Positions 1 to 64,000 of a stretch of 64,000 nucleotides of DNA are shown here, in pieces; position 1 is the first letter of the stretch; the number at the start of each line of letters is the position of its first letter. The notes under the pieces are model-generated. The model saw nothing but the letters and a program-made list of their open reading frames with translations. It was not told where the DNA came from and ran no database searches. Both the position numbers and the translations under genes were made by a program. Source of the stretch: an uncultured Ectothiorhodospiraceae bacterium (GTDB lineage: Bacteria > Pseudomonadota > Gammaproteobacteria > Nitrococcales > Nitrococcaceae); contig CAJXSH010000006.1 in assembly GCA_913061005.1 (NCBI GenBank), positions 1-64,000 on the forward strand, read 5' to 3'.

Positions 1-571
1 GACGCAGGCACGTGTATTAACAGATAAGGAACTCAAACAAGTACTCAACTACAACGACGCGTGTGAGCGTCACGCAGTACGCAATCGGCTTATGCTGTTG
101 TTAACACACTGGGCAGGTATGCGCGTTGGTGAGGTAGTAGCAGTGCGTGTCAGTGATGTTATTACGGAAGATAGCAAGCCAAAAACAGAAATTCGGCTGA
201 GCGCACAACAGACAAAAGGCAAGCGAGCACGCACTGTGTTCGTGTCAACACGATTGCAGCGTGAAATCATCAAGTATCTTAAAGCGTCAAACACGCCGTA
301 CAGCGAACGTTCTTTGTTCAGAACACAAAAGAGCCACGCTTTTACTGCTAACACTGCGACGCAACTGCTACAGCGCATATACGCACGTGCTGGCATTGTA
401 GGTGCTACAAGTCACAGCGGTCGTCGTTCGTATCTAACCAAACTCGCTGACAAAGGAGTAAGTGTATTTGTGCTTGCGCAGTTGGCTGGACATCAACACA
501 TCAGCACTACACAGCGTTATGTCAGCGTTAGTGATACGCAGTTGAGGAATGCAGCAGAGTTGGCGAGTTAG
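1..571 (+). CDS. Stand-alone tyrosine recombinase catalytic domain, module A copy (5' end cut by window)
   Basis: Only the first two bases of the start codon are missing: the window begins at the G of an ATG, judged from the second copy at 4486, which has the same N-terminus. The full protein is therefore 190 residues. It is a bare catalytic domain without the N-terminal core-binding domain of typical integrases. All tyrosine-recombinase residues are visible: Arg in GMRVGEV, Lys in the TKGK hairpin, HSGR (the HxxR box), the GHQHIST histidine and the nucleophile in TTQRYV. It is convergent with the integrase that ends at 589, 17 bp away. The first ~140 bases are almost identical to the second copy, then the two diverge. 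Its role is not known; dimer resolution, excision control or an inversion function like FimB/FimE are possibilities (inference). Confidence 0.88.
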   Translation, partial: TQARVLTDKELKQVLNYNDACERHAVRNRLMLLLTHWAGMRVGEVVAVRVSDVITEDSKPKTEIRLSAQQTKGKRARTVFVSTRLQREIIKYLKASNTPYSERSLFRTQKSHAFTANTATQLLQRIYARAGIVGATSHSGRRSYLTKLADKGVSVFVLAQLAGHQHISTTQRYVSVSDTQLRNAAELAS

Positions 572-588
572 AAACAACCTTATTGTGA

Positions 589-1908
589 TTAGCGTATGCG
601 ACGCCGACGTGACTGTATTAAGTCAATATTCTGCTCACTCTCAAGTTGGCTGGCATAGAATCTGTCAATCATTTCCGCACTCGTTCGCGCATTCCTTGCC
701 AACGTCACATAGTCCATTTTCTCGCCATACATCAGCCTAAACATAATGCCAGTATGACGCAGTGAGTAGATTGTGCGCTTGCCACCTTTCGCGCCATACT
801 CCAAATCTAACTCTCTCAGCAGTATGTCAAACTGTTGCTGTAGCAGTTTCAGCGTATAGCCTCTGTTTTCGTACTGTGGATAGAACACATAGTCATCAGC
901 GCTCACACCTCTGCCTTGTGATTTGTTGTACGCAGTAAGTCGCTCATACACTTCAACTGCCATCTTCATACTTACGATAGTGCCGTCGTGCTTTTTAGAG
1001 CGTGGTGGATTGAGGCGAAGGTATGTGTATTCGTCACGCACTATCTCAACATGCTTGTGCTTGAGATTTTTTAAGTCTGTTGGACGTATGTATGTGTTTG
1101 GCATAAACACAATCATTTCGCGCAACTCGCGCGTTATAGTCACTGTGCGTATGAGTTTGCCTTGCTTCTCTGTTTGCTCCTCATAGTAGTCAGCGTGTGT
1201 AGTGTTGCCATCGTTGTCACGCACTACACGATATTGATAACGCTTGCCTATAAGCGCCTTAGCACGACTGTAGAGTTTGCGATATTCACGCGCTGTAAAG
1301 TAGCCACGCGCAGCATCTTCAGTGCCTACAGTTGGCATATGAGGCATTTGTGTAAGCAGACGACGCTTGTAGGCATCACTCAGCACACGCTTAACCAAAC
1401 GCATATATGCGCCGATTGTTGAGATAGACAGCGGAGGCTGTTGCGCAGACAGATGCGACAGATACTGTTCTAAGTGCTCGTAGTGGATGTCGTTGATGTC
1501 TGTGTTGCCAAAGTAAGGCATCACACTGCGACGCAGTCTGTAAGTCACAATGTCGACAGTGTCTTTCGTCAACTGTCCGCGTGCTAACTTGCCACGCTGC
1601 GACTCCAGAACGTGTTCAGCACACTGTGCGAATGCTGTGCGTGACATAATTGCTACGCCAGCAGCACGCTTTAGATTGATTTCGTCGTAGTACTTCTTCG
1701 CATACTCAATCGCCTCACGCTTTGACTCAGTCTTTGTGCTGCGACGCATAACTTTGCCATCAGCGTAGTAGCGCACTTGCCAGTATCTGCTTGCGTCGCA
1801 CTTATATAGCGTGAGTTTGCGTGGATAGCCTTTTACGTAAGTGAGCGTTTCAGCGATTGGCTGCGTGCGATGACGTGTTTTGTTGGTAGTAGTTTGTTTG
1901 TCAGTCAT
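589..1908 (-). CDS. Tyrosine site-specific integrase, module A
   Basis: A 439-residue integrase from the ATG at 1908, chosen over an upstream in-frame ATG at 1938 because a GGAAG lies just upstream and the sequence before it looks non-coding. The N-terminal third has the beta-rich arm-binding look (YWQVRYYADGK), the middle is a helical core-binding domain, and the C-terminal third is catalytic. Visible catalytic parts are the Arg in NTYIRPTDL, the YSLRH box (Tyr replaces the first His of the usual HxLRH, as in many related integrases) and the nucleophile in MIDRFY. The gene reads away from a tRNA-Pro 3' half at 2100-2144, the usual integrase-next-to-att layout, so it probably targets tRNA-Pro (inference). 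Low GC like the rest of the island. Confidence 0.88.
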   Translation of the reverse strand: MTDKQTTTNKTRHRTQPIAETLTYVKGYPRKLTLYKCDASRYWQVRYYADGKVMRRSTKTESKREAIEYAKKYYDEINLKRAAGVAIMSRTAFAQCAEHVLESQRGKLARGQLTKDTVDIVTYRLRRSVMPYFGNTDINDIHYEHLEQYLSHLSAQQPPLSISTIGAYMRLVKRVLSDAYKRRLLTQMPHMPTVGTEDAARGYFTAREYRKLYSRAKALIGKRYQYRVVRDNDGNTTHADYYEEQTEKQGKLIRTVTITRELREMIVFMPNTYIRPTDLKNLKHKHVEIVRDEYTYLRLNPPRSKKHDGTIVSMKMAVEVYERLTAYNKSQGRGVSADDYVFYPQYENRGYTLKLLQQQFDILLRELDLEYGAKGGKRTIYSLRHTGIMFRLMYGEKMDYVTLARNARTSAEMIDRFYASQLESEQNIDLIQSRRRRIR

Positions 1909-2016
1909 AGCGCTTCCGTGCTTCAAACAGCGCAGCAACTAATACAAGCAGAAACAGATTGTTAGTGATGCTGTGCTTGCGTTGAGTAGAACTGTAGCAC
2001 GCAACTGTGGAGGAAA

Positions 2017-2040
2017 GTAGTATAGAAAAAACTATACTAC
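2017..2040. repeat. Perfect inverted repeat GTAGTATAG / CTATACTAC
   Basis: Two 9-bp arms (2017-2025 and 2032-2040) separated by six A. The same GTAGTATAG occurs again at 2213-2221, with an overlapping TAGTATAG at 2203-2210, on the other side of the tRNA-Pro fragment. Repeats that flank a tRNA-derived core are typical of integrase or excisionase arm sites; the binding role is inference. Confidence 0.6.
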
Positions 2041-2074
2041 GATTGAGAAAAAAGATAGCGCCGAAGTGGCGCTA
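2041..2074 (-). terminator. Rho-independent terminator, minus strand
   Basis: A 7-bp GC-rich stem (TAGCGCC at 2056-2062 with GGCGCTA at 2068-2074, 5-nt loop) is followed on the minus strand by a T-rich run (complement of 2043-2053). It would end transcripts coming from the lipoprotein/H-NS-like gene run to the right before they reach integrase A. Confidence 0.6.
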
Positions 2075-2099
2075 AATTATTGATTCTATGAAGAAAAAA

Positions 2100-2144
2100 T
2101 GGTCGGGGTGGCGAGATTTGAACTCACGACTCCTGCCTCCCGAA
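2100..2144 (-). other. tRNA-Pro(CGG) 3' half, att-site core of module A
   Basis: Read on the minus strand, these 45 nt run exactly from the anticodon loop (TTCGGGA, anticodon CGG) through a 5-nt 3' stem arm, a 5-nt variable loop, a paired T arm (GTGAG/CTCGC around TTCAAAT), the acceptor strand CACCCCG, A and CCA. Every segment has the canonical length. Upstream on that strand there is no anticodon 5' arm, D arm or acceptor partner, so it is not a functional tRNA. Identity from the anticodon loop to the 3' end is the usual crossover segment of tRNA-targeting tyrosine integrases, so this is read as an attP-like or leftover attachment site. Confidence 0.8.
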
Positions 2145-2244
2145 GACTCTACGCTTTTTTATAGATCAATAAAATCAATAATTTACATAATATCTAAGTC
2201 AAATAGTATAGGAGTAGTATAGTCTTTTGCAACCAGTGCTTCGT

Positions 2245-2562
2245 TTAAATGCACAGATAAAGGAAGTGATTTTCTGTCGCTGTTGCCTCAATAATTGTTG
2301 ATTGGTACGCAGCCTCTTCTTTTCCAAGTTTCTTGCATGTCGTATCTGCAAGTGCACTAACTGCTTCGTTTGGTTCTCTCCTAATGTACTCGCCACCATT
2401 AACAGCAATAGTGACACTGCTATCTGTCGCCTCAACAACTTTCATATCTGCTGTAATACCGCTGTCAGACAGTGCTTGTCCAAATCCTTTTTTCGCAGAC
2501 TCCTGCAGTGTCTGACAGCCAGATATTGCAATAACTATCGCGATTATGTAGATGTATTTCAT
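2245..2562 (-). CDS. Small lipoprotein of the island, unknown function
   Basis: A 105-residue protein with a clear lipoprotein signal: hydrophobic stretch IIAIVIAISGC with the lipobox Cys at about residue 16. The mature part has no family that I recognise. A GAGG sits 5 nt upstream of the ATG at 2562, which follows the H-NS-like gene by 26 nt, so the two are probably co-transcribed. Transcription likely stops at the hairpin 2041-2074. Surface lipoproteins on small mobile elements are sometimes exclusion or entry-blocking factors, but nothing in the sequence shows this here. Confidence 0.75.
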   Translation of the reverse strand: MKYIYIIAIVIAISGCQTLQESAKKGFGQALSDSGITADMKVVEATDSSVTIAVNGGEYIRREPNEAVSALADTTCKKLGKEEAAYQSTIIEATATENHFLYLCI

Positions 2563-2588
2563 GTCAGCCTCTACAATTTCAAACGAAA

Positions 2589-2777
2589 TTAGTTGGACGA
2601 TTTTTTAGTAACTCGTCCAGGTTTCAAAACATTCTTCAGCATGCGGTAAGTAAAACCATGTCGTTTGCATAGACTACGGACGAGTTTTAAATCCTCTTGT
2701 CTCTGCTTCTTGCTTGCTTCTTGGATTCTTTTTTCTAACTCAGTCTTCTGCTGTTCAAGTTCTTCTAACGTTGTCAT
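2589..2777 (-). CDS. Short H-NS-family-like coiled-coil protein
   Basis: A 62-residue basic protein. Residues 1-30 form a heptad-rich coiled coil, followed by a segment (LVRSLCKRHGFTYRMLK) that resembles the dimerisation part of H-NS-family proteins, in which a coiled coil leads into 'xxxMxxxGlTxxdL'. The C-terminal DNA-binding module with its WxGxGRxP core is absent. Instead the end is a short basic tail containing PGR flanked by Lys and Arg, faintly like an AT-hook. The start is preceded by a weak AAGG. It could poison or modulate host H-NS-like silencing of this AT-richer island (inference). Family assignment is by pattern only. Confidence 0.6.
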   Translation of the reverse strand: MTTLEELEQQKTELEKRIQEASKKQRQEDLKLVRSLCKRHGFTYRMLKNVLKPGRVTKKSSN

Positions 2778-2889
2778 TTTTGACCTTATCGATTATCTGT
2801 ACCTGCTGCAGCATAGCCTCAACCTCGTCTGTACTGCAACTACACGCTACGTAGCCCTAATCGTATCCTTCCAACGTGTAATGTGACGC

Positions 2890-3222
2890 TTACTGCTCGC
2901 GCTGCTGTTGAGGCGTTAACGGAGGCTGCGGCTGTGTTGGTGCTGTGTCACGCTTGTCACGTGTTCTTTCTGCGTCGTCTGCGTCACTGTTCGTCGCAGC
3001 CCTCTGTTTCACAACCTTTGTCTGCGGTATAGCCACTTTCTGTGTGCGCGTCTTTGTCTTGCTGTCAGCGCCGTCCATCTTCCTTGCTAACTGCACAATG
3101 CTCTCGCTGGCGCCAAGTAGCAGTTGCAGTGCTGCCATCCTCGTCTGCGCATCTTCTGCGCTCACTGTGTCACGTATAGCGTTCAGACTGCGCTGTATGT
3201 CTTGCAGCGCTGCCTTGCTCAC
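2890..3222 (-). CDS. Unknown island protein with low-complexity tail, third gene of coupled cassette
   Basis: A 110-residue protein starting at a GTG whose bases overlap the stop of the 38-residue gene upstream (GTGA). Residues 1-55 are predicted helical (LQDIQRSLNAIRD... LLLGASESIVQLARKM). Residues 55-110 are charged and rich in Thr, Gln and Pro and probably disordered. I do not recognise a family. The stop-start overlap indicates translational coupling with the two genes upstream (3335 and 3658 starts). Confidence 0.65.
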   Translation of the reverse strand: MSKAALQDIQRSLNAIRDTVSAEDAQTRMAALQLLLGASESIVQLARKMDGADSKTKTRTQKVAIPQTKVVKQRAATNSDADDAERTRDKRDTAPTQPQPPLTPQQQREQ

Positions 3223-3335
3223 AGCATCGCCCTTGTTAAAAAGCGTACCGAGTTCAAATCACCACCGACAATCTGTAAGTACTTCAGCGCCAGATTTTGC
3301 AGTACGCAGAAACGCTGCCGTAGTAGCCTTTTCAT
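3219..3335 (-). CDS. 38-residue basic peptide, middle gene of coupled cassette
   Basis: The ATG at 3335 overlaps the stop of the upstream gene (ATGA) and its own TGA overlaps the GTG of the downstream gene (GTGA). The peptide begins MKRLLRQRFC and is basic with a moderately hydrophobic centre; no family is recognised. The double 4-bp overlap is strong positional evidence for a real gene, although a pure coupling leader that carries ribosomes between its neighbours is an alternative. Confidence 0.5.
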   Translation of the reverse strand: MKRLLRQRFCVLQNLALKYLQIVGGDLNSVRFLTRAML

Positions 3336-3658
3336 ATCGCTTCCTTCGCACGCTCTATCCACACAGTGCTGCTGCGTTGCTCTATGTCGCTGTCACAGTC
3401 TTTTGCAAGCGCTTCAAAGTGTCGTGCTGCTGCCTTGTTCGCGTTGCCTTCTTTGCTTGCGTACTGTTTGGCGTAGTAGCGCAGTCTGTTAGATAACACT
3501 GCCAGCACATCAATACTCGGCTGTTGAGCACAAAAGCGCAGCGTGCGTACATAGCCCTCGCTGCGTCCCAGCCACTGCGTACAAAACTCACTGCGCGTCT
3601 GCACCACTCCTATGCTCTCCAGTTCGCTGTATATCGTCTCTAACAGTTTTGCCGCCAT
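3332..3658 (-). CDS. Small helical protein resembling DUF6626-type proteins
   Basis: A 108-residue protein with a helix-turn-helix-like N-terminal half (LLETIYSEL... TRSEFCTQWLGRSEGYVRTL... PSIDVLAVLSNRLR). The pattern 'F..QWLGRS.GY...L......PS...L..L..RLR' recalls the uncharacterised DUF6626 family often found on mobile elements; I recall this from memory and cannot confirm it. First gene of the three-gene coupled cassette that runs to 2890. It diverges from the replicase-like gene at 3723, so the 64-bp gap should hold both promoters. A small regulatory DNA-binding role is plausible. Confidence 0.6.
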   Translation of the reverse strand: MAAKLLETIYSELESIGVVQTRSEFCTQWLGRSEGYVRTLRFCAQQPSIDVLAVLSNRLRYYAKQYASKEGNANKAAARHFEALAKDCDSDIEQRSSTVWIERAKEAI

Positions 3659-3722
3659 ATCTTCGCTCCGTTAATAAATACACGCACACGTTGACGTGCA
3701 GTTGTATTTAGCGGAGATGCAT

Positions 3723-4253
3723 ATGAGGCAGTACACAAAGGAAGACGTTGCAAGGCTTGCGTATGAGAACGCGCATCTAATGCAGTACTACATCGTTGCG
3801 CAGACGCACTTTCGTCCATACAACAAGACAGACGCACGTATAGCTCAAGCTCGCGATGATACAGCGAAAGCGTTAAAACACGCACTTAACTGCTTTACAA
3901 GCGAGGTAAACGCTGGACACGCAAGTAGAGCAAAGCGCAAGCCGCATATCTACCGTCCAGCCACATTTTCAACGATTGAGTGCATTAGCGCCAGCGCACT
4001 GCGTCATCAAACAATGCACGTCAACGTACTTGTAGGAAATCTACCAGGCATACTCACAGCACAAGACGTTCAAACACTATTCAGGCATTGCTGGTTAAAC
4101 AAGGCACAACAGGCAGATGATGTACACGTCTGCAACTATGACGGCAGTAGAAGGCTTATTGATTACACGCTTAAGGAAGGCAGCATCGGCGATATAGGCA
4201 TTTGGTGCGTAGAAAACACATTTATTCCACGCGCAGCACTGCACGCAGACTAA
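3723..4253 (+). CDS. HUH-endonuclease-like (rolling-circle Rep-like) protein, variant motif
   Basis: A 176-residue protein from the ATG at 3723 (GGAG six bases upstream; the upstream in-frame ATG at 3717 and GTG at 3696 lack proper spacing). Residues 99-106 (HVNVLVGN) resemble the metal-binding HUH strand 'HhHhLh..', with Asn in place of the second His. Residues 134-153 (VHVCNYDG... DYTLKEG) resemble the Rep segment leading to the catalytic 'YhxK' motif, with Tyr148 and Lys151. The spacing between the two motifs suits a compact Rep domain; residues 1-95 are helical. Such proteins start rolling-circle replication of small plasmids, filamentous phages and related elements. Whether this one is active is unknown. 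Iteron-like repeats lie directly downstream. Confidence 0.5.
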   Translation: MRQYTKEDVARLAYENAHLMQYYIVAQTHFRPYNKTDARIAQARDDTAKALKHALNCFTSEVNAGHASRAKRKPHIYRPATFSTIECISASALRHQTMHVNVLVGNLPGILTAQDVQTLFRHCWLNKAQQADDVHVCNYDGSRRLIDYTLKEGSIGDIGIWCVENTFIPRAALHAD

Positions 4254-4485
4254 AGTTAGTGTGCAGAGGAGGGTGATGATGCGCTTGAGTGCGTAGTAGT
4301 TAGTACTGTCAAAACACTCAACTCAAACACATCAAACAGAAAACATAAGAGAATAACGAGACTATTACATTACAGCGCAAGTGCTTGATACAGAAAGATA
4401 CAGAAAGAGCACGATAGACTCTTGCTCAAACAAAACATCAGAAAACACACTGTATGTCATCAAACACAACGTTTTGGAGACAAAG
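4254..4485. other. Repeat-rich intergenic region, candidate origin or recombinase sites
   Basis: This 232-bp gap between the Rep-like gene and the second small recombinase has no gene. It is rich in A and C on the plus strand, almost without G in 4306-4360. It holds four TCAAACA heptamers and a perfect tandem 10-bp repeat, listed separately. A replication origin or a recombinase regulatory site fits; neither is shown. Confidence 0.45.
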
Positions 4486-4526
4486 ATGACGCAGGCACGT
4501 GTATTAACAGATAAGGAACTCAAACA
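4323..4526 (+). repeat. Iterated TCAAACA heptamers (five copies)
   Basis: TCAAACA starts at 4323, 4332, 4426, 4460 and 4520, all on the plus strand; the last copy is inside the recombinase coding region and is shared with the module A copy. Same-strand iteration next to a Rep-like gene is what iterons look like, but the motif is short and the region is compositionally biased. Confidence 0.4.
4387..4406 (+). repeat. Perfect tandem 10-bp repeat
   Basis: GATACAGAAA occurs twice head to tail (4387-4396 and 4397-4406) within the intergenic region upstream of the second small recombinase. Confidence 0.7.
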
Positions 4527-5058
4527 AGTACTCAACTACAACGACGCGTGTGAGCGTCACGCAGCACGCAATCGTCTTATGCTGTTGTTAACACACTGGG
4601 CAGGTATGCGCGTTGGTGAGGTAGTAGCACTGCGTGTATGTGATGTAGTGACAGAGGACGGTGCTGTGCGCAGCGAAGTTAGATTGAGTAGTACACAGAC
4701 AAAAGGGAAGCACGCACGCACGGTGTTTGTTTCTACAAGGCTGCAGCGCGAGATAAAAAAGTACCTACAAGCATCAAACAAGCGCTACAGCGAACGTTCT
4801 TTGTTTAGCACGCAAAAGAGCCGTGCTTTTACTGCAAACACTGCGACACAGCTTCTGCAGCGCATTTATGCACGCGCAGGTATGCAAGGCGCTACAAGTC
4901 ACAGCGGACGACGTTCATATCTTACAAAGCTTGCAGACAAAGGCGTAGGTGTTTTTGTACTGGCGCAGCTTGCAGGACATAGGCACATAAGCACGACACA
5001 GCGTTATGTCAGTGTTAGCAACACACAGTTGCGAAATGCAGCGGAGTTAGCGAGTTAG
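4486..5058 (+). CDS. Stand-alone tyrosine recombinase catalytic domain, module B copy
   Basis: 190 residues from the ATG at 4486, which has GGAGA five bases upstream; the longer in-frame start at 4381 has no ribosome site and lies in the repeat region. It is a bare catalytic domain: Arg42 (GMRVGEV), the TKGK Lys near 73-75, His139-x-x-Arg142, His165 and the nucleophile Tyr174 (TTQRYV). It is a close relative of the copy at position 1. The first 140 bases are nearly identical; afterwards many synonymous and some amino-acid changes appear. It is convergent with the small membrane protein gene and integrase B. Function unknown; resolution or excision are candidates (inference). Confidence 0.9.
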   Translation: MTQARVLTDKELKQVLNYNDACERHAARNRLMLLLTHWAGMRVGEVVALRVCDVVTEDGAVRSEVRLSSTQTKGKHARTVFVSTRLQREIKKYLQASNKRYSERSLFSTQKSRAFTANTATQLLQRIYARAGMQGATSHSGRRSYLTKLADKGVGVFVLAQLAGHRHISTTQRYVSVSNTQLRNAAELAS

Positions 5059-5090
5059 GATGTGTTTCTTTAATAGCTCGTAGATAAGCG

Positions 5091-5240
5091 TCATCTTTCA
5101 TCTTGTTTAAGCGATCGTATCTTCACCAGCTCGTCATATACCGCTTTTGTTTTGTTCGCTATCTCTGTAAGTGTTCTGCTTATAACAAGCAAGAGCCCTG
5201 CGATTACTACGAGTAAAAATACTTCGATATTAAAGCCCAT
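5091..5240 (-). CDS. 49-residue single-span membrane protein
   Basis: A short gene with a strong AAGGAG six bases upstream of its ATG at 5240. Residues 5-20 form one hydrophobic helix (VFLLVVIAGLLLVI), followed by a charged amphipathic helix (TEIANKTKAVYDELVKI). It lies 36 bp downstream of integrase B on the same strand and was probably transcribed with it. Module A has no counterpart: there the two recombinase genes are only 17 bp apart. Function unknown; small membrane proteins of this shape occur as holin-like or toxin peptides, but nothing specific supports that. Confidence 0.6.
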   Translation of the reverse strand: MGFNIEVFLLVVIAGLLLVISRTLTEIANKTKAVYDELVKIRSLKQDER

Positions 5241-5276
5241 ACGACGCTCCTTCTGACGCAAGTAGTTTTTTTGTGT

Positions 5277-6494
5277 TTAACGCAGTGCTGCTTCTATATC
5301 CTTCTCACTGCGTGTGCCAGCGAACTGTTCTGCAAGTAGCATAGGCGTTAGCTTGCTGTAGTGCTGTTCCAGCATACCTACACTTGTTCCCATCTGTACT
5401 GCAAGTTGATGTATATTCCTGCCTCTGTACAGCTCCATCGTTGCGTAGAAGTGACGCAATGAGTACAACGTGCGCGCCTTTTCACTCGTCGTTCCGTACA
5501 GCAAGTCTGCATCACGTAGGAACTGTTCAAAGCTCTGGTGTAGATTCTGCGTGCGTGTGCCATCACGTAGTCTAAACACATATTCATCCACACGCGCATT
5601 CAATAGTTCATCCAACGTGTAGCCTTGTAAGTCGTCAAATCTGTCCTTAATGCGTTGCAGGTAGCGTGCTACTTGATGTTTTGCGATTAGTTGTCTTGTT
5701 CCTGTCTTGCCACTCACAGTCATCTGCAAGTACTGCTGTTTCTGTAGGTCAACGTACCACTCTATGTGCTTCCACTTTAAGTTCTGTGCTTCAGTTCCGT
5801 GTCGCATACCTGTGTTTGCCAGTATCAGCACATAGTCACGCAGCAGTTCACGCATCTGCCGTGTTCTTTCTGTTCGTCCGTTCCTGCTCCAGTGTCGCAA
5901 TCGTTGTACTAAACGACGATACTCTGGCAACGAGAAAGTTGGACGCACGTCACTCTTTCTTCCTTTGTTCGTTAGAGTTGGTAGCTTTTCTCTACTTGCC
6001 CAGCCGTGCTGCACTGCCACTTCAAATACCTTGTTGAGCATCGTGTTGTGATTAGTGATTGTGCTTGCAGGTATAGGTTTGTTCGTTTTCTGTTCACGCC
6101 ACTGTTCAAACTGTGTCATCACCTGCGGCGTTATTGTGTCTACATTCATCCGTCCAAAATAAGGTATGAGCGTGTTGTTAAGCACGGAGATGTATGTGCG
6201 ATACACGCTCTTGCCACGTCCAGCATCAAGCTCAGCTTGCATTTGGTTGATGATGAGTTTGGCGACGTTAGAGAAGCGACGACTTGCAGCAGGTAAGTTA
6301 GCTTGCTGCTTTGCGCGTGCTTCATAGTACAAGTCTAGTGCGCGTTCCTTTGCAGCATCTAACTCGTGTTCACGCGTTGACAGTCTGTGCCACTTGCCAT
6401 CACTTAACTTCACACGCAACTGCCACACGCTACTGCGTTCGCGCTTATAAAGCACTGCAACGGAAGGTATGACTTGCACAGATTTGGTTGGCAT
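5277..6494 (-). CDS. Tyrosine site-specific integrase, module B (tRNA-Lys side)
   Basis: About 405 residues if translation starts at the ATG at 6494; a GTG at 6512 would add six residues, and neither has a good ribosome site. N-terminal arm-type domain (VWQLRVKLSDGKWHRL), helical core-binding domain, C-terminal catalytic domain with Arg in TGMRHGTE, Lys in VSGKTGTR, the YSLRHFYAT box and the nucleophile in MLEQHY. It is related to integrase A in architecture but clearly different in sequence. The 3' end of tRNA-Lys is 89 bp upstream of its start, so it almost certainly catalysed integration there. Repeats lie between gene and tRNA. Confidence 0.9.
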   Translation of the reverse strand: MPTKSVQVIPSVAVLYKRERSSVWQLRVKLSDGKWHRLSTREHELDAAKERALDLYYEARAKQQANLPAASRRFSNVAKLIINQMQAELDAGRGKSVYRTYISVLNNTLIPYFGRMNVDTITPQVMTQFEQWREQKTNKPIPASTITNHNTMLNKVFEVAVQHGWASREKLPTLTNKGRKSDVRPTFSLPEYRRLVQRLRHWSRNGRTERTRQMRELLRDYVLILANTGMRHGTEAQNLKWKHIEWYVDLQKQQYLQMTVSGKTGTRQLIAKHQVARYLQRIKDRFDDLQGYTLDELLNARVDEYVFRLRDGTRTQNLHQSFEQFLRDADLLYGTTSEKARTLYSLRHFYATMELYRGRNIHQLAVQMGTSVGMLEQHYSKLTPMLLAEQFAGTRSEKDIEAALR

Positions 6495-6507
6495 ACACAC
6501 AGCATAT

Positions 6508-6540
6508 AACACACCATATTCGGTGTGCTACAGGTGTGTT
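6508..6540. repeat. Inverted repeat AACACACC / GGTGTGTT with extra GGTGTG, candidate integrase arm site
   Basis: Arms at 6508-6515 and 6533-6540 are perfect 8-bp complements; a further GGTGTG lies at 6522-6527. They sit between integrase B and the tRNA-Lys 3' end and overlap the region of the integrase start, so they may serve both as arm sites and as autoregulatory sites (inference). Confidence 0.5.
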
Positions 6541-6576
6541 AAGAAGAAAAAAGCACCTACGAGAGCGTAAGTGCTT
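6541..6576 (-). terminator. Rho-independent terminator of tRNA-Lys
   Basis: On the minus strand a hairpin (GTGCTT/AAGCAC and CGTA/TACG, one C-A mismatch, loop of four) is followed by TTTTTTCTTCTT. It begins a few bases past the tRNA CCA end. Because it lies beyond the tRNA 3' end in low-GC DNA, it was probably brought in by the element. Confidence 0.65.
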
Positions 6577-6582
6577 GATATT

Positions 6583-6658
6583 TGGTGGGTCGTGCAGGAT
6601 TCGAACCTGCGACCAGCGGATTAAAAGTCCGATGCTCTACCAACTGAGCTAACGACCC
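6583..6658 (-). tRNA. tRNA-Lys(UUU)
   Basis: Complete cloverleaf with encoded CCA: acceptor GGGTCGT/ACGACCC, D arm GCTC...GAGC, anticodon loop CTTTTAA (anticodon TTT), variable TGGTC, T arm GCAGG/CCTGC around TTCGAAT. The first and last pair of the anticodon stem is a T-C mismatch. It is the chromosomal integration target of the island; the matching second 3' copy expected at the far end of the element is not within this window. It lies 55 bp after cpoB on the same strand and may share its transcript. Confidence 0.96.
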
Positions 6659-6713
6659 AACGGCCGTCAATGATACGACGCCCGGTTGGGTCGGGCAATG
6701 GCGATGGCAGGGG

Positions 6714-7604
6714 CTAGAGCTGATCCAGCCGCTGCCGGGCCAGGTTGGCGGCGGTGGACTCGGGGTGGGCTTCGATCACCCGTTCCAGCGCGGTGCGGGC
6801 CTGGGCCATGCGGCCCTGCTCAAAGTGGACATAACCGATTTTGAGCAGCGCATCGGGTCGCTTGTTGCTTTCGGGGTGGTTGTCGATGACCTGTTGAAAA
6901 TGACCGAGCGCCGTTTCGAACTCGCGTACCACGTAATGCGACTCGCCCAGCCAGTACCGGGCATTGGCGGCAAGCGCTGCCTGCGGATAGTCGGCCAGGA
7001 ATTGCTCGAATGCTTCGGCGGCCTCGGCATAGCGCCCGGCACGCAGGATCTCGAAGGCGGCCTCGTAGGCGGCCTCGGCGGCGGCAGGGTCGGCCGGTGC
7101 GTCGGCATCGGACTGAGCGTCCGAGACCGCCGGCTGGTCGACATCACCGGTGGTCCGGGGTGTGGCCGGCGTTTGGGGTGCGCCAGTTCCATCACCTGCG
7201 CCATCATCCGTCCCATCACCGGCGCCATCGCCGGCTGCAGACCCATCGCCACCGGTCGCGGCGCGCTCGCCGGTCGCCGCCGCGTCACCCGGCGCCGTGC
7301 CGGGATCGGCCTGCTCCAGCGTTTGCAGCCGGCCGTCCAGATCCAGATAGAGCTGTCGCTGCTGATCACGCAGATCATCGATCTGCCGCTGGAGGACTTC
7401 GATTTCGCCGCGCAGGGTGGTGACTTCCTGACGCAGGGATTCGGCCTGATTCATCAGCCCGATCAGGGCGCTGCCTTCAAGCCGCTGTTCCAGCCGGCTG
7501 ACGCGGTTTTCCAGATCGCTCTGGGCGACGACCGGCATCGGGCCGAGGGCCGTGAGGAGGCCGGCAGCCAGTGTCAGTGCGATTGCGCGAGGCCGATCGA
7601 TCAT
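6714..7604 (-). CDS. cpoB: Cell division coordinator CpoB (YbgF)
   Basis: 296 residues from the ATG at 7604, seven bases after pal; upstream in-frame sequence reads through pal in the wrong frame and is not used. Signal peptide ends near VVAQS; residues ~25-95 form the trimerising coiled coil (ENRVSRLEQRLEG... LRDQQRQLYLDLDGRL); a long Ala/Gly/Asp/Thr-rich linker follows; the C-terminal ~120 residues are TPR repeats (EAAYEAAFEILRAGRY... YWLGESHY). CpoB is periplasmic and links Tol-Pal to PBP1B during constriction. Last gene of the tol-pal run, as in most gammaproteobacteria. Confidence 0.93.
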   Translation of the reverse strand: MIDRPRAIALTLAAGLLTALGPMPVVAQSDLENRVSRLEQRLEGSALIGLMNQAESLRQEVTTLRGEIEVLQRQIDDLRDQQRQLYLDLDGRLQTLEQADPGTAPGDAAATGERAATGGDGSAAGDGAGDGTDDGAGDGTGAPQTPATPRTTGDVDQPAVSDAQSDADAPADPAAAEAAYEAAFEILRAGRYAEAAEAFEQFLADYPQAALAANARYWLGESHYVVREFETALGHFQQVIDNHPESNKRPDALLKIGYVHFEQGRMAQARTALERVIEAHPESTAANLARQRLDQL

Positions 7605-7611
7605 CGGGCGA

Positions 7612-8151
7612 TCACCGTTCGTAGACCAGCTCCGCCCGGCGGTTCTGGGACCAGGCCGACTCGGTGCTGCCGCTGACCGCCGGGCTTTCTTCGCCATAGC
7701 TCACCGTATCCACCTGTCCGTCCCGGGCACCGGCCAGCAGCAGGGCCTGTTTGACCGATTCGGCCCGCCGCTCGCCGAGGGCGAGGTTGTATTCGCGGGA
7801 TCCGCGCTCGTCGGTGTGGCCCTCGACCAGCATGCGGCTGTCGGGATGATCCGCCAGGTAGGCGGCGTGGGCTTCGATCAGGTTCATCGCCTCGCTGCCA
7901 AGCGTGGCGCTGTCGTAGTCAAAATAGACCACTCGCTCGGAGAGCGGGCTTGAGGGGTCTTCGAGGGGTTCGCCTTCAAAGCCTGTGCCGGTGGTGGCAC
8001 CGGATGCGGTGGCGCCGGTGGTGGCCTCGGCCGCAGCGGCCTGATCGATTTCGGCCATCTCGGCGTCGTCGATGTCATCGTCGGTGGTCGCGCAGCCGGC
8101 CAGCAGGACCGAAGCGGTCAGCATTAAAAGCCAATGTTTGGTGCGGTTCAT
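7612..8151 (-). CDS. pal: Peptidoglycan-associated lipoprotein Pal
   Basis: 179 residues from the ATG at 8151, which has AGGAGAG upstream. Lipobox LLAGC at about residue 21, a linker rich in Ala, Thr and Gly, then an OmpA-type peptidoglycan-binding domain with VYFDYDSA, the EGHTDERGSREYN core and the RRAE motif. It anchors the outer membrane to murein and binds TolB. Placed between tolB and cpoB. Confidence 0.97.
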   Translation of the reverse strand: MNRTKHWLLMLTASVLLAGCATTDDDIDDAEMAEIDQAAAAEATTGATASGATTGTGFEGEPLEDPSSPLSERVVYFDYDSATLGSEAMNLIEAHAAYLADHPDSRMLVEGHTDERGSREYNLALGERRAESVKQALLLAGARDGQVDTVSYGEESPAVSGSTESAWSQNRRAELVYER

Positions 8152-8258
8152 GGATGCTCTCCTGGTGTAATGCGCGTTGACCGTCAATGGCCCCCTATTA
8201 AACGCCGAAATCGCGCCCGGGGGAAAGCCTCGGGCCGTGACATCCCTCTGACATCCGC

Positions 8259-9602
8259 CTAAAGCGGTCCCCAGTCCGGCTCGCGAACGGTGTGATTGAA
8301 CTCGGTGAGTTCGCCCTGCACCCGACCGAAGACCGATACCGTCGCCAGTTCGGTGCTGCCATTGGCCGAGCGGGTGTAGGCGATCATGCTGCCGCTCGCC
8401 GAAAAGCTCGGTGACTCGTCAAGCGGGCCCTCGGTGAGGACACGCATGAATTCCTCTTCGAGATCCTGGACGGCGATGCGAAAACCGCCATCCACCTCGT
8501 GGGCGAACGCCAGAAAACGCCCATCGCCGGAGATGCTCGGGCTAGCGTTGTAGTTGCCCTGAAAGGTCACGCGCTCGACATCGCCGCTTGCCACATCCAC
8601 CGAGTAGATTTGCGGGCTGCCGCCCCGGTTGGAGGTGAAATAGATCGTCTGGCCGTCCGGCGACCAGGTCGGCTCGGTGTCGATGCCAAAATGCCGGGTC
8701 AGCTGCCGCGGCTCGCCGCTTTCCAGATCCAGCAGATAGATATCCGGGTTGCCGCCGCGTGACAGGGTGATGGCGAGCTGTTCGCCATCCGGTGACCAGG
8801 CCGGTGCGCCATTGATGCCGGCAAAGCTCGCCACGCTCTGCCGCTCGCTGGTGGCGACTTCCTGGACAAAGATCTGCGAGCTGCGCCCGGATTCAAACGA
8901 GACATAGGCCAGCCGCTCGCCATCCGGTGACCAGTCCGGCGACATCAGCGGCTCGGCGGATTGGAGGATGCGCTGCGGGCGGTGGCCATCCGCCTCGGCC
9001 ACCACCAGGTGGTATTGGCGGTCATCCACCGGTCCGCGTTCTTCGACGTAGGCGATGCGGCTGTTAAAGCCACCGGGCCGGCCAATCAGCGCCTCGAATA
9101 TCTGATCGCTGATGGTGTGGGCGAGGTTGCGCAGCCCCGCCGGGGTGACGTTGAAGCGCTGCCCGGCCAGCCGCTCGCCGGCATAGACATCCAGCAGCTC
9201 GTAGCGGACCTGGAAGTTGCCGTTGGTCCCGGGGCGGATACGGCCGACGACCAGTGTGTCGGCCCCCAGCGCCCGCCAGTTACGAAAGCGGACATCGTCG
9301 AACCGGCTGGGGTTGCTGATGAAATTGGCGGGGTCCAGCGGGTCGAACAATCCGCTGCGGTAGAGGTTGTCGCGAATGATGCGATCGACATCGACGTTCA
9401 CCCGGGTGCCGTCGGCGGCGAAGGGCACCACGGCAATGGGCAGGGCCGCCTCGGCGCCGCCGGTGATCTCGATGCGCACCTGGGCGTGGCTGATGATCGG
9501 TGCCGCGAGCAGCAGGCCAAGCAGCAAAAGCCCGGCGAGCGGGCGTCGTTGCCGCGTTGCCGGTCGCCGGAGGAGATCGCGCAGGGTGTGGATGCTGCTC
9601 AT
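8259..9602 (-). CDS. tolB: Tol-Pal system beta-propeller protein TolB
   Basis: About 447 residues from the ATG at 9602; a start at 9722 overlapping the tolA stop would add 40 residues that do not look coding. A signal peptide (LLLLGLLLAAPIISHAQ) precedes the N-terminal domain, followed by a six-bladed propeller with repeated 'SPDWSPDG..LAY', 'PAWSPDG', 'PTWSPDG' motifs. Periplasmic partner of Pal, TolA and colicins. A 117-bp gap separates it from tolA if the short start is right. Confidence 0.94.
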   Translation of the reverse strand: MSSIHTLRDLLRRPATRQRRPLAGLLLLGLLLAAPIISHAQVRIEITGGAEAALPIAVVPFAADGTRVNVDVDRIIRDNLYRSGLFDPLDPANFISNPSRFDDVRFRNWRALGADTLVVGRIRPGTNGNFQVRYELLDVYAGERLAGQRFNVTPAGLRNLAHTISDQIFEALIGRPGGFNSRIAYVEERGPVDDRQYHLVVAEADGHRPQRILQSAEPLMSPDWSPDGERLAYVSFESGRSSQIFVQEVATSERQSVASFAGINGAPAWSPDGEQLAITLSRGGNPDIYLLDLESGEPRQLTRHFGIDTEPTWSPDGQTIYFTSNRGGSPQIYSVDVASGDVERVTFQGNYNASPSISGDGRFLAFAHEVDGGFRIAVQDLEEEFMRVLTEGPLDESPSFSASGSMIAYTRSANGSTELATVSVFGRVQGELTEFNHTVREPDWGPL

Positions 9603-9718
9603 CAGTGGCGTTCCGCAGGTTCCGGGCCGCCGCCAGGGCGACCGCGAGGTGAATGATCCATTGCCAGGGCCCAATGCTAACGGAACCAATCGTTGGATGT
9701 TAGCCGCGGGGCGCCGGT

Positions 9719-10737
9719 TCATTCGTCGGGCGCGAAAACCAGCTCCACCCCCTCGCGATAGGGGGCGGCCAGCACCGGATCATCGGGCATCGGCAAGGGA
9801 TCGGCCCGACGGACCGCGGTTTCCGCCGAGCGGTCGAAGGCGGCGTTGCCGCTGCTGCGGACCACCTGGGCGGCGAGCACGACACCGCCGGGGCCGAGCC
9901 TGACCTCGACCACACAGCTCAGTCCCTCGGGTGTGCCGGCGGGGCGATTCCAGACGGCTTCGACTTTCTGGCGAATGGCGCCGTCATAAGTCCCCCGGGC
10001 CTCGGCGATGCGCTCTGCCCGCTGGGCGGCCTCCTGTTCGGCCCGAGCCCGGGCTTCGGCGCGGGCGCGGGCTTCGGCTTCGCGCCGGGCGGCCGCCGCG
10101 GCTTCGGCTTCTCGACGCGCCTGGGCCTCGGCCTCGGCTTCCGCCTCGCGCCGGGCCTGTTCTTCGGCCTCGCGTTGTGCCCGGGCCTCGGCCTCGCGTC
10201 GGGCCTGTTCTTCGGCCTCGCGCCGCGCCTGTTCGGCCGCTTCGGCCTCGCGGCGGGCCTGTGCTTCGGCTTCGCGCTGGCGCTGGGCCGCCTGCTCGGC
10301 TTCTCGCCGGGCCTGTTCGGCGGCCTCGCGCTGACGCCGGGCCTCGGCCTCGGCCTCGCGCCGCGCCTGCTCGGCGGCCCGGGCGGCCTCGCGTTCGGCG
10401 GCAAGGCGTTCGGCCTCTTCGCGGCGGGCTGCCTCGAGTTCGGCCAGTTCGGCTTCGCGGGCGCGGCGTTCGGCGGCGGCCTGCGCCTCCAGCGCCTCGA
10501 CCGCCGCTTCGACCTCGGCTTCGTCCACGGCCACCGCCTGCACTGCCTGTTGCGTGCCGGCCGGCGCCTGATCGGTGACCGAACCCCACTGGAAACTCAC
10601 CCCGAAGGCGGCGAAAAGCAGCCCGTGGGCGGCCAGTGACAGGCCCAGGTCCCGCCAGCTCACCCCGGCGATCCCGCCGCCACTCAGCCCGCTGCCAAGC
10701 CGGTCGAGCCAGCCCTTGCCAAGCCCGGCCGGTATTT

Positions 10738-10741
<4 letters not shown>
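9719..10741 (-). CDS. tolA: Tol-Pal system protein TolA
   Basis: 340 residues. One N-terminal membrane helix (LGLSLAAHGLLFAAFGVSF), a long Ala/Glu/Arg helical rod from ~residue 75 to 240 built of 'AREAE/QARREAE' heptads, and a C-terminal globular domain III (AIRQKVEAVWNRP... GGVVLAAQVVRSSGN... FDRSAETAVRRADPLP). It spans the periplasm and couples TolQR proton-motive energy to Pal. Its ATG overlaps the tolR stop (ATGA). Confidence 0.95.
10080..10400. repeat. Internal repeats encoding the TolA helical rod
   Basis: Imperfect tandem units of about 21-33 bp such as GCCTCGCGCCGGGCCTG recur through this stretch. They encode the Ala/Glu/Arg heptads of TolA domain II and explain the long repetitive reading frames seen in the other frames here. 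Confidence 0.75.
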
Positions 10742-11189
<448 letters not shown>

Positions 11190-11193
<4 letters not shown>

Positions 11194-11873
11194 CGGCTGG
11201 CTCCTCCCTGCAGATGACGCTGCAGAAAACTGGTGAACTCTTCGATGAACATCTCATAGCGCCCGGCAATGCGCTCGGACTGGTTGGAGAAGCGGTTATA
11301 GGCCATGACCGCCGGAATCGCGGCAAAAAGCCCCAGTGCCGTGGCGATCAGCGCTTCGGCGATCCCCGGGGCGACGGTCGCCAGGGTGGCCTGCTGCATG
11401 GCCCCCAGGGCCAGAAACGAGTTCATGATGCCCCAGACGGTGCCGAACAACCCGATATACGGACTGGTCGATCCCACCGTGGCCAGATAGGGCACCTGCT
11501 GCTCGAGCTGGTCCATCTCGCGGTTGAGCGCGACCCGCATGACCCGCTGGGCGCTTTCCATGGTGGGTTCGGCGGCGGCGCCCTGCTGGCGCATGCGATT
11601 GAACTCGCGAAAGCCGGCCCGAAAGATGCGCTCGAGCCCGCCGGTGTGCAGATCCGGGTGCTCGCTGCGGGCGTAGAGCTCGCTTAGGTTGCCGCCCGAC
11701 CAGAACTCGTCCTCGAAGCGCTCGGCGCCGTGGCGGGCGGCCTTGAGCTGACGGATCTTGCGGAAGATCACCGCCCATGAGCTGACCGAGGCGGCCAGCA
11801 GGATGAGCATGACAAGCTGGACGACGAGGCTGGCATCGAGGATGAGATGGGTAATCGAGAGGTCGGCGGCCAT
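11190..11873 (-). CDS. tolQ: Tol-Pal system protein TolQ
   Basis: 227 residues from the ATG at 11873; a GTG at 11903 overlapping the ruvB stop would add ten residues. MotA/TolQ/ExbB family with three membrane helices (LVVQLVMLILLAASVSSWAVI; GIMNSFLALGAM...; APGIAEALIATALGLFAAIPAVMAYN). Proton-channel subunit of the Tol motor. The acyl-CoA thioesterase gene ybgC that commonly precedes tolQ is absent; ruvB is directly upstream. Confidence 0.95.
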
Positions 11874-11899
11874 GGTTACCTGATCCTTATCGTTGCGGT

Positions 11900-12943
<1,044 letters not shown>

Positions 12944-12947
12944 GCCC

Positions 12948-13547
12948 CTAGCGTACCGCCTTCTGCAGTGCGGCGCGGATCAATGTCTCGCTGCTCTCGC
13001 CATCGACGTCCTTTAAAAGCCGCTGTGCCTCGGCCGGCTTGTAGCCCAGTGCCACCAGCGCGGCGCTGGCCTCGGCCACCGGGTCATCCACCACCGCTGC
13101 CGTGCCCGGCGGCCCCGCGCCGGGCAGCGTCGTGCCGCCGCCGATGCCCTCAAGCCGGTCCTGCATCTCGAGGGTCAGGCGTTCGGCGATCTTGCGGCCG
13201 ATGCCCGGCAGGCGGTTGAGCGTGGCCATGTCCTTTTGCTCGATACAGCGGCGAAACTCATCGGTGCTCATCCCCGAGAGGATGGCGAGCGCCATTTTGG
13301 GGCCGACGCCGTTGACCCGGATGAGGTGGCGGAAAAGCCCGCGCTCGCTTTCGGTGAGAAACCCGTAGAGCACCGGCACCTCGTCGCGCACCCCCTGGTG
13401 GACGCGCAGGGTGACCCCGTCGCCGGTTGCCGGCAGCTGGTAGAAGCTCGACATGGGCACCTCGAGCTCGTAGCCCACGCCGTGGACATCCACGATGACC
13501 TGAGGTGGATGTTTTTCGGCCACGGTGCCCGTGATACGACCGATCAT
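12948..13547 (-). CDS. ruvA: Holliday junction branch migration protein RuvA
   Basis: 199 residues, starting [11 protein letters not shown]-fold N-terminal domain, tandem helix-hairpin-helix motifs ([27 protein letters not shown]) and a C-terminal RuvB-binding three-helix domain ([21 protein letters not shown]). Binds four-way junctions and loads RuvB. Between ruvC and ruvB. Confidence 0.98.
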
Positions 13548-13559
13548 GATCTGCCCCCG

Positions 13560-14087
13560 TCAGCGTTGCCCGGCCACCCGGGCGTTGAATCGATCCTGCT
13601 GGGCATGGGTCAGGGCCACGGCCAGCGCATCGGCGGCGTCCTCTTTGAGCGCGCCCTTGAGCCCGAGGATGGCCCGCACCATGTAGCCCACCTGGTCCTT
13701 TTCGGCGCCGCCGCGGCCGACCAGGGCCTGTTTGACTGACCGCGGGGTGTATTCATGCACCGGCAGTCCGGCGCTGGCGCAGGCGCACATGGCCGCCCCG
13801 CGGCCCTGGCCGAGCTTGAGCGCGGACTGCGGGTTGCGGTTGATGAATACCTCTTCGATGGCCGCCTCGGTGATGGCATGGCCGGCGATCACCTCGGTGA
13901 TGCCGGTAAAGATCGTATGCAGTCGCCCGGCGAAAGGCCCGGTGCCGGCCTGGATCACGCCACTGGTGATATAGCCGGCCGTGGCGCCGCTTACCTCGAT
14001 GACGCCAAAGCCGGTCTTCACCGACCCGGGGTCGATGCCAAGCACCCGGCGCGGCGGCCGGGCGGTGGTCGGTGCGGCGCTGGCCAC
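13560..14087 (-). CDS. ruvC: Crossover junction endodeoxyribonuclease RuvC
   Basis: 175 residues. RNase H-like fold with the catalytic acidic residues visible in LGIDPGSVKTGFG, AAIEEVF and the C-terminal DAADALAVALTH. It resolves Holliday junctions released by RuvAB. Located 5 bp after yebC and 12 bp before ruvA. Confidence 0.98.
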   Translation of the reverse strand: MASAAPTTARPPRRVLGIDPGSVKTGFGVIEVSGATAGYITSGVIQAGTGPFAGRLHTIFTGITEVIAGHAITEAAIEEVFINRNPQSALKLGQGRGAAMCACASAGLPVHEYTPRSVKQALVGRGGAEKDQVGYMVRAILGLKGALKEDAADALAVALTHAQQDRFNARVAGQR

Positions 14088-14092
14088 CGGGC

Positions 14093-14836
14093 TCAGGCCT
14101 CCTCGTAGGCGTCAGCCTGGATGTCGGCGTTGGTGTAGACATGCTGGACATCGTCCAGGTCTTCCAGGCGCTCAATGAGCCGCAGGGTCTTGCTGGCCTC
14201 ATCGCCCTCCAGCGCGGTGGTGGTGGTCGGGCGCATGGTGACCTCGGCATCGGCCGGTTCCAGGCCCGCGGCCACCAGATCATCCCGCACCTGGGTAAAG
14301 GCCTCGGGCGTGGTCAGCACCTCAAAGGCGCCGTCATCGTGGCTGATGACGTCTTCGGCGCCGGCCTCGAGGGCGGCCTCCATCAATCCATCCTCATCGG
14401 TATCGGGCGGATAGATCAGCACCCCGCGTTGTTCGAACATAAAGGCCACACAGCCATCGGTGCCCAGGTTGCCGCCGTGTTTGTTGAATGCATGGCGGAT
14501 CTCGCTGACCGTGCGGTTGCGGTTGTCGGTCATGCAATCGGCCATGATCGCGATACCGCCGGGGCCATAGCCTTCGAAACGGGCTTCCTCGTAGGCCGCG
14601 GCCTCATCGGTGCCGGCGCCACGGGCGGCGGCTTTCTCGATCTTGTCCTTGGGCATGTTGACCGCCAGCGCCCGGTCCACCGCCAGTCGCAGGCGCGGGT
14701 TGGCGTCGGGGTCGTCGCCGCCCTGGCGGGCCGCGACGGTAATCTCGCGGATCATCTTGGTGAACACCTTGCCGCGCTTGGCATCCTGCGCCTTTTTGCG
14801 GTGCTGGATATTGGCCCATTTACTGTGCCCTGCCAT
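14093..14836 (-). CDS. yebC: YebC/PmpR-family protein
   Basis: 247 residues from the ATG at 14836, giving the family's invariant start [14 protein letters not shown]. Conserved stretches [16 protein letters not shown] and PKDKIEKA follow. Family members have been described as transcription factors and, more recently, as ribosome-associated factors that help at difficult motifs. Its usual place directly before ruvC is kept. Confidence 0.96.
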
Positions 14837-14928
14837 GGTCTCCCTCGTCCGATCGGCCCATATCAATTCGCCAATCGGCAGATTACCATGCCGAAAAAGC
14901 TCCGACAGGACGCTGGATCGCAGGGCAC

Positions 14929-16317
14929 ATGGCGCAGACCTTCATTCCATACCCCATTGACGTGGTGGCAACCGTGGCGGCGATCCGCCGCGACTGGCCA
15001 GCGGTGGTCTGGCTCGACGGCGACGCCGGTGGGGATCACAGCATCATCAGCGCCGCACCACGCGAGCAGCTCATCAGTCGTGGGGGCGAGACCTGGGTGG
15101 CGGATCCGCTGTCGGACCGGCCCGCCCGAGCGCTGGGCAAGGGCGATCCGCTGGCCCATCTGCGCGAGCGCCTGGGCCCGGTGCGGCCCGGGCAGGGGCC
15201 TTTTGCCGGGGGCGCGATTGGTTATTTCAGCTACGAGCTGGGTCGGCGTCTGCAGGGGCAGACCGTCGCCGATGCGGGCATGCCCGAGATGGCGGTGGGC
15301 CTTTATGACTGGGCGCTGGTGCTCGACCACCGCAGGCGCCGGGCCTGGTTGGCCGGCGAGCCGCCGGCTGCCCTGGCCGATGCGCTGACAAGCGCGGCGG
15401 CGCAATCGCCCGGTCCATGGTCAACCGGGGGGCATGTCCAGTGCGCGCCCGGCTTTGGCGGCTATGCCGAGGCCTTCCATCGGGTGATGGGTTATCTGCG
15501 CGATGGCGACTGCTACCAGGTCAACCTCGCCCGGCGCTTTCGTGGGGATTTCGAGGGGGATCCGCTGGGGCTCTACCGGGACTTCCGCGCCCGGGCGGGC
15601 GGGCCGTTTGCCGCGTATCTGGAGCTGCCCGGGGGGCCGATCCTGAGCGGTTCGCCAGAGCGCTTTCTGCGGTTGCGTGATGGTTGTGTCGAGACCTGCC
15701 CGATCAAGGGCACCCGCCCCCGGCAGGCCGATCCGGCGGCCGACGCACGGGCCCGCGAGTCGCTGCTATCGAGTGCCAAGGATCGGGCCGAGAATGTGAT
15801 GATCGTGGATTTGCTGCGCAATGACATCGGCCGTTGCTGCGCCACGGGAACCGTGACGGTCCCGCGGCTCTGTGCCCTTGAGTCATTCGCCACGGTCCAT
15901 CACATGGTCAGTGTCGTCACCGGCCGGCTGGATCCGCGCTTTCATGCCACCGATCTGCTGCGGGACTGTCTGCCCGGTGGTTCGATTACCGGCGCGCCCA
16001 AATACCGGGCCATGGAGATCATCGATGAGTTGGAAGACGGCCCGCGTGGCGTCTACTGTGGGGCCATCGGCTATATCGGCTACGACGGGGCAATGGATAG
16101 CAACATCGCCATTCGCACCATGACCGCGCGGGATGGCCAGCTGGATTATCGCGCCGGCGGCGGACTGGTGATGGACTCGGCCTGCCGCGAGGAATACGAC
16201 GAGACCAGTGCCAAGGCCGAGGCCTTCTGCGGGGTGGTGGAACAAGGCGGCCAGGCGCATGTTGCAGAGCAGCAATTTCCGTTTGACGCTGATATGATGC
16301 AGAGTTTTGATCGATAG
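14929..16317 (+). CDS. pabB: Aminodeoxychorismate synthase component I (PabB)
   Basis: 462 residues of the chorismate-binding family. The N-terminal part has [14 protein letters not shown] and the catalytic half has PIKGTRPRQ, whose Lys marks PabB (TrpE has Ala there), followed by [29 protein letters not shown] and [22 protein letters not shown] segments. It makes 4-amino-4-deoxychorismate for folate synthesis with a PabA glutaminase encoded elsewhere. Divergent from yebC across 92 bp; runs into the pha cluster downstream. Confidence 0.93.
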
Positions 16318-16345
16318 CGGTTTGAAATCGCGGGGAGGCAGAGAG

Positions 16346-17524
16346 ATGGAAGACATTGTCATTGTGGCCGCGGGACGCAGCGCGGTAGGCAGTTTTGGCG
16401 GCACCCTGGCCCCTCTGGGTGCCGCGGACATCGGCTCGCAGGTGATCAAGGGGGTGCTCGGCCGCGCCGGCATCCAGCCAGAGGCCATCGATGAGGTGGT
16501 CCTGGGACAGGTGCTGACCGCCGCCTGCGGGATGAACCCGGCCCGGCAGTCGTCCCTCAACGCGGGCCTGCCGGTGGGGACGCCGGCGATGACGATCAAT
16601 AAGGTCTGTGGCAGCGGGCTGAAGGCCACCCACATGGCCGCCCAGGCCATTAACGCCGGCGATGCCGAGGTGATGATCGCCGGGGGCCAGGAATCCATGA
16701 GCCAGGCACCCCACGCCCTGCCCAATTCGCGCAATGGTCAGCGTATGGGGCCGTGGAAGATGGAAGACACCATGATCAAGGACGGTCTGTGGGATGTGTT
16801 CAACAACTACCACATGGGTGTGACCGCCGAGAATCTGGCCAGGGAGTACGACATCACGCGCGAAGCGCAGGACGCCTTTGCCGCCCAGTCGCAGCAGCGC
16901 GCCGAGGCCGCGCAGAAAGCCGGGCGGTTTGATGAGGAAATCGTCCCGGTGGAAATCCCGCAGCGCAAAGGCGAGCCCATTGTCTTTGACACCGACGAGT
17001 TCCCGCGTCATGGCACCACCGCCGAGAAGCTCGCGAAGATGCGCCCGGCCTTTGATAAAGAAGGGACGGTGACCGCCGGCAACGCCTCGGGCATCAACGA
17101 TGGCGCCGCCGTGGTGGTGATGATGTCCGCCTCGAAGGCCGAGTCGCTGGGCCTGACACCCCTGGCGCGGGTCAAGGCCTATGCCAATGCCGGCGTCGAG
17201 CCCCATGTCATGGGCAGCGGTCCCATTCCGGCGACCCGCCGCTGCCTGGAGCGGGCCGGCTGGGATGTGAACGATCTCGATCTGGTGGAATCGAACGAGG
17301 CCTTCGCGGCTCAGGCGCTGGCGGTCAACAAGACCCTGGGCTGGGACGCCGAGAAGGTCAACGTCAACGGCGGCGCCATTGCCATCGGGCATCCGATCGG
17401 GGCCTCCGGGGCGCGCATCCTTGTCACCCTGTTACACGAGATGAAACGCCGGGACGCTCACAAAGGCCTTGCCACGCTGTGCATCGGCGGTGGTCAGGGT
17501 GTGGCGCTGGCGGTGGAACGCTGA
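16346..17524 (+). CDS. phaA: Acetyl-CoA C-acetyltransferase (beta-ketothiolase) PhaA
   Basis: 392 residues from the ATG at 16346 with GGGAGG upstream. Thiolase with the acyl-binding Cys in [10 protein letters not shown] (~residue 88), the His in [13 protein letters not shown] and the second Cys in [13 protein letters not shown]. It condenses two acetyl-CoA to acetoacetyl-CoA, the first step of PHB synthesis. Upstream of phaR and phaB on the same strand. Confidence 0.95.
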
Positions 17525-17538
17525 GAGGAGCTGGACTG

Positions 17539-18030
17539 ATGGCCGAAATGCGACTGATCAAAAAGTATCCCAATCGGCGGCTGTATGACACGGCCATCAG
17601 CAGCTACGTCACGCTCGAGGACGTCAAGGCGCTGGTGCTCGACGGCGTGGAGTTTCAGGTCAACGATGCCAAATCCGGTGAGGACCTCACCCGGACCATT
17701 CTGTTGCAGATCATCAGCGAAGAGGAGGAAGGCGGCGAGCCGATCTTCTCGAGCGCGTTGCTCGCGCAGATCATCCGCGCCTATGGCGGCAACATGCAGA
17801 CGCTTTTGACCACCTATCTGGAGAAATCCATGGAGCTGTGGGCCGATCAGCAGCGTGAGCTGCGCGATCGGGCCCGCTCGTTCATGGATGTCAGCAATCC
17901 GGTCCAGGTGCTCTCGCAGATTGCCGAGCAGAATCTGAGCATGTGGCAGCAGGCCATGGACAGCTTCAAACCCGATCAGGGCAGCGCCCGCGATCGATCG
18001 AAGGATGCCTCGGACGATCAAAAGGACTGA
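17539..18030 (+). CDS. phaR: Polyhydroxyalkanoate synthesis repressor PhaR
   Basis: 163 residues from the ATG at 17539 (AGGAG upstream). The N-terminal PHB/PHA accumulation regulator DNA-binding domain is clear: IKKYPNRRLYDTAISSYVTLEDV. A second domain follows (LTRTILLQIISEEE... FSSALLAQIIRAYG), then a phasin-like helical tail (QEQ-rich MWQQAMDSF). It senses PHA granules and represses phasin and its own gene in relatives. 14 bp after phaA. Confidence 0.93.
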   Translation: MAEMRLIKKYPNRRLYDTAISSYVTLEDVKALVLDGVEFQVNDAKSGEDLTRTILLQIISEEEEGGEPIFSSALLAQIIRAYGGNMQTLLTTYLEKSMELWADQQRELRDRARSFMDVSNPVQVLSQIAEQNLSMWQQAMDSFKPDQGSARDRSKDASDDQKD

Positions 18031-18115
18031 TCCGCTGCGTTGACAGGGGTCATGACGCCTCCCTATGATGCTGCGCAACATAACTTGTTGCGACGCACAA
18101 ATCCGGGAGGCAAAG

Positions 18116-18862
18116 ATGACGCAGCGACTGGCACTGGTAACCGGCGGCGAGGGTGGAATCGGCACAGAGATCTGCCGGCAACTGGCCGCCCAGGGGCGTC
18201 GCATCGTCACGACCTGCCTCGACCCCGAGCAGGAGAACATCGAGCAGTGGGCGCAGAATCTCCGCGATGAGGGCATCGAAGCGGACTGGGTGGTCTGCAA
18301 CGTGGCCGACTACAGCGCCTGCGAGGCCATGGCCGAGGATGTGCGCAAGCGTTTTGGCGAGGTGGATATCCTGGTCAACGTCGCCGGCATTACCCGCGAC
18401 GGGTTTTTGCACAAAATGGAAAACGAGCAGTGGCGCTCGGTGATCGATATCAACCTCTCCGGGGCGTTCAACGTCACCCGTCAGTTTGTGGCCGGCATGC
18501 GTGAGCGGGGCTTCGGCCGCGTGGTGAATATCTCGTCGGTCAACGGCCAGACCGGCCAGTTTGGCCAGACCAACTACTCCGCCGCCAAGGCCGGACTCCA
18601 CGGCTTTACCATGGCGCTTGCCAAGGAGGGCGCACCCAAGGGCGTGACGGCGAATACCGTCTCGCCGGGGTATGTCAAAACCAGCATGACCGCGGCCATG
18701 CCCGATAAGGTGCGTGAAGCGATTGTCGGCCAGATCCCGGCCGGCGACATGGGCGAGCCCGCCGACATCGCCCGGGCGGTGCGCTTTCTCTGTGCAGATG
18801 AGGCCGGCTACATCAACGGCGCCAATCTGCCGGTGAACGGCGCGCTTTTCTGCAGCTTCTGA
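18116..18862 (+). CDS. phaB: Acetoacetyl-CoA reductase PhaB
   Basis: 248 residues from the ATG at 18116 with GGGAGG upstream. Short-chain dehydrogenase with the TGGEGGIG nucleotide motif, NVAG, the catalytic Ser in VNISSVNGQ and the YSAAK motif. It reduces acetoacetyl-CoA to (R)-3-hydroxybutyryl-CoA, the monomer for PhaEC. 85 bp after phaR. Confidence 0.95.
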   Translation: MTQRLALVTGGEGGIGTEICRQLAAQGRRIVTTCLDPEQENIEQWAQNLRDEGIEADWVVCNVADYSACEAMAEDVRKRFGEVDILVNVAGITRDGFLHKMENEQWRSVIDINLSGAFNVTRQFVAGMRERGFGRVVNISSVNGQTGQFGQTNYSAAKAGLHGFTMALAKEGAPKGVTANTVSPGYVKTSMTAAMPDKVREAIVGQIPAGDMGEPADIARAVRFLCADEAGYINGANLPVNGALFCSF

Positions 18863-19112
18863 TCATCGCCGGGGTGCTGCAGCGCAGCATCCTGTGGCGA
18901 AAAAAGGGGAGACCAGGTCTCCCGTAGAAGTGCACCCTCATGGGCGGGGTGCTTTGTCTGTGGGTCATCACCTGTCAGGACGTGCCGGTGGCGCGGCCGG
19001 TGGACCCGCTCCTCCTCTTGGCGCTCTATCGTTGTGATAGGTGACGTTAATGTGACCTTATGTCGGACGCAAGCCCTTTTTGTGATGCGCTGCGACACGG
19101 CAGCGCGGTTGT
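18863..19112. other. Gap between convergent phaB and phaC
   Basis: 250 bp without a credible gene. It contains the terminator at 18899-18923. Reading frames over 18808-19309 on the minus strand are frame-shifted shadows of phaC and low-complexity sequence. Confidence 0.6.
18899..18923 (-). terminator. Rho-independent terminator of phaEC
   Basis: GGGAGACC (18907-18914) and GGTCTCCC (18916-18923) form an 8-bp perfect stem, followed on the minus strand by CTTTTTTCG. The stem could also act on the phaB transcript, but the plus side lacks a T-tract. Confidence 0.7.
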
Positions 19113-20129
19113 TTAAAGGGCTTGCAGCCAGTCCAGTAACGCCGGATAGAGCCGCCGATGGGCCTCGGCACTGATGAACAGCCCCAGGTGACCGCCCGGC
19201 AGGGCGGTGGTGGTGCACCGGCCGGTGACATGCCGCTCGAGCGCCGCGGCGGCGGCCGGCGGGACCAGGTGATCGTCCTCGGCCAGCGCGTTGAAGACCG
19301 GACAGCCAATCCGATCGAGCCTCACAGGCTGCCCATCCAGCATCAGCCCGCCCTCGACCAGGGCATTGTCCTGGTAGATGGCCCGGGCAAACTCGGCAAA
19401 GGCCTGGCCGGCCAGATCCGGGCCGTCATACATCCACCGCTCCATGCGCATGAACGCCTCCACCGCGGCCGCGTCCGCATCGGCCAGGGCGGTCAGCCCG
19501 CCATAACGCTGCGGACCCAGGGCAAAGGGCTTGAGGCTGGCAAAAACGGCCGCCATGCCCTGGCCCGACGGGTTGCCGGTGGCCTGGACCAGGGCATCGA
19601 AATCGATGGCCCGGGCCAGTGCGGCCAGCTGATCGCCGTCGGTGCCGGTATCCACCGGCGTCGCCAGCGTGGTGAGGCTGCGACAGGGCTGAAGGGCGGC
19701 ATGGCAGAGCGCCAGCACACCGCCCTGGCATACCCCGAGCAGGTGGGGTGATTGATCATGGGCGTTGCCGATCCAGGCCACCGCCTCGGCAATATCGCCC
19801 AGGATGTAGTCGGCCAGCCCCAGATAGCGCCGGGCCGCACCGGGCGGGTGCCAGGCCAGCAGATAGACGCACAGCCCGCCGTCGACCAGGCGCCGGACCA
19901 CCGAGCGCTGCGGACTGAGATCGAGGATGGCCGGCCGGTTGACCAGCGAGTAGATGATCAGCAGCGGCGGCCTGTCGGCATGGCCATAGCGATACAGCGT
20001 GGCGTTGTCGGTCTCGGTGACCGGCTCGGCAGGCGTGACCGGCTGGTTGGCGCCATCCAGCCGTGCGGCCCGGGCCAGGGCCCGCTGCAGCTCCGGGGCG
20101 GCACCGGGGGTGTCGGTCGGCCGGGTCAC
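19113..20129 (-). CDS. phaC: Class III polyhydroxyalkanoate synthase subunit PhaC
   Basis: 338 residues, the short length of class III PhaC. Alpha/beta-hydrolase with the lipase-like box GVCQGG carrying the nucleophilic Cys, an Asp in EDDHLVPP and the catalytic His in LPGGHLGLF. It polymerises 3-hydroxybutyryl-CoA with PhaE. Its ATG overlaps the phaE stop by 4 bp. Class III enzymes are typical of Chromatiales and relatives. Confidence 0.94.
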   Translation of the reverse strand: MTRPTDTPGAAPELQRALARAARLDGANQPVTPAEPVTETDNATLYRYGHADRPPLLIIYSLVNRPAILDLSPQRSVVRRLVDGGLCVYLLAWHPPGAARRYLGLADYILGDIAEAVAWIGNAHDQSPHLLGVCQGGVLALCHAALQPCRSLTTLATPVDTGTDGDQLAALARAIDFDALVQATGNPSGQGMAAVFASLKPFALGPQRYGGLTALADADAAAVEAFMRMERWMYDGPDLAGQAFAEFARAIYQDNALVEGGLMLDGQPVRLDRIGCPVFNALAEDDHLVPPAAAAALERHVTGRCTTTALPGGHLGLFISAEAHRRLYPALLDWLQAL

Positions 20130-20881
20130 GATGGATGATCCTGGCCGGCTTTCAGGGCCTCGATTTCGGCACGCAGCGCGGCGATATCCCGCCGATGTCG
20201 ACGGCGCTGACGCTGCAGTTCGGCGCTGATGTCCTCCATCCCGCGGCTTGAGGGCAGCCCCAGGCTCTCCAGCGTCTCATCGGCGAGGGCCTTGAGGGTC
20301 TCCACCAGATGGCTCCAGGCGTTCACCAGCGCGGCGATGCGATCCTGGGTCTGCGCCCGAGCGAGCCAGGCCTCGTATCGCGGCTCGGCCGTCTCGTTCC
20401 AGCACTGGATCAATGCCCCGGGCTCGGCGGTACGGGCCCCCAGATCCTCGCCGTAGCGCTGGATCAGCGACTCGCGAAAGGCGGCGAGGCAGGACTCGGT
20501 CAGATCGGTCAGGCCCTCGAGATGGGCGGCGAGGGCCTTTTGGTAGGTGTCACTGCGCTCGGCCAGCGACCGCAGCAGGGTCTGCCGCCGCGGATACGGG
20601 CCCAGCGCCGGGATGTCGCCGATATCGGTATCCGGCAGCACCGGGCCGATCACCCGCAGGGTATCCGCCCAGTGTTTGAGCAACGCATCCAGACTGTTGC
20701 CGCGCTCGGCCTGCGCGGCGCGCTCGGCGTCGATGGCCGCTACCAGGCGATTGATGGCCTCGGCCGGGCTGCGGGCCGATTCCATTGCCTCGGCGCTGCG
20801 CAGCAGTAGCCGGCCAACCCCCAGCGGGTCGGTCCAGTCGCTGCCGTTGTGCGCATCCCTGTGATCGTCTGGCCCGGCCAT
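20126..20881 (-). CDS. phaE: Class III polyhydroxyalkanoate synthase subunit PhaE
   Basis: 251 residues, largely helical, with the PhaE-type C-terminal region (YEAWLARAQTQDRIAALVNAWSHLVE... SRGMEDISAELQRQRRR) and a final coiled coil. Non-catalytic partner that activates PhaC. Shorter than the ~360 residues of the Allochromatium protein. The product name rests on the overlap with phaC as well as the sequence. Confidence 0.88.
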   Translation of the reverse strand: MAGPDDHRDAHNGSDWTDPLGVGRLLLRSAEAMESARSPAEAINRLVAAIDAERAAQAERGNSLDALLKHWADTLRVIGPVLPDTDIGDIPALGPYPRRQTLLRSLAERSDTYQKALAAHLEGLTDLTESCLAAFRESLIQRYGEDLGARTAEPGALIQCWNETAEPRYEAWLARAQTQDRIAALVNAWSHLVETLKALADETLESLGLPSSRGMEDISAELQRQRRRHRRDIAALRAEIEALKAGQDHPS

Positions 20882-20931
20882 GCAGTCCTCCCCCCGACAG
20901 ATGCCATGCTACACCGGCGTCGGGGCCGGGT

Positions 20932-22401
20932 TCAGCCATCGGGTGCGATGCGCGACTCCCAGCGCTCGCGCAGCGCCCGGGCACGGGCCACCTGGTTGGG
21001 CGTGGCGGTCGCTGGATCAAGCCGCTTGAGCTGCGAGAGTCCCGCCTGGGTATCCCCCTGCACCGCGTAGTACTGGGCCATGGCGAGCGCCGATTCGTCA
21101 TCATCGCCGGCGGCGCTCGCCGCCCGGGCGTGCAACGACCAAACCTCGGGGGCATTGGGCTGTTGATGGCTGAGGGTGCGGGTAATGGCGAGGGCCTTGT
21201 CTGGCCGGCCGCTTTGCAGATGCACCTCGACCCGGGTGAGGGTCAACGCCGGGTGGTCCGGAAAAAGGCTCAGGCCGCGGTTCAACTCGGCCAGTGCCGC
21301 CTCGGGGGCGTTGTCTGCCATGGCCGCCTCGGCCCGGGCAAGCACCAGCAGGGCATGTTCGGGTTGTTCCGAGGCCAGGGTGTCGAGCAGACGCCGGGCC
21401 CGGTCCACATCGCCGGCGCGGATCCGCGCATAGGCGAGCCCGTAGCGGTTGCCCCGATCGGGTTGTGATTGCACGCGGGCGGCGAAGGCCTCGACGGCCT
21501 CGTCGGGATTCTCGGCCGCCAGCACCCGGGCCCGGGCGCGGATGAAGGCGTGATCCGGGCTTTCGAAGATCTCGCTGGGGGCAATCGAGCGGGCGATGGC
21601 CCGGGCATCGGCGATGCGGGCCTCGGTCAGCGGATGGGTGCTGAGAAAGGCCGGGGGCTGGCTGCGATAGCGGCTGTCGTCCATGAGCACCTGAAAGAAA
21701 TCCGGCATGCCCTGGGGGTTAAGATCGGCCCGGGCGAGGATGCGCATCCCCACCCGATCGGCTTCGCGCTCGTGGTCCCGTGAGTAGGCCAACTGGCTGT
21801 CGATGCCGCTCGCCATCCCCGAGGTGGCGGCGGCCATGCCCGCCTGGGGGTTTTGCGAGCCGATCAGCAGCCCGGCGAGCACCAGCGCCGTGGTGCGCAG
21901 GTTCACCCCCTGGGTGGCCGCCACGCGCCGGGCGATGTGCCGCTGGGTGACGTGGGCGAGCTCGTGGGCGATCACCGCGCCCAGCTCGCTTTCATTGCGC
22001 GAGGCGGTGATCAGCCCGCTGTGGACCCCCACATAGCCGCCGGGCATGGCAAAGGCATTGATGCGCGGGTCATCGACCACGAAAAACCGGTACGCCGCCC
22101 CCGGCATGTCGGTGGCGGTGGCGATGCGGGTGCCAAGATCGCGCACATAGGCGTTGATCGCCGGGTCGTCGACAAGCGCGACCTCGCGGCGGATTTCGCG
22201 CATCATCTGCTGGCCGATGCGGGCTTCTTCCTGGCTCGAGAGCACCCGGGCGGCCGGGTCACCGAGCTCCGGCAGCGACAGATCCAGGGCGGCGGCGCTG
22301 CCGTGGGCAAACGCCAGAATGGCCACCAGCACGATCCACCCCGGCGCCAATGGGCGTCGGGGCGGTGACAGGGGCGGCGCGGCGGGCGAGTGTCTGGGCA
22401 T
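20932..22401 (-). CDS. bepA: Outer-membrane assembly chaperone/metalloprotease BepA (M48)
   Basis: 489 residues from the ATG at 22401; a much longer frame continues upstream but overlaps perM antisense and is not coding. Signal sequence (LVAILAFAHGSAAA), M48 domain with zinc motif HELAH and the downstream Glu in HEREADRVGM, then a TPR C-terminal half. BepA degrades or chaperones stalled LptD in the periplasm. Next to perM, as in E. coli, though here the two diverge. Confidence 0.92.
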   Translation of the reverse strand: MPRHSPAAPPLSPPRRPLAPGWIVLVAILAFAHGSAAALDLSLPELGDPAARVLSSQEEARIGQQMMREIRREVALVDDPAINAYVRDLGTRIATATDMPGAAYRFFVVDDPRINAFAMPGGYVGVHSGLITASRNESELGAVIAHELAHVTQRHIARRVAATQGVNLRTTALVLAGLLIGSQNPQAGMAAATSGMASGIDSQLAYSRDHEREADRVGMRILARADLNPQGMPDFFQVLMDDSRYRSQPPAFLSTHPLTEARIADARAIARSIAPSEIFESPDHAFIRARARVLAAENPDEAVEAFAARVQSQPDRGNRYGLAYARIRAGDVDRARRLLDTLASEQPEHALLVLARAEAAMADNAPEAALAELNRGLSLFPDHPALTLTRVEVHLQSGRPDKALAITRTLSHQQPNAPEVWSLHARAASAAGDDDESALAMAQYYAVQGDTQAGLSQLKRLDPATATPNQVARARALRERWESRIAPDG

Positions 22402-22524
22402 CAGGCAAACCGTTGTGGTGGTCGGGATCGGCGGCGGGGGCATCGTCTCAGACCCGAGCGGGTCGCCCACGTTCCCCTGCCGGCCGGGATTGTGCAAAAG
22501 TATACCCCGCAACCGGAGGTTATC

Positions 22525-23631
22525 GTGTCGACACCCATGTACACCGTCAGAGACTGGATCCATCGCCACCTGAGCGATCCCCAGGTGGTCAGCCTGGCGT
22601 TGCTGCTCATCGCCGCCGTGGCGGTGGTCACCCTGCTGGGCAGCATGCTGGTGCCGGTGTTCGCCTCGATCGTGCTTGCCTATCTGCTCGAGGGGGTGGT
22701 GCGGGTGTTGACCCGTCATGGCCTCGGTCGGCGCTGGGCGGTGCTGGGGGTGTTCCTGCTCTTTCTGGTGGTCCTCGGGGCGGTGTTTCTGGCGCTGCTG
22801 CCGACGGTGGTCAATCAGGTCGTGCAGCTTGTCGAGAGTCTGCCGGCGATGCTCGAGCAGGGCCAGGCGGCGGTGCTGCAGTTGCCCGAGCTCTATCCCG
22901 AGTACTTCTCGGCCGATCAGGTCGCGGCGCTGCTCGATACCATCCGCCGCGAGGCGATCGCCTATGCCCGCTCGATTGCGGCGTCGTTTTCGTTCGCCTC
23001 GGTGGTCAGCGTCATCACCCTGGTGGTCTACACCATCCTGCTGCCGGTGCTGATCTTTTTCTTTCTCTGGGACAAGGGCAAGATCTTGAGCTGGATGGGG
23101 CGCTTTCTTCCGCGTCACCACGGCCTGGCCATATCGGTCTGGCACGAGGTGGATCTGCAGATCGGCAACTATGTCCGTGGCAAGTTCGTCGAGGTGGCCA
23201 TCCTCTGGTTCGGCAGCTATCTGACCTTCCTTTTCCTGGGCCTCGACTTTGCCATGCTGCTCGCCCTGCTGGTCGGGCTGTCGGTCATCATCCCCTATGT
23301 CGGGGCCATTGTGGTGACCCTGCCGATTGCCATCGTGGCGTACTTTCAGTTTGGCGCCAGCAGTGAGTTCATGTGGGTGTTGATCGCCTACGCCATCATC
23401 CAGGCCATTGATGCCAATGTGCTGGTGCCGCTGCTGTTCTCCGAGGCAGTCAACCTGCACCCGGTGGCCATTATCATCGCCATCCTGGTCTTTGGCGGGA
23501 TCTGGGGGTTCTGGGGGGTGTTTTTTGCCATCCCCCTGGCAACCGTCATCCAGGCGGTGATGAATGCCTGGCCCCGGGCCACGGCGGACGAAACGCCCGC
23601 AGGCGCCGACTCTCAGGCGCCGACCGGCTAG
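22525..23631 (+). CDS. perM: AI-2E/PerM-family membrane transporter
   Basis: 368 residues from the GTG at 22525, chosen for CCGGAGG five bases upstream. AI-2E transporter family: paired N-terminal helices (LALLLIAAVAVVTLLG; LVPVFASIVLAYLLEGVV), a central amphipathic region, and C-terminal helices (LLALLVGLSVIIPYVGAIVVTLPIAIVAYF; IIIAILVFGGIWGFWGVFFAIPLA). Substrate not evident from sequence. The perM symbol follows the conserved neighbourhood with bepA, bcp and gcvR. Confidence 0.88.
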   Translation: MSTPMYTVRDWIHRHLSDPQVVSLALLLIAAVAVVTLLGSMLVPVFASIVLAYLLEGVVRVLTRHGLGRRWAVLGVFLLFLVVLGAVFLALLPTVVNQVVQLVESLPAMLEQGQAAVLQLPELYPEYFSADQVAALLDTIRREAIAYARSIAASFSFASVVSVITLVVYTILLPVLIFFFLWDKGKILSWMGRFLPRHHGLAISVWHEVDLQIGNYVRGKFVEVAILWFGSYLTFLFLGLDFAMLLALLVGLSVIIPYVGAIVVTLPIAIVAYFQFGASSEFMWVLIAYAIIQAIDANVLVPLLFSEAVNLHPVAIIIAILVFGGIWGFWGVFFAIPLATVIQAVMNAWPRATADETPAGADSQAPTG

Positions 23632-24944
23632 AGCACGTCGCTGGCATGGGCGGCCAGACGCGAGCGCTCGCCGCGGGTGAGGGTCAGGTGGCCGCCATGG
23701 GGCCAGTCGGCAAAGCGCCGGATCAGATAGGTCAGCCCCGAGGTGCTGGGGGTGAGTAGCGGGGTGTCGATCTGGCCGAGGTTGCCCAGGCAGACGATCT
23801 TGGTGCCCGGCCCGGCTCGGGTGATGAGCGTGCGCATCTGCTGCGGTGTGAGATTCTGCGCCTCATCCAGCACCATGAACCGGTTGAGCAGGGTGCGGCC
23901 GCGCATGAAGTTCAGCGAGCGCACCCGGATGCGGCTTTGCAGCAGATCCTGGCTGGCCGCCTGACCCCATCGGCTGCTGCCGGCCGAGCCGCTGCCGCCG
24001 CCCGGCGCGGCCAGGATCTCGAGGTTATCCATCAGCGCGCCCATCCAGGGCGTCATCTTCTCCTCCTCGGTGCCGGGCAGATAGCCGATGTCCTCGCCGA
24101 TGGCCACCGTCGCCCGGGTCATGAGGATCTCTTCGTAGCGCTGTGTCTCCAGCGTCTGGGCCAGGCCGGCCGCCAGGGTCAGCAGCGTCTTGCCGGTGCC
24201 TGCCGGGCCCAACAGGGTGACGATGTCGACCTCCGGGTCCATCAGCAACTCCAGGGCCAGGTTCTGCTGCCGGTTGCGCGCGTGAATGCCCCAGACCGAT
24301 TCGCCATCGGCGCTTCGGTCGGCGACCGGCACCAGCCGGTGCTCGCCCGGCCGCTCGCCGACCACCCGCCAGCTGCGGGTCGCATCGACGACAAAGCTGT
24401 TCACCGGTGGCGCCGGCTGTTGGCTGTCGCAGTAGGCCTGTGGCTCGGTATCCGGGGGCAGCGTGACCACGCCCGAGGGCAGCAGATCCGGGTCGTCTAC
24501 AGGGCCTTCGCCCTGATGGTCGATGGCCGCCAGGCCGAGCACCCGTGCCTGGATTCGCAGGTTGATATCCCGGGCCACCAGGGTGACCCGCACATCGGGG
24601 TGGGTGTGCACCAGCTGCCGGGCGGCGGCCAGAACCGCGGTGTTACGGGCCTCGGCGCTGGGTGGTTGGGTTGTCTGCGCCTCGTCGAGAAAATACAGCC
24701 GGCCCAGGCCGTCGCCGAGCGGCAGTCCGCGATCGAGCGAGGCCGGGTCCACGCCGGCCAGGCGCTCGTCGAGAAAGCGCGCGGCCTGCAGCGCGTTACG
24801 GGCTTCCTCGCTGTTGCCGTGGCGGGCGGCATCCAGGCCGTGGAGCACCGCGAGCGGCAGGTAGATGTCCTGCTCGGCAAAGCGGAACAGCGCCGCCGGG
24901 TCATGCAGCAGGACCGAGGTATCGAGCAGACAGGCCCGACGCAT
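23628..24944 (-). CDS. PIN-domain PhoH-family ATPase (YlaK-like)
   Basis: 438 residues. Residues 1-140 are a PIN nuclease domain (LLDTSVLLHDP... LVARDINLRIQA with conserved acids). Residues ~215-438 are the PhoH ATPase: Walker A GPAGTGKTLL, Walker B VLDEAQNLTPQQM and the IDTPLL...LIRRF end. PIN-PhoH proteins are RNA helicase-nucleases in several bacteria. Ends convergently with perM (4-bp overlap) and follows bcp on the same strand. Confidence 0.92.
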   Translation of the reverse strand: MRRACLLDTSVLLHDPAALFRFAEQDIYLPLAVLHGLDAARHGNSEEARNALQAARFLDERLAGVDPASLDRGLPLGDGLGRLYFLDEAQTTQPPSAEARNTAVLAAARQLVHTHPDVRVTLVARDINLRIQARVLGLAAIDHQGEGPVDDPDLLPSGVVTLPPDTEPQAYCDSQQPAPPVNSFVVDATRSWRVVGERPGEHRLVPVADRSADGESVWGIHARNRQQNLALELLMDPEVDIVTLLGPAGTGKTLLTLAAGLAQTLETQRYEEILMTRATVAIGEDIGYLPGTEEEKMTPWMGALMDNLEILAAPGGGSGSAGSSRWGQAASQDLLQSRIRVRSLNFMRGRTLLNRFMVLDEAQNLTPQQMRTLITRAGPGTKIVCLGNLGQIDTPLLTPSTSGLTYLIRRFADWPHGGHLTLTRGERSRLAAHASDVL

Positions 24945-24947
24945 GGC

Positions 24948-25424
24948 TCAGCCGGCCTGCTTGGCCTGCAGGGCCTCAAGCACCGCCTCGGCGTGGCCGT
25001 CCACGGCCACTTTGCGCCACTCCGCCCGCAGCACGCCCTCGGGGTCGATGACAAAGGTGCTGCGCTCGATCCCCCGGGCGGGTTTGCCGAACATGACTTT
25101 GTCTTTCATCACGCCAAACAGGTTGCAGACCTGCTCTTGCTTGTCACTGAGCAGCGGGTAGGGGAAGTCGTGCTTGGCCCGGAAGTTGGCCAACGCTTTG
25201 GGGCCGTCCCGCGAGATCCCCACCACCTGGGCGTTGAGCGCGGCAAAGCGCGGGTCGAGGTCGCGGAACGCCTGGCCCTCGACGGTGCAGCCCGGGGTGC
25301 TGGCCTTGGGGAAGAAAAAAAGCACCACCCAGCGCCCGCGGTGGTCGGCGAGCCGCCAGGTCTCGGCGGTATCGGTGGGGCATTCAAAATCCGGGACCGG
25401 GGCGTCGAGGCGGATGTCGCTCAT
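24948..25424 (-). CDS. bcp: Thioredoxin-dependent peroxiredoxin Bcp
   Basis: 158 residues of the atypical 2-Cys peroxiredoxin family, with the peroxidatic Cys in STPGCTVEG (T...C motif). The resolving Cys five residues later seen in E. coli Bcp is absent here; a Cys at QVCNLFG may serve. Reduces peroxides in the cytoplasm. It lies just after gcvR, as in E. coli. Confidence 0.95.
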   Translation of the reverse strand: MSDIRLDAPVPDFECPTDTAETWRLADHRGRWVVLFFFPKASTPGCTVEGQAFRDLDPRFAALNAQVVGISRDGPKALANFRAKHDFPYPLLSDKQEQVCNLFGVMKDKVMFGKPARGIERSTFVIDPEGVLRAEWRKVAVDGHAEAVLEALQAKQAG

Positions 25425-25435
25425 CGAAAAGCTCC

Positions 25436-25969
25436 TTAGAGTTTGGCCGGCTCGATGATGGCATCGAGGTTGAGTTGGTCGCAGAGGTCCATGAATTCCT
25501 CGCGCAACCGGGCGATATGCTGGCTGGCCGCCACATCGACGGTCATGTGCACCTGAAACATCGGCGTGCCGGTATGGGCGGTGGTGTAGGTGGTGGTGGC
25601 CATCTCGCGGATGTTGATTCCGCGCGTCGAGAAAAACCCGGCGAGGTGCTGGACGATACCGGGGTGGTCGATCGAGACCACTTCGACGGTGTAGGGCAGG
25701 CGATTGCCCGAGGGCACCGCCGTGGTGGTGCGCTTGGCGTTGATCTGCAGATTGAGCCGCCGGCCGGCGGCGGGCAGCCCGGCTTCGAGCTTGGCCAGTT
25801 CGTTCCAGCGCCCCTCCACCATCATGACCATGGCCACATCGGCGCCCAGCACGGTCATGCGCGAGTCCTCGATGCTGCAGCCCGACTCGGTGATCAAACC
25901 GGCCAGCTCATCGATGATGCCCGGGCGATCATCGCCCAGGGCGGAAATAACCAGAAGATTCGTCTGCAT
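25436..25969 (-). CDS. gcvR: Glycine cleavage system transcriptional repressor GcvR
   Basis: 177 residues with two ACT domains (residues ~5-80: LVISALGDDRPGIIDELAGLI; ~90-170: TVEVVSIDHPGIVQHLAGFFSTRGINI). In E. coli GcvR binds GcvA and glycine. Divergent from dapA across ~136 bp and followed by bcp, which matches the enterobacterial order. Confidence 0.92.
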   Translation of the reverse strand: MQTNLLVISALGDDRPGIIDELAGLITESGCSIEDSRMTVLGADVAMVMMVEGRWNELAKLEAGLPAAGRRLNLQINAKRTTTAVPSGNRLPYTVEVVSIDHPGIVQHLAGFFSTRGINIREMATTTYTTAHTGTPMFQVHMTVDVAASQHIARLREEFMDLCDQLNLDAIIEPAKL

Positions 25970-26105
25970 GGTTTTGCCCGATGCTGCCCCTGCGCACCCC
26001 TGTCAAAGGGGGTGAGGATATCATGTCGGCGGCCATGATCCGCTTGTCAGCCCGGGGGTCCGGGGCTACCATCCGCGCATTGATCCACCGAGAAAGGATG
26101 AGCCG

Positions 26106-26981
26106 ATGTTTCAGGGCAGTATGGTCGCGATGGTGACCCCCATGCGGGACGATGGCGCCCTGGATGAGCGTGCCCTGGAGCGGCTGGTCGAGTTTCATGT
26201 CAGCCACGGCACCGATGCCATTGTCGCGGTGGGCACCACCGGTGAGTCGGCGACGCTGGATCATGACGAGCATGCCCATGTCATGCGTCGTACCGTCGAG
26301 ATCGCCGATGGCCGGATCACCGTGATGGGCGGCTGCGGTGCCAACTCGACCTGGGAGGCCGAGCAGCTCACCCGGGTGGCGATGGAGGCCGGCTGTGCCG
26401 CCGCGCTGCTGGTGACCCCGTACTACAACAAGCCCACCCAGGAAGGGCTTTATCAGCATTTCAGCCACATCGCCGAGGCGGTGCCCATGCCGCAGATCCT
26501 CTACAACGTGCCGGGGCGCACCGGGTGCGATCTGCTGCCCGAGACCGTGGATCGGCTGGCCGAGATCAGCAATATCGTCGGCATCAAAGAGGCCTCGGGC
26601 AGCCTGGAGCGGGCCGAAGAGGTCATCGAGCGCTGTGGTGACCGGATCGATGTGTACTGCGGCGAGGATGCGCGCAACCTGGCGCTGATGAACGCCGGTG
26701 CCAAGGGCTGTGTGTCGGTGACCGCCAATGTCGCCCCGGATCTGATGCACCGTATGTGCATGGCCGTGCTCCAGGGCGATGCCACCGAGGCCGAGGCGCT
26801 GGACGCCCGGTTGGCGGCGTTGCACAACGCGCTCTTTCTCGAGACCAATCCGATCCCGGTCAAGTGGGCGCTGGCCGAGATGGGGCTGATCGGCCCCGGC
26901 ATGCGGCTGCCCATGACGCCGCTCTCTGAGCAGCACCACGAGACGGTACGTCAGGCGCTGAAACTGGCGGATGCGCTGTGA
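26106..26981 (+). CDS. dapA: 4-hydroxy-tetrahydrodipicolinate synthase DapA
   Basis: 291 residues. TIM-barrel lyase with GTTGES, the catalytic Tyr in YYNKPTQEG, YNVPGRTG and the Schiff-base Lys in VGIKEASG. First committed step of lysine and meso-diaminopimelate synthesis. AGAAAGGATG precedes the ATG. Overlaps bamC by 4 bp. Confidence 0.98.
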   Translation: MFQGSMVAMVTPMRDDGALDERALERLVEFHVSHGTDAIVAVGTTGESATLDHDEHAHVMRRTVEIADGRITVMGGCGANSTWEAEQLTRVAMEAGCAAALLVTPYYNKPTQEGLYQHFSHIAEAVPMPQILYNVPGRTGCDLLPETVDRLAEISNIVGIKEASGSLERAEEVIERCGDRIDVYCGEDARNLALMNAGAKGCVSVTANVAPDLMHRMCMAVLQGDATEAEALDARLAALHNALFLETNPIPVKWALAEMGLIGPGMRLPMTPLSEQHHETVRQALKLADAL

Positions 26982-27601
26982 CGCCAACCGGTTTGCAGTC
27001 TCGACGTTGGCCCACGGGCCTGGCGCTGATCGGACTGGTCGCCTTGCTTGGCGGCTGCAGCTGGATCGGGGGTGGCCCCACCGAGGCCGAGCGTCTTGCC
27101 GAGCGGCTTCGCACGCCGCCGGATGTGTTGTCCGCTGCCACCGCCGAGGCCCGGGACGAGGATATGACCGAGGCCATCGATCGGCCCTCGACAGCCGCCA
27201 CCGGCGCCGATGGCCAGCCGGACGCCTCGCGGCTGACCGAGACCGGGTCGTTCGTGGCCCTGGATCTGGGGCTGCCCCGGCAGCCGGCCTGGGCCGTGGT
27301 CGGCCGGGCCCTGGAGCGCAGCGGGTTTTCGCTGATCGACTCGGACGAGTCGGCCCACACCCACCGCATCCGTTATGACAGCGGCGTGGCACCGGTGATT
27401 GCCGCCGACAGCGGCGGTCTGTTCGATGGCCTGGCGTTCTGGCGCAGCGAACCCGACCCCGGGGTGGTGACCTATCAGGTGCGCATCGACGAGCGCGGCA
27501 AGGGCTCGCGCGTACAGGTCGAGACCGATAATGGCGACCCGGCGCCCCGCGGCGCGGCCCGCCAGGTGCTGGCAGTCCTGGCCGAACAGCTCAAGCCCTG
27601 A
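26978..27601 (+). CDS. bamC: Outer membrane assembly lipoprotein BamC
   Basis: 207 residues from a GTG overlapping the dapA stop (GTGA). Lipobox LLGGC near residue 29, then a BamC/NlpB-like domain ([32 protein letters not shown]). Shorter than the ~344-residue E. coli protein, so only one of the two helix-grip domains seems present. Part of the BAM complex. The dapA-bamC pair is conserved. Confidence 0.82.
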
Positions 27602-27606
27602 CCGCC

Positions 27607-30600
27607 ATGTGGGTGCTGCTCGCCGATACCCCCGCCCAGCCGGTGGCGGAGCCGCGTCTTGTCGAACGGGCCCGGGGGGCCGAACCGCGTCTCGACACGC
27701 TGTGGGTGCGCACGCTCTATCTGGTGGATGCCCCGCAACCCCTGGATGATGCTCAGCACCAGAAGCTTCAGTCACTGCTCGACGCCCGGCCGGTGACTCC
27801 GGCGGATGGCCTGGATGAAGCCGCCGGCCGCCAGGTCTTTGTCACGCCACGGCTTGGCACCCTCTCGCCCTGGGCCAGCAAGGCCACCGAAATCGCCCGG
27901 CAATGCGGGCTTGATGGGGTGCGGCGGGTCGAGCGGGCGGTGGTCTATCGCGCCTGCGACGCCGCCGGCGACGGGCTTGCCCTGGCCCCGGGCGGGGCGC
28001 TTGCCGATGCCTTGCATGACCGGATGACCGAATCGGTACTCGGCGAACTGGCCGCCGCCGAGGCGCTTTTTGCCACCCAGTCGCCGCGGCCGCTTAAGCG
28101 GATCGATCTCAGCGGCGATGGCCGGGCCGCTCTCGATCGCGCCAACGCCGAACTGGGCCTGGCGCTGTCCGCGGATGAAATCGACTATCTGCTCGACAAC
28201 TACCAGGCGCTGCAACGCGACCCCACCGATGTCGAGCTGATGATGTTCGCCCAGGCCAACTCCGAGCACTGCCGGCACAAGATCTTCAACGCCGACTGGG
28301 TGATCGACGGCCAGCCCATGCCCCATTCGCTTTTCGCGATGATCCGTCATACCCATCGCGAGCGCCCCGACGGGGTGCTTTCGGCCTACAGCGACAACGC
28401 GGCGGTGATCGAGGCCGGCTGTGTCGATCGCTACTGGCCGGACCGCGACGGTGCCTACCATCACGTCGATGAGCCCGCCCACCTGGTGATGAAAGTCGAA
28501 ACCCACAATCACCCCACGGCCATTTCGCCCTTTGCCGGCGCGGCAACGGGCGTGGGCGGCGAGATCCGCGACGAGGCCGCGACCGGCCGCGGGGCACGGA
28601 CCAAGGCCGGGCTGGCGGGTTTTTCGGTCTCGAACCTGCGCATCCCGGGCGCCGAGCAGCCCTGGGAGGTCGACCACGGGCGGCCCGACCGGATGGCCTC
28701 GGCCTATGAAATCATGCTCGATGGCCCGATCGGGGCGGCCCGCTACGGCAACGAGTTCGGCCGTCCGCAGCTGGTCGGGTATTTTCGCACCTACGAGCAG
28801 ACCGTCCCCGATGTCGAGGGTGAGGCGATCCGCGGCTATCACAAGCCGGTGATGATCGCCGGCGGCATGGGGGCGATTCGGACTCATCAAATCGACAAGG
28901 GCAAGGCACCGGCCGGTTCGCCGCTGGTGGTCCTGGGCGGGCCGGCCATGCTGATCGGCCTGGGCGGTGGCGCCGCCTCGTCGGTGGCCAGTGGTCAGAG
29001 TGACGAGGCGCTGGACTTTGCCTCGGTGCAGCGCAGTAATCCCGAAATGGAGCGGCGCTGCCAGGAGGTGATCGATGCCTGCTGGCGTCTGGGCGAGCAC
29101 AACCCCATCATCGCCATCCATGATGTCGGCGCCGGCGGGCTCTCGAATGCCCTGCCGGAGCTTCTGGATGATGCCGGTCGGGGCGGGCGCATGAATCTGC
29201 GTGACATCCCCTGCGCCGAGCCGGGGCTCTCACCGCTCGAGATCTGGTGCAACGAGGCCCAGGAGCGCTATGTCCTGGTCCTCGATAGCGCCCGGCTCGA
29301 GGCGTTCCTTGCCCTTTGCCAACGCGAACGGGCCCCCTGTGCCGTGGTCGGCGAGGCGACCGAGTCGCAGCAGCTGGTGCTGGCGGATGCCGGGGACGAC
29401 GAGGACCCGGTCAACATCCCCATGGACCTTCTGTTGGGCAAGCCGCCCCGGATGCAGCGGGATGTCCGCCGGGCCGAGCCGCCACTGCGGCCCCTGGATC
29501 TGGCGGGGGTGAGCCTGGCCGAGGCCATGGAGCGGCTGCTGCGCCTGCCCACCGTGGCCAGTAAAGCCTTTCTGATCACCATTGCCGATCGCACCGTGGG
29601 CGGGTTGACCGCCCGCGACCAGATGGTGGGGCCCTGGCAGGTCCCGGTGGCGGATTTTGGCCTGACCCTGGGTGACTACAGCGGCTATCGGGGCGAGGCC
29701 ATGGCCATGGGCGAGCGCAGCCCGGTGGCGCTGGTGGATGCCCCGGCATCCGGGCGCATGGCCATTGGCGAGGCGCTGACCAATCTGATGGGGGCGGCGG
29801 TCGGCCGGCTCTCGGCGGTGAACCTCTCGGCCAACTGGATGGCCGCCTGCGGGCACCCCGGTGAGGATGCGCGGCTTTATGACACCGTCGAGGCGGTGGG
29901 ACGGGCGCTCTGCCCGGCGCTTGGCATTGCCATCCCGGTGGGCAAGGATTCGCTTTCGATGAAAACCGTCTGGCAGGCCGGCGATCAACAACGAACGGTC
30001 ACCGCGCCGTTGACGCTGGTGGTCTCGGCCTTCGCGCCGGTGGCGGATGCCCGCCGGGCGGTGACGCCGCAGCTGGCGGCCCGGCCGGACAGCCAACTGC
30101 TGTTGCTGGATCTTGGCGGGGGGCGCCGTCTGGGCGGCTCGGCCCTCGCCCAGGTCTATGGGCAACTCGGTGACAAGGCGCCGGATCTGGATGACCCGGC
30201 GGCATTCCGCGCGGGTTTTGACCTCGTCCAGCATCTGCTTGGCCATGATTGCATCCTGGCCTTGCACGATGTCAGTGACGGCGGGTTGGCGGTGACGTTG
30301 GCCGAGATGGGATTTGCCGGGCGTCAGGGGATGGCGGTGGATTTATCCACCCTCTCGGACGATCCCCTGGCGGCCGCCTTTGCCGAAGAGCTGGGCGTGG
30401 TGCTGCAGGTCGCCGATGAGGCACTCGAGGCGGTGCAGACAGCCGTTGAGGCCGCCGGGCTCGAGCAGCGTTTGTACCGGCTGGGCCGGCCGATCGCCGC
30501 TGAGCATCTGGTGATCCGCCACCATGGCGCGGTGGTACTCGACAAGGCCCTGGGCGAGCTGGAACAGGCCTGGCACGAGACTAGCTATCACATGCAGGCG

Positions 30601-31506
30601 CGGCGGGATGATCCGGCCTGTGCCGGTGAGGCCCACCAGGCGTTGGCCGATCGCGACGACCCCGGGCTGCGGGCGGTGCTCAGCTTTGACCCGAGCGAGG
30701 ATCCGGCGGCGGCCATGGTCAATACCGGGGTCCGTCCCCGGGTGGCGGTGCTGCGCGAACAGGGGGTGAACAGCCACATCGAGATGGCCGCGGCGTTCGA
30801 GCGCGCCGGTTTCGAGCCCCGGGATATCCACACCACCGATCTGATGGCCGACCCCGGCCGGCTCGAAGACTGCCAGGCCCTGGTGGCCTGTGGCGGTTTC
30901 TCGTATGGGGATGTCCTGGGTGCCGGTGTGGGTTGGGCGCGGACGATCCGGTTCAACCCGCAACTGCGCGATGCCTTTGCCCGTTTCTTCGACCGGCCGG
31001 ATACCCTGGGACTGGGGGTCTGCAATGGCTGTCAGATGTTGTCGGCGTTGCGCGGGATCATCCCCGGCACCGAGCGATGGCCCGATTTCAAGGCCAACCG
31101 CTCGCGGCAGTACGAGGCCCGACTGGCGATGGTCGAGGTGCTCCCCTCGCAGTCGCTGATGCTCGGTGACATGGCCGGCTCGAGACTGCCCATTGTGGTG
31201 GCCCACGGCGAAGGCCGGGCGGTCTTTTCGACCGATGCCGGGGCCCGGGAAGCCATCGATGCCGGGCAAGTGGGCCTGCGCTATATCGATGCCGCCGACC
31301 GACCCGCCGAGGCCTATCCAGCCAACCCCAACGGCTCGCCCCTGGGGGTGACCGGGCTTTGCAACGCCGACGGCCGGGTCACCATCATGATGCCGCATCC
31401 CGAGCGGGTCTTCCGCACGGTGCAGCATTCGTGGCATCCCGAGGAATGGGGCGAGGATGGCCCCTGGCTGCGGCTCTTTCGCAACGCCCGACGGGCGCTG
31501 GGGTGA
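27607..31506 (+). CDS. purL: Phosphoribosylformylglycinamidine synthase PurL
   Basis: 1299 residues, the usual length of the large single-chain gamma-type enzyme. N-terminal PurS-like domain, linker, two AIRS-like ATP-binding halves ([43 protein letters not shown]), and a C-terminal glutamine amidotransferase with the nucleophile in [10 protein letters not shown] and the His/Glu pair near [10 protein letters not shown]. Fourth step of purine synthesis. Starts 5 bp after bamC. Confidence 0.98.
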
Positions 31507-31581
31507 CCGGCGCTTGATTCGCGACTGAACTCCGGCGAAGGTGCGGGGCTCGAAGCGTGAAACACCAGTGGGGTTTGTCTG

Positions 31582-32559
31582 ATGCTGATCAAAAAACGCC
31601 GCGCCAGCGATGTGCTGCCTTCGGAGATCACGCCGGAGTCCATCTACCGCGACCGCCGACGCTTTCTGCGCACCTCGGCGCTGGCTGCGGCGGGGAGCCT
31701 GCTGGCCCCGGGCTGGAGTCTTGCCAAACCCATGGAAGCGCTGGAACCGCTGGGCGAGCTGCCGGCAAGCGAGTTCAGCACCGACACCCCGGCCAATACC
31801 TACGAAGAGATCACCACCTACAACAATTTCTATGAGTTCGGCTCGGGCAAGGAAGACCCCATGCGTCTGGCCCCCGGTCGACTCGAGCACCGGCCCTGGA
31901 CGGTGACCGTCAGTGGCGAGGCCGAGAACACCGGCGAGTACGGCTTTGATGATTTCATGCGTGGGCTCACCGTCGAAGAGCGGATCTACCGACTGCGCTG
32001 TGTCGAGGCCTGGTCCATGGTCATCCCGTGGGCCGGCGTCCCGCTGGCCGAGGTCATCCGCCGGGCGCGCCCGACCTCGCGGGCCAAATACGTGAAGTTC
32101 TACACCCGCTATGACCCGCAGGTGTTTCCGGCTCAGGCGGCCCGGGGCATGGGCTTTCTCGCCAGTATCGACTGGCCCTACACCGAGGGGCTGCGCATGG
32201 ACGAGGCCATGAATCCGCTCACCCTGCTGGCCACCGGGCTGTATGGCAAGGAAATGCCGTCGCAGAACGGCGCGCCCATCCGTCTGGTGGTGCCCTGGAA
32301 ATACGGGTTCAAAAGCATCAAGTCGGTGGTGCGCATCCATTTTCAGGAGACCGAGCCCGAGGCGACATGGAACCAGCTCGCCCCCCACGAGTACGGCTTC
32401 TATGCCAACGTCAATCCCAACGTCGACCATCCGCGCTGGAGCCAGGCCCGTGAGCGGCGCATCGGCGAGTTCTTCAAACAGGACACGCTCATGTTCAACG
32501 GCTATCAAGAGGAAGTGGCCCATCTCTACGCCGGCATGGACCTCAGCAAGCATTACTGA
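31582..32559 (+). CDS. msrP: Protein-methionine-sulfoxide reductase catalytic subunit MsrP
   Basis: 325 residues with a twin-arginine signal (RDRRRFLRTSALAAA) at residues ~23-40, then the molybdopterin oxidoreductase fold with the Mo-ligating Cys in LRCVEAWSM. It repairs oxidised methionines in periplasmic proteins, taking electrons from MsrQ. msrQ follows by 6 bp. Confidence 0.96.
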   Translation: MLIKKRRASDVLPSEITPESIYRDRRRFLRTSALAAAGSLLAPGWSLAKPMEALEPLGELPASEFSTDTPANTYEEITTYNNFYEFGSGKEDPMRLAPGRLEHRPWTVTVSGEAENTGEYGFDDFMRGLTVEERIYRLRCVEAWSMVIPWAGVPLAEVIRRARPTSRAKYVKFYTRYDPQVFPAQAARGMGFLASIDWPYTEGLRMDEAMNPLTLLATGLYGKEMPSQNGAPIRLVVPWKYGFKSIKSVVRIHFQETEPEATWNQLAPHEYGFYANVNPNVDHPRWSQARERRIGEFFKQDTLMFNGYQEEVAHLYAGMDLSKHY

Positions 32560-32565
32560 TAGCGG

Positions 32566-33216
32566 ATGCGCGGCGGGCAGTCGGTGATGGGCGCGGCGAC
32601 GCTGGCTCGTACGCCCTCGCCGGCCGGTCTGCGGGCGCTGCGCGTCGGGCTTTTTGCCGTGGCCGGGCTACCGGCGATGATGCTGGTGGTCGGCCTGGTG
32701 CAGGGGGAGCTGGGCGTCAATCCGGTCGAGACCCTGCTGGATACCACCGGTATCTGGGCGTTGCGATTCTTGCTGGCAACCCTTGCCGTGACCCCGATCC
32801 GCTGGTTGACCGGCGCGGTCTGGGTGGTGCGTCTGCGCCGGCAGGTGGGGCTGTGGGCGTTTTTCTACGCCAGCTGCCATTTTGCGGTATTCGCCGTTTT
32901 CGATCATGGACTGGCCCTGGCACCGATGATCGAGGATATCGCCAAACGGCCGTTCATTCTGGTGGGCATGAGTGGGCTTTTATTGATGCTGCCGCTTGCC
33001 CTGACCTCGACCCGTGGCTGGATCCGGCGGCTGGGTAAGCGTTGGCGGCAGCTCCACTGGCTGGTCTATCCGGCGGCAGTACTGGGGCTGGTGCATTTTT
33101 TCTGGCTGATTCGCGCCAACCGCTGGACCGAACCATTGATCTATGCAGCACTCCTGGCCATTTTTCTGGGCTGGCGCGCGTGGCGGCGACGAGGTGTAGC
33201 CTTGCGGGATGGATAA
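32566..33216 (+). CDS. msrQ: Haem-binding membrane subunit MsrQ
   Basis: 216 residues. Ferric-reductase-like membrane protein with about six helices and His residues suited to b-type haem (FFYASCHFAVFAVF; WRQLHWLVYPAAVLGLVHFFW). It passes quinone-pool electrons to MsrP. Overlaps the next gene by 8 bp. Confidence 0.95.
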   Translation: MRGGQSVMGAATLARTPSPAGLRALRVGLFAVAGLPAMMLVVGLVQGELGVNPVETLLDTTGIWALRFLLATLAVTPIRWLTGAVWVVRLRRQVGLWAFFYASCHFAVFAVFDHGLALAPMIEDIAKRPFILVGMSGLLLMLPLALTSTRGWIRRLGKRWRQLHWLVYPAAVLGLVHFFWLIRANRWTEPLIYAALLAIFLGWRAWRRRGVALRDG

Positions 33217-33534
33217 GACAGAGGGCAATCTGGAGCGCGTCTTGACGGTCGCGGACCCGCTCATCGCCGGTCATCTCGAATCCATCCTCAGCGAGCGCGG
33301 CATCCATTGCCATGTCCGTAATCGCCATCTGGTCGGTGGTGCCGGCGAAATCCCGCCGCTGGAGGCCTGGCCGGAGATTTGGGTGGACGCCGAGGATGCC
33401 GCCGCGGCGCGGCGACTGATCGACGAAGTCCTCGAGCCCACCGGCGCGGCAGCCGAATCCTGGGTCTGTCGCGGCTGCGGCGAGACGATTGAGGGGCAGT
33501 TCGCGCAGTGCTGGCGCTGCGGGGAGTATCCGGA

Positions 33535-33538
<4 letters not shown>
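33209..33538 (+). CDS. DUF2007-like protein with C-terminal zinc ribbon
   Basis: 109 residues. Residues 10-80 match the DUF2007 'putative signal-transducing' pattern (VLTVADPLIAGHLESILSERGI... EIWVDAEDAAAARRLI). Residues 88-106 hold two CxxC knuckles (CRGCGET; CWRCGEY), a likely zinc-binding ribbon. Function unknown. Overlaps msrQ upstream, and its stop overlaps the TTG start of the ABC-F gene. Confidence 0.8.
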
Positions 33539-35487
<1,949 letters not shown>

Positions 35488-35599
35488 CGGCGGAGATGCC
35501 CTGGGCGGACGCCTGGGTGTGTTTTGCGAATGCGTCCGTGGCTGAGTATTCTCGGTCGAGCTGATCAAAAATCCACAACCATCCAGCGGAGTGTTGGAC

Positions 35600-36811
35600 A
35601 TGAAGACAAACGGCAAACTCGCGGGCGCCGCCGGCGCCCTGTCTGTGCTCATGGCCGCCGGCGCGGCCCAGGCCGAGCTCACAGTCGGCGCGCTCATGCC
35701 CATGACCGGCGATTTGCAGGCCTACGGCGAGAGTTCGCGTAACGGCGTTGAGCTTGCCATCAGCGAGATCAACGACGCCGGCGGCGTCATGGGCGAGCCG
35801 GTGGTGCTCGAGGTCTCCGATACCCAGACCGAACCCCAGGCCGGTGTGGATGCCGCGCAGCGGCTGGTCTCGGTTCAGGGCGTGTCGGCCATCGTCGGCG
35901 CGTTGTCCAGCGGCGTCACCATTCCGGTGGCGAGCAGTGTCTCGTCGGTGGAGGGCGTACCCCAGATCTCCAACGCCTCGACCTCGCCGGTGATGACCGA
36001 TCTCGACGACAATGACTTCCTCTTCCGCACCACGCCGTCGGATGCCTTCCAGGGCGTGGCCCTGGCCTCGGTGGCGGTGGAAAACGGCGTCGACAGCGCG
36101 GCGATCCTGTATATCAACAACGACTACGGTGAGGGGCTTGCCAACGCCTTTGCCGATGCCTTCGAGGCCGCCGGTGGCACGGTGGTGGGCAGCAACGGCT
36201 ACGAGCCGGGCCAGGCGTCGTATCGCGGCGATCTGAGCGCGGTCTCGGACGGCGAGTCGCCATTGCTTTTGATCGGCTACCCCGAAAACGGCCAGACCAT
36301 CCTGCGTCAGGCGCTGGAGGGGGGGTACTTCAGTGATTTCTTCTTCACCGATGGCATGAAGTCGCCGGTCATCGTCGAGAACCTGGGGGCGGAGTTTCTC
36401 AACGGCAGTTTCGGCACCGCTGCCGAAGCCCGCGATGATACCGATGCCGCGCAGCATTTCCGCAGCGCCTACGAGCAGGCCTATGGCGAGGTGCCGCCGG
36501 TGCCCTACATCGATACCGCCTATGATGCCGTCTACAGCATCGCACTGGCCGCGGTGGCCGCTGACAGCACCGATCCGGTGGCAATCCGTGATCATCTGCG
36601 GGCCATCAACGACCCGGATGGCGAGATCGTCGGCCCGGGCGAGTTTGCCGAGGCCGTGGATCGGCTCGAAGCCGGTGAGGCGATTAACTACCAGGGCGCC
36701 TCGGGCAGCGTGGACTTTGATGCCAACGGGGATGTCGGCGGCACCTTTGCCCACTGGGTGATCGAGGACGGCGAATACCGCACCCTCGAGATCTTCGAGC
36801 CAAGCATGTAA
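35600..36811 (+). CDS. ABC transporter substrate-binding protein, branched-chain amino acid type
   Basis: 403 residues from the ATG at 35600 (GGAG upstream). Cleavable signal peptide (LSVLMAAGAAQAE) and a type I periplasmic binding fold of the LivJ family (LTVGALMPMTGDLQAYG; AVELAISEINDAGGV-like; LDDNDFLFRTTPSD; YINNDYGEGLANAF). Ligand could be branched-chain amino acids, amides or urea-like compounds; sequence alone does not decide. It converges on livM rather than heading the transporter operon. Confidence 0.9.
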   Translation: MKTNGKLAGAAGALSVLMAAGAAQAELTVGALMPMTGDLQAYGESSRNGVELAISEINDAGGVMGEPVVLEVSDTQTEPQAGVDAAQRLVSVQGVSAIVGALSSGVTIPVASSVSSVEGVPQISNASTSPVMTDLDDNDFLFRTTPSDAFQGVALASVAVENGVDSAAILYINNDYGEGLANAFADAFEAAGGTVVGSNGYEPGQASYRGDLSAVSDGESPLLLIGYPENGQTILRQALEGGYFSDFFFTDGMKSPVIVENLGAEFLNGSFGTAAEARDDTDAAQHFRSAYEQAYGEVPPVPYIDTAYDAVYSIALAAVAADSTDPVAIRDHLRAINDPDGEIVGPGEFAEAVDRLEAGEAINYQGASGSVDFDANGDVGGTFAHWVIEDGEYRTLEIFEPSM

Positions 36812-36827
36812 CCGGCCGACCGGGTTC

Positions 36828-36885
36828 GGGGGTGCCCGTTGCGGCGCTGGCCACCGCGCCGGCGTGTCAGTGACGGGCAACCCCC
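36828..36885. terminator. Long inverted repeat between convergent genes, possible terminator
   Basis: GGGGGTGCCCGT (36828-36839) pairs with ACGGGCAACCCCC (36873-36885) with one bulged base, around a GC-rich 33-nt loop that can fold further. No T-tract follows on either side, so factor-independent termination is doubtful; it may be a barrier between the two convergent transcripts. Confidence 0.35.
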
Positions 36886-36931
36886 GGGCGCGGTTGAGCG
36901 TGGTTGGCGGGCCCTGAGCGGTCCGTCGCCG

Positions 36932-37864
36932 CTAGCGTGGTTCGCCGGGCATGGGCGGTCGGCGCTCCGGCAACATGCCCTGGGGCCGGCTGACCAGGAT
37001 GATCTGCAGCAAAACCCCGATGAGGAATACCCGAAAGGCGCTCTCGCTGCCGATCAGATCCGTGGGCAGCACCCCGGCGAGCATCTCGGTGGATGACCAG
37101 ATCAGCCAGACCACCAGCGCCCCCAGGATGGCGCCCAGGTTGTTGCCGCTGCCCCCGGCGATGAGCATGACCCAGACCAGAAAGGTGCCGTAGAGCGGGC
37201 GGAAGGCCTCGGGGCTGACAAAGCCGACAAAGTGGGCATAGAGCCCGCCGGCCAGCGCCATGATGCACGAGCCCACCACGAATGCCTGCAGCCGGAACCG
37301 GGCGATATCCTTGCCCGCGGCCGCGGTGGCCGGCTCGTTGTCGCGGATGGCCCGCAGAACCCGGCCCCAGGGCGAACGCCGGGCCATTTCGACCAACAGC
37401 CAGATCAGCGCGACAAAGGCGGTGACGATCAAAAGGTAGCCGCCGTTGCCCGTGCCCAGGGGTTTCTCGATGCCGGGGATGCCCCGCACGCCGTTGGTCA
37501 GCCACCCCTCGTTGAGAAAGAAAAGCCGGATGATCTCGGCGATCCCGATGGTGGCAATGGCCAGATAATCGGTGCGCAGTCGGGCGGTGATGCGGCCCAC
37601 CAGCCAGGCAATGGGCAGGCAGACCAGAACCGTCGCGGCCAGCCCCAGCAGAAACGGCAGATCGAAGCCGCCCAACCAGGTCGGCGATGGCCCGGTGGTC
37701 AGGATGGCGCTGGTGTAGGCGCCCACGGCAAAAAACCCGGCGATGCCGATATTGAACTGCCCGGTCATTCCCCACTGCATGTTCAGCCCCAGTGCCATGA
37801 TGGCGTAGATGCCCACCAGGTTGAGGAAGAAAAGCCCGTAGGCGAGCAGACCTGCCAGATCCAT
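36932..37864 (-). CDS. livM: Branched-chain amino acid-type ABC permease LivM
   Basis: 310 residues, eight or more membrane helices, with the LivM signature run GMTGQFNIGIAGFFAVGAYTSA and DYLAIATIGIAEIIRL. Inner-membrane channel subunit. Its ATG overlaps the livH stop by one base. Confidence 0.92.
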   Translation of the reverse strand: MDLAGLLAYGLFFLNLVGIYAIMALGLNMQWGMTGQFNIGIAGFFAVGAYTSAILTTGPSPTWLGGFDLPFLLGLAATVLVCLPIAWLVGRITARLRTDYLAIATIGIAEIIRLFFLNEGWLTNGVRGIPGIEKPLGTGNGGYLLIVTAFVALIWLLVEMARRSPWGRVLRAIRDNEPATAAAGKDIARFRLQAFVVGSCIMALAGGLYAHFVGFVSPEAFRPLYGTFLVWVMLIAGGSGNNLGAILGALVVWLIWSSTEMLAGVLPTDLIGSESAFRVFLIGVLLQIILVSRPQGMLPERRPPMPGEPR

Positions 37865-38724
37865 CAGACCGTCCCCTTGATGATGCCCTGGGGCCGGAAA
37901 ACCAGCGTGGCCACCATAATGGCAAAGGCCACCGCGGGTTTGTATGAGCCCGGGATGATCAGTGTCGAGAGCTCCATGGCACAGCCGATGACCAGCCCGC
38001 CGAAGATCGCCCCGTAGGGCCGGCCGATGCCGCCCAGAATGGTGGCGGCGAAAATCGGCAGCAGCAGTGTCCAGCCCATCACCGGGTGGAGCCGCGTATC
38101 CATGCCCAGAAACACGCCGGCCGCCGCGGCCAGTGCACCGCCGATGGCCCAGGTGGCCATGATCACCCGGTCGGCCGGGATGCCGGTGATCAGCGCCAGG
38201 TTCATGTTGTCGCTCATCGCCCGCATGGCCTTGCCGAGCCGGGTGCGGGTGAGGAAAAGATGCACGGTGATCACCAGTCCGGTGGCGGCGAGAAAGATCA
38301 GCAGATGATCGGGTTTGAGGGTAAAAGGCCCGATCCGCCAGGGCAGCTGGATACCGGTTTGATAGACCTGATTGCTGCTGCCCCAGATCATCTGGATCAG
38401 CGAGCGCAGCACCAGCGCCGTGGCAAACGAGGAGATCAGCAGGATCACCGGCTGGACACGGCGGATGCGCCGGTAGACCAGCTGATCGATGGCCACCGCC
38501 AGCCCGGCGGTCGCCGCCATGGCGACGGGCAGTGCCGCGAGCACCGGCAGGTTGAACACCGTGACGACACTCAGGGCAAAGTAGGCGCCCACGGCCATGA
38601 AATCGCCGTGGGCAAAATGGGCAAAACGCAGCACCCCGAAAATCATCGTCGCCCCGACCGCGCCCAGGGCCAGGATGCTGCCCAGCAGAATGCCGTTGAT
38701 CAGTAGCTGGATGACCTCAACCAT
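37864..38724 (-). CDS. livH: Branched-chain amino acid-type ABC permease LivH
   Basis: 286 residues, polytopic, beginning LLINGILLGSILALGAVGATMIFGVLRFAHFAHGDFMAVGAYFAL, typical of LivH. Contains RAMSDNMNLALITGIP and FAATILGGIGRPYGAIFGG. Pairs with LivM. Follows livF by 6 bp. Confidence 0.92.
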   Translation of the reverse strand: MVEVIQLLINGILLGSILALGAVGATMIFGVLRFAHFAHGDFMAVGAYFALSVVTVFNLPVLAALPVAMAATAGLAVAIDQLVYRRIRRVQPVILLISSFATALVLRSLIQMIWGSSNQVYQTGIQLPWRIGPFTLKPDHLLIFLAATGLVITVHLFLTRTRLGKAMRAMSDNMNLALITGIPADRVIMATWAIGGALAAAAGVFLGMDTRLHPVMGWTLLLPIFAATILGGIGRPYGAIFGGLVIGCAMELSTLIIPGSYKPAVAFAIMVATLVFRPQGIIKGTV

Positions 38725-38730
38725 GGTTGT

Positions 38731-39435
38731 TTATCCGCCCAGAAACATTTCCGCCACCTCGGGATTGGCCAGAAGGGCGGGGCCGGTGTCTTCGTATCGA
38801 TTCTCGCCGGTGGCGAGCACATAGCCACGGTCGGCGATGGCCAGGGCCTGACGGGCGTTCTGCTCGACCATCAGCACGCCAATCCCCAGTTGGTTGACCT
38901 CGCGAATGCGCTCGAAGGTCTCATCAATCAACCGCGGCGACAGCCCGGCGGTGGGTTCGTCGAGCATCAAAAGCCGCGGCTCGACCATCAGCGCCCGGCC
39001 CATGGCCACCATCTGCCGCTCGCCACCGGACATCACGCCGGCCTGCTGGTTCCGGCGCTCCTTGAGCCGGGGGAAGATCTCGAAGACCTTCTCGAGCCGC
39101 GGGCGATGATCGCCACGCAGGGCATAGGCCCCCAGCTCCAGATTCTCCAGCACGCTCAACGACGGAAAGACGTTGGCTTCCTGCGGGACATAGGCGATGC
39201 CGCGGGTGACCATCCGCTCGGGGGGGCGATTGGTGATGTCCTCGCCCTGATAATGGACCCGGCCTTCGCGGATGGGCACCAGGCCGAAGACCGCTTTCAT
39301 CGCCGTCGATTTGCCTGCGCCGTTGGGCCCGACAATGACCACGATTTCATCGGCGCCCAGCCGAAGGTGGGTGTTGCGCAGGATATCCACGCCCCCATAG
39401 CCGGCGTACAGCCCCTGGGCATCGAGCAGGCTCAT
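38731..39435 (-). CDS. livF: Branched-chain amino acid-type ABC ATPase LivF
   Basis: 234 residues. Walker A GPNGAGKST, signature MSGGERQM, Walker B RLLMLDEPTAGLSP and the LivF-like end ATGENRYEDTGPALLANPEVAEMFLGG. Overlaps livG by 4 bp. Confidence 0.94.
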   Translation of the reverse strand: MSLLDAQGLYAGYGGVDILRNTHLRLGADEIVVIVGPNGAGKSTAMKAVFGLVPIREGRVHYQGEDITNRPPERMVTRGIAYVPQEANVFPSLSVLENLELGAYALRGDHRPRLEKVFEIFPRLKERRNQQAGVMSGGERQMVAMGRALMVEPRLLMLDEPTAGLSPRLIDETFERIREVNQLGIGVLMVEQNARQALAIADRGYVLATGENRYEDTGPALLANPEVAEMFLGG

Positions 39436-40214
39436 GTGCCGGTCCCCGTCTGGCCGCTACTGCCGGTGCCCAGATAGGCCTCGCGGACCTGGGGGTTCTG
39501 TCGCAGGCTGGCCATATCCCCCTCGGCGATGAGCTCGCCGTTGGCCATCACCATGACCGGGTCGCAGAGCCGGGCGATCAGATCCATATCATGCTCGATC
39601 ACGCAAAAGGTATAGCCGCGCTCGCGGTTGAGTCGCTCGATGGCCTCGGCGAGCTTGCCGAGCAGGGTCCGGTTGACGCCGGCGCCGGGTTCATCAAGCA
39701 AGACCGCCCTGGCATCGGTCATCATGGTCCGGCCCAGATCCAGCAGCTTTTTCTGGCCGCCGGAGAGGTTGCCGGCCAGCTCGTCCCGGACGTGGTCGAT
39801 TTCGAGAAAGGCCAGGACATCATCGGCCCGGCGCAGGATTTCCCGGTCTTCGCGGACCACTTTCCACCAGCTCAGCCAGCTTTTGAGCAGGTTTTCGCCG
39901 CGCTGGGCGGCGGGCACCAGCATGAGGTTCTCGCGCACCGTCATGCGGGAGAACTCGTGGGGGATCTGAAAGGTGCGGACCAGGCCTTTGTGGAAAAGCC
40001 GATGGGTGGGCAGACCGGTGATGTCCTCGCCCTGCAACCGGATGGCGCCGCTGTCGGGCGGGATGCTGCCGGCGATGATGTTGAAAAGCGTCGACTTGCC
40101 CGCGCCGTTGGGCCCGATCAAGCCGGTGATGCTGCCGGTCGCGACGGTGAATGAGACCTCGCGGACTGCCTGCAGACCACCGAATGCCCGCGAAACCCGC
40201 TCGATCTCGATCAC
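39432..40214 (-). CDS. livG: Branched-chain amino acid-type ABC ATPase LivG
   Basis: 260 residues. Walker A GPNGAGKST, signature LSGGQKKLLDLGR, Walker B AVLLDEPGAGVN and the LivG-like C-terminus GELIAEGDMASLRQNPQVREAYLG. First gene of livG-livF-livH-livM; slyD lies 18 bp upstream on the same strand. Confidence 0.94.
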   Translation of the reverse strand: MIEIERVSRAFGGLQAVREVSFTVATGSITGLIGPNGAGKSTLFNIIAGSIPPDSGAIRLQGEDITGLPTHRLFHKGLVRTFQIPHEFSRMTVRENLMLVPAAQRGENLLKSWLSWWKVVREDREILRRADDVLAFLEIDHVRDELAGNLSGGQKKLLDLGRTMMTDARAVLLDEPGAGVNRTLLGKLAEAIERLNRERGYTFCVIEHDMDLIARLCDPVMVMANGELIAEGDMASLRQNPQVREAYLGTGSSGQTGTGT

Positions 40215-40232
40215 CTTGTCGCCCCCGGGTGT

Positions 40233-40700
40233 TTACTCGCCGTGCACGTGGCCGTGCTCGATTTCCTCGTCCGAGGCCTCGCGAACGTCCGAGACCTTGA
40301 CCTTGAAGTTCAGGGTCTGGCCGGCGAGGGGATGGTTGGCATCGACGGTCACCTGATCACCGCTGACGGCCGCGACGGTCACCACCTGGGTGCCCGACTG
40401 GGTCTGGGCCTGAAAGCGCATCCCCGCCTCGATGTTGTCGACGCCCTCGAACATGCTGCGTGGGACGTCCTGCTGCAGCCGGTCGTCGCGCTCGCCGTAG
40501 GCCTCTTCCGGTGGGATGCTGACATCCACATCGTCGCCGGCCTCGCGGCCCTCGAGGGCTTTTTCGAGTCCGGGGATGATGTTGCCGGCGCCATGCAGAT
40601 ACTGCAGTGGCTGGCCCTCCGGCGAGGCGTCGATGACCTCGCCCTCGGTGTCGCGCAGGGTGTAATCGATGGCAACCACCGCGTTGTTTGCAATCTGCAT
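40233..40700 (-). CDS. slyD: FKBP-type peptidyl-prolyl isomerase SlyD-like
   Basis: 155 residues. FKBP halves (VAIDYTLRDTEGEVID; YLHGAGNIIPGLEKALEG) flank an insert-in-flap chaperone domain (IPPEEAYGERDDRLQQDVPRSMF), the SlyD/SlpA pattern. The C-terminus ends in a short His-containing tail (HGHVHGE), a remnant of the SlyD metal-binding tail. Cytoplasmic folding helper. Confidence 0.9.
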   Translation of the reverse strand: MQIANNAVVAIDYTLRDTEGEVIDASPEGQPLQYLHGAGNIIPGLEKALEGREAGDDVDVSIPPEEAYGERDDRLQQDVPRSMFEGVDNIEAGMRFQAQTQSGTQVVTVAAVSGDQVTVDANHPLAGQTLNFKVKVSDVREASDEEIEHGHVHGE

Positions 40701-40829
40701 GAAAACCTCTGAACCATTGATTGAGCGCGTAGTGTAAACGCCCGGATTATGGCGAACAAACGATCGCCACTGGTCATCGGCCGGCCCGGGGGATAGGCTC
40801 TTGGGCTTTTACCCACCGCAGGAGGCTGT

Positions 40830-41753
40830 TTGTCCGCACCACCGGCCCAAGCCCTTTTCTCTGGCCCGCAGGCCCATGCCCGGGGCCTGGCCATCGCCGT
40901 GGGGGCGGTGCTTTTGATCAGCTTTGATGCGCTCATGGTGCGGCTCGCCGATGCCCATCACTGGGATATCATCTTCTGGCGGGGCTGGCTGATCTGCGCC
41001 TCGCTGGGGGGGTGGATGCTGCTCACTGGCCGCCGTGCGGTGTTGCCCCCGCGCCGGCGGGATCGTGGCCTGCTGTTGATGGCCGTGGTTTTGTTATCGG
41101 GCAACACCTCGCTTTTTGTCCTGTCGGTCAGTCATACGACCGCCGCCAATACCGTGGTCCTGCTGGCGGCGTCGCCGTTTTTCGCCGCGATCTTCTCGCG
41201 GCTGTTTCTCGCCGAGCCCGTGCCCTTGCGCACCTGGGTGGCCATCGCGCTGGCCATGGCCGGTGTGGTGGTGGTCTTTGGCGGTGGCCTGCAGGGCGGC
41301 TCGTGGGTCGGCGATGGTCTGGCTTTGCTGCTGGCCATGACCGTCGGCGGCCAGCTGACCATTCTGCGGCGCTTTCCGGCGACGCCGCGGCTGCCGCTGG
41401 TCTGTGTCAGCGGTGCCATCGCCGGGGCGATGGCCATCCCCTTTGCCGATCCTTTCGCGCTGTCTGCCCAGAGCTACGCGGTGCTGCTGGCCATGGGGCT
41501 GGTGCAGATGCCGCTTGCCACCCTCATGCTGACCGTGGCCACCCGCTACATCCCCTCGCCGGAGGTCAGCCTGTGTCTGCTGCTCGAGACCATCCTCGGG
41601 CCGATCTGGGTGTGGTGGGTGCTGGGCGAAGCGGCACCGGCGCTGACCCTGGTGGGCGGCAGCATTATCCTGGTGACCGTCGCCACCCACGCCTGGCTGG
41701 CGCTCCGCGCCGAGCGCCGTGCCCGGGCCGGTCTTGAGGCCTCTGCACTATGA
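40830..41753 (+). CDS. EamA-family (DMT) transporter
   Basis: 307 residues from a TTG at 40830 with AGGAGG four bases upstream. Ten membrane helices in two EamA repeats (AIAVGAVLLISFDALMVRLADAHHWDIIFWRG; LLLAMTVGGQLTILRRFP). Probable metabolite exporter; substrate unknown. Overlaps ptrB by 4 bp. Confidence 0.88.
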   Translation: MSAPPAQALFSGPQAHARGLAIAVGAVLLISFDALMVRLADAHHWDIIFWRGWLICASLGGWMLLTGRRAVLPPRRRDRGLLLMAVVLLSGNTSLFVLSVSHTTAANTVVLLAASPFFAAIFSRLFLAEPVPLRTWVAIALAMAGVVVVFGGGLQGGSWVGDGLALLLAMTVGGQLTILRRFPATPRLPLVCVSGAIAGAMAIPFADPFALSAQSYAVLLAMGLVQMPLATLMLTVATRYIPSPEVSLCLLLETILGPIWVWWVLGEAAPALTLVGGSIILVTVATHAWLALRAERRARAGLEASAL

Positions 41754-43852
41754 CAAACGCCACGTCCACCGACTCCATCCACCCCCCGATTGCCCCGCGC
41801 CGGGTGGTACTGGATGAACGTCATGGTCAGCGGCGCGAAGATCCCTATGCCTGGCTGCGGGATGCCAACTGGCGCGATGCCATGGCCGACCCGCAACGGC
41901 TGGATCCGGCGATCCGCAGCTATCTCGAGGCCGAAAACCGCTACGCCGAGGCCATGCTGGCGGATGTCGAGCCCCTGCGCCGGCAGTTGGTCGATGAGCT
42001 GCGCGGCCGCATCCGCGAGGATGACAGCAGCGTGCCGGCGCCGGATGGCCCCTGGGCCTATTACAGCCGCTTTCGCGAGGGTGGGCAGCATGCCCTGCTC
42101 TGCCGCCGGCCCCGTGACGGCGGGGACGAGCAGATCCTGTTTGACGGCGATGCCGAGGCGGCGGGCAGTGAGTATTTTCGCCTGGGGGGTGCCTCGCACA
42201 GCGCCGATCACCGCTGGCTGGCCTATGCGGTCGATCGTACCGGCGCCGAGGCCTTTGAGATCCGGTTTCGGGATCTGACCACCGGCGAAGATCTCGATGA
42301 GGTCATCGAGCAGGCCCGGGGCGATCTGGTCTGGGCCGCCGATCACCAGACCCTGCTCTATACCGTGCTGGATGAAGCGCACCGGCCGCGCTGGGTCTAT
42401 CGCCACCGGCTGGGGACGCCCCCGGGCAGCGATGAGTGCGTCTACACCGAGACCGATCCGGGGTTTTTCCTGGGCGTGGATCTGACCGAAAGCGGTCGTT
42501 ATCTGCTCATCGACAGCCACGATCACACCACCAGCGAGGTGCGCTGGATACCCGCCGACAACCCCGGCGTCGAGCCGCAGCTGGTCGCCGCCAGGCAACC
42601 GGGTGTGGAGTACGCCATCAGCGACCATGGCGACGAGTGGCTGATCCTCACCAACGCCGGTGGCGCCGAGGATTTCTGGATTGCCCGGGCGCCGATCGGC
42701 GCGGTGGGACAGGCGCACTGGCAGTCAATGGTCGCGCACCGGCCGGGCCGGTTGATCGAGGGGATGCTGCTTTTTGCCGACTGGCTGGTCCGTCAGGAGC
42801 TGGAGGATGCCGAGTCGCGACTCGTGATCCGGTCGCTGACGAGCGGTGAGGAGCATGTCATCGACCAGCCCGATCCGTGTATCGAGGTGGGGCTGATCCC
42901 CGGCCTGGAGTACCGCACCGATACCCTGCGTTTTGCGATCTCGGGGTTGGCCTATCCCACCCGGGTCTATGACTACGACATGGCAAGCCGTGAGCGGGTG
43001 TTGCGCAAGACCCAGGTGATCCCCTCGGGCCACGATCCGGCGGATTATGTCTCGCATCGCCTGACTGCCACCGCCCCGGACGGCGAGCAGGTGCCGGTGT
43101 CGTTATTCCACCGCCGTGATCGGGTCCCGGACGCCGATACCCCACTGCTGCTCTATGGCTACGGCGCCTATGGCATCAGCGAACTGCCGGGGTTCAGTCC
43201 TCACCGGCTGTCACTGGTGGATCGTGGCTTTGTCTATGCCATCGCCCATGTCCGCGGCGGCAAGGAGCGGGGTTATCGCTGGTATCGAGAGGGGCGAGCC
43301 GGTGCCAAGCACAACACCTTTGCCGATTTCATCGCCGCCGCCGAGGCGTTGATCGAGGCCGGCTACACCGGCGCCGGCCGGATTGCCGTCCATGGCGGCA
43401 GTGCCGGTGGCATGCTCGTCGGTGCGGTCATCAATCAGCGCCCGGCGCTTTTCCATGCCGCGGTGGCCGATGTGCCGTTTGTGGATGTGCTCAATACCAT
43501 GCTCGATCCCGACCTGCCGTTGACGCCCCCGGAGTGGCCGGAATGGGGCAACCCCATCGAGGATGCCGGCGCCTATGCGGATATCGCCGCCTATTCGCCC
43601 TACGACAATATTTCGCCGGCGCCCTACCCGCATCTGCTGGTCACCGCCGGGGTGTCAGACCCCCGGGTGACCTACTGGGAGCCGGCCAAATGGGTGGCCC
43701 GGTTGCGGGCCGAGGGCCAGCCGTCGGGCATGTTGCTGCTGCATACCAACATGAGCGCCGGCCACGGCGGGCCGGGGGGACGCTTTCAGTACCTCGAGGA
43801 GGTGGCCCGGCGCTATGCCTTTTTGCTCAAGGCCTATTCGCTGGCCGAGTAG
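41750..43852 (+). CDS. ptrB: Oligopeptidase B (S9 family)
   Basis: 700 residues. N-terminal DPYAWLRD motif and beta-propeller, C-terminal alpha/beta hydrolase with the nucleophile in GGSAGGMLVG, the Asp in TAGVSDPRV and the His in SAGHGGPGG. Cytoplasmic serine peptidase cleaving short peptides after basic residues. Its 3' end overlaps the convergent matB by 19 bp. Confidence 0.94.
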   Translation: MTNATSTDSIHPPIAPRRVVLDERHGQRREDPYAWLRDANWRDAMADPQRLDPAIRSYLEAENRYAEAMLADVEPLRRQLVDELRGRIREDDSSVPAPDGPWAYYSRFREGGQHALLCRRPRDGGDEQILFDGDAEAAGSEYFRLGGASHSADHRWLAYAVDRTGAEAFEIRFRDLTTGEDLDEVIEQARGDLVWAADHQTLLYTVLDEAHRPRWVYRHRLGTPPGSDECVYTETDPGFFLGVDLTESGRYLLIDSHDHTTSEVRWIPADNPGVEPQLVAARQPGVEYAISDHGDEWLILTNAGGAEDFWIARAPIGAVGQAHWQSMVAHRPGRLIEGMLLFADWLVRQELEDAESRLVIRSLTSGEEHVIDQPDPCIEVGLIPGLEYRTDTLRFAISGLAYPTRVYDYDMASRERVLRKTQVIPSGHDPADYVSHRLTATAPDGEQVPVSLFHRRDRVPDADTPLLLYGYGAYGISELPGFSPHRLSLVDRGFVYAIAHVRGGKERGYRWYREGRAGAKHNTFADFIAAAEALIEAGYTGAGRIAVHGGSAGGMLVGAVINQRPALFHAAVADVPFVDVLNTMLDPDLPLTPPEWPEWGNPIEDAGAYADIAAYSPYDNISPAPYPHLLVTAGVSDPRVTYWEPAKWVARLRAEGQPSGMLLLHTNMSAGHGGPGGRFQYLEEVARRYAFLLKAYSLAE

Positions 43853-45360
43853 AGGGTCGCGTAGGTATCGCGCAGCTGGTTTTTCTGCACCTTGCCCATG
43901 GCGTTGCGGGGCAGGGCGTCGACAAACACCACTCGTTTGGGCTGCTTGAATCGGGCCAGTCGGCCGTCGAGGGCTTGCTGGATGGATGATTCGCTGGGGT
44001 TGGCCCCGGCGGCCGGGACCACGACCGCCGTCACCCCCTCGCCGAAATCCGGGTGGGCGACCCCAATGACGGCTGATTCCTCCACATCCGGGTGTTCGTC
44101 GATGATCTGCTCGACCTCGCGGGGATAGACGTTGTAGCCGCCCGAGATGACAAGATCCTTGCCACGGCCGACGATCTGCAGATAGCCGCGGTCGTCGATC
44201 ATCCCGAGGTCGCCGGTGATAAACCACCCGTCGCTGCGAAGCTCTTCGGCGGTCTTCTCGGGCATGCCCCAGTAGCCACTGAAGACGTTGGGCCCGCGCA
44301 CCTCGATCATCCCGACCTCGCCATCCGGCAGGGCGGTGGCCTGCTCGGGCTGGGTGATGCGGATTTCCACCCCCGGCAGCGGGAAGCCCACGGTGCCGGC
44401 GCGGCGTTCACCGTCATAGGGGTTGGAGCTGTTCATGCCGGTCTCGGTCATGCCGTACCGCTCGAGAATGGCCACGCCGGTGCGCTCGGAAAAGGCGTTG
44501 TGGGTCTCGGTGGTAAGCGGCGCCGACCCCGAGACAAAAAGGCGCATGGCGGCGACGGCATCGCGGGTGAGGCGTGGTGACTTCAAAAGCCTTGTATAGA
44601 AGGTCGGCACGCCCATCAGCACCGTGCCATCGACCATGGCATCAATGACCTCGTCGGCGTCAAAGCGCGGCAGATACAGCATCGAGGCGCCGCTTGCCAG
44701 CACCGTGTTGCAGGCCACAAAAAGCCCGTGGATATGGAATATCGGCAGCGCATGGATGAGCCGGTCGTCCGGTGTAAACCGCCATGTCTCGGCCAGTGCC
44801 CGGGCATTGCTGAGCAGGTTGCCGTGGGTGAGCATCGCCCCCTTGGAGCGGCCCGTGGTGCCCGAGGTGTAGAGAATGCTGGCAAGATCGTCCGCCGTCC
44901 TGGGGGTGATGCCCGACATGGGCTCGGCCCGGGCGGCTGCCTCGATCAGGCTGCCCCGGCCATCGCCATCGAGGGTGGCCACGCTTGTCTGAGCGGCGTC
45001 GGCACAAAGCGCCCGGGCACTGGCCTCGTCCTCGGGCCGGCAGACGAACAGCGCCGGTTCGGCGTCAGCGAGAAAGTAGGCGATCTCCTCGCCGGTGTAG
45101 GCGGTGTTCAGCGGCAGATAGACACCGCCCATACGCAGACAGGCAAGGTAGAGCAGGATGGTCTCGGGGCTTTTTTCCACCTGCACGGCCACCCGGTCGC
45201 CCGGCGCCACGCCCATTGTCTGCAGCGCGCCGGCCAACCCCGCGGTGAGGCCTGGCAGGTCGCCGTAGCGGATGACCCGCCCGGCGGGCGTGGTCATGAA
45301 CGTCGCCTCGGGCTGGCGCTCGATAACGGTGTGGAAGTGCTGGTAGAGATTGTCGCTCAT
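43834..45360 (-). CDS. matB: Malonyl-CoA synthetase MatB
   Basis: 508 residues of the AMP-forming acyl-CoA synthetase family, with P-loop YTSGTTGRSKGAM, RYGMTETGMN, YWGMPEKTAEE, TGDLG and the C-terminal Lys in RNAMGKVQKNQL. It activates malonate to malonyl-CoA. The assignment as malonate-specific comes from the adjoining malonyl-CoA decarboxylase and TRAP genes. Overlaps matA by 4 bp. Confidence 0.94.
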   Translation of the reverse strand: MSDNLYQHFHTVIERQPEATFMTTPAGRVIRYGDLPGLTAGLAGALQTMGVAPGDRVAVQVEKSPETILLYLACLRMGGVYLPLNTAYTGEEIAYFLADAEPALFVCRPEDEASARALCADAAQTSVATLDGDGRGSLIEAAARAEPMSGITPRTADDLASILYTSGTTGRSKGAMLTHGNLLSNARALAETWRFTPDDRLIHALPIFHIHGLFVACNTVLASGASMLYLPRFDADEVIDAMVDGTVLMGVPTFYTRLLKSPRLTRDAVAAMRLFVSGSAPLTTETHNAFSERTGVAILERYGMTETGMNSSNPYDGERRAGTVGFPLPGVEIRITQPEQATALPDGEVGMIEVRGPNVFSGYWGMPEKTAEELRSDGWFITGDLGMIDDRGYLQIVGRGKDLVISGGYNVYPREVEQIIDEHPDVEESAVIGVAHPDFGEGVTAVVVPAAGANPSESSIQQALDGRLARFKQPKRVVFVDALPRNAMGKVQKNQLRDTYATLYSASE

Positions 45361-46730
45361 GGCGCCGGATTCTCCTGGATCATCTTGCGGGCGCGTCTTG
45401 AAAGATCACGCACATTGCTGGATTGGGTAATGTGGCCATCGGCAGTAAAGCGCTCGTGGTTGCGCTCGATCTCGTCGGGGACATACAGATAATTGACCAT
45501 CATGCCGGCGGCGGTCTCCAGCCCCTTGGCCGAGCGGTCGCCGAGGAAGTTGATTCGCTCGAGCCGGGCGCCGTTGCCAAGATGGAAGTTGGCCACCGGG
45601 TCGAGCGGGGTATTGCCGCGGCGCTTGGCCACGCCCAGGTAGTGGGCGGCGAGGGCGCGCAATGGCCCGGCCAGCGCTTCCTGTGTCGACGGATCGTCCA
45701 CCCAGTCCGGGTCATCGAGCCGATCGAGGGTGGCAAGGGTCTCGGCGTCGAGTCGCGCCGGCTCGGCCCGGCGCAGTTCGTCGAGCCAGCGCCGGAAGCC
45801 GGGCATGGGAGAGAGCGTGACGAACTGGCGCAGGTCCGGGAGTTCGCGCGAGAGTTCGGTGACCACCTGCTTGATCAGGAAATTGCCAAACGATATCCCG
45901 CGCAGCCCCCGCTGACAGTTGCTGATGCCGTAGAAAGCGGCGGTGGTCAACGGCCCGTCGTCGGCGGCGCCATCGGTATCCTCGTCGAGGATGGCCTGGA
46001 CCCGCTCGGGGATGGCCGGCTCGAGGGCCACCTCGACAAAAATCAACGGCTCGTCGCCGGTGGCTGGATGGAAGAAGGCAAAGCAGCGTCGGTCGCGCTG
46101 GTCGAGGCGTCGCCGCAGATCCTGCCAGTCGCTGATGGCATGCACCGCCTCATAGGCGATGATCTTCTCGAGGATGGCCGCCGGTGTCTGCCAGTCGATC
46201 CGCCGCAGGACCAGGAAACCCCGGTTGAACCACGAGCCGAACAGATGCTGGAAGTCCGCATCCACCGCGCGCAGCTCGGGGTCATCACCCATGACCTCTA
46301 GCAGGGTCTGGCGCATGCGGACCAGCTCGAGGGTGCCGCCGGCGGGCAGGTTGAGCCGTCGTAGAAGCTCCTGGCGGGCCGGCTCGCAGGCGGCAAACAG
46401 CTGCCCCAGCGTGGCCTCGTCGTGGTGGGACTGCCAGGCGCCATAGGCCTGCTCGATGGCAACCCGGTCGGCCGAGAAGTCACGGGCCAGTGACTGGAAG
46501 AAGGCTTTCTTCTCGTCGGTGGCGAGGCTTTTGTAGATATCAAGCGCCCGCTGCGCCAGCGCGATGCTCGAGGCCTCGCCGTCACTGTCCATGAGTGTGC
46601 GGCAGGCATCGATCAGATCAGCGGCCGAGTCGGGCAGGCCGCGCTGGCGTGCCCGCCGCATCGCCCGGCTGTCACGCTGGGTGATGGTATGCAGCAGATC
46701 CTGGAGAAAGCCGACGTTGACGATGGCCAT
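45357..46730 (-). CDS. matA: Malonyl-CoA decarboxylase MatA
   Basis: 457 residues. Helical N-terminal domain and a GNAT-like catalytic domain with DRRCFAFFHPATGDEPLIFVEVAL and the conserved ISNCQRGLRGISFGNFLIKQVV. The end 'SRRARKMIQENPAP' is not a clear targeting tail. Converts malonyl-CoA to acetyl-CoA and CO2. Starts 6 bp after matM. Confidence 0.95.
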   Translation of the reverse strand: MAIVNVGFLQDLLHTITQRDSRAMRRARQRGLPDSAADLIDACRTLMDSDGEASSIALAQRALDIYKSLATDEKKAFFQSLARDFSADRVAIEQAYGAWQSHHDEATLGQLFAACEPARQELLRRLNLPAGGTLELVRMRQTLLEVMGDDPELRAVDADFQHLFGSWFNRGFLVLRRIDWQTPAAILEKIIAYEAVHAISDWQDLRRRLDQRDRRCFAFFHPATGDEPLIFVEVALEPAIPERVQAILDEDTDGAADDGPLTTAAFYGISNCQRGLRGISFGNFLIKQVVTELSRELPDLRQFVTLSPMPGFRRWLDELRRAEPARLDAETLATLDRLDDPDWVDDPSTQEALAGPLRALAAHYLGVAKRRGNTPLDPVANFHLGNGARLERINFLGDRSAKGLETAAGMMVNYLYVPDEIERNHERFTADGHITQSSNVRDLSRRARKMIQENPAP

Positions 46731-46736
46731 GGCCGA

Positions 46737-48059
46737 TCAGCCCATCATGGTGGTCGGCAACCAGGTGGCGATGCCCGGGAAAAAGCAAAGGATGATGATC
46801 GCCAGCACCATGCACAGCGCGTAGGGCAGGCTGCCGAGCAGGATGTCGCGAAGCGAGATCTCCGGGGCGATCCCGTTGATGATGAAAAGGTTCAGCCCCA
46901 CCGGCGGGGTGATCAACCCGATCTCGAGGTTGATGGTCAGGATGACCGCAAACCAGTAGGGATCGAAGCCGGCATTGAGAATGATCGGCATCAGGATGGG
47001 AGCGGTCATCACGATGACGGCGACCGGCGGCAGGAAGAAACCGGCCACCAGCAAAAAGACATTGATAATGCCCATCAGCACCCAGCGATTGACCTCCATG
47101 GCGGCGATCGCCTCGGCCAGGGTCTGGGTGATGAATAGCGACGACAGGGCAAAGGCAAAGATCTCGGCCGCGGCGATGATCAGCATGATCATCACGCTCT
47201 CGCGCAGGGTGTCGCGGAAGATCAGCTGCAGTCGCTGACGGTCCCACATCCGGTAGATGACAATCGCCAGCAGGATGCAGAGAAAGGCCCCGGCGCCGGC
47301 CGCTTCGGAGGGCGTGGCGACCCCGCCGTAGAGGGTAAAGAGAATGCCCAGCACCACCGCCAGGAAGGGCAGCACCCGCCGGATGGCATCCAGGTTGGCG
47401 CGGACATTGTTGGCCACCTGATTGACACCGGCCTTGACCGAGCCGCCGTATCCACCGCTGATGCGGCAGGCGATGATGGTCCAGACAATGAAAAGCCCCG
47501 CCAGCATGAAGCCCGGAAACACCCCGGCCATGAACAGCCGCCCGATGGAGGTCTCGGTGGCGATGCCATAGACGATCATGGTGACCGACGGCGGGATGAG
47601 GATGCCGAGCGTGCCCCCGGCGGCGATACAACCGGCGGCCACGCCGTCGGGATAGCCGCGTTGCCGCATCTCGGGGATGCCCATCTTGCCGATGGCCGCA
47701 CAGGTGGCCGGCGACGAGCCGGACAGCGCGGCAAAGATCGAGCAGGCACCGATGTTGGAGACCGCAAGCCCGGCCGGCACTCGGCCCAGCCAGACGTCGA
47801 GCGCGCGGTAGAGGTCGCGGCCGGTAGGCGATGAGGCCACCGCCGCGCCCATCATGATGAACATGGGGATCGCCACGAAGCCAAAATGGGCGATGCTCTC
47901 GTAGAAGGTTTCACCAAAGTAGGTCAGCTCCGGCAACCCACGACTGGCCACGAGCGCGATCAGTGAGATGCCGCCCAGGGCAAACGCGATGGGGGTGCCG
48001 ATGGCCATCAGCACGAACAGGCCGATGACCACGAGCAGCCCACTGGTCAATGGATCCAT
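46737..48059 (-). CDS. matM: TRAP transporter large permease MatM (DctM family)
   Basis: 440 residues from the ATG at 48059. About 12 membrane helices with DctM motifs (GFVAIPMFIMMGAAVASSPTG; SGSSPATCAAIGKMGIPEM; GGTLGILIPPSVTMIVYG). Sodium-driven channel subunit. Begins 2 bp after matQ. Malonate specificity from context, as in the matPQMAB locus known from Sinorhizobium. Confidence 0.93.
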   Translation of the reverse strand: MDPLTSGLLVVIGLFVLMAIGTPIAFALGGISLIALVASRGLPELTYFGETFYESIAHFGFVAIPMFIMMGAAVASSPTGRDLYRALDVWLGRVPAGLAVSNIGACSIFAALSGSSPATCAAIGKMGIPEMRQRGYPDGVAAGCIAAGGTLGILIPPSVTMIVYGIATETSIGRLFMAGVFPGFMLAGLFIVWTIIACRISGGYGGSVKAGVNQVANNVRANLDAIRRVLPFLAVVLGILFTLYGGVATPSEAAGAGAFLCILLAIVIYRMWDRQRLQLIFRDTLRESVMIMLIIAAAEIFAFALSSLFITQTLAEAIAAMEVNRWVLMGIINVFLLVAGFFLPPVAVIVMTAPILMPIILNAGFDPYWFAVILTINLEIGLITPPVGLNLFIINGIAPEISLRDILLGSLPYALCMVLAIIILCFFPGIATWLPTTMMG

Positions 48060-48061
48060 GA

Positions 48062-48592
48062 TCAGGGTGCTCCGCGCAGGAATTCTGCGATGTATTGAAG
48101 ACACAAAAGGGTCGCCGCAACGGCCATGGGGAAGATCGGTATCCACAGCGGTGGATTCCAGACCGTGCCGGTGCCCCATCCCAGATGCCAGGCCTCATAG
48201 ACGTAATACCAGGCCGCATAGGTGAGGGCGAGACAAAACCCCAGGCCGACCAGTCTGCCGATCGTCAGCATGACCACCCGGGCGCGACCGCCCAGAAAGT
48301 CAGGCAGTGCCGTGACGGCCACATGCCCTTTGGTCAGCAGGACATAGGGCGCGCCCAGCATCATGGCGCCGGTGATCGAGTAGATCGTGTACTCGGTCTG
48401 CCAGACGGTGCTCTGGTTGAGGATGTAGCGGACGAAGATCATCTGGCAGACGACCACCACACCCGATATCAAAAGCCCCGCGGCGATCACCGCCGTTGTC
48501 ACTGACAAGCGGTCGATCAGGCGGATATAGGCCGCGGCCACCCCGCCCGGGGTGGCCGTGGCGGGGCCGTTACTCGACTTCGAGGGCTGCAT
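48062..48592 (-). CDS. matQ: TRAP transporter small permease MatQ (DctQ family)
   Basis: 176 residues from the ATG at 48592, overlapping the end of matP by 23 bp. Four membrane helices with the DctQ pattern (TVWQTEYTIYSITGAMMLGAPYVLLTKGHVAV). Joins MatP to MatM. A longer frame upstream is antisense noise inside matP. Confidence 0.92.
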   Translation of the reverse strand: MQPSKSSNGPATATPGGVAAAYIRLIDRLSVTTAVIAAGLLISGVVVVCQMIFVRYILNQSTVWQTEYTIYSITGAMMLGAPYVLLTKGHVAVTALPDFLGGRARVVMLTIGRLVGLGFCLALTYAAWYYVYEAWHLGWGTGTVWNPPLWIPIFPMAVAATLLCLQYIAEFLRGAP

Positions 48593-49568
48593 CGATGAGT
48601 TCCTGGCCGTTGGGGACGTTGTCCGCAAAGGTCTGGTAGGAGCTCTGCTGTGCCAGCTCGAGCCAGGCCTGATAGTCCTCGCTGGACATGCCGACGACCT
48701 CGACACCGTTTTCCGAGAACACATCGACCAGCGTCTCATCCAGTCCGGCCGCCTCAGCTGCGAAGTACTCCTCGGCCACCTGACCGGCATCCATGAGCGC
48801 CTCACGCTGCTCGTCATTGAGCCGCTGCCAGGTGCGCTCGGAGATGAGGATCGGCTCGTACATGAACCACAGCGCGTTCTCACCCGGGCGGGTCAGGCAG
48901 GTGACCTGCTCGTAGATGCGATAAGAGACGAACGACCCGGACGAGGTGTTGGCGCCGGTCAGCACGCCGGTCTGCATGGCCGAGTAGATCTCCGAGCTGG
49001 GCATCGAGGCGATCGATGCGCCGGCGGCGGCGAGCAGTTCATCGAAGGCCGGTCCGGCCGCGCGCATGGTCTGGCCCTCGACGCTGTCCGGCGAGGTGAT
49101 GCAACGCTCGTTCGAAGCGAATGCGCCGGCCAGCCAGGCATCCGCCAGGACGCGGGCCCCGCCTTCGTTGATGACATCCTTGATCATGTCCATGAAGCGC
49201 GAATCGTTGAGACGCTCGGCCCGCTCGTGGTTACGCACCAGCCCGGGCATCAGCGTTGCCGAGAACTCCGGGTGGCGGCCACTGGCGTAGTCCAGGGGCA
49301 GGGCGGTGATGTCGAGCCGTCCCTGGGCGATGGCGCCCCACTGCTCCTTGGGGCCGAACAGCGACGCCCCGGGGTAGACCTGGACCTCGAGGCCGACATC
49401 GGCCTCGGCGACTTCGCGGGCGAGGATCTGGACCATCTCGTCACGGACATCGCCCTGGCCACCGGGCCACTGGTGTGACGCCCGCAGCGTGGTCTGGGCC
49501 ATGGCGGTGCTGCCGATGGCGACGGCGATGGCAACGGCGCCACCGATGATGTGATGATTGCGTATCAT
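48570..49568 (-). CDS. matP: TRAP transporter solute-binding protein MatP (DctP family)
   Basis: 332 residues from the ATG at 49568 with AGGAGGAGAG upstream. Signal peptide (GGAVAIAVAIGSTAMAQ) and DctP fold (LRASHQWPGGQGDVRDEM; EVQVYPGASLFGPKEQWGAIAQGRLD; conserved Arg in TMRAAGPAFDEL). Periplasmic capture of malonate (inferred from the operon). First gene of matPQMAB. Confidence 0.92.
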   Translation of the reverse strand: MIRNHHIIGGAVAIAVAIGSTAMAQTTLRASHQWPGGQGDVRDEMVQILAREVAEADVGLEVQVYPGASLFGPKEQWGAIAQGRLDITALPLDYASGRHPEFSATLMPGLVRNHERAERLNDSRFMDMIKDVINEGGARVLADAWLAGAFASNERCITSPDSVEGQTMRAAGPAFDELLAAAGASIASMPSSEIYSAMQTGVLTGANTSSGSFVSYRIYEQVTCLTRPGENALWFMYEPILISERTWQRLNDEQREALMDAGQVAEEYFAAEAAGLDETLVDVFSENGVEVVGMSSEDYQAWLELAQQSSYQTFADNVPNGQELIDAALEVE

Positions 49569-49604
49569 CGTTCTCTCCTCCTGATGGATTGTCAGGTGTT
49601 TGTT

Positions 49605-49637
49605 TTGATATACATCAAACGAATTGATGTATACATC
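49605..49637. promoter_or_regulatory. MatR operator and matR promoter between matP and matR
   Basis: The sequence holds a perfect 12-bp palindrome GATGTATACATC (49626-49637), which matches the TGTnTACA core of GntR/FadR-type operators. A second half-site makes a larger repeat: TATACATCAA (49609-49618) and TTGATGTATA (49624-49633). A plausible plus-strand promoter overlaps it: TTGATA at 49605-49610, 17-bp spacer, TGTATA at 49628-49633. Binding of MatR here would control both matR and matPQMAB. Confidence 0.75.
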
Positions 49638-49691
49638 GGTATAGTGAAGGAAAGCGGGGGTGTCAACCCTTAGCGGATCAAGGAGGGAGTC

Positions 49692-50372
49692 ATGACGCGG
49701 GAGCGGACCTCGCAAATGCAGCGCCTGCGCGATGAACTGGCCGAAGCGGTGATCAACGGCGAACTCAGCCCCGGAGAGAAGATCGATCCGGAGGCGTTGT
49801 CCGAGCGTTACGGCTGCTCACGCACGCCGGTGCGCGAGGCGATCCAGCAGCTCCACGCCAGTGGGCTGCTGGTGGTGGTGCCCAAGCGCGGGACATTTGT
49901 CGCCGAACTGGGTGTGACCGAACTCATCGAACGCTTCGAGGTGATGGCCGAGCTCGAGGCAATGGCGGCACGGCTTGCGGCGCGCCGGGTGAGCACCGCC
50001 GAGATGGCCGAACTCAGCAAAGCCCTGCGGGCGTGCCAGAGCGCGGCCGCCCAGGGCGACGCCGATCGCTATTACTACGAAAACGAGCACTTCCACCACA
50101 TCATCTACCGTGCCAGTCAGAACGGCTTTCTCGAGGAAGAGGCCCGTCGGCTGCACGATCGGCTCAAACCCTATCGACGGCTGCAGCTGCGGATGCGCAA
50201 TCGACTGCAGCGATCACAGCAGGAGCATGCCGAGGTGGTGGCCGCCATCGAGGCCGGTGATGCCGAGGCCGCTGCAGAGGCACTGCGCGCCCATGTCCGG
50301 GTGCAGGGCGACCGCTTTACCGATCTGATCGCCTCAATGCATCACCAGATGAGGTCATCCGGGACCGGGTGA
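49692..50372 (+). CDS. matR: GntR-family regulator MatR (FadR/FCD subfamily)
   Basis: 226 residues with AAGGAGG seven bases before the ATG. Winged helix at residues ~10-75 (LRDELAEAVINGELSPGEKIDPEALSERYG... VREAIQQLHASGLL) and an all-helical FCD ligand domain. Divergent from matP over a palindromic operator; probably a malonate- or malonyl-CoA-responsive repressor. Its end overlaps the convergent DUF2058 gene by 31 bp. Confidence 0.92.
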   Translation: MTRERTSQMQRLRDELAEAVINGELSPGEKIDPEALSERYGCSRTPVREAIQQLHASGLLVVVPKRGTFVAELGVTELIERFEVMAELEAMAARLAARRVSTAEMAELSKALRACQSAAAQGDADRYYYENEHFHHIIYRASQNGFLEEEARRLHDRLKPYRRLQLRMRNRLQRSQQEHAEVVAAIEAGDAEAAAEALRAHVRVQGDRFTDLIASMHHQMRSSGTG

Positions 50373-50875
50373 TCCGGGTAGGCCGCCTCGGCCTGTTCGT
50401 GGGGGCCGGCCTGGTCGGCGGCCCAGGCCAGCAGAAAGGGCGCGTCCCGGCGCAGGGTTGCCACGACGGCGGCGGGGACCAGGCGATACCGACCACGGGT
50501 GCGGGCGATGGCCAGTTCGCCGGCGGCGAGCTGACGACGCTGTGCGGCGCTGACATTCACCGGGCGGATGCGGCCATTGTGCTCGAATTGAAAGCGCTCA
50601 TCGCCGTCATGGGGGACTTCCTGGTCGATGACCATCTGACGGGCGGCCTTCTCGGCGGCCTCGCGCTGGCGTTCCTCCTGCTGGCGGCGATTGAGGGTGC
50701 GGGCCCGGGCCTTGCGGTCGGCTTCGCGCTGGATCGCGGCCTGACTGGCACTGGCCTGCTCGCTGTCGGTCTCGCCACGCCGGCGCTGCTTGCGCTTTTT
50801 GCTGCGCGTCTTTTTGACCGACTGCTCGTCGACCAACCCGGCCTTTAACAGTTGATCCTGGAGGCTTTCACTCAT
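50342..50875 (-). CDS. DUF2058 family protein (YaiL-like)
   Basis: 177 residues from the ATG at 50875. N-terminal SLQDQLLKAGLVDEQSVKK, a Lys/Arg-rich coiled region, then FEHNGRIRPVNVSAAQRRQLAAGELAIARTRGRYRLVP, the DUF2058 pattern. Function unknown; the family is widespread in gammaproteobacteria. Confidence 0.9.
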   Translation of the reverse strand: MSESLQDQLLKAGLVDEQSVKKTRSKKRKQRRRGETDSEQASASQAAIQREADRKARARTLNRRQQEERQREAAEKAARQMVIDQEVPHDGDERFQFEHNGRIRPVNVSAAQRRQLAAGELAIARTRGRYRLVPAAVVATLRRDAPFLLAWAADQAGPHEQAEAAYPDHPVPDDLIW

Positions 50876-50908
50876 AGCCGCGAGCATAAGCACCCTGTCG
50901 GCGGGTGA

Positions 50909-51808
50909 CTACCCCCGATTGGACTGAACCGGCGATGGCCGCTGCACCAGCGCCACGCCGATCACCACCACCGCCAGGCCGACCAGTGCCAGGGGCGGGA
51001 GGATTTCATCGAACAGCAGCCAGGCGGTGACCACGGTAATGGGTGGGGCCAGGTAGAAAAACGATGCCACCCGCGAGGCCGCACCATGGCGGATGAGCAG
51101 GAACAAAAGCCCGATCGCACCCACCGACAGCACCAGCACCAGCCAGGCCAGTGCAAAGACAAGCTCGCCGGTCCAGATGATGCGCTGCTCCTCGAGGACA
51201 ACCGCCAGACTGCCCAGCACAATGGCGCTGGCGGCGTACTGAATGGCGCCGCCGCTGCGCAGGTCGGTGACCGGGCAGAAGCGTTTTTGATACAGCGTGC
51301 CGAGGGTGATCCCGACAAGCGCGATCAGCGTCGCGGTCAGGGTCTGGGTCGAGATCGCGCCGCCCTCGAGCCGGCCGAGGATGACCAGCGAGACCCCGGC
51401 GAACCCCAGGACAAGCCCCAGCCACTGGCGGGCGCTGACTCGCTCGGCGAGCAGCGGGCCGGCCAGTGTCGCGGTCAAAAGCGGCTGAAGGGCGACGATG
51501 ATCGCCGTCACACCCGCCGCCTGGCCCCGATCGATGGCCCAGAACACGCCACCCAGGTAGGCGGCGTGGACCAGCAGGCCGGCAACGGCGGTATGCACAA
51601 TGGCGCGACGGTCCGCCGGCCAGGGTGCGCGGGTGAGCAAGGCCACCAGCCCCAGCAGGCCGCCGGCGATGACCATGCGGATGGACAGAAAGGTCAGCGG
51701 CTCGATCCACGGCAGGCCAAGCTTGGCGCCGATAAAGCCGGTGCTCCATAAAAGGATGAAGGCCGCCGGCAGGGCCAGCGACCAGACCCACTCGCCCCGT
51801 GCGGGCAT
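50909..51808 (-). CDS. EamA-family (DMT) transporter
   Basis: 299 residues, ten membrane helices in two repeats (ALPAAFILLWSTGFIGAKLGLPWIEPLTFLSIRMVIAGG; TQTLTATLIALVGITLGTLYQKRF). Probable amino acid or metabolite exporter. Unrelated in detail to the EamA gene at 40830. Confidence 0.88.
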   Translation of the reverse strand: MPARGEWVWSLALPAAFILLWSTGFIGAKLGLPWIEPLTFLSIRMVIAGGLLGLVALLTRAPWPADRRAIVHTAVAGLLVHAAYLGGVFWAIDRGQAAGVTAIIVALQPLLTATLAGPLLAERVSARQWLGLVLGFAGVSLVILGRLEGGAISTQTLTATLIALVGITLGTLYQKRFCPVTDLRSGGAIQYAASAIVLGSLAVVLEEQRIIWTGELVFALAWLVLVLSVGAIGLLFLLIRHGAASRVASFFYLAPPITVVTAWLLFDEILPPLALVGLAVVVIGVALVQRPSPVQSNRG

Positions 51809-51817
51809 GTTGCCGGC

Positions 51818-52375
51818 CTAGTAGGCTTCGTTGAGGACCCGCTCGCGAAGCTGCTGGTACTCGTTGTCACTGATCAGCCCGCGATCGCGCAGGGTATCCA
51901 GCTCTTCGAGCCGGCTGGTCAGCGAATCGGTGTTGCTGCCACCCCCCGCGTTGCCGCCCTGGGGCAGGGTCTCCTCGCGAAAGGCCACGCCGGTGAGCTG
52001 GAACATGTCGTTATGGCAAAGCCCCCGGCTCTCGAGCTCGCCGGTGCCAAGCACGCGCAGATAATCGGCGCCATCCTCGACGGCGTTGCCCTTGAGTTTG
52101 TCCAGGGTCTCGACAAAGGCCGCCCGCTGGTCGCGGTCGTTGTTGCAGTCGGTGCGTGCGTAAGTGGTGTAACGGCCGAGCTGGCGCGAGAAGGTATCCG
52201 GCGTGCTGGTGCCTACGGTCAGTTCCGGGAAGCGGTTGCTGCTCACCGGCTCGGCGGGTTCGGCCGGTGCCGTCGACCCGGCCGCCTCGGGATCGCTGTC
52301 GCCGCCGGGCATCATGCCACAGGCCGTCAGGGTAGAAGCGCAGACGAATAAAATGAGCAGTTGGCGGGCGGTCAT
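51818..52375 (-). CDS. Lipoprotein with C-terminal SHOCT motif
   Basis: 185 residues from the ATG at 52375. Lipobox LTAC at about residue 19, a low-complexity linker, a domain with Cys pairs (ARTDCNNDRDQ; SRGLCHNDMF), and a C-terminal SHOCT-like helix pair (LTSRLEELDTLRDRGLISDNEYQQLRERVL). Function unknown. Divergent from sodB. Confidence 0.8.
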   Translation of the reverse strand: MTARQLLILFVCASTLTACGMMPGGDSDPEAAGSTAPAEPAEPVSSNRFPELTVGTSTPDTFSRQLGRYTTYARTDCNNDRDQRAAFVETLDKLKGNAVEDGADYLRVLGTGELESRGLCHNDMFQLTGVAFREETLPQGGNAGGGSNTDSLTSRLEELDTLRDRGLISDNEYQQLRERVLNEAY

Positions 52376-52549
52376 TGGCAGCTCCGGTGAGTCAAATGCA
52401 TTTCTGCGGTGCAGTATTGCCGATTGGCCCGGTGATTGGCCAGCCCCATCCGGCCGGAAGCCCGGGCCGGTGGTGGTCAAAATGGGACTGAAAGGGTACG
52501 GTTTAGGGGTTTTCCCGAACCCATGCACGCAAACGCAAAGGAGATTTCC

Positions 52550-53152
52550 ATGGCCTTTACGCTACCGGATTTGCCCTACGACTATGACGCGCTGGACCGG
52601 TCCATCGACGCCCGGACGATGGAGATCCACCACACCAAGCATCACAACACCTACGTCACCAAGCTCAATGATGCCGTCGGCGGCACCGAGCACGAGGGCA
52701 AGGACCTGGAAGCGCTGCTTGCCAATGTCTCGGCCCTGCCCGCGGCGGTGCGCAACAATGGCGGCGGGCATTACAACCACTCGCTTTTCTGGAAGATGCT
52801 CTCGCCCAATGGCGGCGGCGCGCCGACCGGTGAGGTGGCCAGCGGGATCGATCAGGCCTTTGGCTCGTTCGATGCCTTTCGCGAGACCTTTACCAATGCC
52901 GCCCTGGGTCGTTTCGGCTCTGGCTGGGCCTGGCTGATCGCCACGCCGCAGGGGCTCAAGGTCACCTCGACCCCCAACCAGGACAACCCGATCATGGATG
53001 TGGCCGAGGACAACGGCACGCCCATCCTGGGGCTGGATGTCTGGGAACACGCCTACTACCTGCGCTACCAGAACCGTCGGCCGGATTACGTCGAGGCGTT
53101 CTGGGATGTGGTCAACTGGGACGAGGTCAACCGCCTGCTCGCGGCGGCGTGA
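52550..53152 (+). CDS. sodB: Superoxide dismutase, Fe/Mn family
   Basis: 200 residues from the ATG at 52550 (GGAG upstream). Metal ligands are visible: His in [11 protein letters not shown], His in [10 protein letters not shown], and Asp/His in [14 protein letters not shown]. The [20 protein letters not shown] stretch is closer to Mn or cambialistic enzymes than to strict FeSOD, so the metal is uncertain. Tail overlaps the convergent deacetylase gene by 26 bp. Confidence 0.93.
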
Positions 53153-53807
53153 ACCGCGCCAGGTCCTGATGCAGGGCCCCGGCGAGGGGGAGCTGCGCAT
53201 CCTGTGGATGCAGCCCGATGCGCAGCCCCGCCCGCGGGGCCCTTTTTCGGTTGATGGCGTTGTTGATGACAAGCGCGGCATGCTGCAACGGATTGCCGGC
53301 CTCATAGCCCAGCAGGGCGCGAAACGCCACGCCGCCCCTTTCCAGATCATTGATACCGCCCAGTGTCTCGATGCGCCGGAACGGCTGTTCGCCCAGCCTT
53401 GAGCGGGGCAGACGACCCAGCGCCCAGGCCGGGGGCACGTACAAAGTCGGGGCATCCAGCCCCTGTTGCCCGAACCAGCGGTGGCAGCGCCGCATCAAAT
53501 CCAGGATCCCGTCGGCATCGAGGCTCAGGTGCTCGGCCACATCCCGCGAGATGCAAAGCCCATGGAGGCGATGGTAGAGCCCGCCGTAGCCGCTGATTCG
53601 GTGCCGCCAGCCGTGGCCGGCCAGTTCGTGGCCGGCGGCCTGCCAGGCATGCAGCTGCTCGATGCCGGCCTGGTCCCATTCAAGCCCGGGGACCACCAAG
53701 AGTGTGGGCGGTGGCCAGCCGTGGGCCTGGCTCATCCGGATCAGATCCGCGACCGGCTCGAGGGTCGTGGGCATGACATCGTGAATACTCAGGTGAACCG
53801 CGGTCAT
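53127..53807 (-). CDS. DUF2334 polysaccharide deacetylase-like protein
   Basis: 226 residues from the ATG at 53807, which overlaps the stop of the upstream fusion gene (ATGA). NodB-like barrel motifs: SIHDVMP with its Asp, [11 protein letters not shown] (metal-binding HxxxH pattern) and the RIGLHPQD end. Likely removes acetyl groups from a sugar made by its coupled glycosyltransferase partner (inference). Confidence 0.85.
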
Positions 53808-56086
53808 CGCGCGGCCTCCGGGGCGTGGAGCAGCTCGAGCCATTCCCGGGTGCAACGATGGGCCATCGCCCGGGCGGCGTCGCGTCCGGCTTCTGCCCGT
53901 CGGGTGAGGGTGTCGGCGGGTAGCGCCCGTACCCGGGCCACCGCCTCGGGGATGGGCTCATCGACTTCGGCGATGTGCAGGCCCCGGGCCAGGTCCGGCC
54001 AGTCGGTGATGCCGCAGCCCCGCGTCACCAGCGTGATGCGGCCGCGGGCCATGGCCTCGAGGGCCACCGTCCCGAAGGCCTCGATCCGTGAGGGCAGCAC
54101 GAGCATATCCACCGCATCCAGCGCCTCACGCAGTGACGGTCGCGTCATCCATCCCAGATACTCGAGGTTCTCCAGCCGCCGGGCAGCCGCCTCGACCATC
54201 GATCGCAGCGGTCCATCGCCGGCAATGCGGATTTGCAGATCGGGATGGGCGCCGGCGGTGTCGATCAGTGTCTCTACGCGTTTCTCCTCGGCAAGCCGTC
54301 CGACAAAGAGCAAACGCTGCGGCGGCGTATTGAGCCGGGATGGGGGGGTGTCGATAAACTCCCTTGGCACCGGGGTTGTCACCGGCACCGCGCGCCGTGC
54401 ACCCCGCGCCCGGGCGAGGCTTTGCATGGCGGTGGCGTTGCTCACGACCGCAGCGGCCCGCGAGAACATGTAGCGGTTGACCCAGCGCATCAACAATCGG
54501 TTGAGCCGACCACGAACCGGGCCGAAATAGAGCCCGGCAATCGACTCGAAATCGGTATGCAGCCCGGCGATCACAGGCACCCCCAGGCGGCGTGCAATAT
54601 GGGTGGCGATCACTCCGTAGGGCCCTGGCGTAGCGGCGACCACGACATCGGGGGTCTGATCGGCGATGGCCGTCTGCAGCGCCGCGGGCGAGGGCAGGGC
54701 GATGGATTGGGTGGCATCGCCCGGCATGGGGCCTTCCCACCAGTGCGGGATGCCCGGGGTGGCCGGCGTGATCAGGCCAATCTGCCCGACCTGATCCGCC
54801 AGATGGGCGAGCAGGTCGTGATAGTAGGTACCGACCCCGTTGCGTTGCGGGATCGCATCCGAGACCACCACGACATTCAACGGCGGGGACGGGCGCTCGA
54901 CCTCGGTGGCTGGGATCGGCCGCCGGGCGGCGAAGTCGAAACCGGCGCGCAGAAAACCGAATGCCTGCTCGATATCCGCGCGGGTGAGCCCGAAGTCGGC
55001 GGCCTTGTGTCGGTGGCCGGACTGCCACTGGCGGGCCTTTTCATCGAGCCCGGCCAGTGTCCGGGCAAACGCCGGCGACAGCGTCAGCCCGAGGGCCGGG
55101 TAGATTGCGGTCAGGGTCGCCTGGAGCCCGTGGCGCTGGGCATCGAGGGGGACAAGCACCGACCGCCGGGGCGCCTTTTGTGGCAACACCGAAAGCAGAT
55201 GGCTATAGGCAAACCGCAGCTGCCGGGTCATCCGCCGGGTCAGTGCCGGGCGCCGGATGCGGCCATGCAGGGCCGCCATGGCCGGCATCAGGCTGGCAAG
55301 CTGTGACGAGACGACCTGTTGCGGATCCCTCAGACAGGCGATGAAACGGGCATCGGGAAAGGTCTGGCAGAGACTGGCCGCCAGCACGGCATGACTGGCG
55401 TTTTTGGCCAGGTAGATGCGCTGACTGCCATGGAAGTAAAGATGCCGCTGGATGCTGCGATGGTAGGCGCGCATCAGCCTTGCCCTCTCGGCCTCGCTCA
55501 GTGCCTCATCGCCCCGGCCCAGGCGCCAGAGCCGGGCCGAGTCCGGAAACGCCACCACCAGGATGAAGGCCGAGAGTTGGGGCAGAAGGCTGAGGTAGTC
55601 CTCTTCGGGCGCCGACAAGGCAAGCGGGTGGGCATGGGTCAGACCGGCGAGCCAGCGCCGGTTGAACCAGCCCGCGGTCCGTCGCAGCGGGTTGCCCGCC
55701 AGCCGATCCAGCCGCGCCAGGCCGCGCCAGAGGTAGCGATGGCTGATGGCCGGGGCGAGCAGACACTCCCAGGTGCGCTGGGTGGTGAACTGCCCATCCT
55801 GGGCCAGCGCCTCGTGCAGCGCTGTGGTCCCGCTCCGTGGCACGCCCAGGATGAACACCGGCCGGCGGACCGCCACGCGGCGATAACCCCGAAAGACGAT
55901 CTCATCGAGCCCCAGCCCGATCCAGTAGTAGAGCAGGGCGAGCGGCAGGATCACCGCCAGCCCCAGGGTGATCAGCCGGCGCCGCCACCCGGCCTCGACC
56001 AGGCTGGCGCGGTTGGGCGCAAGGCCGCTGTAGATCAGTGCGGCGGCGTCGACGGTGGCCCTGAACATCGGGTCAGTCTGTGACAC
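53804..56086 (-). CDS. Sulfotransferase-like / glycosyltransferase family 4 fusion protein
   Basis: 760 residues. A membrane helix near residue 36-56 precedes a sulfotransferase-type domain (~70-350) with the PAPS 5'-phosphosulfate loop GVPRSGTTAL and a 3'-phosphate segment LRDPQQVVSSQLA. Residues ~390-755 are a GT4/GT-B glycosyltransferase: VVVSDAIPQRNGVGTYYHDL, LHTDFESIAGLYFG, LLFVGRLAEEKRVETLI, and the donor site FGTVALEAMARG. The two parts together suggest assembly of a sulfated or otherwise modified glycolipid at the inner membrane (inference). Translationally coupled to the DUF2334 deacetylase. Confidence 0.82.
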   Translation of the reverse strand: MSQTDPMFRATVDAAALIYSGLAPNRASLVEAGWRRRLITLGLAVILPLALLYYWIGLGLDEIVFRGYRRVAVRRPVFILGVPRSGTTALHEALAQDGQFTTQRTWECLLAPAISHRYLWRGLARLDRLAGNPLRRTAGWFNRRWLAGLTHAHPLALSAPEEDYLSLLPQLSAFILVVAFPDSARLWRLGRGDEALSEAERARLMRAYHRSIQRHLYFHGSQRIYLAKNASHAVLAASLCQTFPDARFIACLRDPQQVVSSQLASLMPAMAALHGRIRRPALTRRMTRQLRFAYSHLLSVLPQKAPRRSVLVPLDAQRHGLQATLTAIYPALGLTLSPAFARTLAGLDEKARQWQSGHRHKAADFGLTRADIEQAFGFLRAGFDFAARRPIPATEVERPSPPLNVVVVSDAIPQRNGVGTYYHDLLAHLADQVGQIGLITPATPGIPHWWEGPMPGDATQSIALPSPAALQTAIADQTPDVVVAATPGPYGVIATHIARRLGVPVIAGLHTDFESIAGLYFGPVRGRLNRLLMRWVNRYMFSRAAAVVSNATAMQSLARARGARRAVPVTTPVPREFIDTPPSRLNTPPQRLLFVGRLAEEKRVETLIDTAGAHPDLQIRIAGDGPLRSMVEAAARRLENLEYLGWMTRPSLREALDAVDMLVLPSRIEAFGTVALEAMARGRITLVTRGCGITDWPDLARGLHIAEVDEPIPEAVARVRALPADTLTRRAEAGRDAARAMAHRCTREWLELLHAPEAAR

Positions 56087-56116
56087 CGCCGTGACGGTGA
56101 CATGACAGCACGCGCC

Positions 56117-56692
56117 CTAGCGGTTGGCCTCGACGTCATCCAGGGCGTCGCTGAAGCCCATCAACGAGAGAGGCAGCTGAACTCGCTGGCCCTGCGGGTC
56201 GGCGATGGTCAGTGTGGCCTCGGTGCCGGCCCGCATCTGCTCGACCAGCGGCCCGTCGAGTGCGATATCCGCCCGGCAGCCACTGCTCAGGCAGATCTGC
56301 ACGGCAAAACCGATGGGGTCGTTGTCATCGACCTGCAGTTCGACACCGGGGGGCAGACGCATGCCAAGCGGCAGGTTGAACAAAGCGATGGGCTGCTCGG
56401 CGCCCTGGGGGTAGCCGATCACCGCCTCGAGGACCGTCTGCTCGGTCTCCTGGGCGCTGACCTGCTGATACATCTCGCAGAGCTTGCCGGCGCCAAAGGC
56501 GTCATCCGGTGCATCCTGGCACCGGACAATCCAGTCCTCGTACTCCGCCGTGACCGAGGCCTGGGCCTGATCGGACTCGGGCGTGATGGTCGGCTCGGCC
56601 GCTTCCTGGGCGACTGCCGGCAGCGCCAGGGCCATCATCAGCGCGGCGGCGCCGCGGGCGAGGGAGGGTTGCAGGTTGATCTGGCGTTTCAT
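56117..56692 (-). CDS. IalB-family (invasion-associated locus B) secreted protein
   Basis: 191 residues with a signal peptide (MMALALPAVAQ) and the IalB pattern: EYEDWIVRCQD, CEMYQQVSAQE, PLGMRLPPGVELQVDD, CLSSGCRADIALDG. Four Cys can form two disulfides. Despite the name, such proteins are common in free-living proteobacteria with unknown periplasmic roles. Between metH and the fusion gene, same strand. Confidence 0.88.
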   Translation of the reverse strand: MKRQINLQPSLARGAAALMMALALPAVAQEAAEPTITPESDQAQASVTAEYEDWIVRCQDAPDDAFGAGKLCEMYQQVSAQETEQTVLEAVIGYPQGAEQPIALFNLPLGMRLPPGVELQVDDNDPIGFAVQICLSSGCRADIALDGPLVEQMRAGTEATLTIADPQGQRVQLPLSLMGFSDALDDVEANR

Positions 56693-56708
56693 GGTGTCCT
56701 CTTTGTGT

Positions 56709-60413
<3,705 letters not shown>

Positions 60414-60514
60414 GGAAGGCGAACTCCGTCTTGCCATCGGCAAAACCACCATTATACGTATCGTTCAGCCTTTCGTGGATTGGTCATGGCCGGTGATCGG
60501 TTCATACTGCGCTT

Positions 60515-60898
60515 ATGAACGACTGGATCCGCTGGCCGATGGCCTATTTTCTTGCCCTCTGGCATCTGCATCATCCGCCGCTCGCCGAGGCCGATGCGCT
60601 CACCCGGGCACGCTGGTGCCGGGACCACTGCGGCTCGTTTGCCGCGCGCTGGTTTGCCGTGGGGGCGGGGTTGTGGTTTTTGTTCAGCACGCCGTTCGTG
60701 CAAAGCGGCTGGATTGGCGTTGTGGCCGTTTTCGGCCTGGCCATGGGGATGTGGCATATTGGCTGGCAGATTCTGGCCCAGCGCAAGGCCGGGCCGCCGC
60801 CCATCGAACCGCCGGTGGAATTTCCGGACGATTCAGAGGATGCCCATGACGATCAGCCGACCCGGCATAACGAATCGGACCCGGAGCGCCGGGACTAA
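60515..60898 (+). CDS. Small two-helix membrane protein, unknown
   Basis: 127 residues with two hydrophobic helices (FAVGAGLWFLFSTPF; WIGVVAVFGLAMGMWHIGW) and an acidic, probably cytoplasmic tail. Not recognised as a named family. Divergent from metH; overlaps the start of the metalloprotease gene by about 53 bp in a different frame, so the two are likely co-expressed. Confidence 0.7.
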   Translation: MNDWIRWPMAYFLALWHLHHPPLAEADALTRARWCRDHCGSFAARWFAVGAGLWFLFSTPFVQSGWIGVVAVFGLAMGMWHIGWQILAQRKAGPPPIEPPVEFPDDSEDAHDDQPTRHNESDPERRD

Positions 60899-61727
60899 CC
60901 CGCCCTGGATACGGCGGGGCCTTGCCCTGCTGCTGATCGGCTCGCTGGTCGCCGGCTGCGCGACCTCGCCGACGGGCCGGTCACAGCTGCAGTTCTTTCC
61001 CGAGGCGCAGATGCGCAGCATGGGGGTGGATGCCTTCGAGCAGATGAAAGCCGATCAGGATACGGTCGATGACGGCCCCTTGGCGGATTATGTCGACTGT
61101 GTCGCCGGTGCCATCGTCCCGCATGTGCCCGAGGGCTATGGGGATAACGGCTGGGAGGTGGCGGTCTTCGACGACGAGGCGGTCAATGCCTTTGCCCTGC
61201 CGGGCGGCAAGATGGGGGTCTACACCGGCTTGCTCGAGGTCGCCGAAACCCCGGATCAGCTGGCCACCGTGATCGGCCACGAGATTGCCCATGTCATGGC
61301 CGAGCACGCCAACGAGCGGATGAGTACGCAGTTTGCCACGACGCTGGGCCTGGGGGCGTTGCAGGTGGCGGCCGGTGATGATCCGCAACGCCAGGAGCTC
61401 ATGGCCGTCCTCGGGCTGGGTGCCCAGGTCGGCATCATCCTGCCCTTCAGCCGGTTGCACGAATCCGAGGCCGATGCCATTGGTCTTAACCTGATGGCGC
61501 GCGCCGGGTTTGACCCGCGTGAGAGCGTGGCATTGTGGCGCAACATGGCCAAGGCGGGCGGGGGCGCGCCACCGGAGTTTCTCTCGACCCATCCATCGCG
61601 TGATACCCGTATCGAGGATCTACAAAAGGCCATGCCGCGGGCGATGTACTTCTACGAGCAGGCCCGCGACGCGGGGCGTGTCCCGGACTGTGAACGCCCG
61701 GCGATGGCCGGGGCCGATACCGATTAA
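60846..61727 (+). CDS. M48 metalloprotease, LoiP-like lipoprotein
   Basis: 293 residues from the ATG at 60846 (AGAGGA upstream). Lipobox LVAGC near residue 37; zinc site HEIAHVMAEH with the third ligand Glu in HESEADAIGLNLMARAGFDP; FLSTHPSRDTRI at the end. Resembles E. coli LoiP/YggG, an outer-membrane protease. Overlaps purU convergently by 4 bp. Confidence 0.88.
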   Translation: MTISRPGITNRTRSAGTNPPWIRRGLALLLIGSLVAGCATSPTGRSQLQFFPEAQMRSMGVDAFEQMKADQDTVDDGPLADYVDCVAGAIVPHVPEGYGDNGWEVAVFDDEAVNAFALPGGKMGVYTGLLEVAETPDQLATVIGHEIAHVMAEHANERMSTQFATTLGLGALQVAAGDDPQRQELMAVLGLGAQVGIILPFSRLHESEADAIGLNLMARAGFDPRESVALWRNMAKAGGGAPPEFLSTHPSRDTRIEDLQKAMPRAMYFYEQARDAGRVPDCERPAMAGADTD

Positions 61728-62593
61728 CTGAACACCACCGTGCGGTTGCGGTAGACCAGCGTCTGGCGCTGGAGATGCGCCCAGACACCCCGGGCGAGGA
61801 CGAGTTTTTCCAGATCCTGACCCTTGCGGACCAGCTCGCCCACCGAGTCCCGGTGGGTGATGCGGGTGACGTCCTGCTCGATGATCGGCCCGGCGTCCAG
61901 GTCTTCGGTGACGTAGTGACTGGTTGCACCGATGATCTTCACGCCCCGTTCATGGGCGGCGTGATAGGGCCGGGCGCCCGCGAAGGCGGGCAGAAACGAG
62001 TGGTGGATGTTGATGATGCGCTGCGGAAAGGCCTCGATCAGCCGGGGGCTGACGATCTGCATGTAGCGGGCCAGCACGACAAAGTCCACCTGGTGTTCGG
62101 CAAGCAGGGCGATTTCCCGTGCTTCCTGATCGGCCTTGTTCTCGGGGGTGATCGGAAAGTGGTGAAAGGCCAGGCCGAATTGTTCGGCCACCGGACGCAG
62201 GGTTTCATGGTTGCTGATGATCAGCGGGATCTCGACGGACCATTCGCCGGACTGCCAGCGGGAGAGCAGATCGTAGAGACAATGGCTCATGGTCGAGACG
62301 AAAATGGCCATCCGCTGCGGCCGGCCATCGTCGTGGAGCTGCCAGGTCACCTGATAGGGCCGGGCGATGGCGGTATCGAAGGCTTCGCCGAATGCCGCGG
62401 GGGTCAGGGCAAAGCCGGCCAGCTCCCAGCGCACGCGCATGAAAAACTGACCCTCGCTGCGGTCGACATGCTCATCCAAATCGATGATGTTGGCCCCGTG
62501 TTCTGCAAGAAAACGGGTCACGCCCGCCACCAGCCCGGGCCGGTCGGGGCAGTGCATGAGCAGCGTGGCGGTGCGCGGTGTGTCGTTGTCCAT
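61724..62593 (-). CDS. purU: Formyltetrahydrofolate deformylase PurU
   Basis: 289 residues. N-terminal ACT domain (LLMHCPDRPGLVAGVTRFL) and formyltransferase-like hydrolase domain with ISNHETL, the catalytic region INIHHSFLPAFAGARPY and HYVTEDLDAGPIIEQDV. Releases formate from 10-formyl-THF. Confidence 0.96.
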   Translation of the reverse strand: MDNDTPRTATLLMHCPDRPGLVAGVTRFLAEHGANIIDLDEHVDRSEGQFFMRVRWELAGFALTPAAFGEAFDTAIARPYQVTWQLHDDGRPQRMAIFVSTMSHCLYDLLSRWQSGEWSVEIPLIISNHETLRPVAEQFGLAFHHFPITPENKADQEAREIALLAEHQVDFVVLARYMQIVSPRLIEAFPQRIINIHHSFLPAFAGARPYHAAHERGVKIIGATSHYVTEDLDAGPIIEQDVTRITHRDSVGELVRKGQDLEKLVLARGVWAHLQRQTLVYRNRTVVFS

Positions 62594-62628
62594 GACCCTT
62601 GTTCCCCGGGGGCAGCCGGGGCTTGAGC

Positions 62629-64000
<1,372 letters not shown>

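Follow-up and report, generated by a model that had tools for sequence, protein, structure and literature searches.

Putative tRNA-targeting integrative plasmids with exchangeable integrase modules in a low-GC stretch beside a tRNA-Lys gene

The low-GC stretch at the left end of our window, the 64-kb stretch of DNA that was analyzed as a whole, probably consists of two related mobile elements that were brought together by the assembler. On balance, we favor a reading in which positions 1 to 4487 represent an entire small integrative plasmid (element A) as an unintegrated circle, positions 4488 to 6582 represent the integrase-proximal end of a related element (B) in tRNA-Lys, and the assembler joined both at 77 nt common to their smR genes.

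Layout of the low-GC stretch

The composition profile gave GC fractions of 0.468 for positions 1 to 4487 and 0.472 for positions 4488 to 6582, versus 0.666 past the tRNA-Lys gene, which bears out the sharp change at this gene described in an earlier note on the same DNA. tRNA-Lys(TTT), located at 6583 to 6658 on the minus strand and taken as the integration site of element B, is the sole tRNA that ARAGORN found in the 64-kb window. The low-GC stretch encodes four tyrosine recombinases, and the order of a 190-aa recombinase on the plus strand, an integrase on the minus strand, and a tRNA 3' end is present twice, first with a tRNA-Pro half and then with the intact tRNA-Lys gene; the earlier note had described all of these, and all were found. 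The host of the window is a salt-loving bacterium represented by a draft genome.

Gene order and circle closure suggest that element A (1 to 4487) is a complete, circularly permuted unit of 4,487 bp; it holds one each of smR, integrase, attP, p110, DUF6626, and p185. smR-A (2 to 571, plus strand; PF00589, E = 2.7e-24), a catalytic-domain-only tyrosine recombinase, is cut by the contig start, and joining 4487 to 1 restores its reading frame with its own start codon. The full-length tyrosine integrase intA (589 to 1938, minus strand) matched PF13102 (3.6e-6) and, below its cut-off, PF00589 (8.1e-4); it is 37% identical to a G001 integrase beside tRNA-Thr and 43% identical to the L147 integrase beside tRNA-Pro. 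The minus strand further encodes a 105-aa cargo protein (2245 to 2562), a putative lipoprotein by eye with a weak match of residues 1 to 28 to phrog_1119 (Cor superinfection exclusion; E = 0.0056); a 62-aa relative of phrog_10171 (2589 to 2777; E = 7.9e-6); p110 (2890 to 3222), which is 55% identical to a 112-aa protein of the congener G012, has a homologue at L141, and is kept in the elements of G012 and Halomonas sp. QHL1; and a DUF6626 protein (3332 to 3658; PF20331, E = 4.3e-31). The order smR, int, att, p110, DUF6626, smR is that of the G012 element when the latter is read as a circle. Among ten window proteins (element B being incomplete), none matched relaxase or transfer genes in Pfam or PHROGs, and none gave a convincing PHROGs match to packaging or capsid-redirecting genes, the 62-aa protein drawing only weak tail and lysis names (E = 0.19 to 0.44).

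Positions 4488 to 6582 are most likely the right, integrase-proximal end of a second, related element integrated in tRNA-Lys. This part comprises smR-B (4486 to 5058, plus strand; PF00589, 5.2e-26), again a catalytic-domain-only tyrosine recombinase; a 56-aa cargo ORF without a Pfam or PHROGs match (5091 to 5261, minus strand); and intB (5277 to 6512, minus strand; phrog_1, 8e-34), a full-length tyrosine integrase that lies next to the intact tRNA-Lys gene and is 43% identical to the G012 integrase at tRNA-Phe. intB-type arm sites span 6507 to 6541, with an inverted pair (6507 to 6515 and 6533 to 6541) and GTGTGCTAC at 6523; the same 9-mer recurs in the G012 element, twice at one end (9792 and 9803) and once at the other (138). 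A second tRNA-Lys 3' half was found neither in the 6.58 kb nor in the rest of the draft genome (84.7% complete), the genome search giving one match in all, and the left end of B lies outside the contig. The chromosomal neighbor of the G012 element, a sulfhydrylase-like protein (named by eye), had only matches of 30 to 41% identity in the host genome and was uninformative. A 17-nt repeat with 16 of 17 positions matching is present at 4374 to 4390 and 6564 to 6580.

The tRNA-Pro half and the contig start

The attP core of element A is a tRNA-Pro 3' half that runs from the anticodon loop to CCA (2100 to 2147, minus strand); positions 2097 to 2147 perfectly match (51/51) a segment within the tRNA-Pro(CGG) locus of another congener, G008. 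On the integrase side, the inverted pair GTAGTATAG / CTATACTAC occupies 2017 to 2040, and on the far side, the direct pair ATAGTATAG / GTAGTATAG, 11 bp apart, occupies 2203 to 2222. The inverted pair also adjoins an intA-type integrase in two relatives, L153 and L147, reading GTAGTTTAG in the latter, and direct pairs, 12 bp apart, stand at the far ends of both. Exact TAGTATAG was found four times in the first 6.7 kb (2018, 2032, 2204, and 2215) and not once in the other 57.3 kb, with a chance expectation of 0.18 in 6.58 kb; L152, which has an intA relative, is without exact TAGTATAG. The spacing from the inverted pair to the core is 59 nt in the window, 47 nt in L147, and 48 nt in L153, and that from the core to the direct pair is 55 nt in the window and 46 nt in L147. 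Across the tRNA-Pro half, the two arm sets are 186 bp apart in the window; in L147 and L153, which are integrated, the matching inverted pair is at one end and the direct pair at the other, separated by 10.4 and 12.2 kb. Because intA-type arm sites stand on both sides of it, the tRNA-Pro half is an attP, not an att end, and, judged by this arrangement, it is unrecombined and in the excised configuration.

This arrangement bears on the model of the earlier note, in which two related elements form a tandem or composite (nested) pair with tRNA-Pro and tRNA-Lys as their targets. The twofold occurrence of a small recombinase, an integrase, and a tRNA 3' end in the same layout agrees with that model, but we regard it as very improbable: the half with its arms on both sides is a 3' half only, and the host's own tRNA-Pro(CGG) lies elsewhere. 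The latter is another allele, 84% identical to the attP core, with a surrounding GC of 0.65 to 0.71 and a 555-aa ORF directly 3', and thus represents an empty site. Moreover, every member of a tandem array would bring an integrase of its own together with a piece of one and the same tRNA gene; here the fragment is tRNA-Pro and the intact gene tRNA-Lys. Tandem or composite integration was rejected because both arm sets flank the half, and the left edge is an assembly vertex. What stands of the earlier interpretation is that the elements are mobile and tRNA-targeting, with two integrases of different specificity.

Contig C6 begins at window position 1. Positions 1 to 77 are identical to 4488 to 4564, the match ending at nt 78, and exactly 77 nt are also common to four other pairs of contig ends in the draft (42 of 74 ends examined); the join at position 1 is therefore an assembly-graph vertex. 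Since the contig starts at such a vertex and the attP in the tRNA-Pro half is unrecombined, positions 1 to 4487 can be read as one complete element in circular configuration. In the 114 nt that follow the start codon, smR-A and smR-B are 96 to 100% identical, and farther on 54 to 86%; within those 114 nt each is 81 to 84% identical to the G012 smR gene.

The near-identical 5' ends of the two smR genes would also fit a true co-integrate, in which circle A entered the smR gene of the integrated B by homology or via smR and an intact, unused attP was retained inside. Such a structure would take the contig as assembled and would equally account for the intact attP; we nevertheless consider it rather unlikely, as the contig ends exactly at the repeated 77-mer, and a repeat of only 77 nt would probably not have kept a genuine left flank from being assembled. 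Neither a genome search of the draft nor the contig stretches examined revealed the 77-mer in another contig, which also speaks against a co-integrate, although the genome search did not give the window's own internal copy as a separate match either and hence was not strict. Within the preferred reading, of a circle A and an integrated B joined by the assembler, it is conceivable, though not likely, that A originated as a circle in a different Spiribacter species of the sample. The perfect match of the attP core to the G008 locus, as opposed to the more divergent host allele, would suit such an origin; however, the core could also stem from a previous host of the element, and A and B are alike in composition. 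The stretch also illustrates how an assembly-graph vertex can mimic a tandem island.

Recombinase core and Rep candidate

smR corresponds to the catalytic part of a Xer-like recombinase, without the N-terminal domain, and smR-B aligns to residues 102 to 275 of the XerC-like structure 4a8e. Simple tyrosine recombinases usually combine a core-binding domain with a catalytic one, according to the portion of the literature consulted (PMC8138268); smR is likewise Xer-like but spans the catalytic part only. smR-A and smR-B are 87% identical, and smR-B is 91% identical to G012 smR. With smR alone as the query, relatives were found at 22 GTDB loci, 12 of which have DUF6641 and 10 of which have integrases of four kinds; a GTDB scan with a three-row smR alignment gave no match. 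smR relatives also occur on 601 plasmid records, all at <60% identity (31 to 50% among the 20 listed of the 601). In IMG/VR, smR gave one weak match (L003, 19%), and p185, the three-row smR alignment, intA, and DUF6626 gave none.

Upstream of smR, a leader at 4342 to 4390 contains the place of a 30-nt dyad (4342 to 4371) and a AAGTGCTTGA block, as delineated by alignment A7, pair counts, and a fixed-architecture scan. The window dyad is imperfect, with 6 of 9 positions paired; L141 and L144 have better ones. A7 comprises 12 of 24 loci (10 GTDB loci, G012, and the window), the remaining 12 GTDB loci being L145, L146, L148, and L154 to L162; because most of its rows were already known to have dyads when they were picked, the counts lean towards structure. 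smR probably resolves multimers, perhaps at this dyad. We tentatively propose that smR and the upstream 30-nt dyad could form a self-contained site-specific recombination system with a loxP-like site. This system may be what is conserved across a broad family of replicating integrative elements in Proteobacteria, as their core, and would serve both in multimer resolution and as a border of integrase-module exchange.

The free circle would be replicated by an HUH Rep, as motifs in p185 suggest. p185 (3696 to 4253, plus strand) is a candidate HUH-type rolling-circle Rep with tblastn matches in L147 (2e-22) and L152 (2e-6). It has HxN instead of HxH, then YxxK, and no Pfam Rep match, while most of its relatives have HxH and YxxK. 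Homologues were found at 6 of the 22 GTDB smR loci (one weak), three of the six with a weak match to PF23343 (REP_ORF2-G2P). No p185 relatives were found on plasmids, the Rep position of G012 is without a noteworthy ORF, and a single-sequence fold of p185 was uninformative (mean pLDDT, 34.7).

For integration, the full-length integrase would bind the arm-like sites seen beside the tRNA-half core and, as the att repeats suggest, recombine attP with the anticodon-loop region of the tRNA gene, the element's own 3' half presumably keeping the target tRNA whole. Comparison of the elements supports the view that integrase modules, with matching arm sites and targets, were swapped around a conserved core, one border lying inside smR.

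Relatives and comparison with known systems

The congener G012 carries a 9.8-kb relative in tRNA-Phe, with 45-nt att repeats 9,827 bp apart, and a Comamonadaceae MAG (L147) carries a 10.5-kb relative in tRNA-Pro, whose att repeats, perfect over 49 nt, are separated by 10,547 bp; in both, a displaced tRNA 3' fragment is present at the other end. The G001 island at tRNA-Thr has an intA relative and no smR match. A DUF6626 locus in G011 turned out to be another island, beside guaA. Most likely, these are integrative plasmids that target tRNA genes, carry a Rep, and can exchange their integrase modules, and the elements apparently form a widespread family without a name. Scattered "site-specific integrase" and DUF6641 or DUF6626 annotations would thereby be joined into one family with a recognizable core that stays constant while integrase type, arm sites, and target vary together. 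The 4.5-kb natural unit is small enough for an experimental test.

Integrative plasmids of the pSAM2 type, with a rolling-circle Rep, an integrase, an attP in a tRNA 3' half, and a replicating circular state, resemble in build what is proposed here. Compared with these, the present elements have no recognized transfer or excisionase gene and conserve an extra catalytic-domain-only recombinase. Recombinase-in-trio (Rit) elements consist of three adjacent co-directional tyrosine recombinase genes, an arrangement not present among the window ORFs. Small Xer-like recombinases are also plasmid-borne and include smR relatives; in the present case, the gene belongs to the core of elements that integrate into the chromosome.

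The Islander account of tRNA and tmRNA genomic islands, in the part consulted, describes a tRNA-proximal tyrosine integrase, a core in the 3' tRNA half, a class with anticodon-loop crossover, and a restored tRNA gene (PMC4383910). The present elements have the same integrase position, core, crossover class, and restored tRNA, complete in G012 and L147, whereas A is in attP form and B is without a seen displaced fragment. Unlike the islands as described there, the present family is set by a common core (smR, DUF6641 or DUF6626, and often a candidate HUH Rep) together with integrase modules that can be exchanged. Strand-biased circularizing integrative elements (SEs) and GInts likewise have several tyrosine recombinases per small gammaproteobacterial element and a circular form; as described in the portion consulted, SEs have an intA-tfp-intB operon and srap between 13- to 19-bp imperfect inverted repeats and no HUH enzyme (PMC10214605). 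An intA-tfp-intB operon of this kind is absent among the window ORFs; in contrast to SEs and GInts, the smR and integrase genes here are convergent, several members target tRNA genes, and a candidate HUH-type protein is present.

Composition and left edge of the low-GC region

The source assembly is a 1.65-Mb draft genome of 37 contigs, 84.7% complete, and the first base of the window is also the first base of its contig. GC content is 0.468 over 1–4487 (element A) and 0.472 over 4488–6582 (element B), and it rises to 0.666 past the tRNA-Lys(TTT) gene (6583–6658) that forms the right border. The low-GC part codes for two tyrosine recombinases of 190 aa (smR-A, 2–571; smR-B, 4486–5058), two full-length integrases (intA, 589–1938; intB, 5277–6512), and six further small proteins, and it contains a tRNA-Pro 3' half running from the anticodon loop to CCA (2100–2147). 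The earlier note's observation of low-GC recombinase genes, a tRNA-Pro 3' half, and a border at tRNA-Lys was thus borne out. A 17-nt sequence in the smR leader (4374–4390) recurs with 16/17 matches at 6564–6580, in terminator-like DNA adjoining tRNA-Lys.

The left edge of the window is an assembly vertex. Nucleotides 1–77 are identical to 4488–4564, with the first difference at nt 78, and exactly 77 nt are likewise common to four other contig-end pairs of the same genome (42 of its 74 ends examined). We infer that the overlap is the remnant of de Bruijn assembly at k = 77. No further contig with a copy of the stretch appeared among the matches listed for the genome or in the contig stretches examined; because the listing also lacked a separate entry for the window's internal copy, it is a loose test. 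The simplest assembly graph would be a closed 4,487-bp loop from which a path leaves at the common 77-mer toward the tRNA-Lys element. When 4487 is joined to 1, the smR-A reading frame gains a start codon.

The tRNA-Pro half as attP of element A

Exact copies of the 8-mer TAGTATAG number four in the first 6.7 kb (2018(+), 2032(−), 2204(+), and 2215(+)) and zero in the remaining 57.3 kb of the window; 0.18 copies per 6.58 kb are expected under a first-order Markov model, and the maximum in 300 simulations was 2. The copies lie on both sides of the tRNA-Pro half: the two nearer the integrase form an inverted pair, and the two beyond the half form a direct pair with a spacing of 11 bp. The two arm sets stand 186 bp apart around the core in the window, whereas in integrated relatives they stand at opposite element ends. 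The tRNA-Pro half is attP, and because it keeps both arm sets around the core, element A is not integrated via intA.

In a Comamonadaceae MAG (L147), perfect 49-nt tRNA-Pro(CGG) repeats enclose a complete element of 10,547 bp (GC, 0.468 within and 0.60–0.62 outside), in which the variant GTAGTTTAG forms an inverted pair (16289/16304) and a direct pair (5908/5920, the copy at 5920 with one mismatch). In a Syntrophobacter MAG (L153), the inverted pair occupies 14765/14779, and its direct counterpart lies at 2564/2576. Furthermore, an exact inverted pair adjoins tRNA-Val in genome G011, at a contig end where no integrase was seen, and a pair with one change adjoins tRNA-Thr in G001, beside an integrase 37% identical to intA. 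Locus L152, with an intA relative adjoining tRNA-Met, has no exact TAGTATAG, which counts against a universal motif; its inverted pair is of a different sequence, AGTAGCACA. As a separate observation, L153 carries a tRNA-Ala-like 3' half (named by eye) on the integrase side only (14836–14880; other end ~2510), no second copy of which was found in that locus, and the element looks as though a secondary, non-tRNA site was used.

Congener G008 has a tRNA-Pro(CGG) locus, in surroundings of even high GC, that matches the core (2097–2147) at 51/51 positions; the host's own tRNA-Pro(CGG) is 84% identical to the core. The host locus is an empty site, since its surroundings have a GC of 0.65–0.71 and a 555-aa ORF lies directly 3'. 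Hence, either the core of element A came last from another lineage, or a different species in the sample harbours element A.

Element B and the tRNA-Lys site

intB shares 43% identity with an integrase from the single-contig congener G012, in which a 9,827-bp element lies in tRNA-Phe between perfect 45-nt repeats (GC, 0.51 within and 0.67 outside). The arm 9-mer GTGTGCTAC occurs there three times versus 0.17 expected: two copies stand next to the integrase (9792 and 9803) and one at the opposite end (138), where a one-mismatch copy is also present (182). In the window, it lies beside intB at 6523. Because 1–4487 holds no tRNA-Lys half and no exact GTGTGCTAC, only two scattered one-mismatch copies (1768 and 1994), the left end of element B is outside the sequence at hand. 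The 3' side of tRNA-Lys is an integration hot spot in the genus, with differing DNA among its genomes (loci L119–L129; seven of the nine loci looked at were readable). In G012 (L020), a perfect 29-nt direct repeat (8916–8944 and 9766–9794) encloses an outer-membrane beta-barrel gene (8998–9711) that has the integrase on one side and the att arms on the other, an arrangement resembling cassette insertion.

Core genes and integrase exchange

Among 95 genomes of relatives, the sole strong match to smR besides the window was in G012 (91%); a weaker group came chiefly from three genomes of one other genus among 369 genomes of the class, with a ParA-like ORF (by eye) near one such place (L108). Scanning GTDB with smR gave 22 loci, 29–63% identical, assigned by record title to Halomonas, Burkholderiales, Alphaproteobacteria, a Syntrophobacter MAG, and a Parafilimonas MAG (the last at 29%). 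DUF6641 lay within 8 kb of smR in 12 of these loci (13 including G012), relatives of the Rep candidate p185 (3696–4253(+)) in six (L151 weak, L155 on the opposite side of smR), and integrases with a relative among the six query proteins in ten; many of the 22 loci end early at contig ends. The integrases are of four kinds: intA type (L147, L152, and L153), intB type (L151), G011 type (L141, adjoining guaA, and L155), and a fourth (L142, L143, L144, and L149), with a coaD-like gene (named by eye) nearby in L142–L144. Thus, the core stays constant while the integrase changes. DUF6626 exceeded its Pfam cut-off in 3/54 genomes of the order. Identity between smR-A and smR-B is 96–100% in the 114 nt that follow the start codon and 54–86% beyond, a step that places a recent exchange border within smR; over the same 114 nt, each is 81–84% identical to G012.

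smR aligns with the catalytic half of XerC/XerD/XerA and lacks the N-terminal domain. Its plasmid relatives number 601 records, all below 60% identity (31–50% for the 20 listed); in the seven plasmid regions read, the smR gene is single, although in L135 and L138 a second, longer gene for a tyrosine recombinase lies no more than 5 kb away. A 9-12-9 dyad with at least 8/9 Watson-Crick pairs stands in the same place, about 145 bp upstream of smR, in 8 of 22 upstream regions (20 GTDB loci, G012, and the window), at −141 to −146 and, in L152, at −173; the probability of such a dyad anywhere in 300 nt of a shuffled region is 0.03. L148 and L151 have dyads of this quality at other positions, and the window copy (4342–4371) has only 6/9 pairs. 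Across 12 chosen rows, most picked for showing dyads and several closely related, pairing holds in 89.8% of the 108 cells, with a covariation score of 0.455 versus 0.141 in shuffles (reached by 0/500; slid versions, ≤0.072). Five pairs changed on both sides, a number matched by 76/500 shuffles and hence not clear of chance. The dyad may serve as a core site for the recombinase or form a hairpin in RNA or DNA.

In the p185 alignment, the first His (H108) and the Tyr (Y157) are kept in 7/7 rows; HxH is present in five, HxN in the window and L147, and YxxK in six, L152 having Arg instead of Lys. Pfam REP_ORF2-G2P matched L144 (0.0039), L149 (5.5e-4), and L151 (0.021) weakly, all under its cut-off, and gave no match in the window, L147, L152, or L155; p185 had no match among PDB sequences up to E 10. 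L141 has a different protein in this position, with HIH and YCWK and no Pfam match.

Starting from the established att repeats, arm-like sites, gene order, and integrase exchange, we propose that Int would integrate and excise the element by crossover at the anticodon loop, that p185 may drive rolling-circle replication, and that smR would resolve multimers; the assembler probably bridged circle A to element B. Integrative elements that target tRNA genes and replicate as circles are known already; the present one is a variant set apart by its core set and second recombinase. In a literature collection holding few subscription papers, no paper turned up on DUF6626, on DUF6641, or on integrative elements of Spiribacter, the probable genus, and the wider literature offers relatives in concept only (among them PMC10214605, PMC8138268, and PMC4383910).

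Two further loci deserve mention. In Limnohabitans sp. B9-3 (L151, 2493–2703), a group I intron appears to lie within the tRNA adjoining the element's integrase; it matches RF00028 at 40.8 bits (E 4.6e-9), below the gathering score of 50, at which threshold no such intron was found. In G011 (L027, 17597–19299), an island at guaA contains a distant DUF6626 gene next to a different integrase, together with genes resembling type I restriction systems (names by eye).
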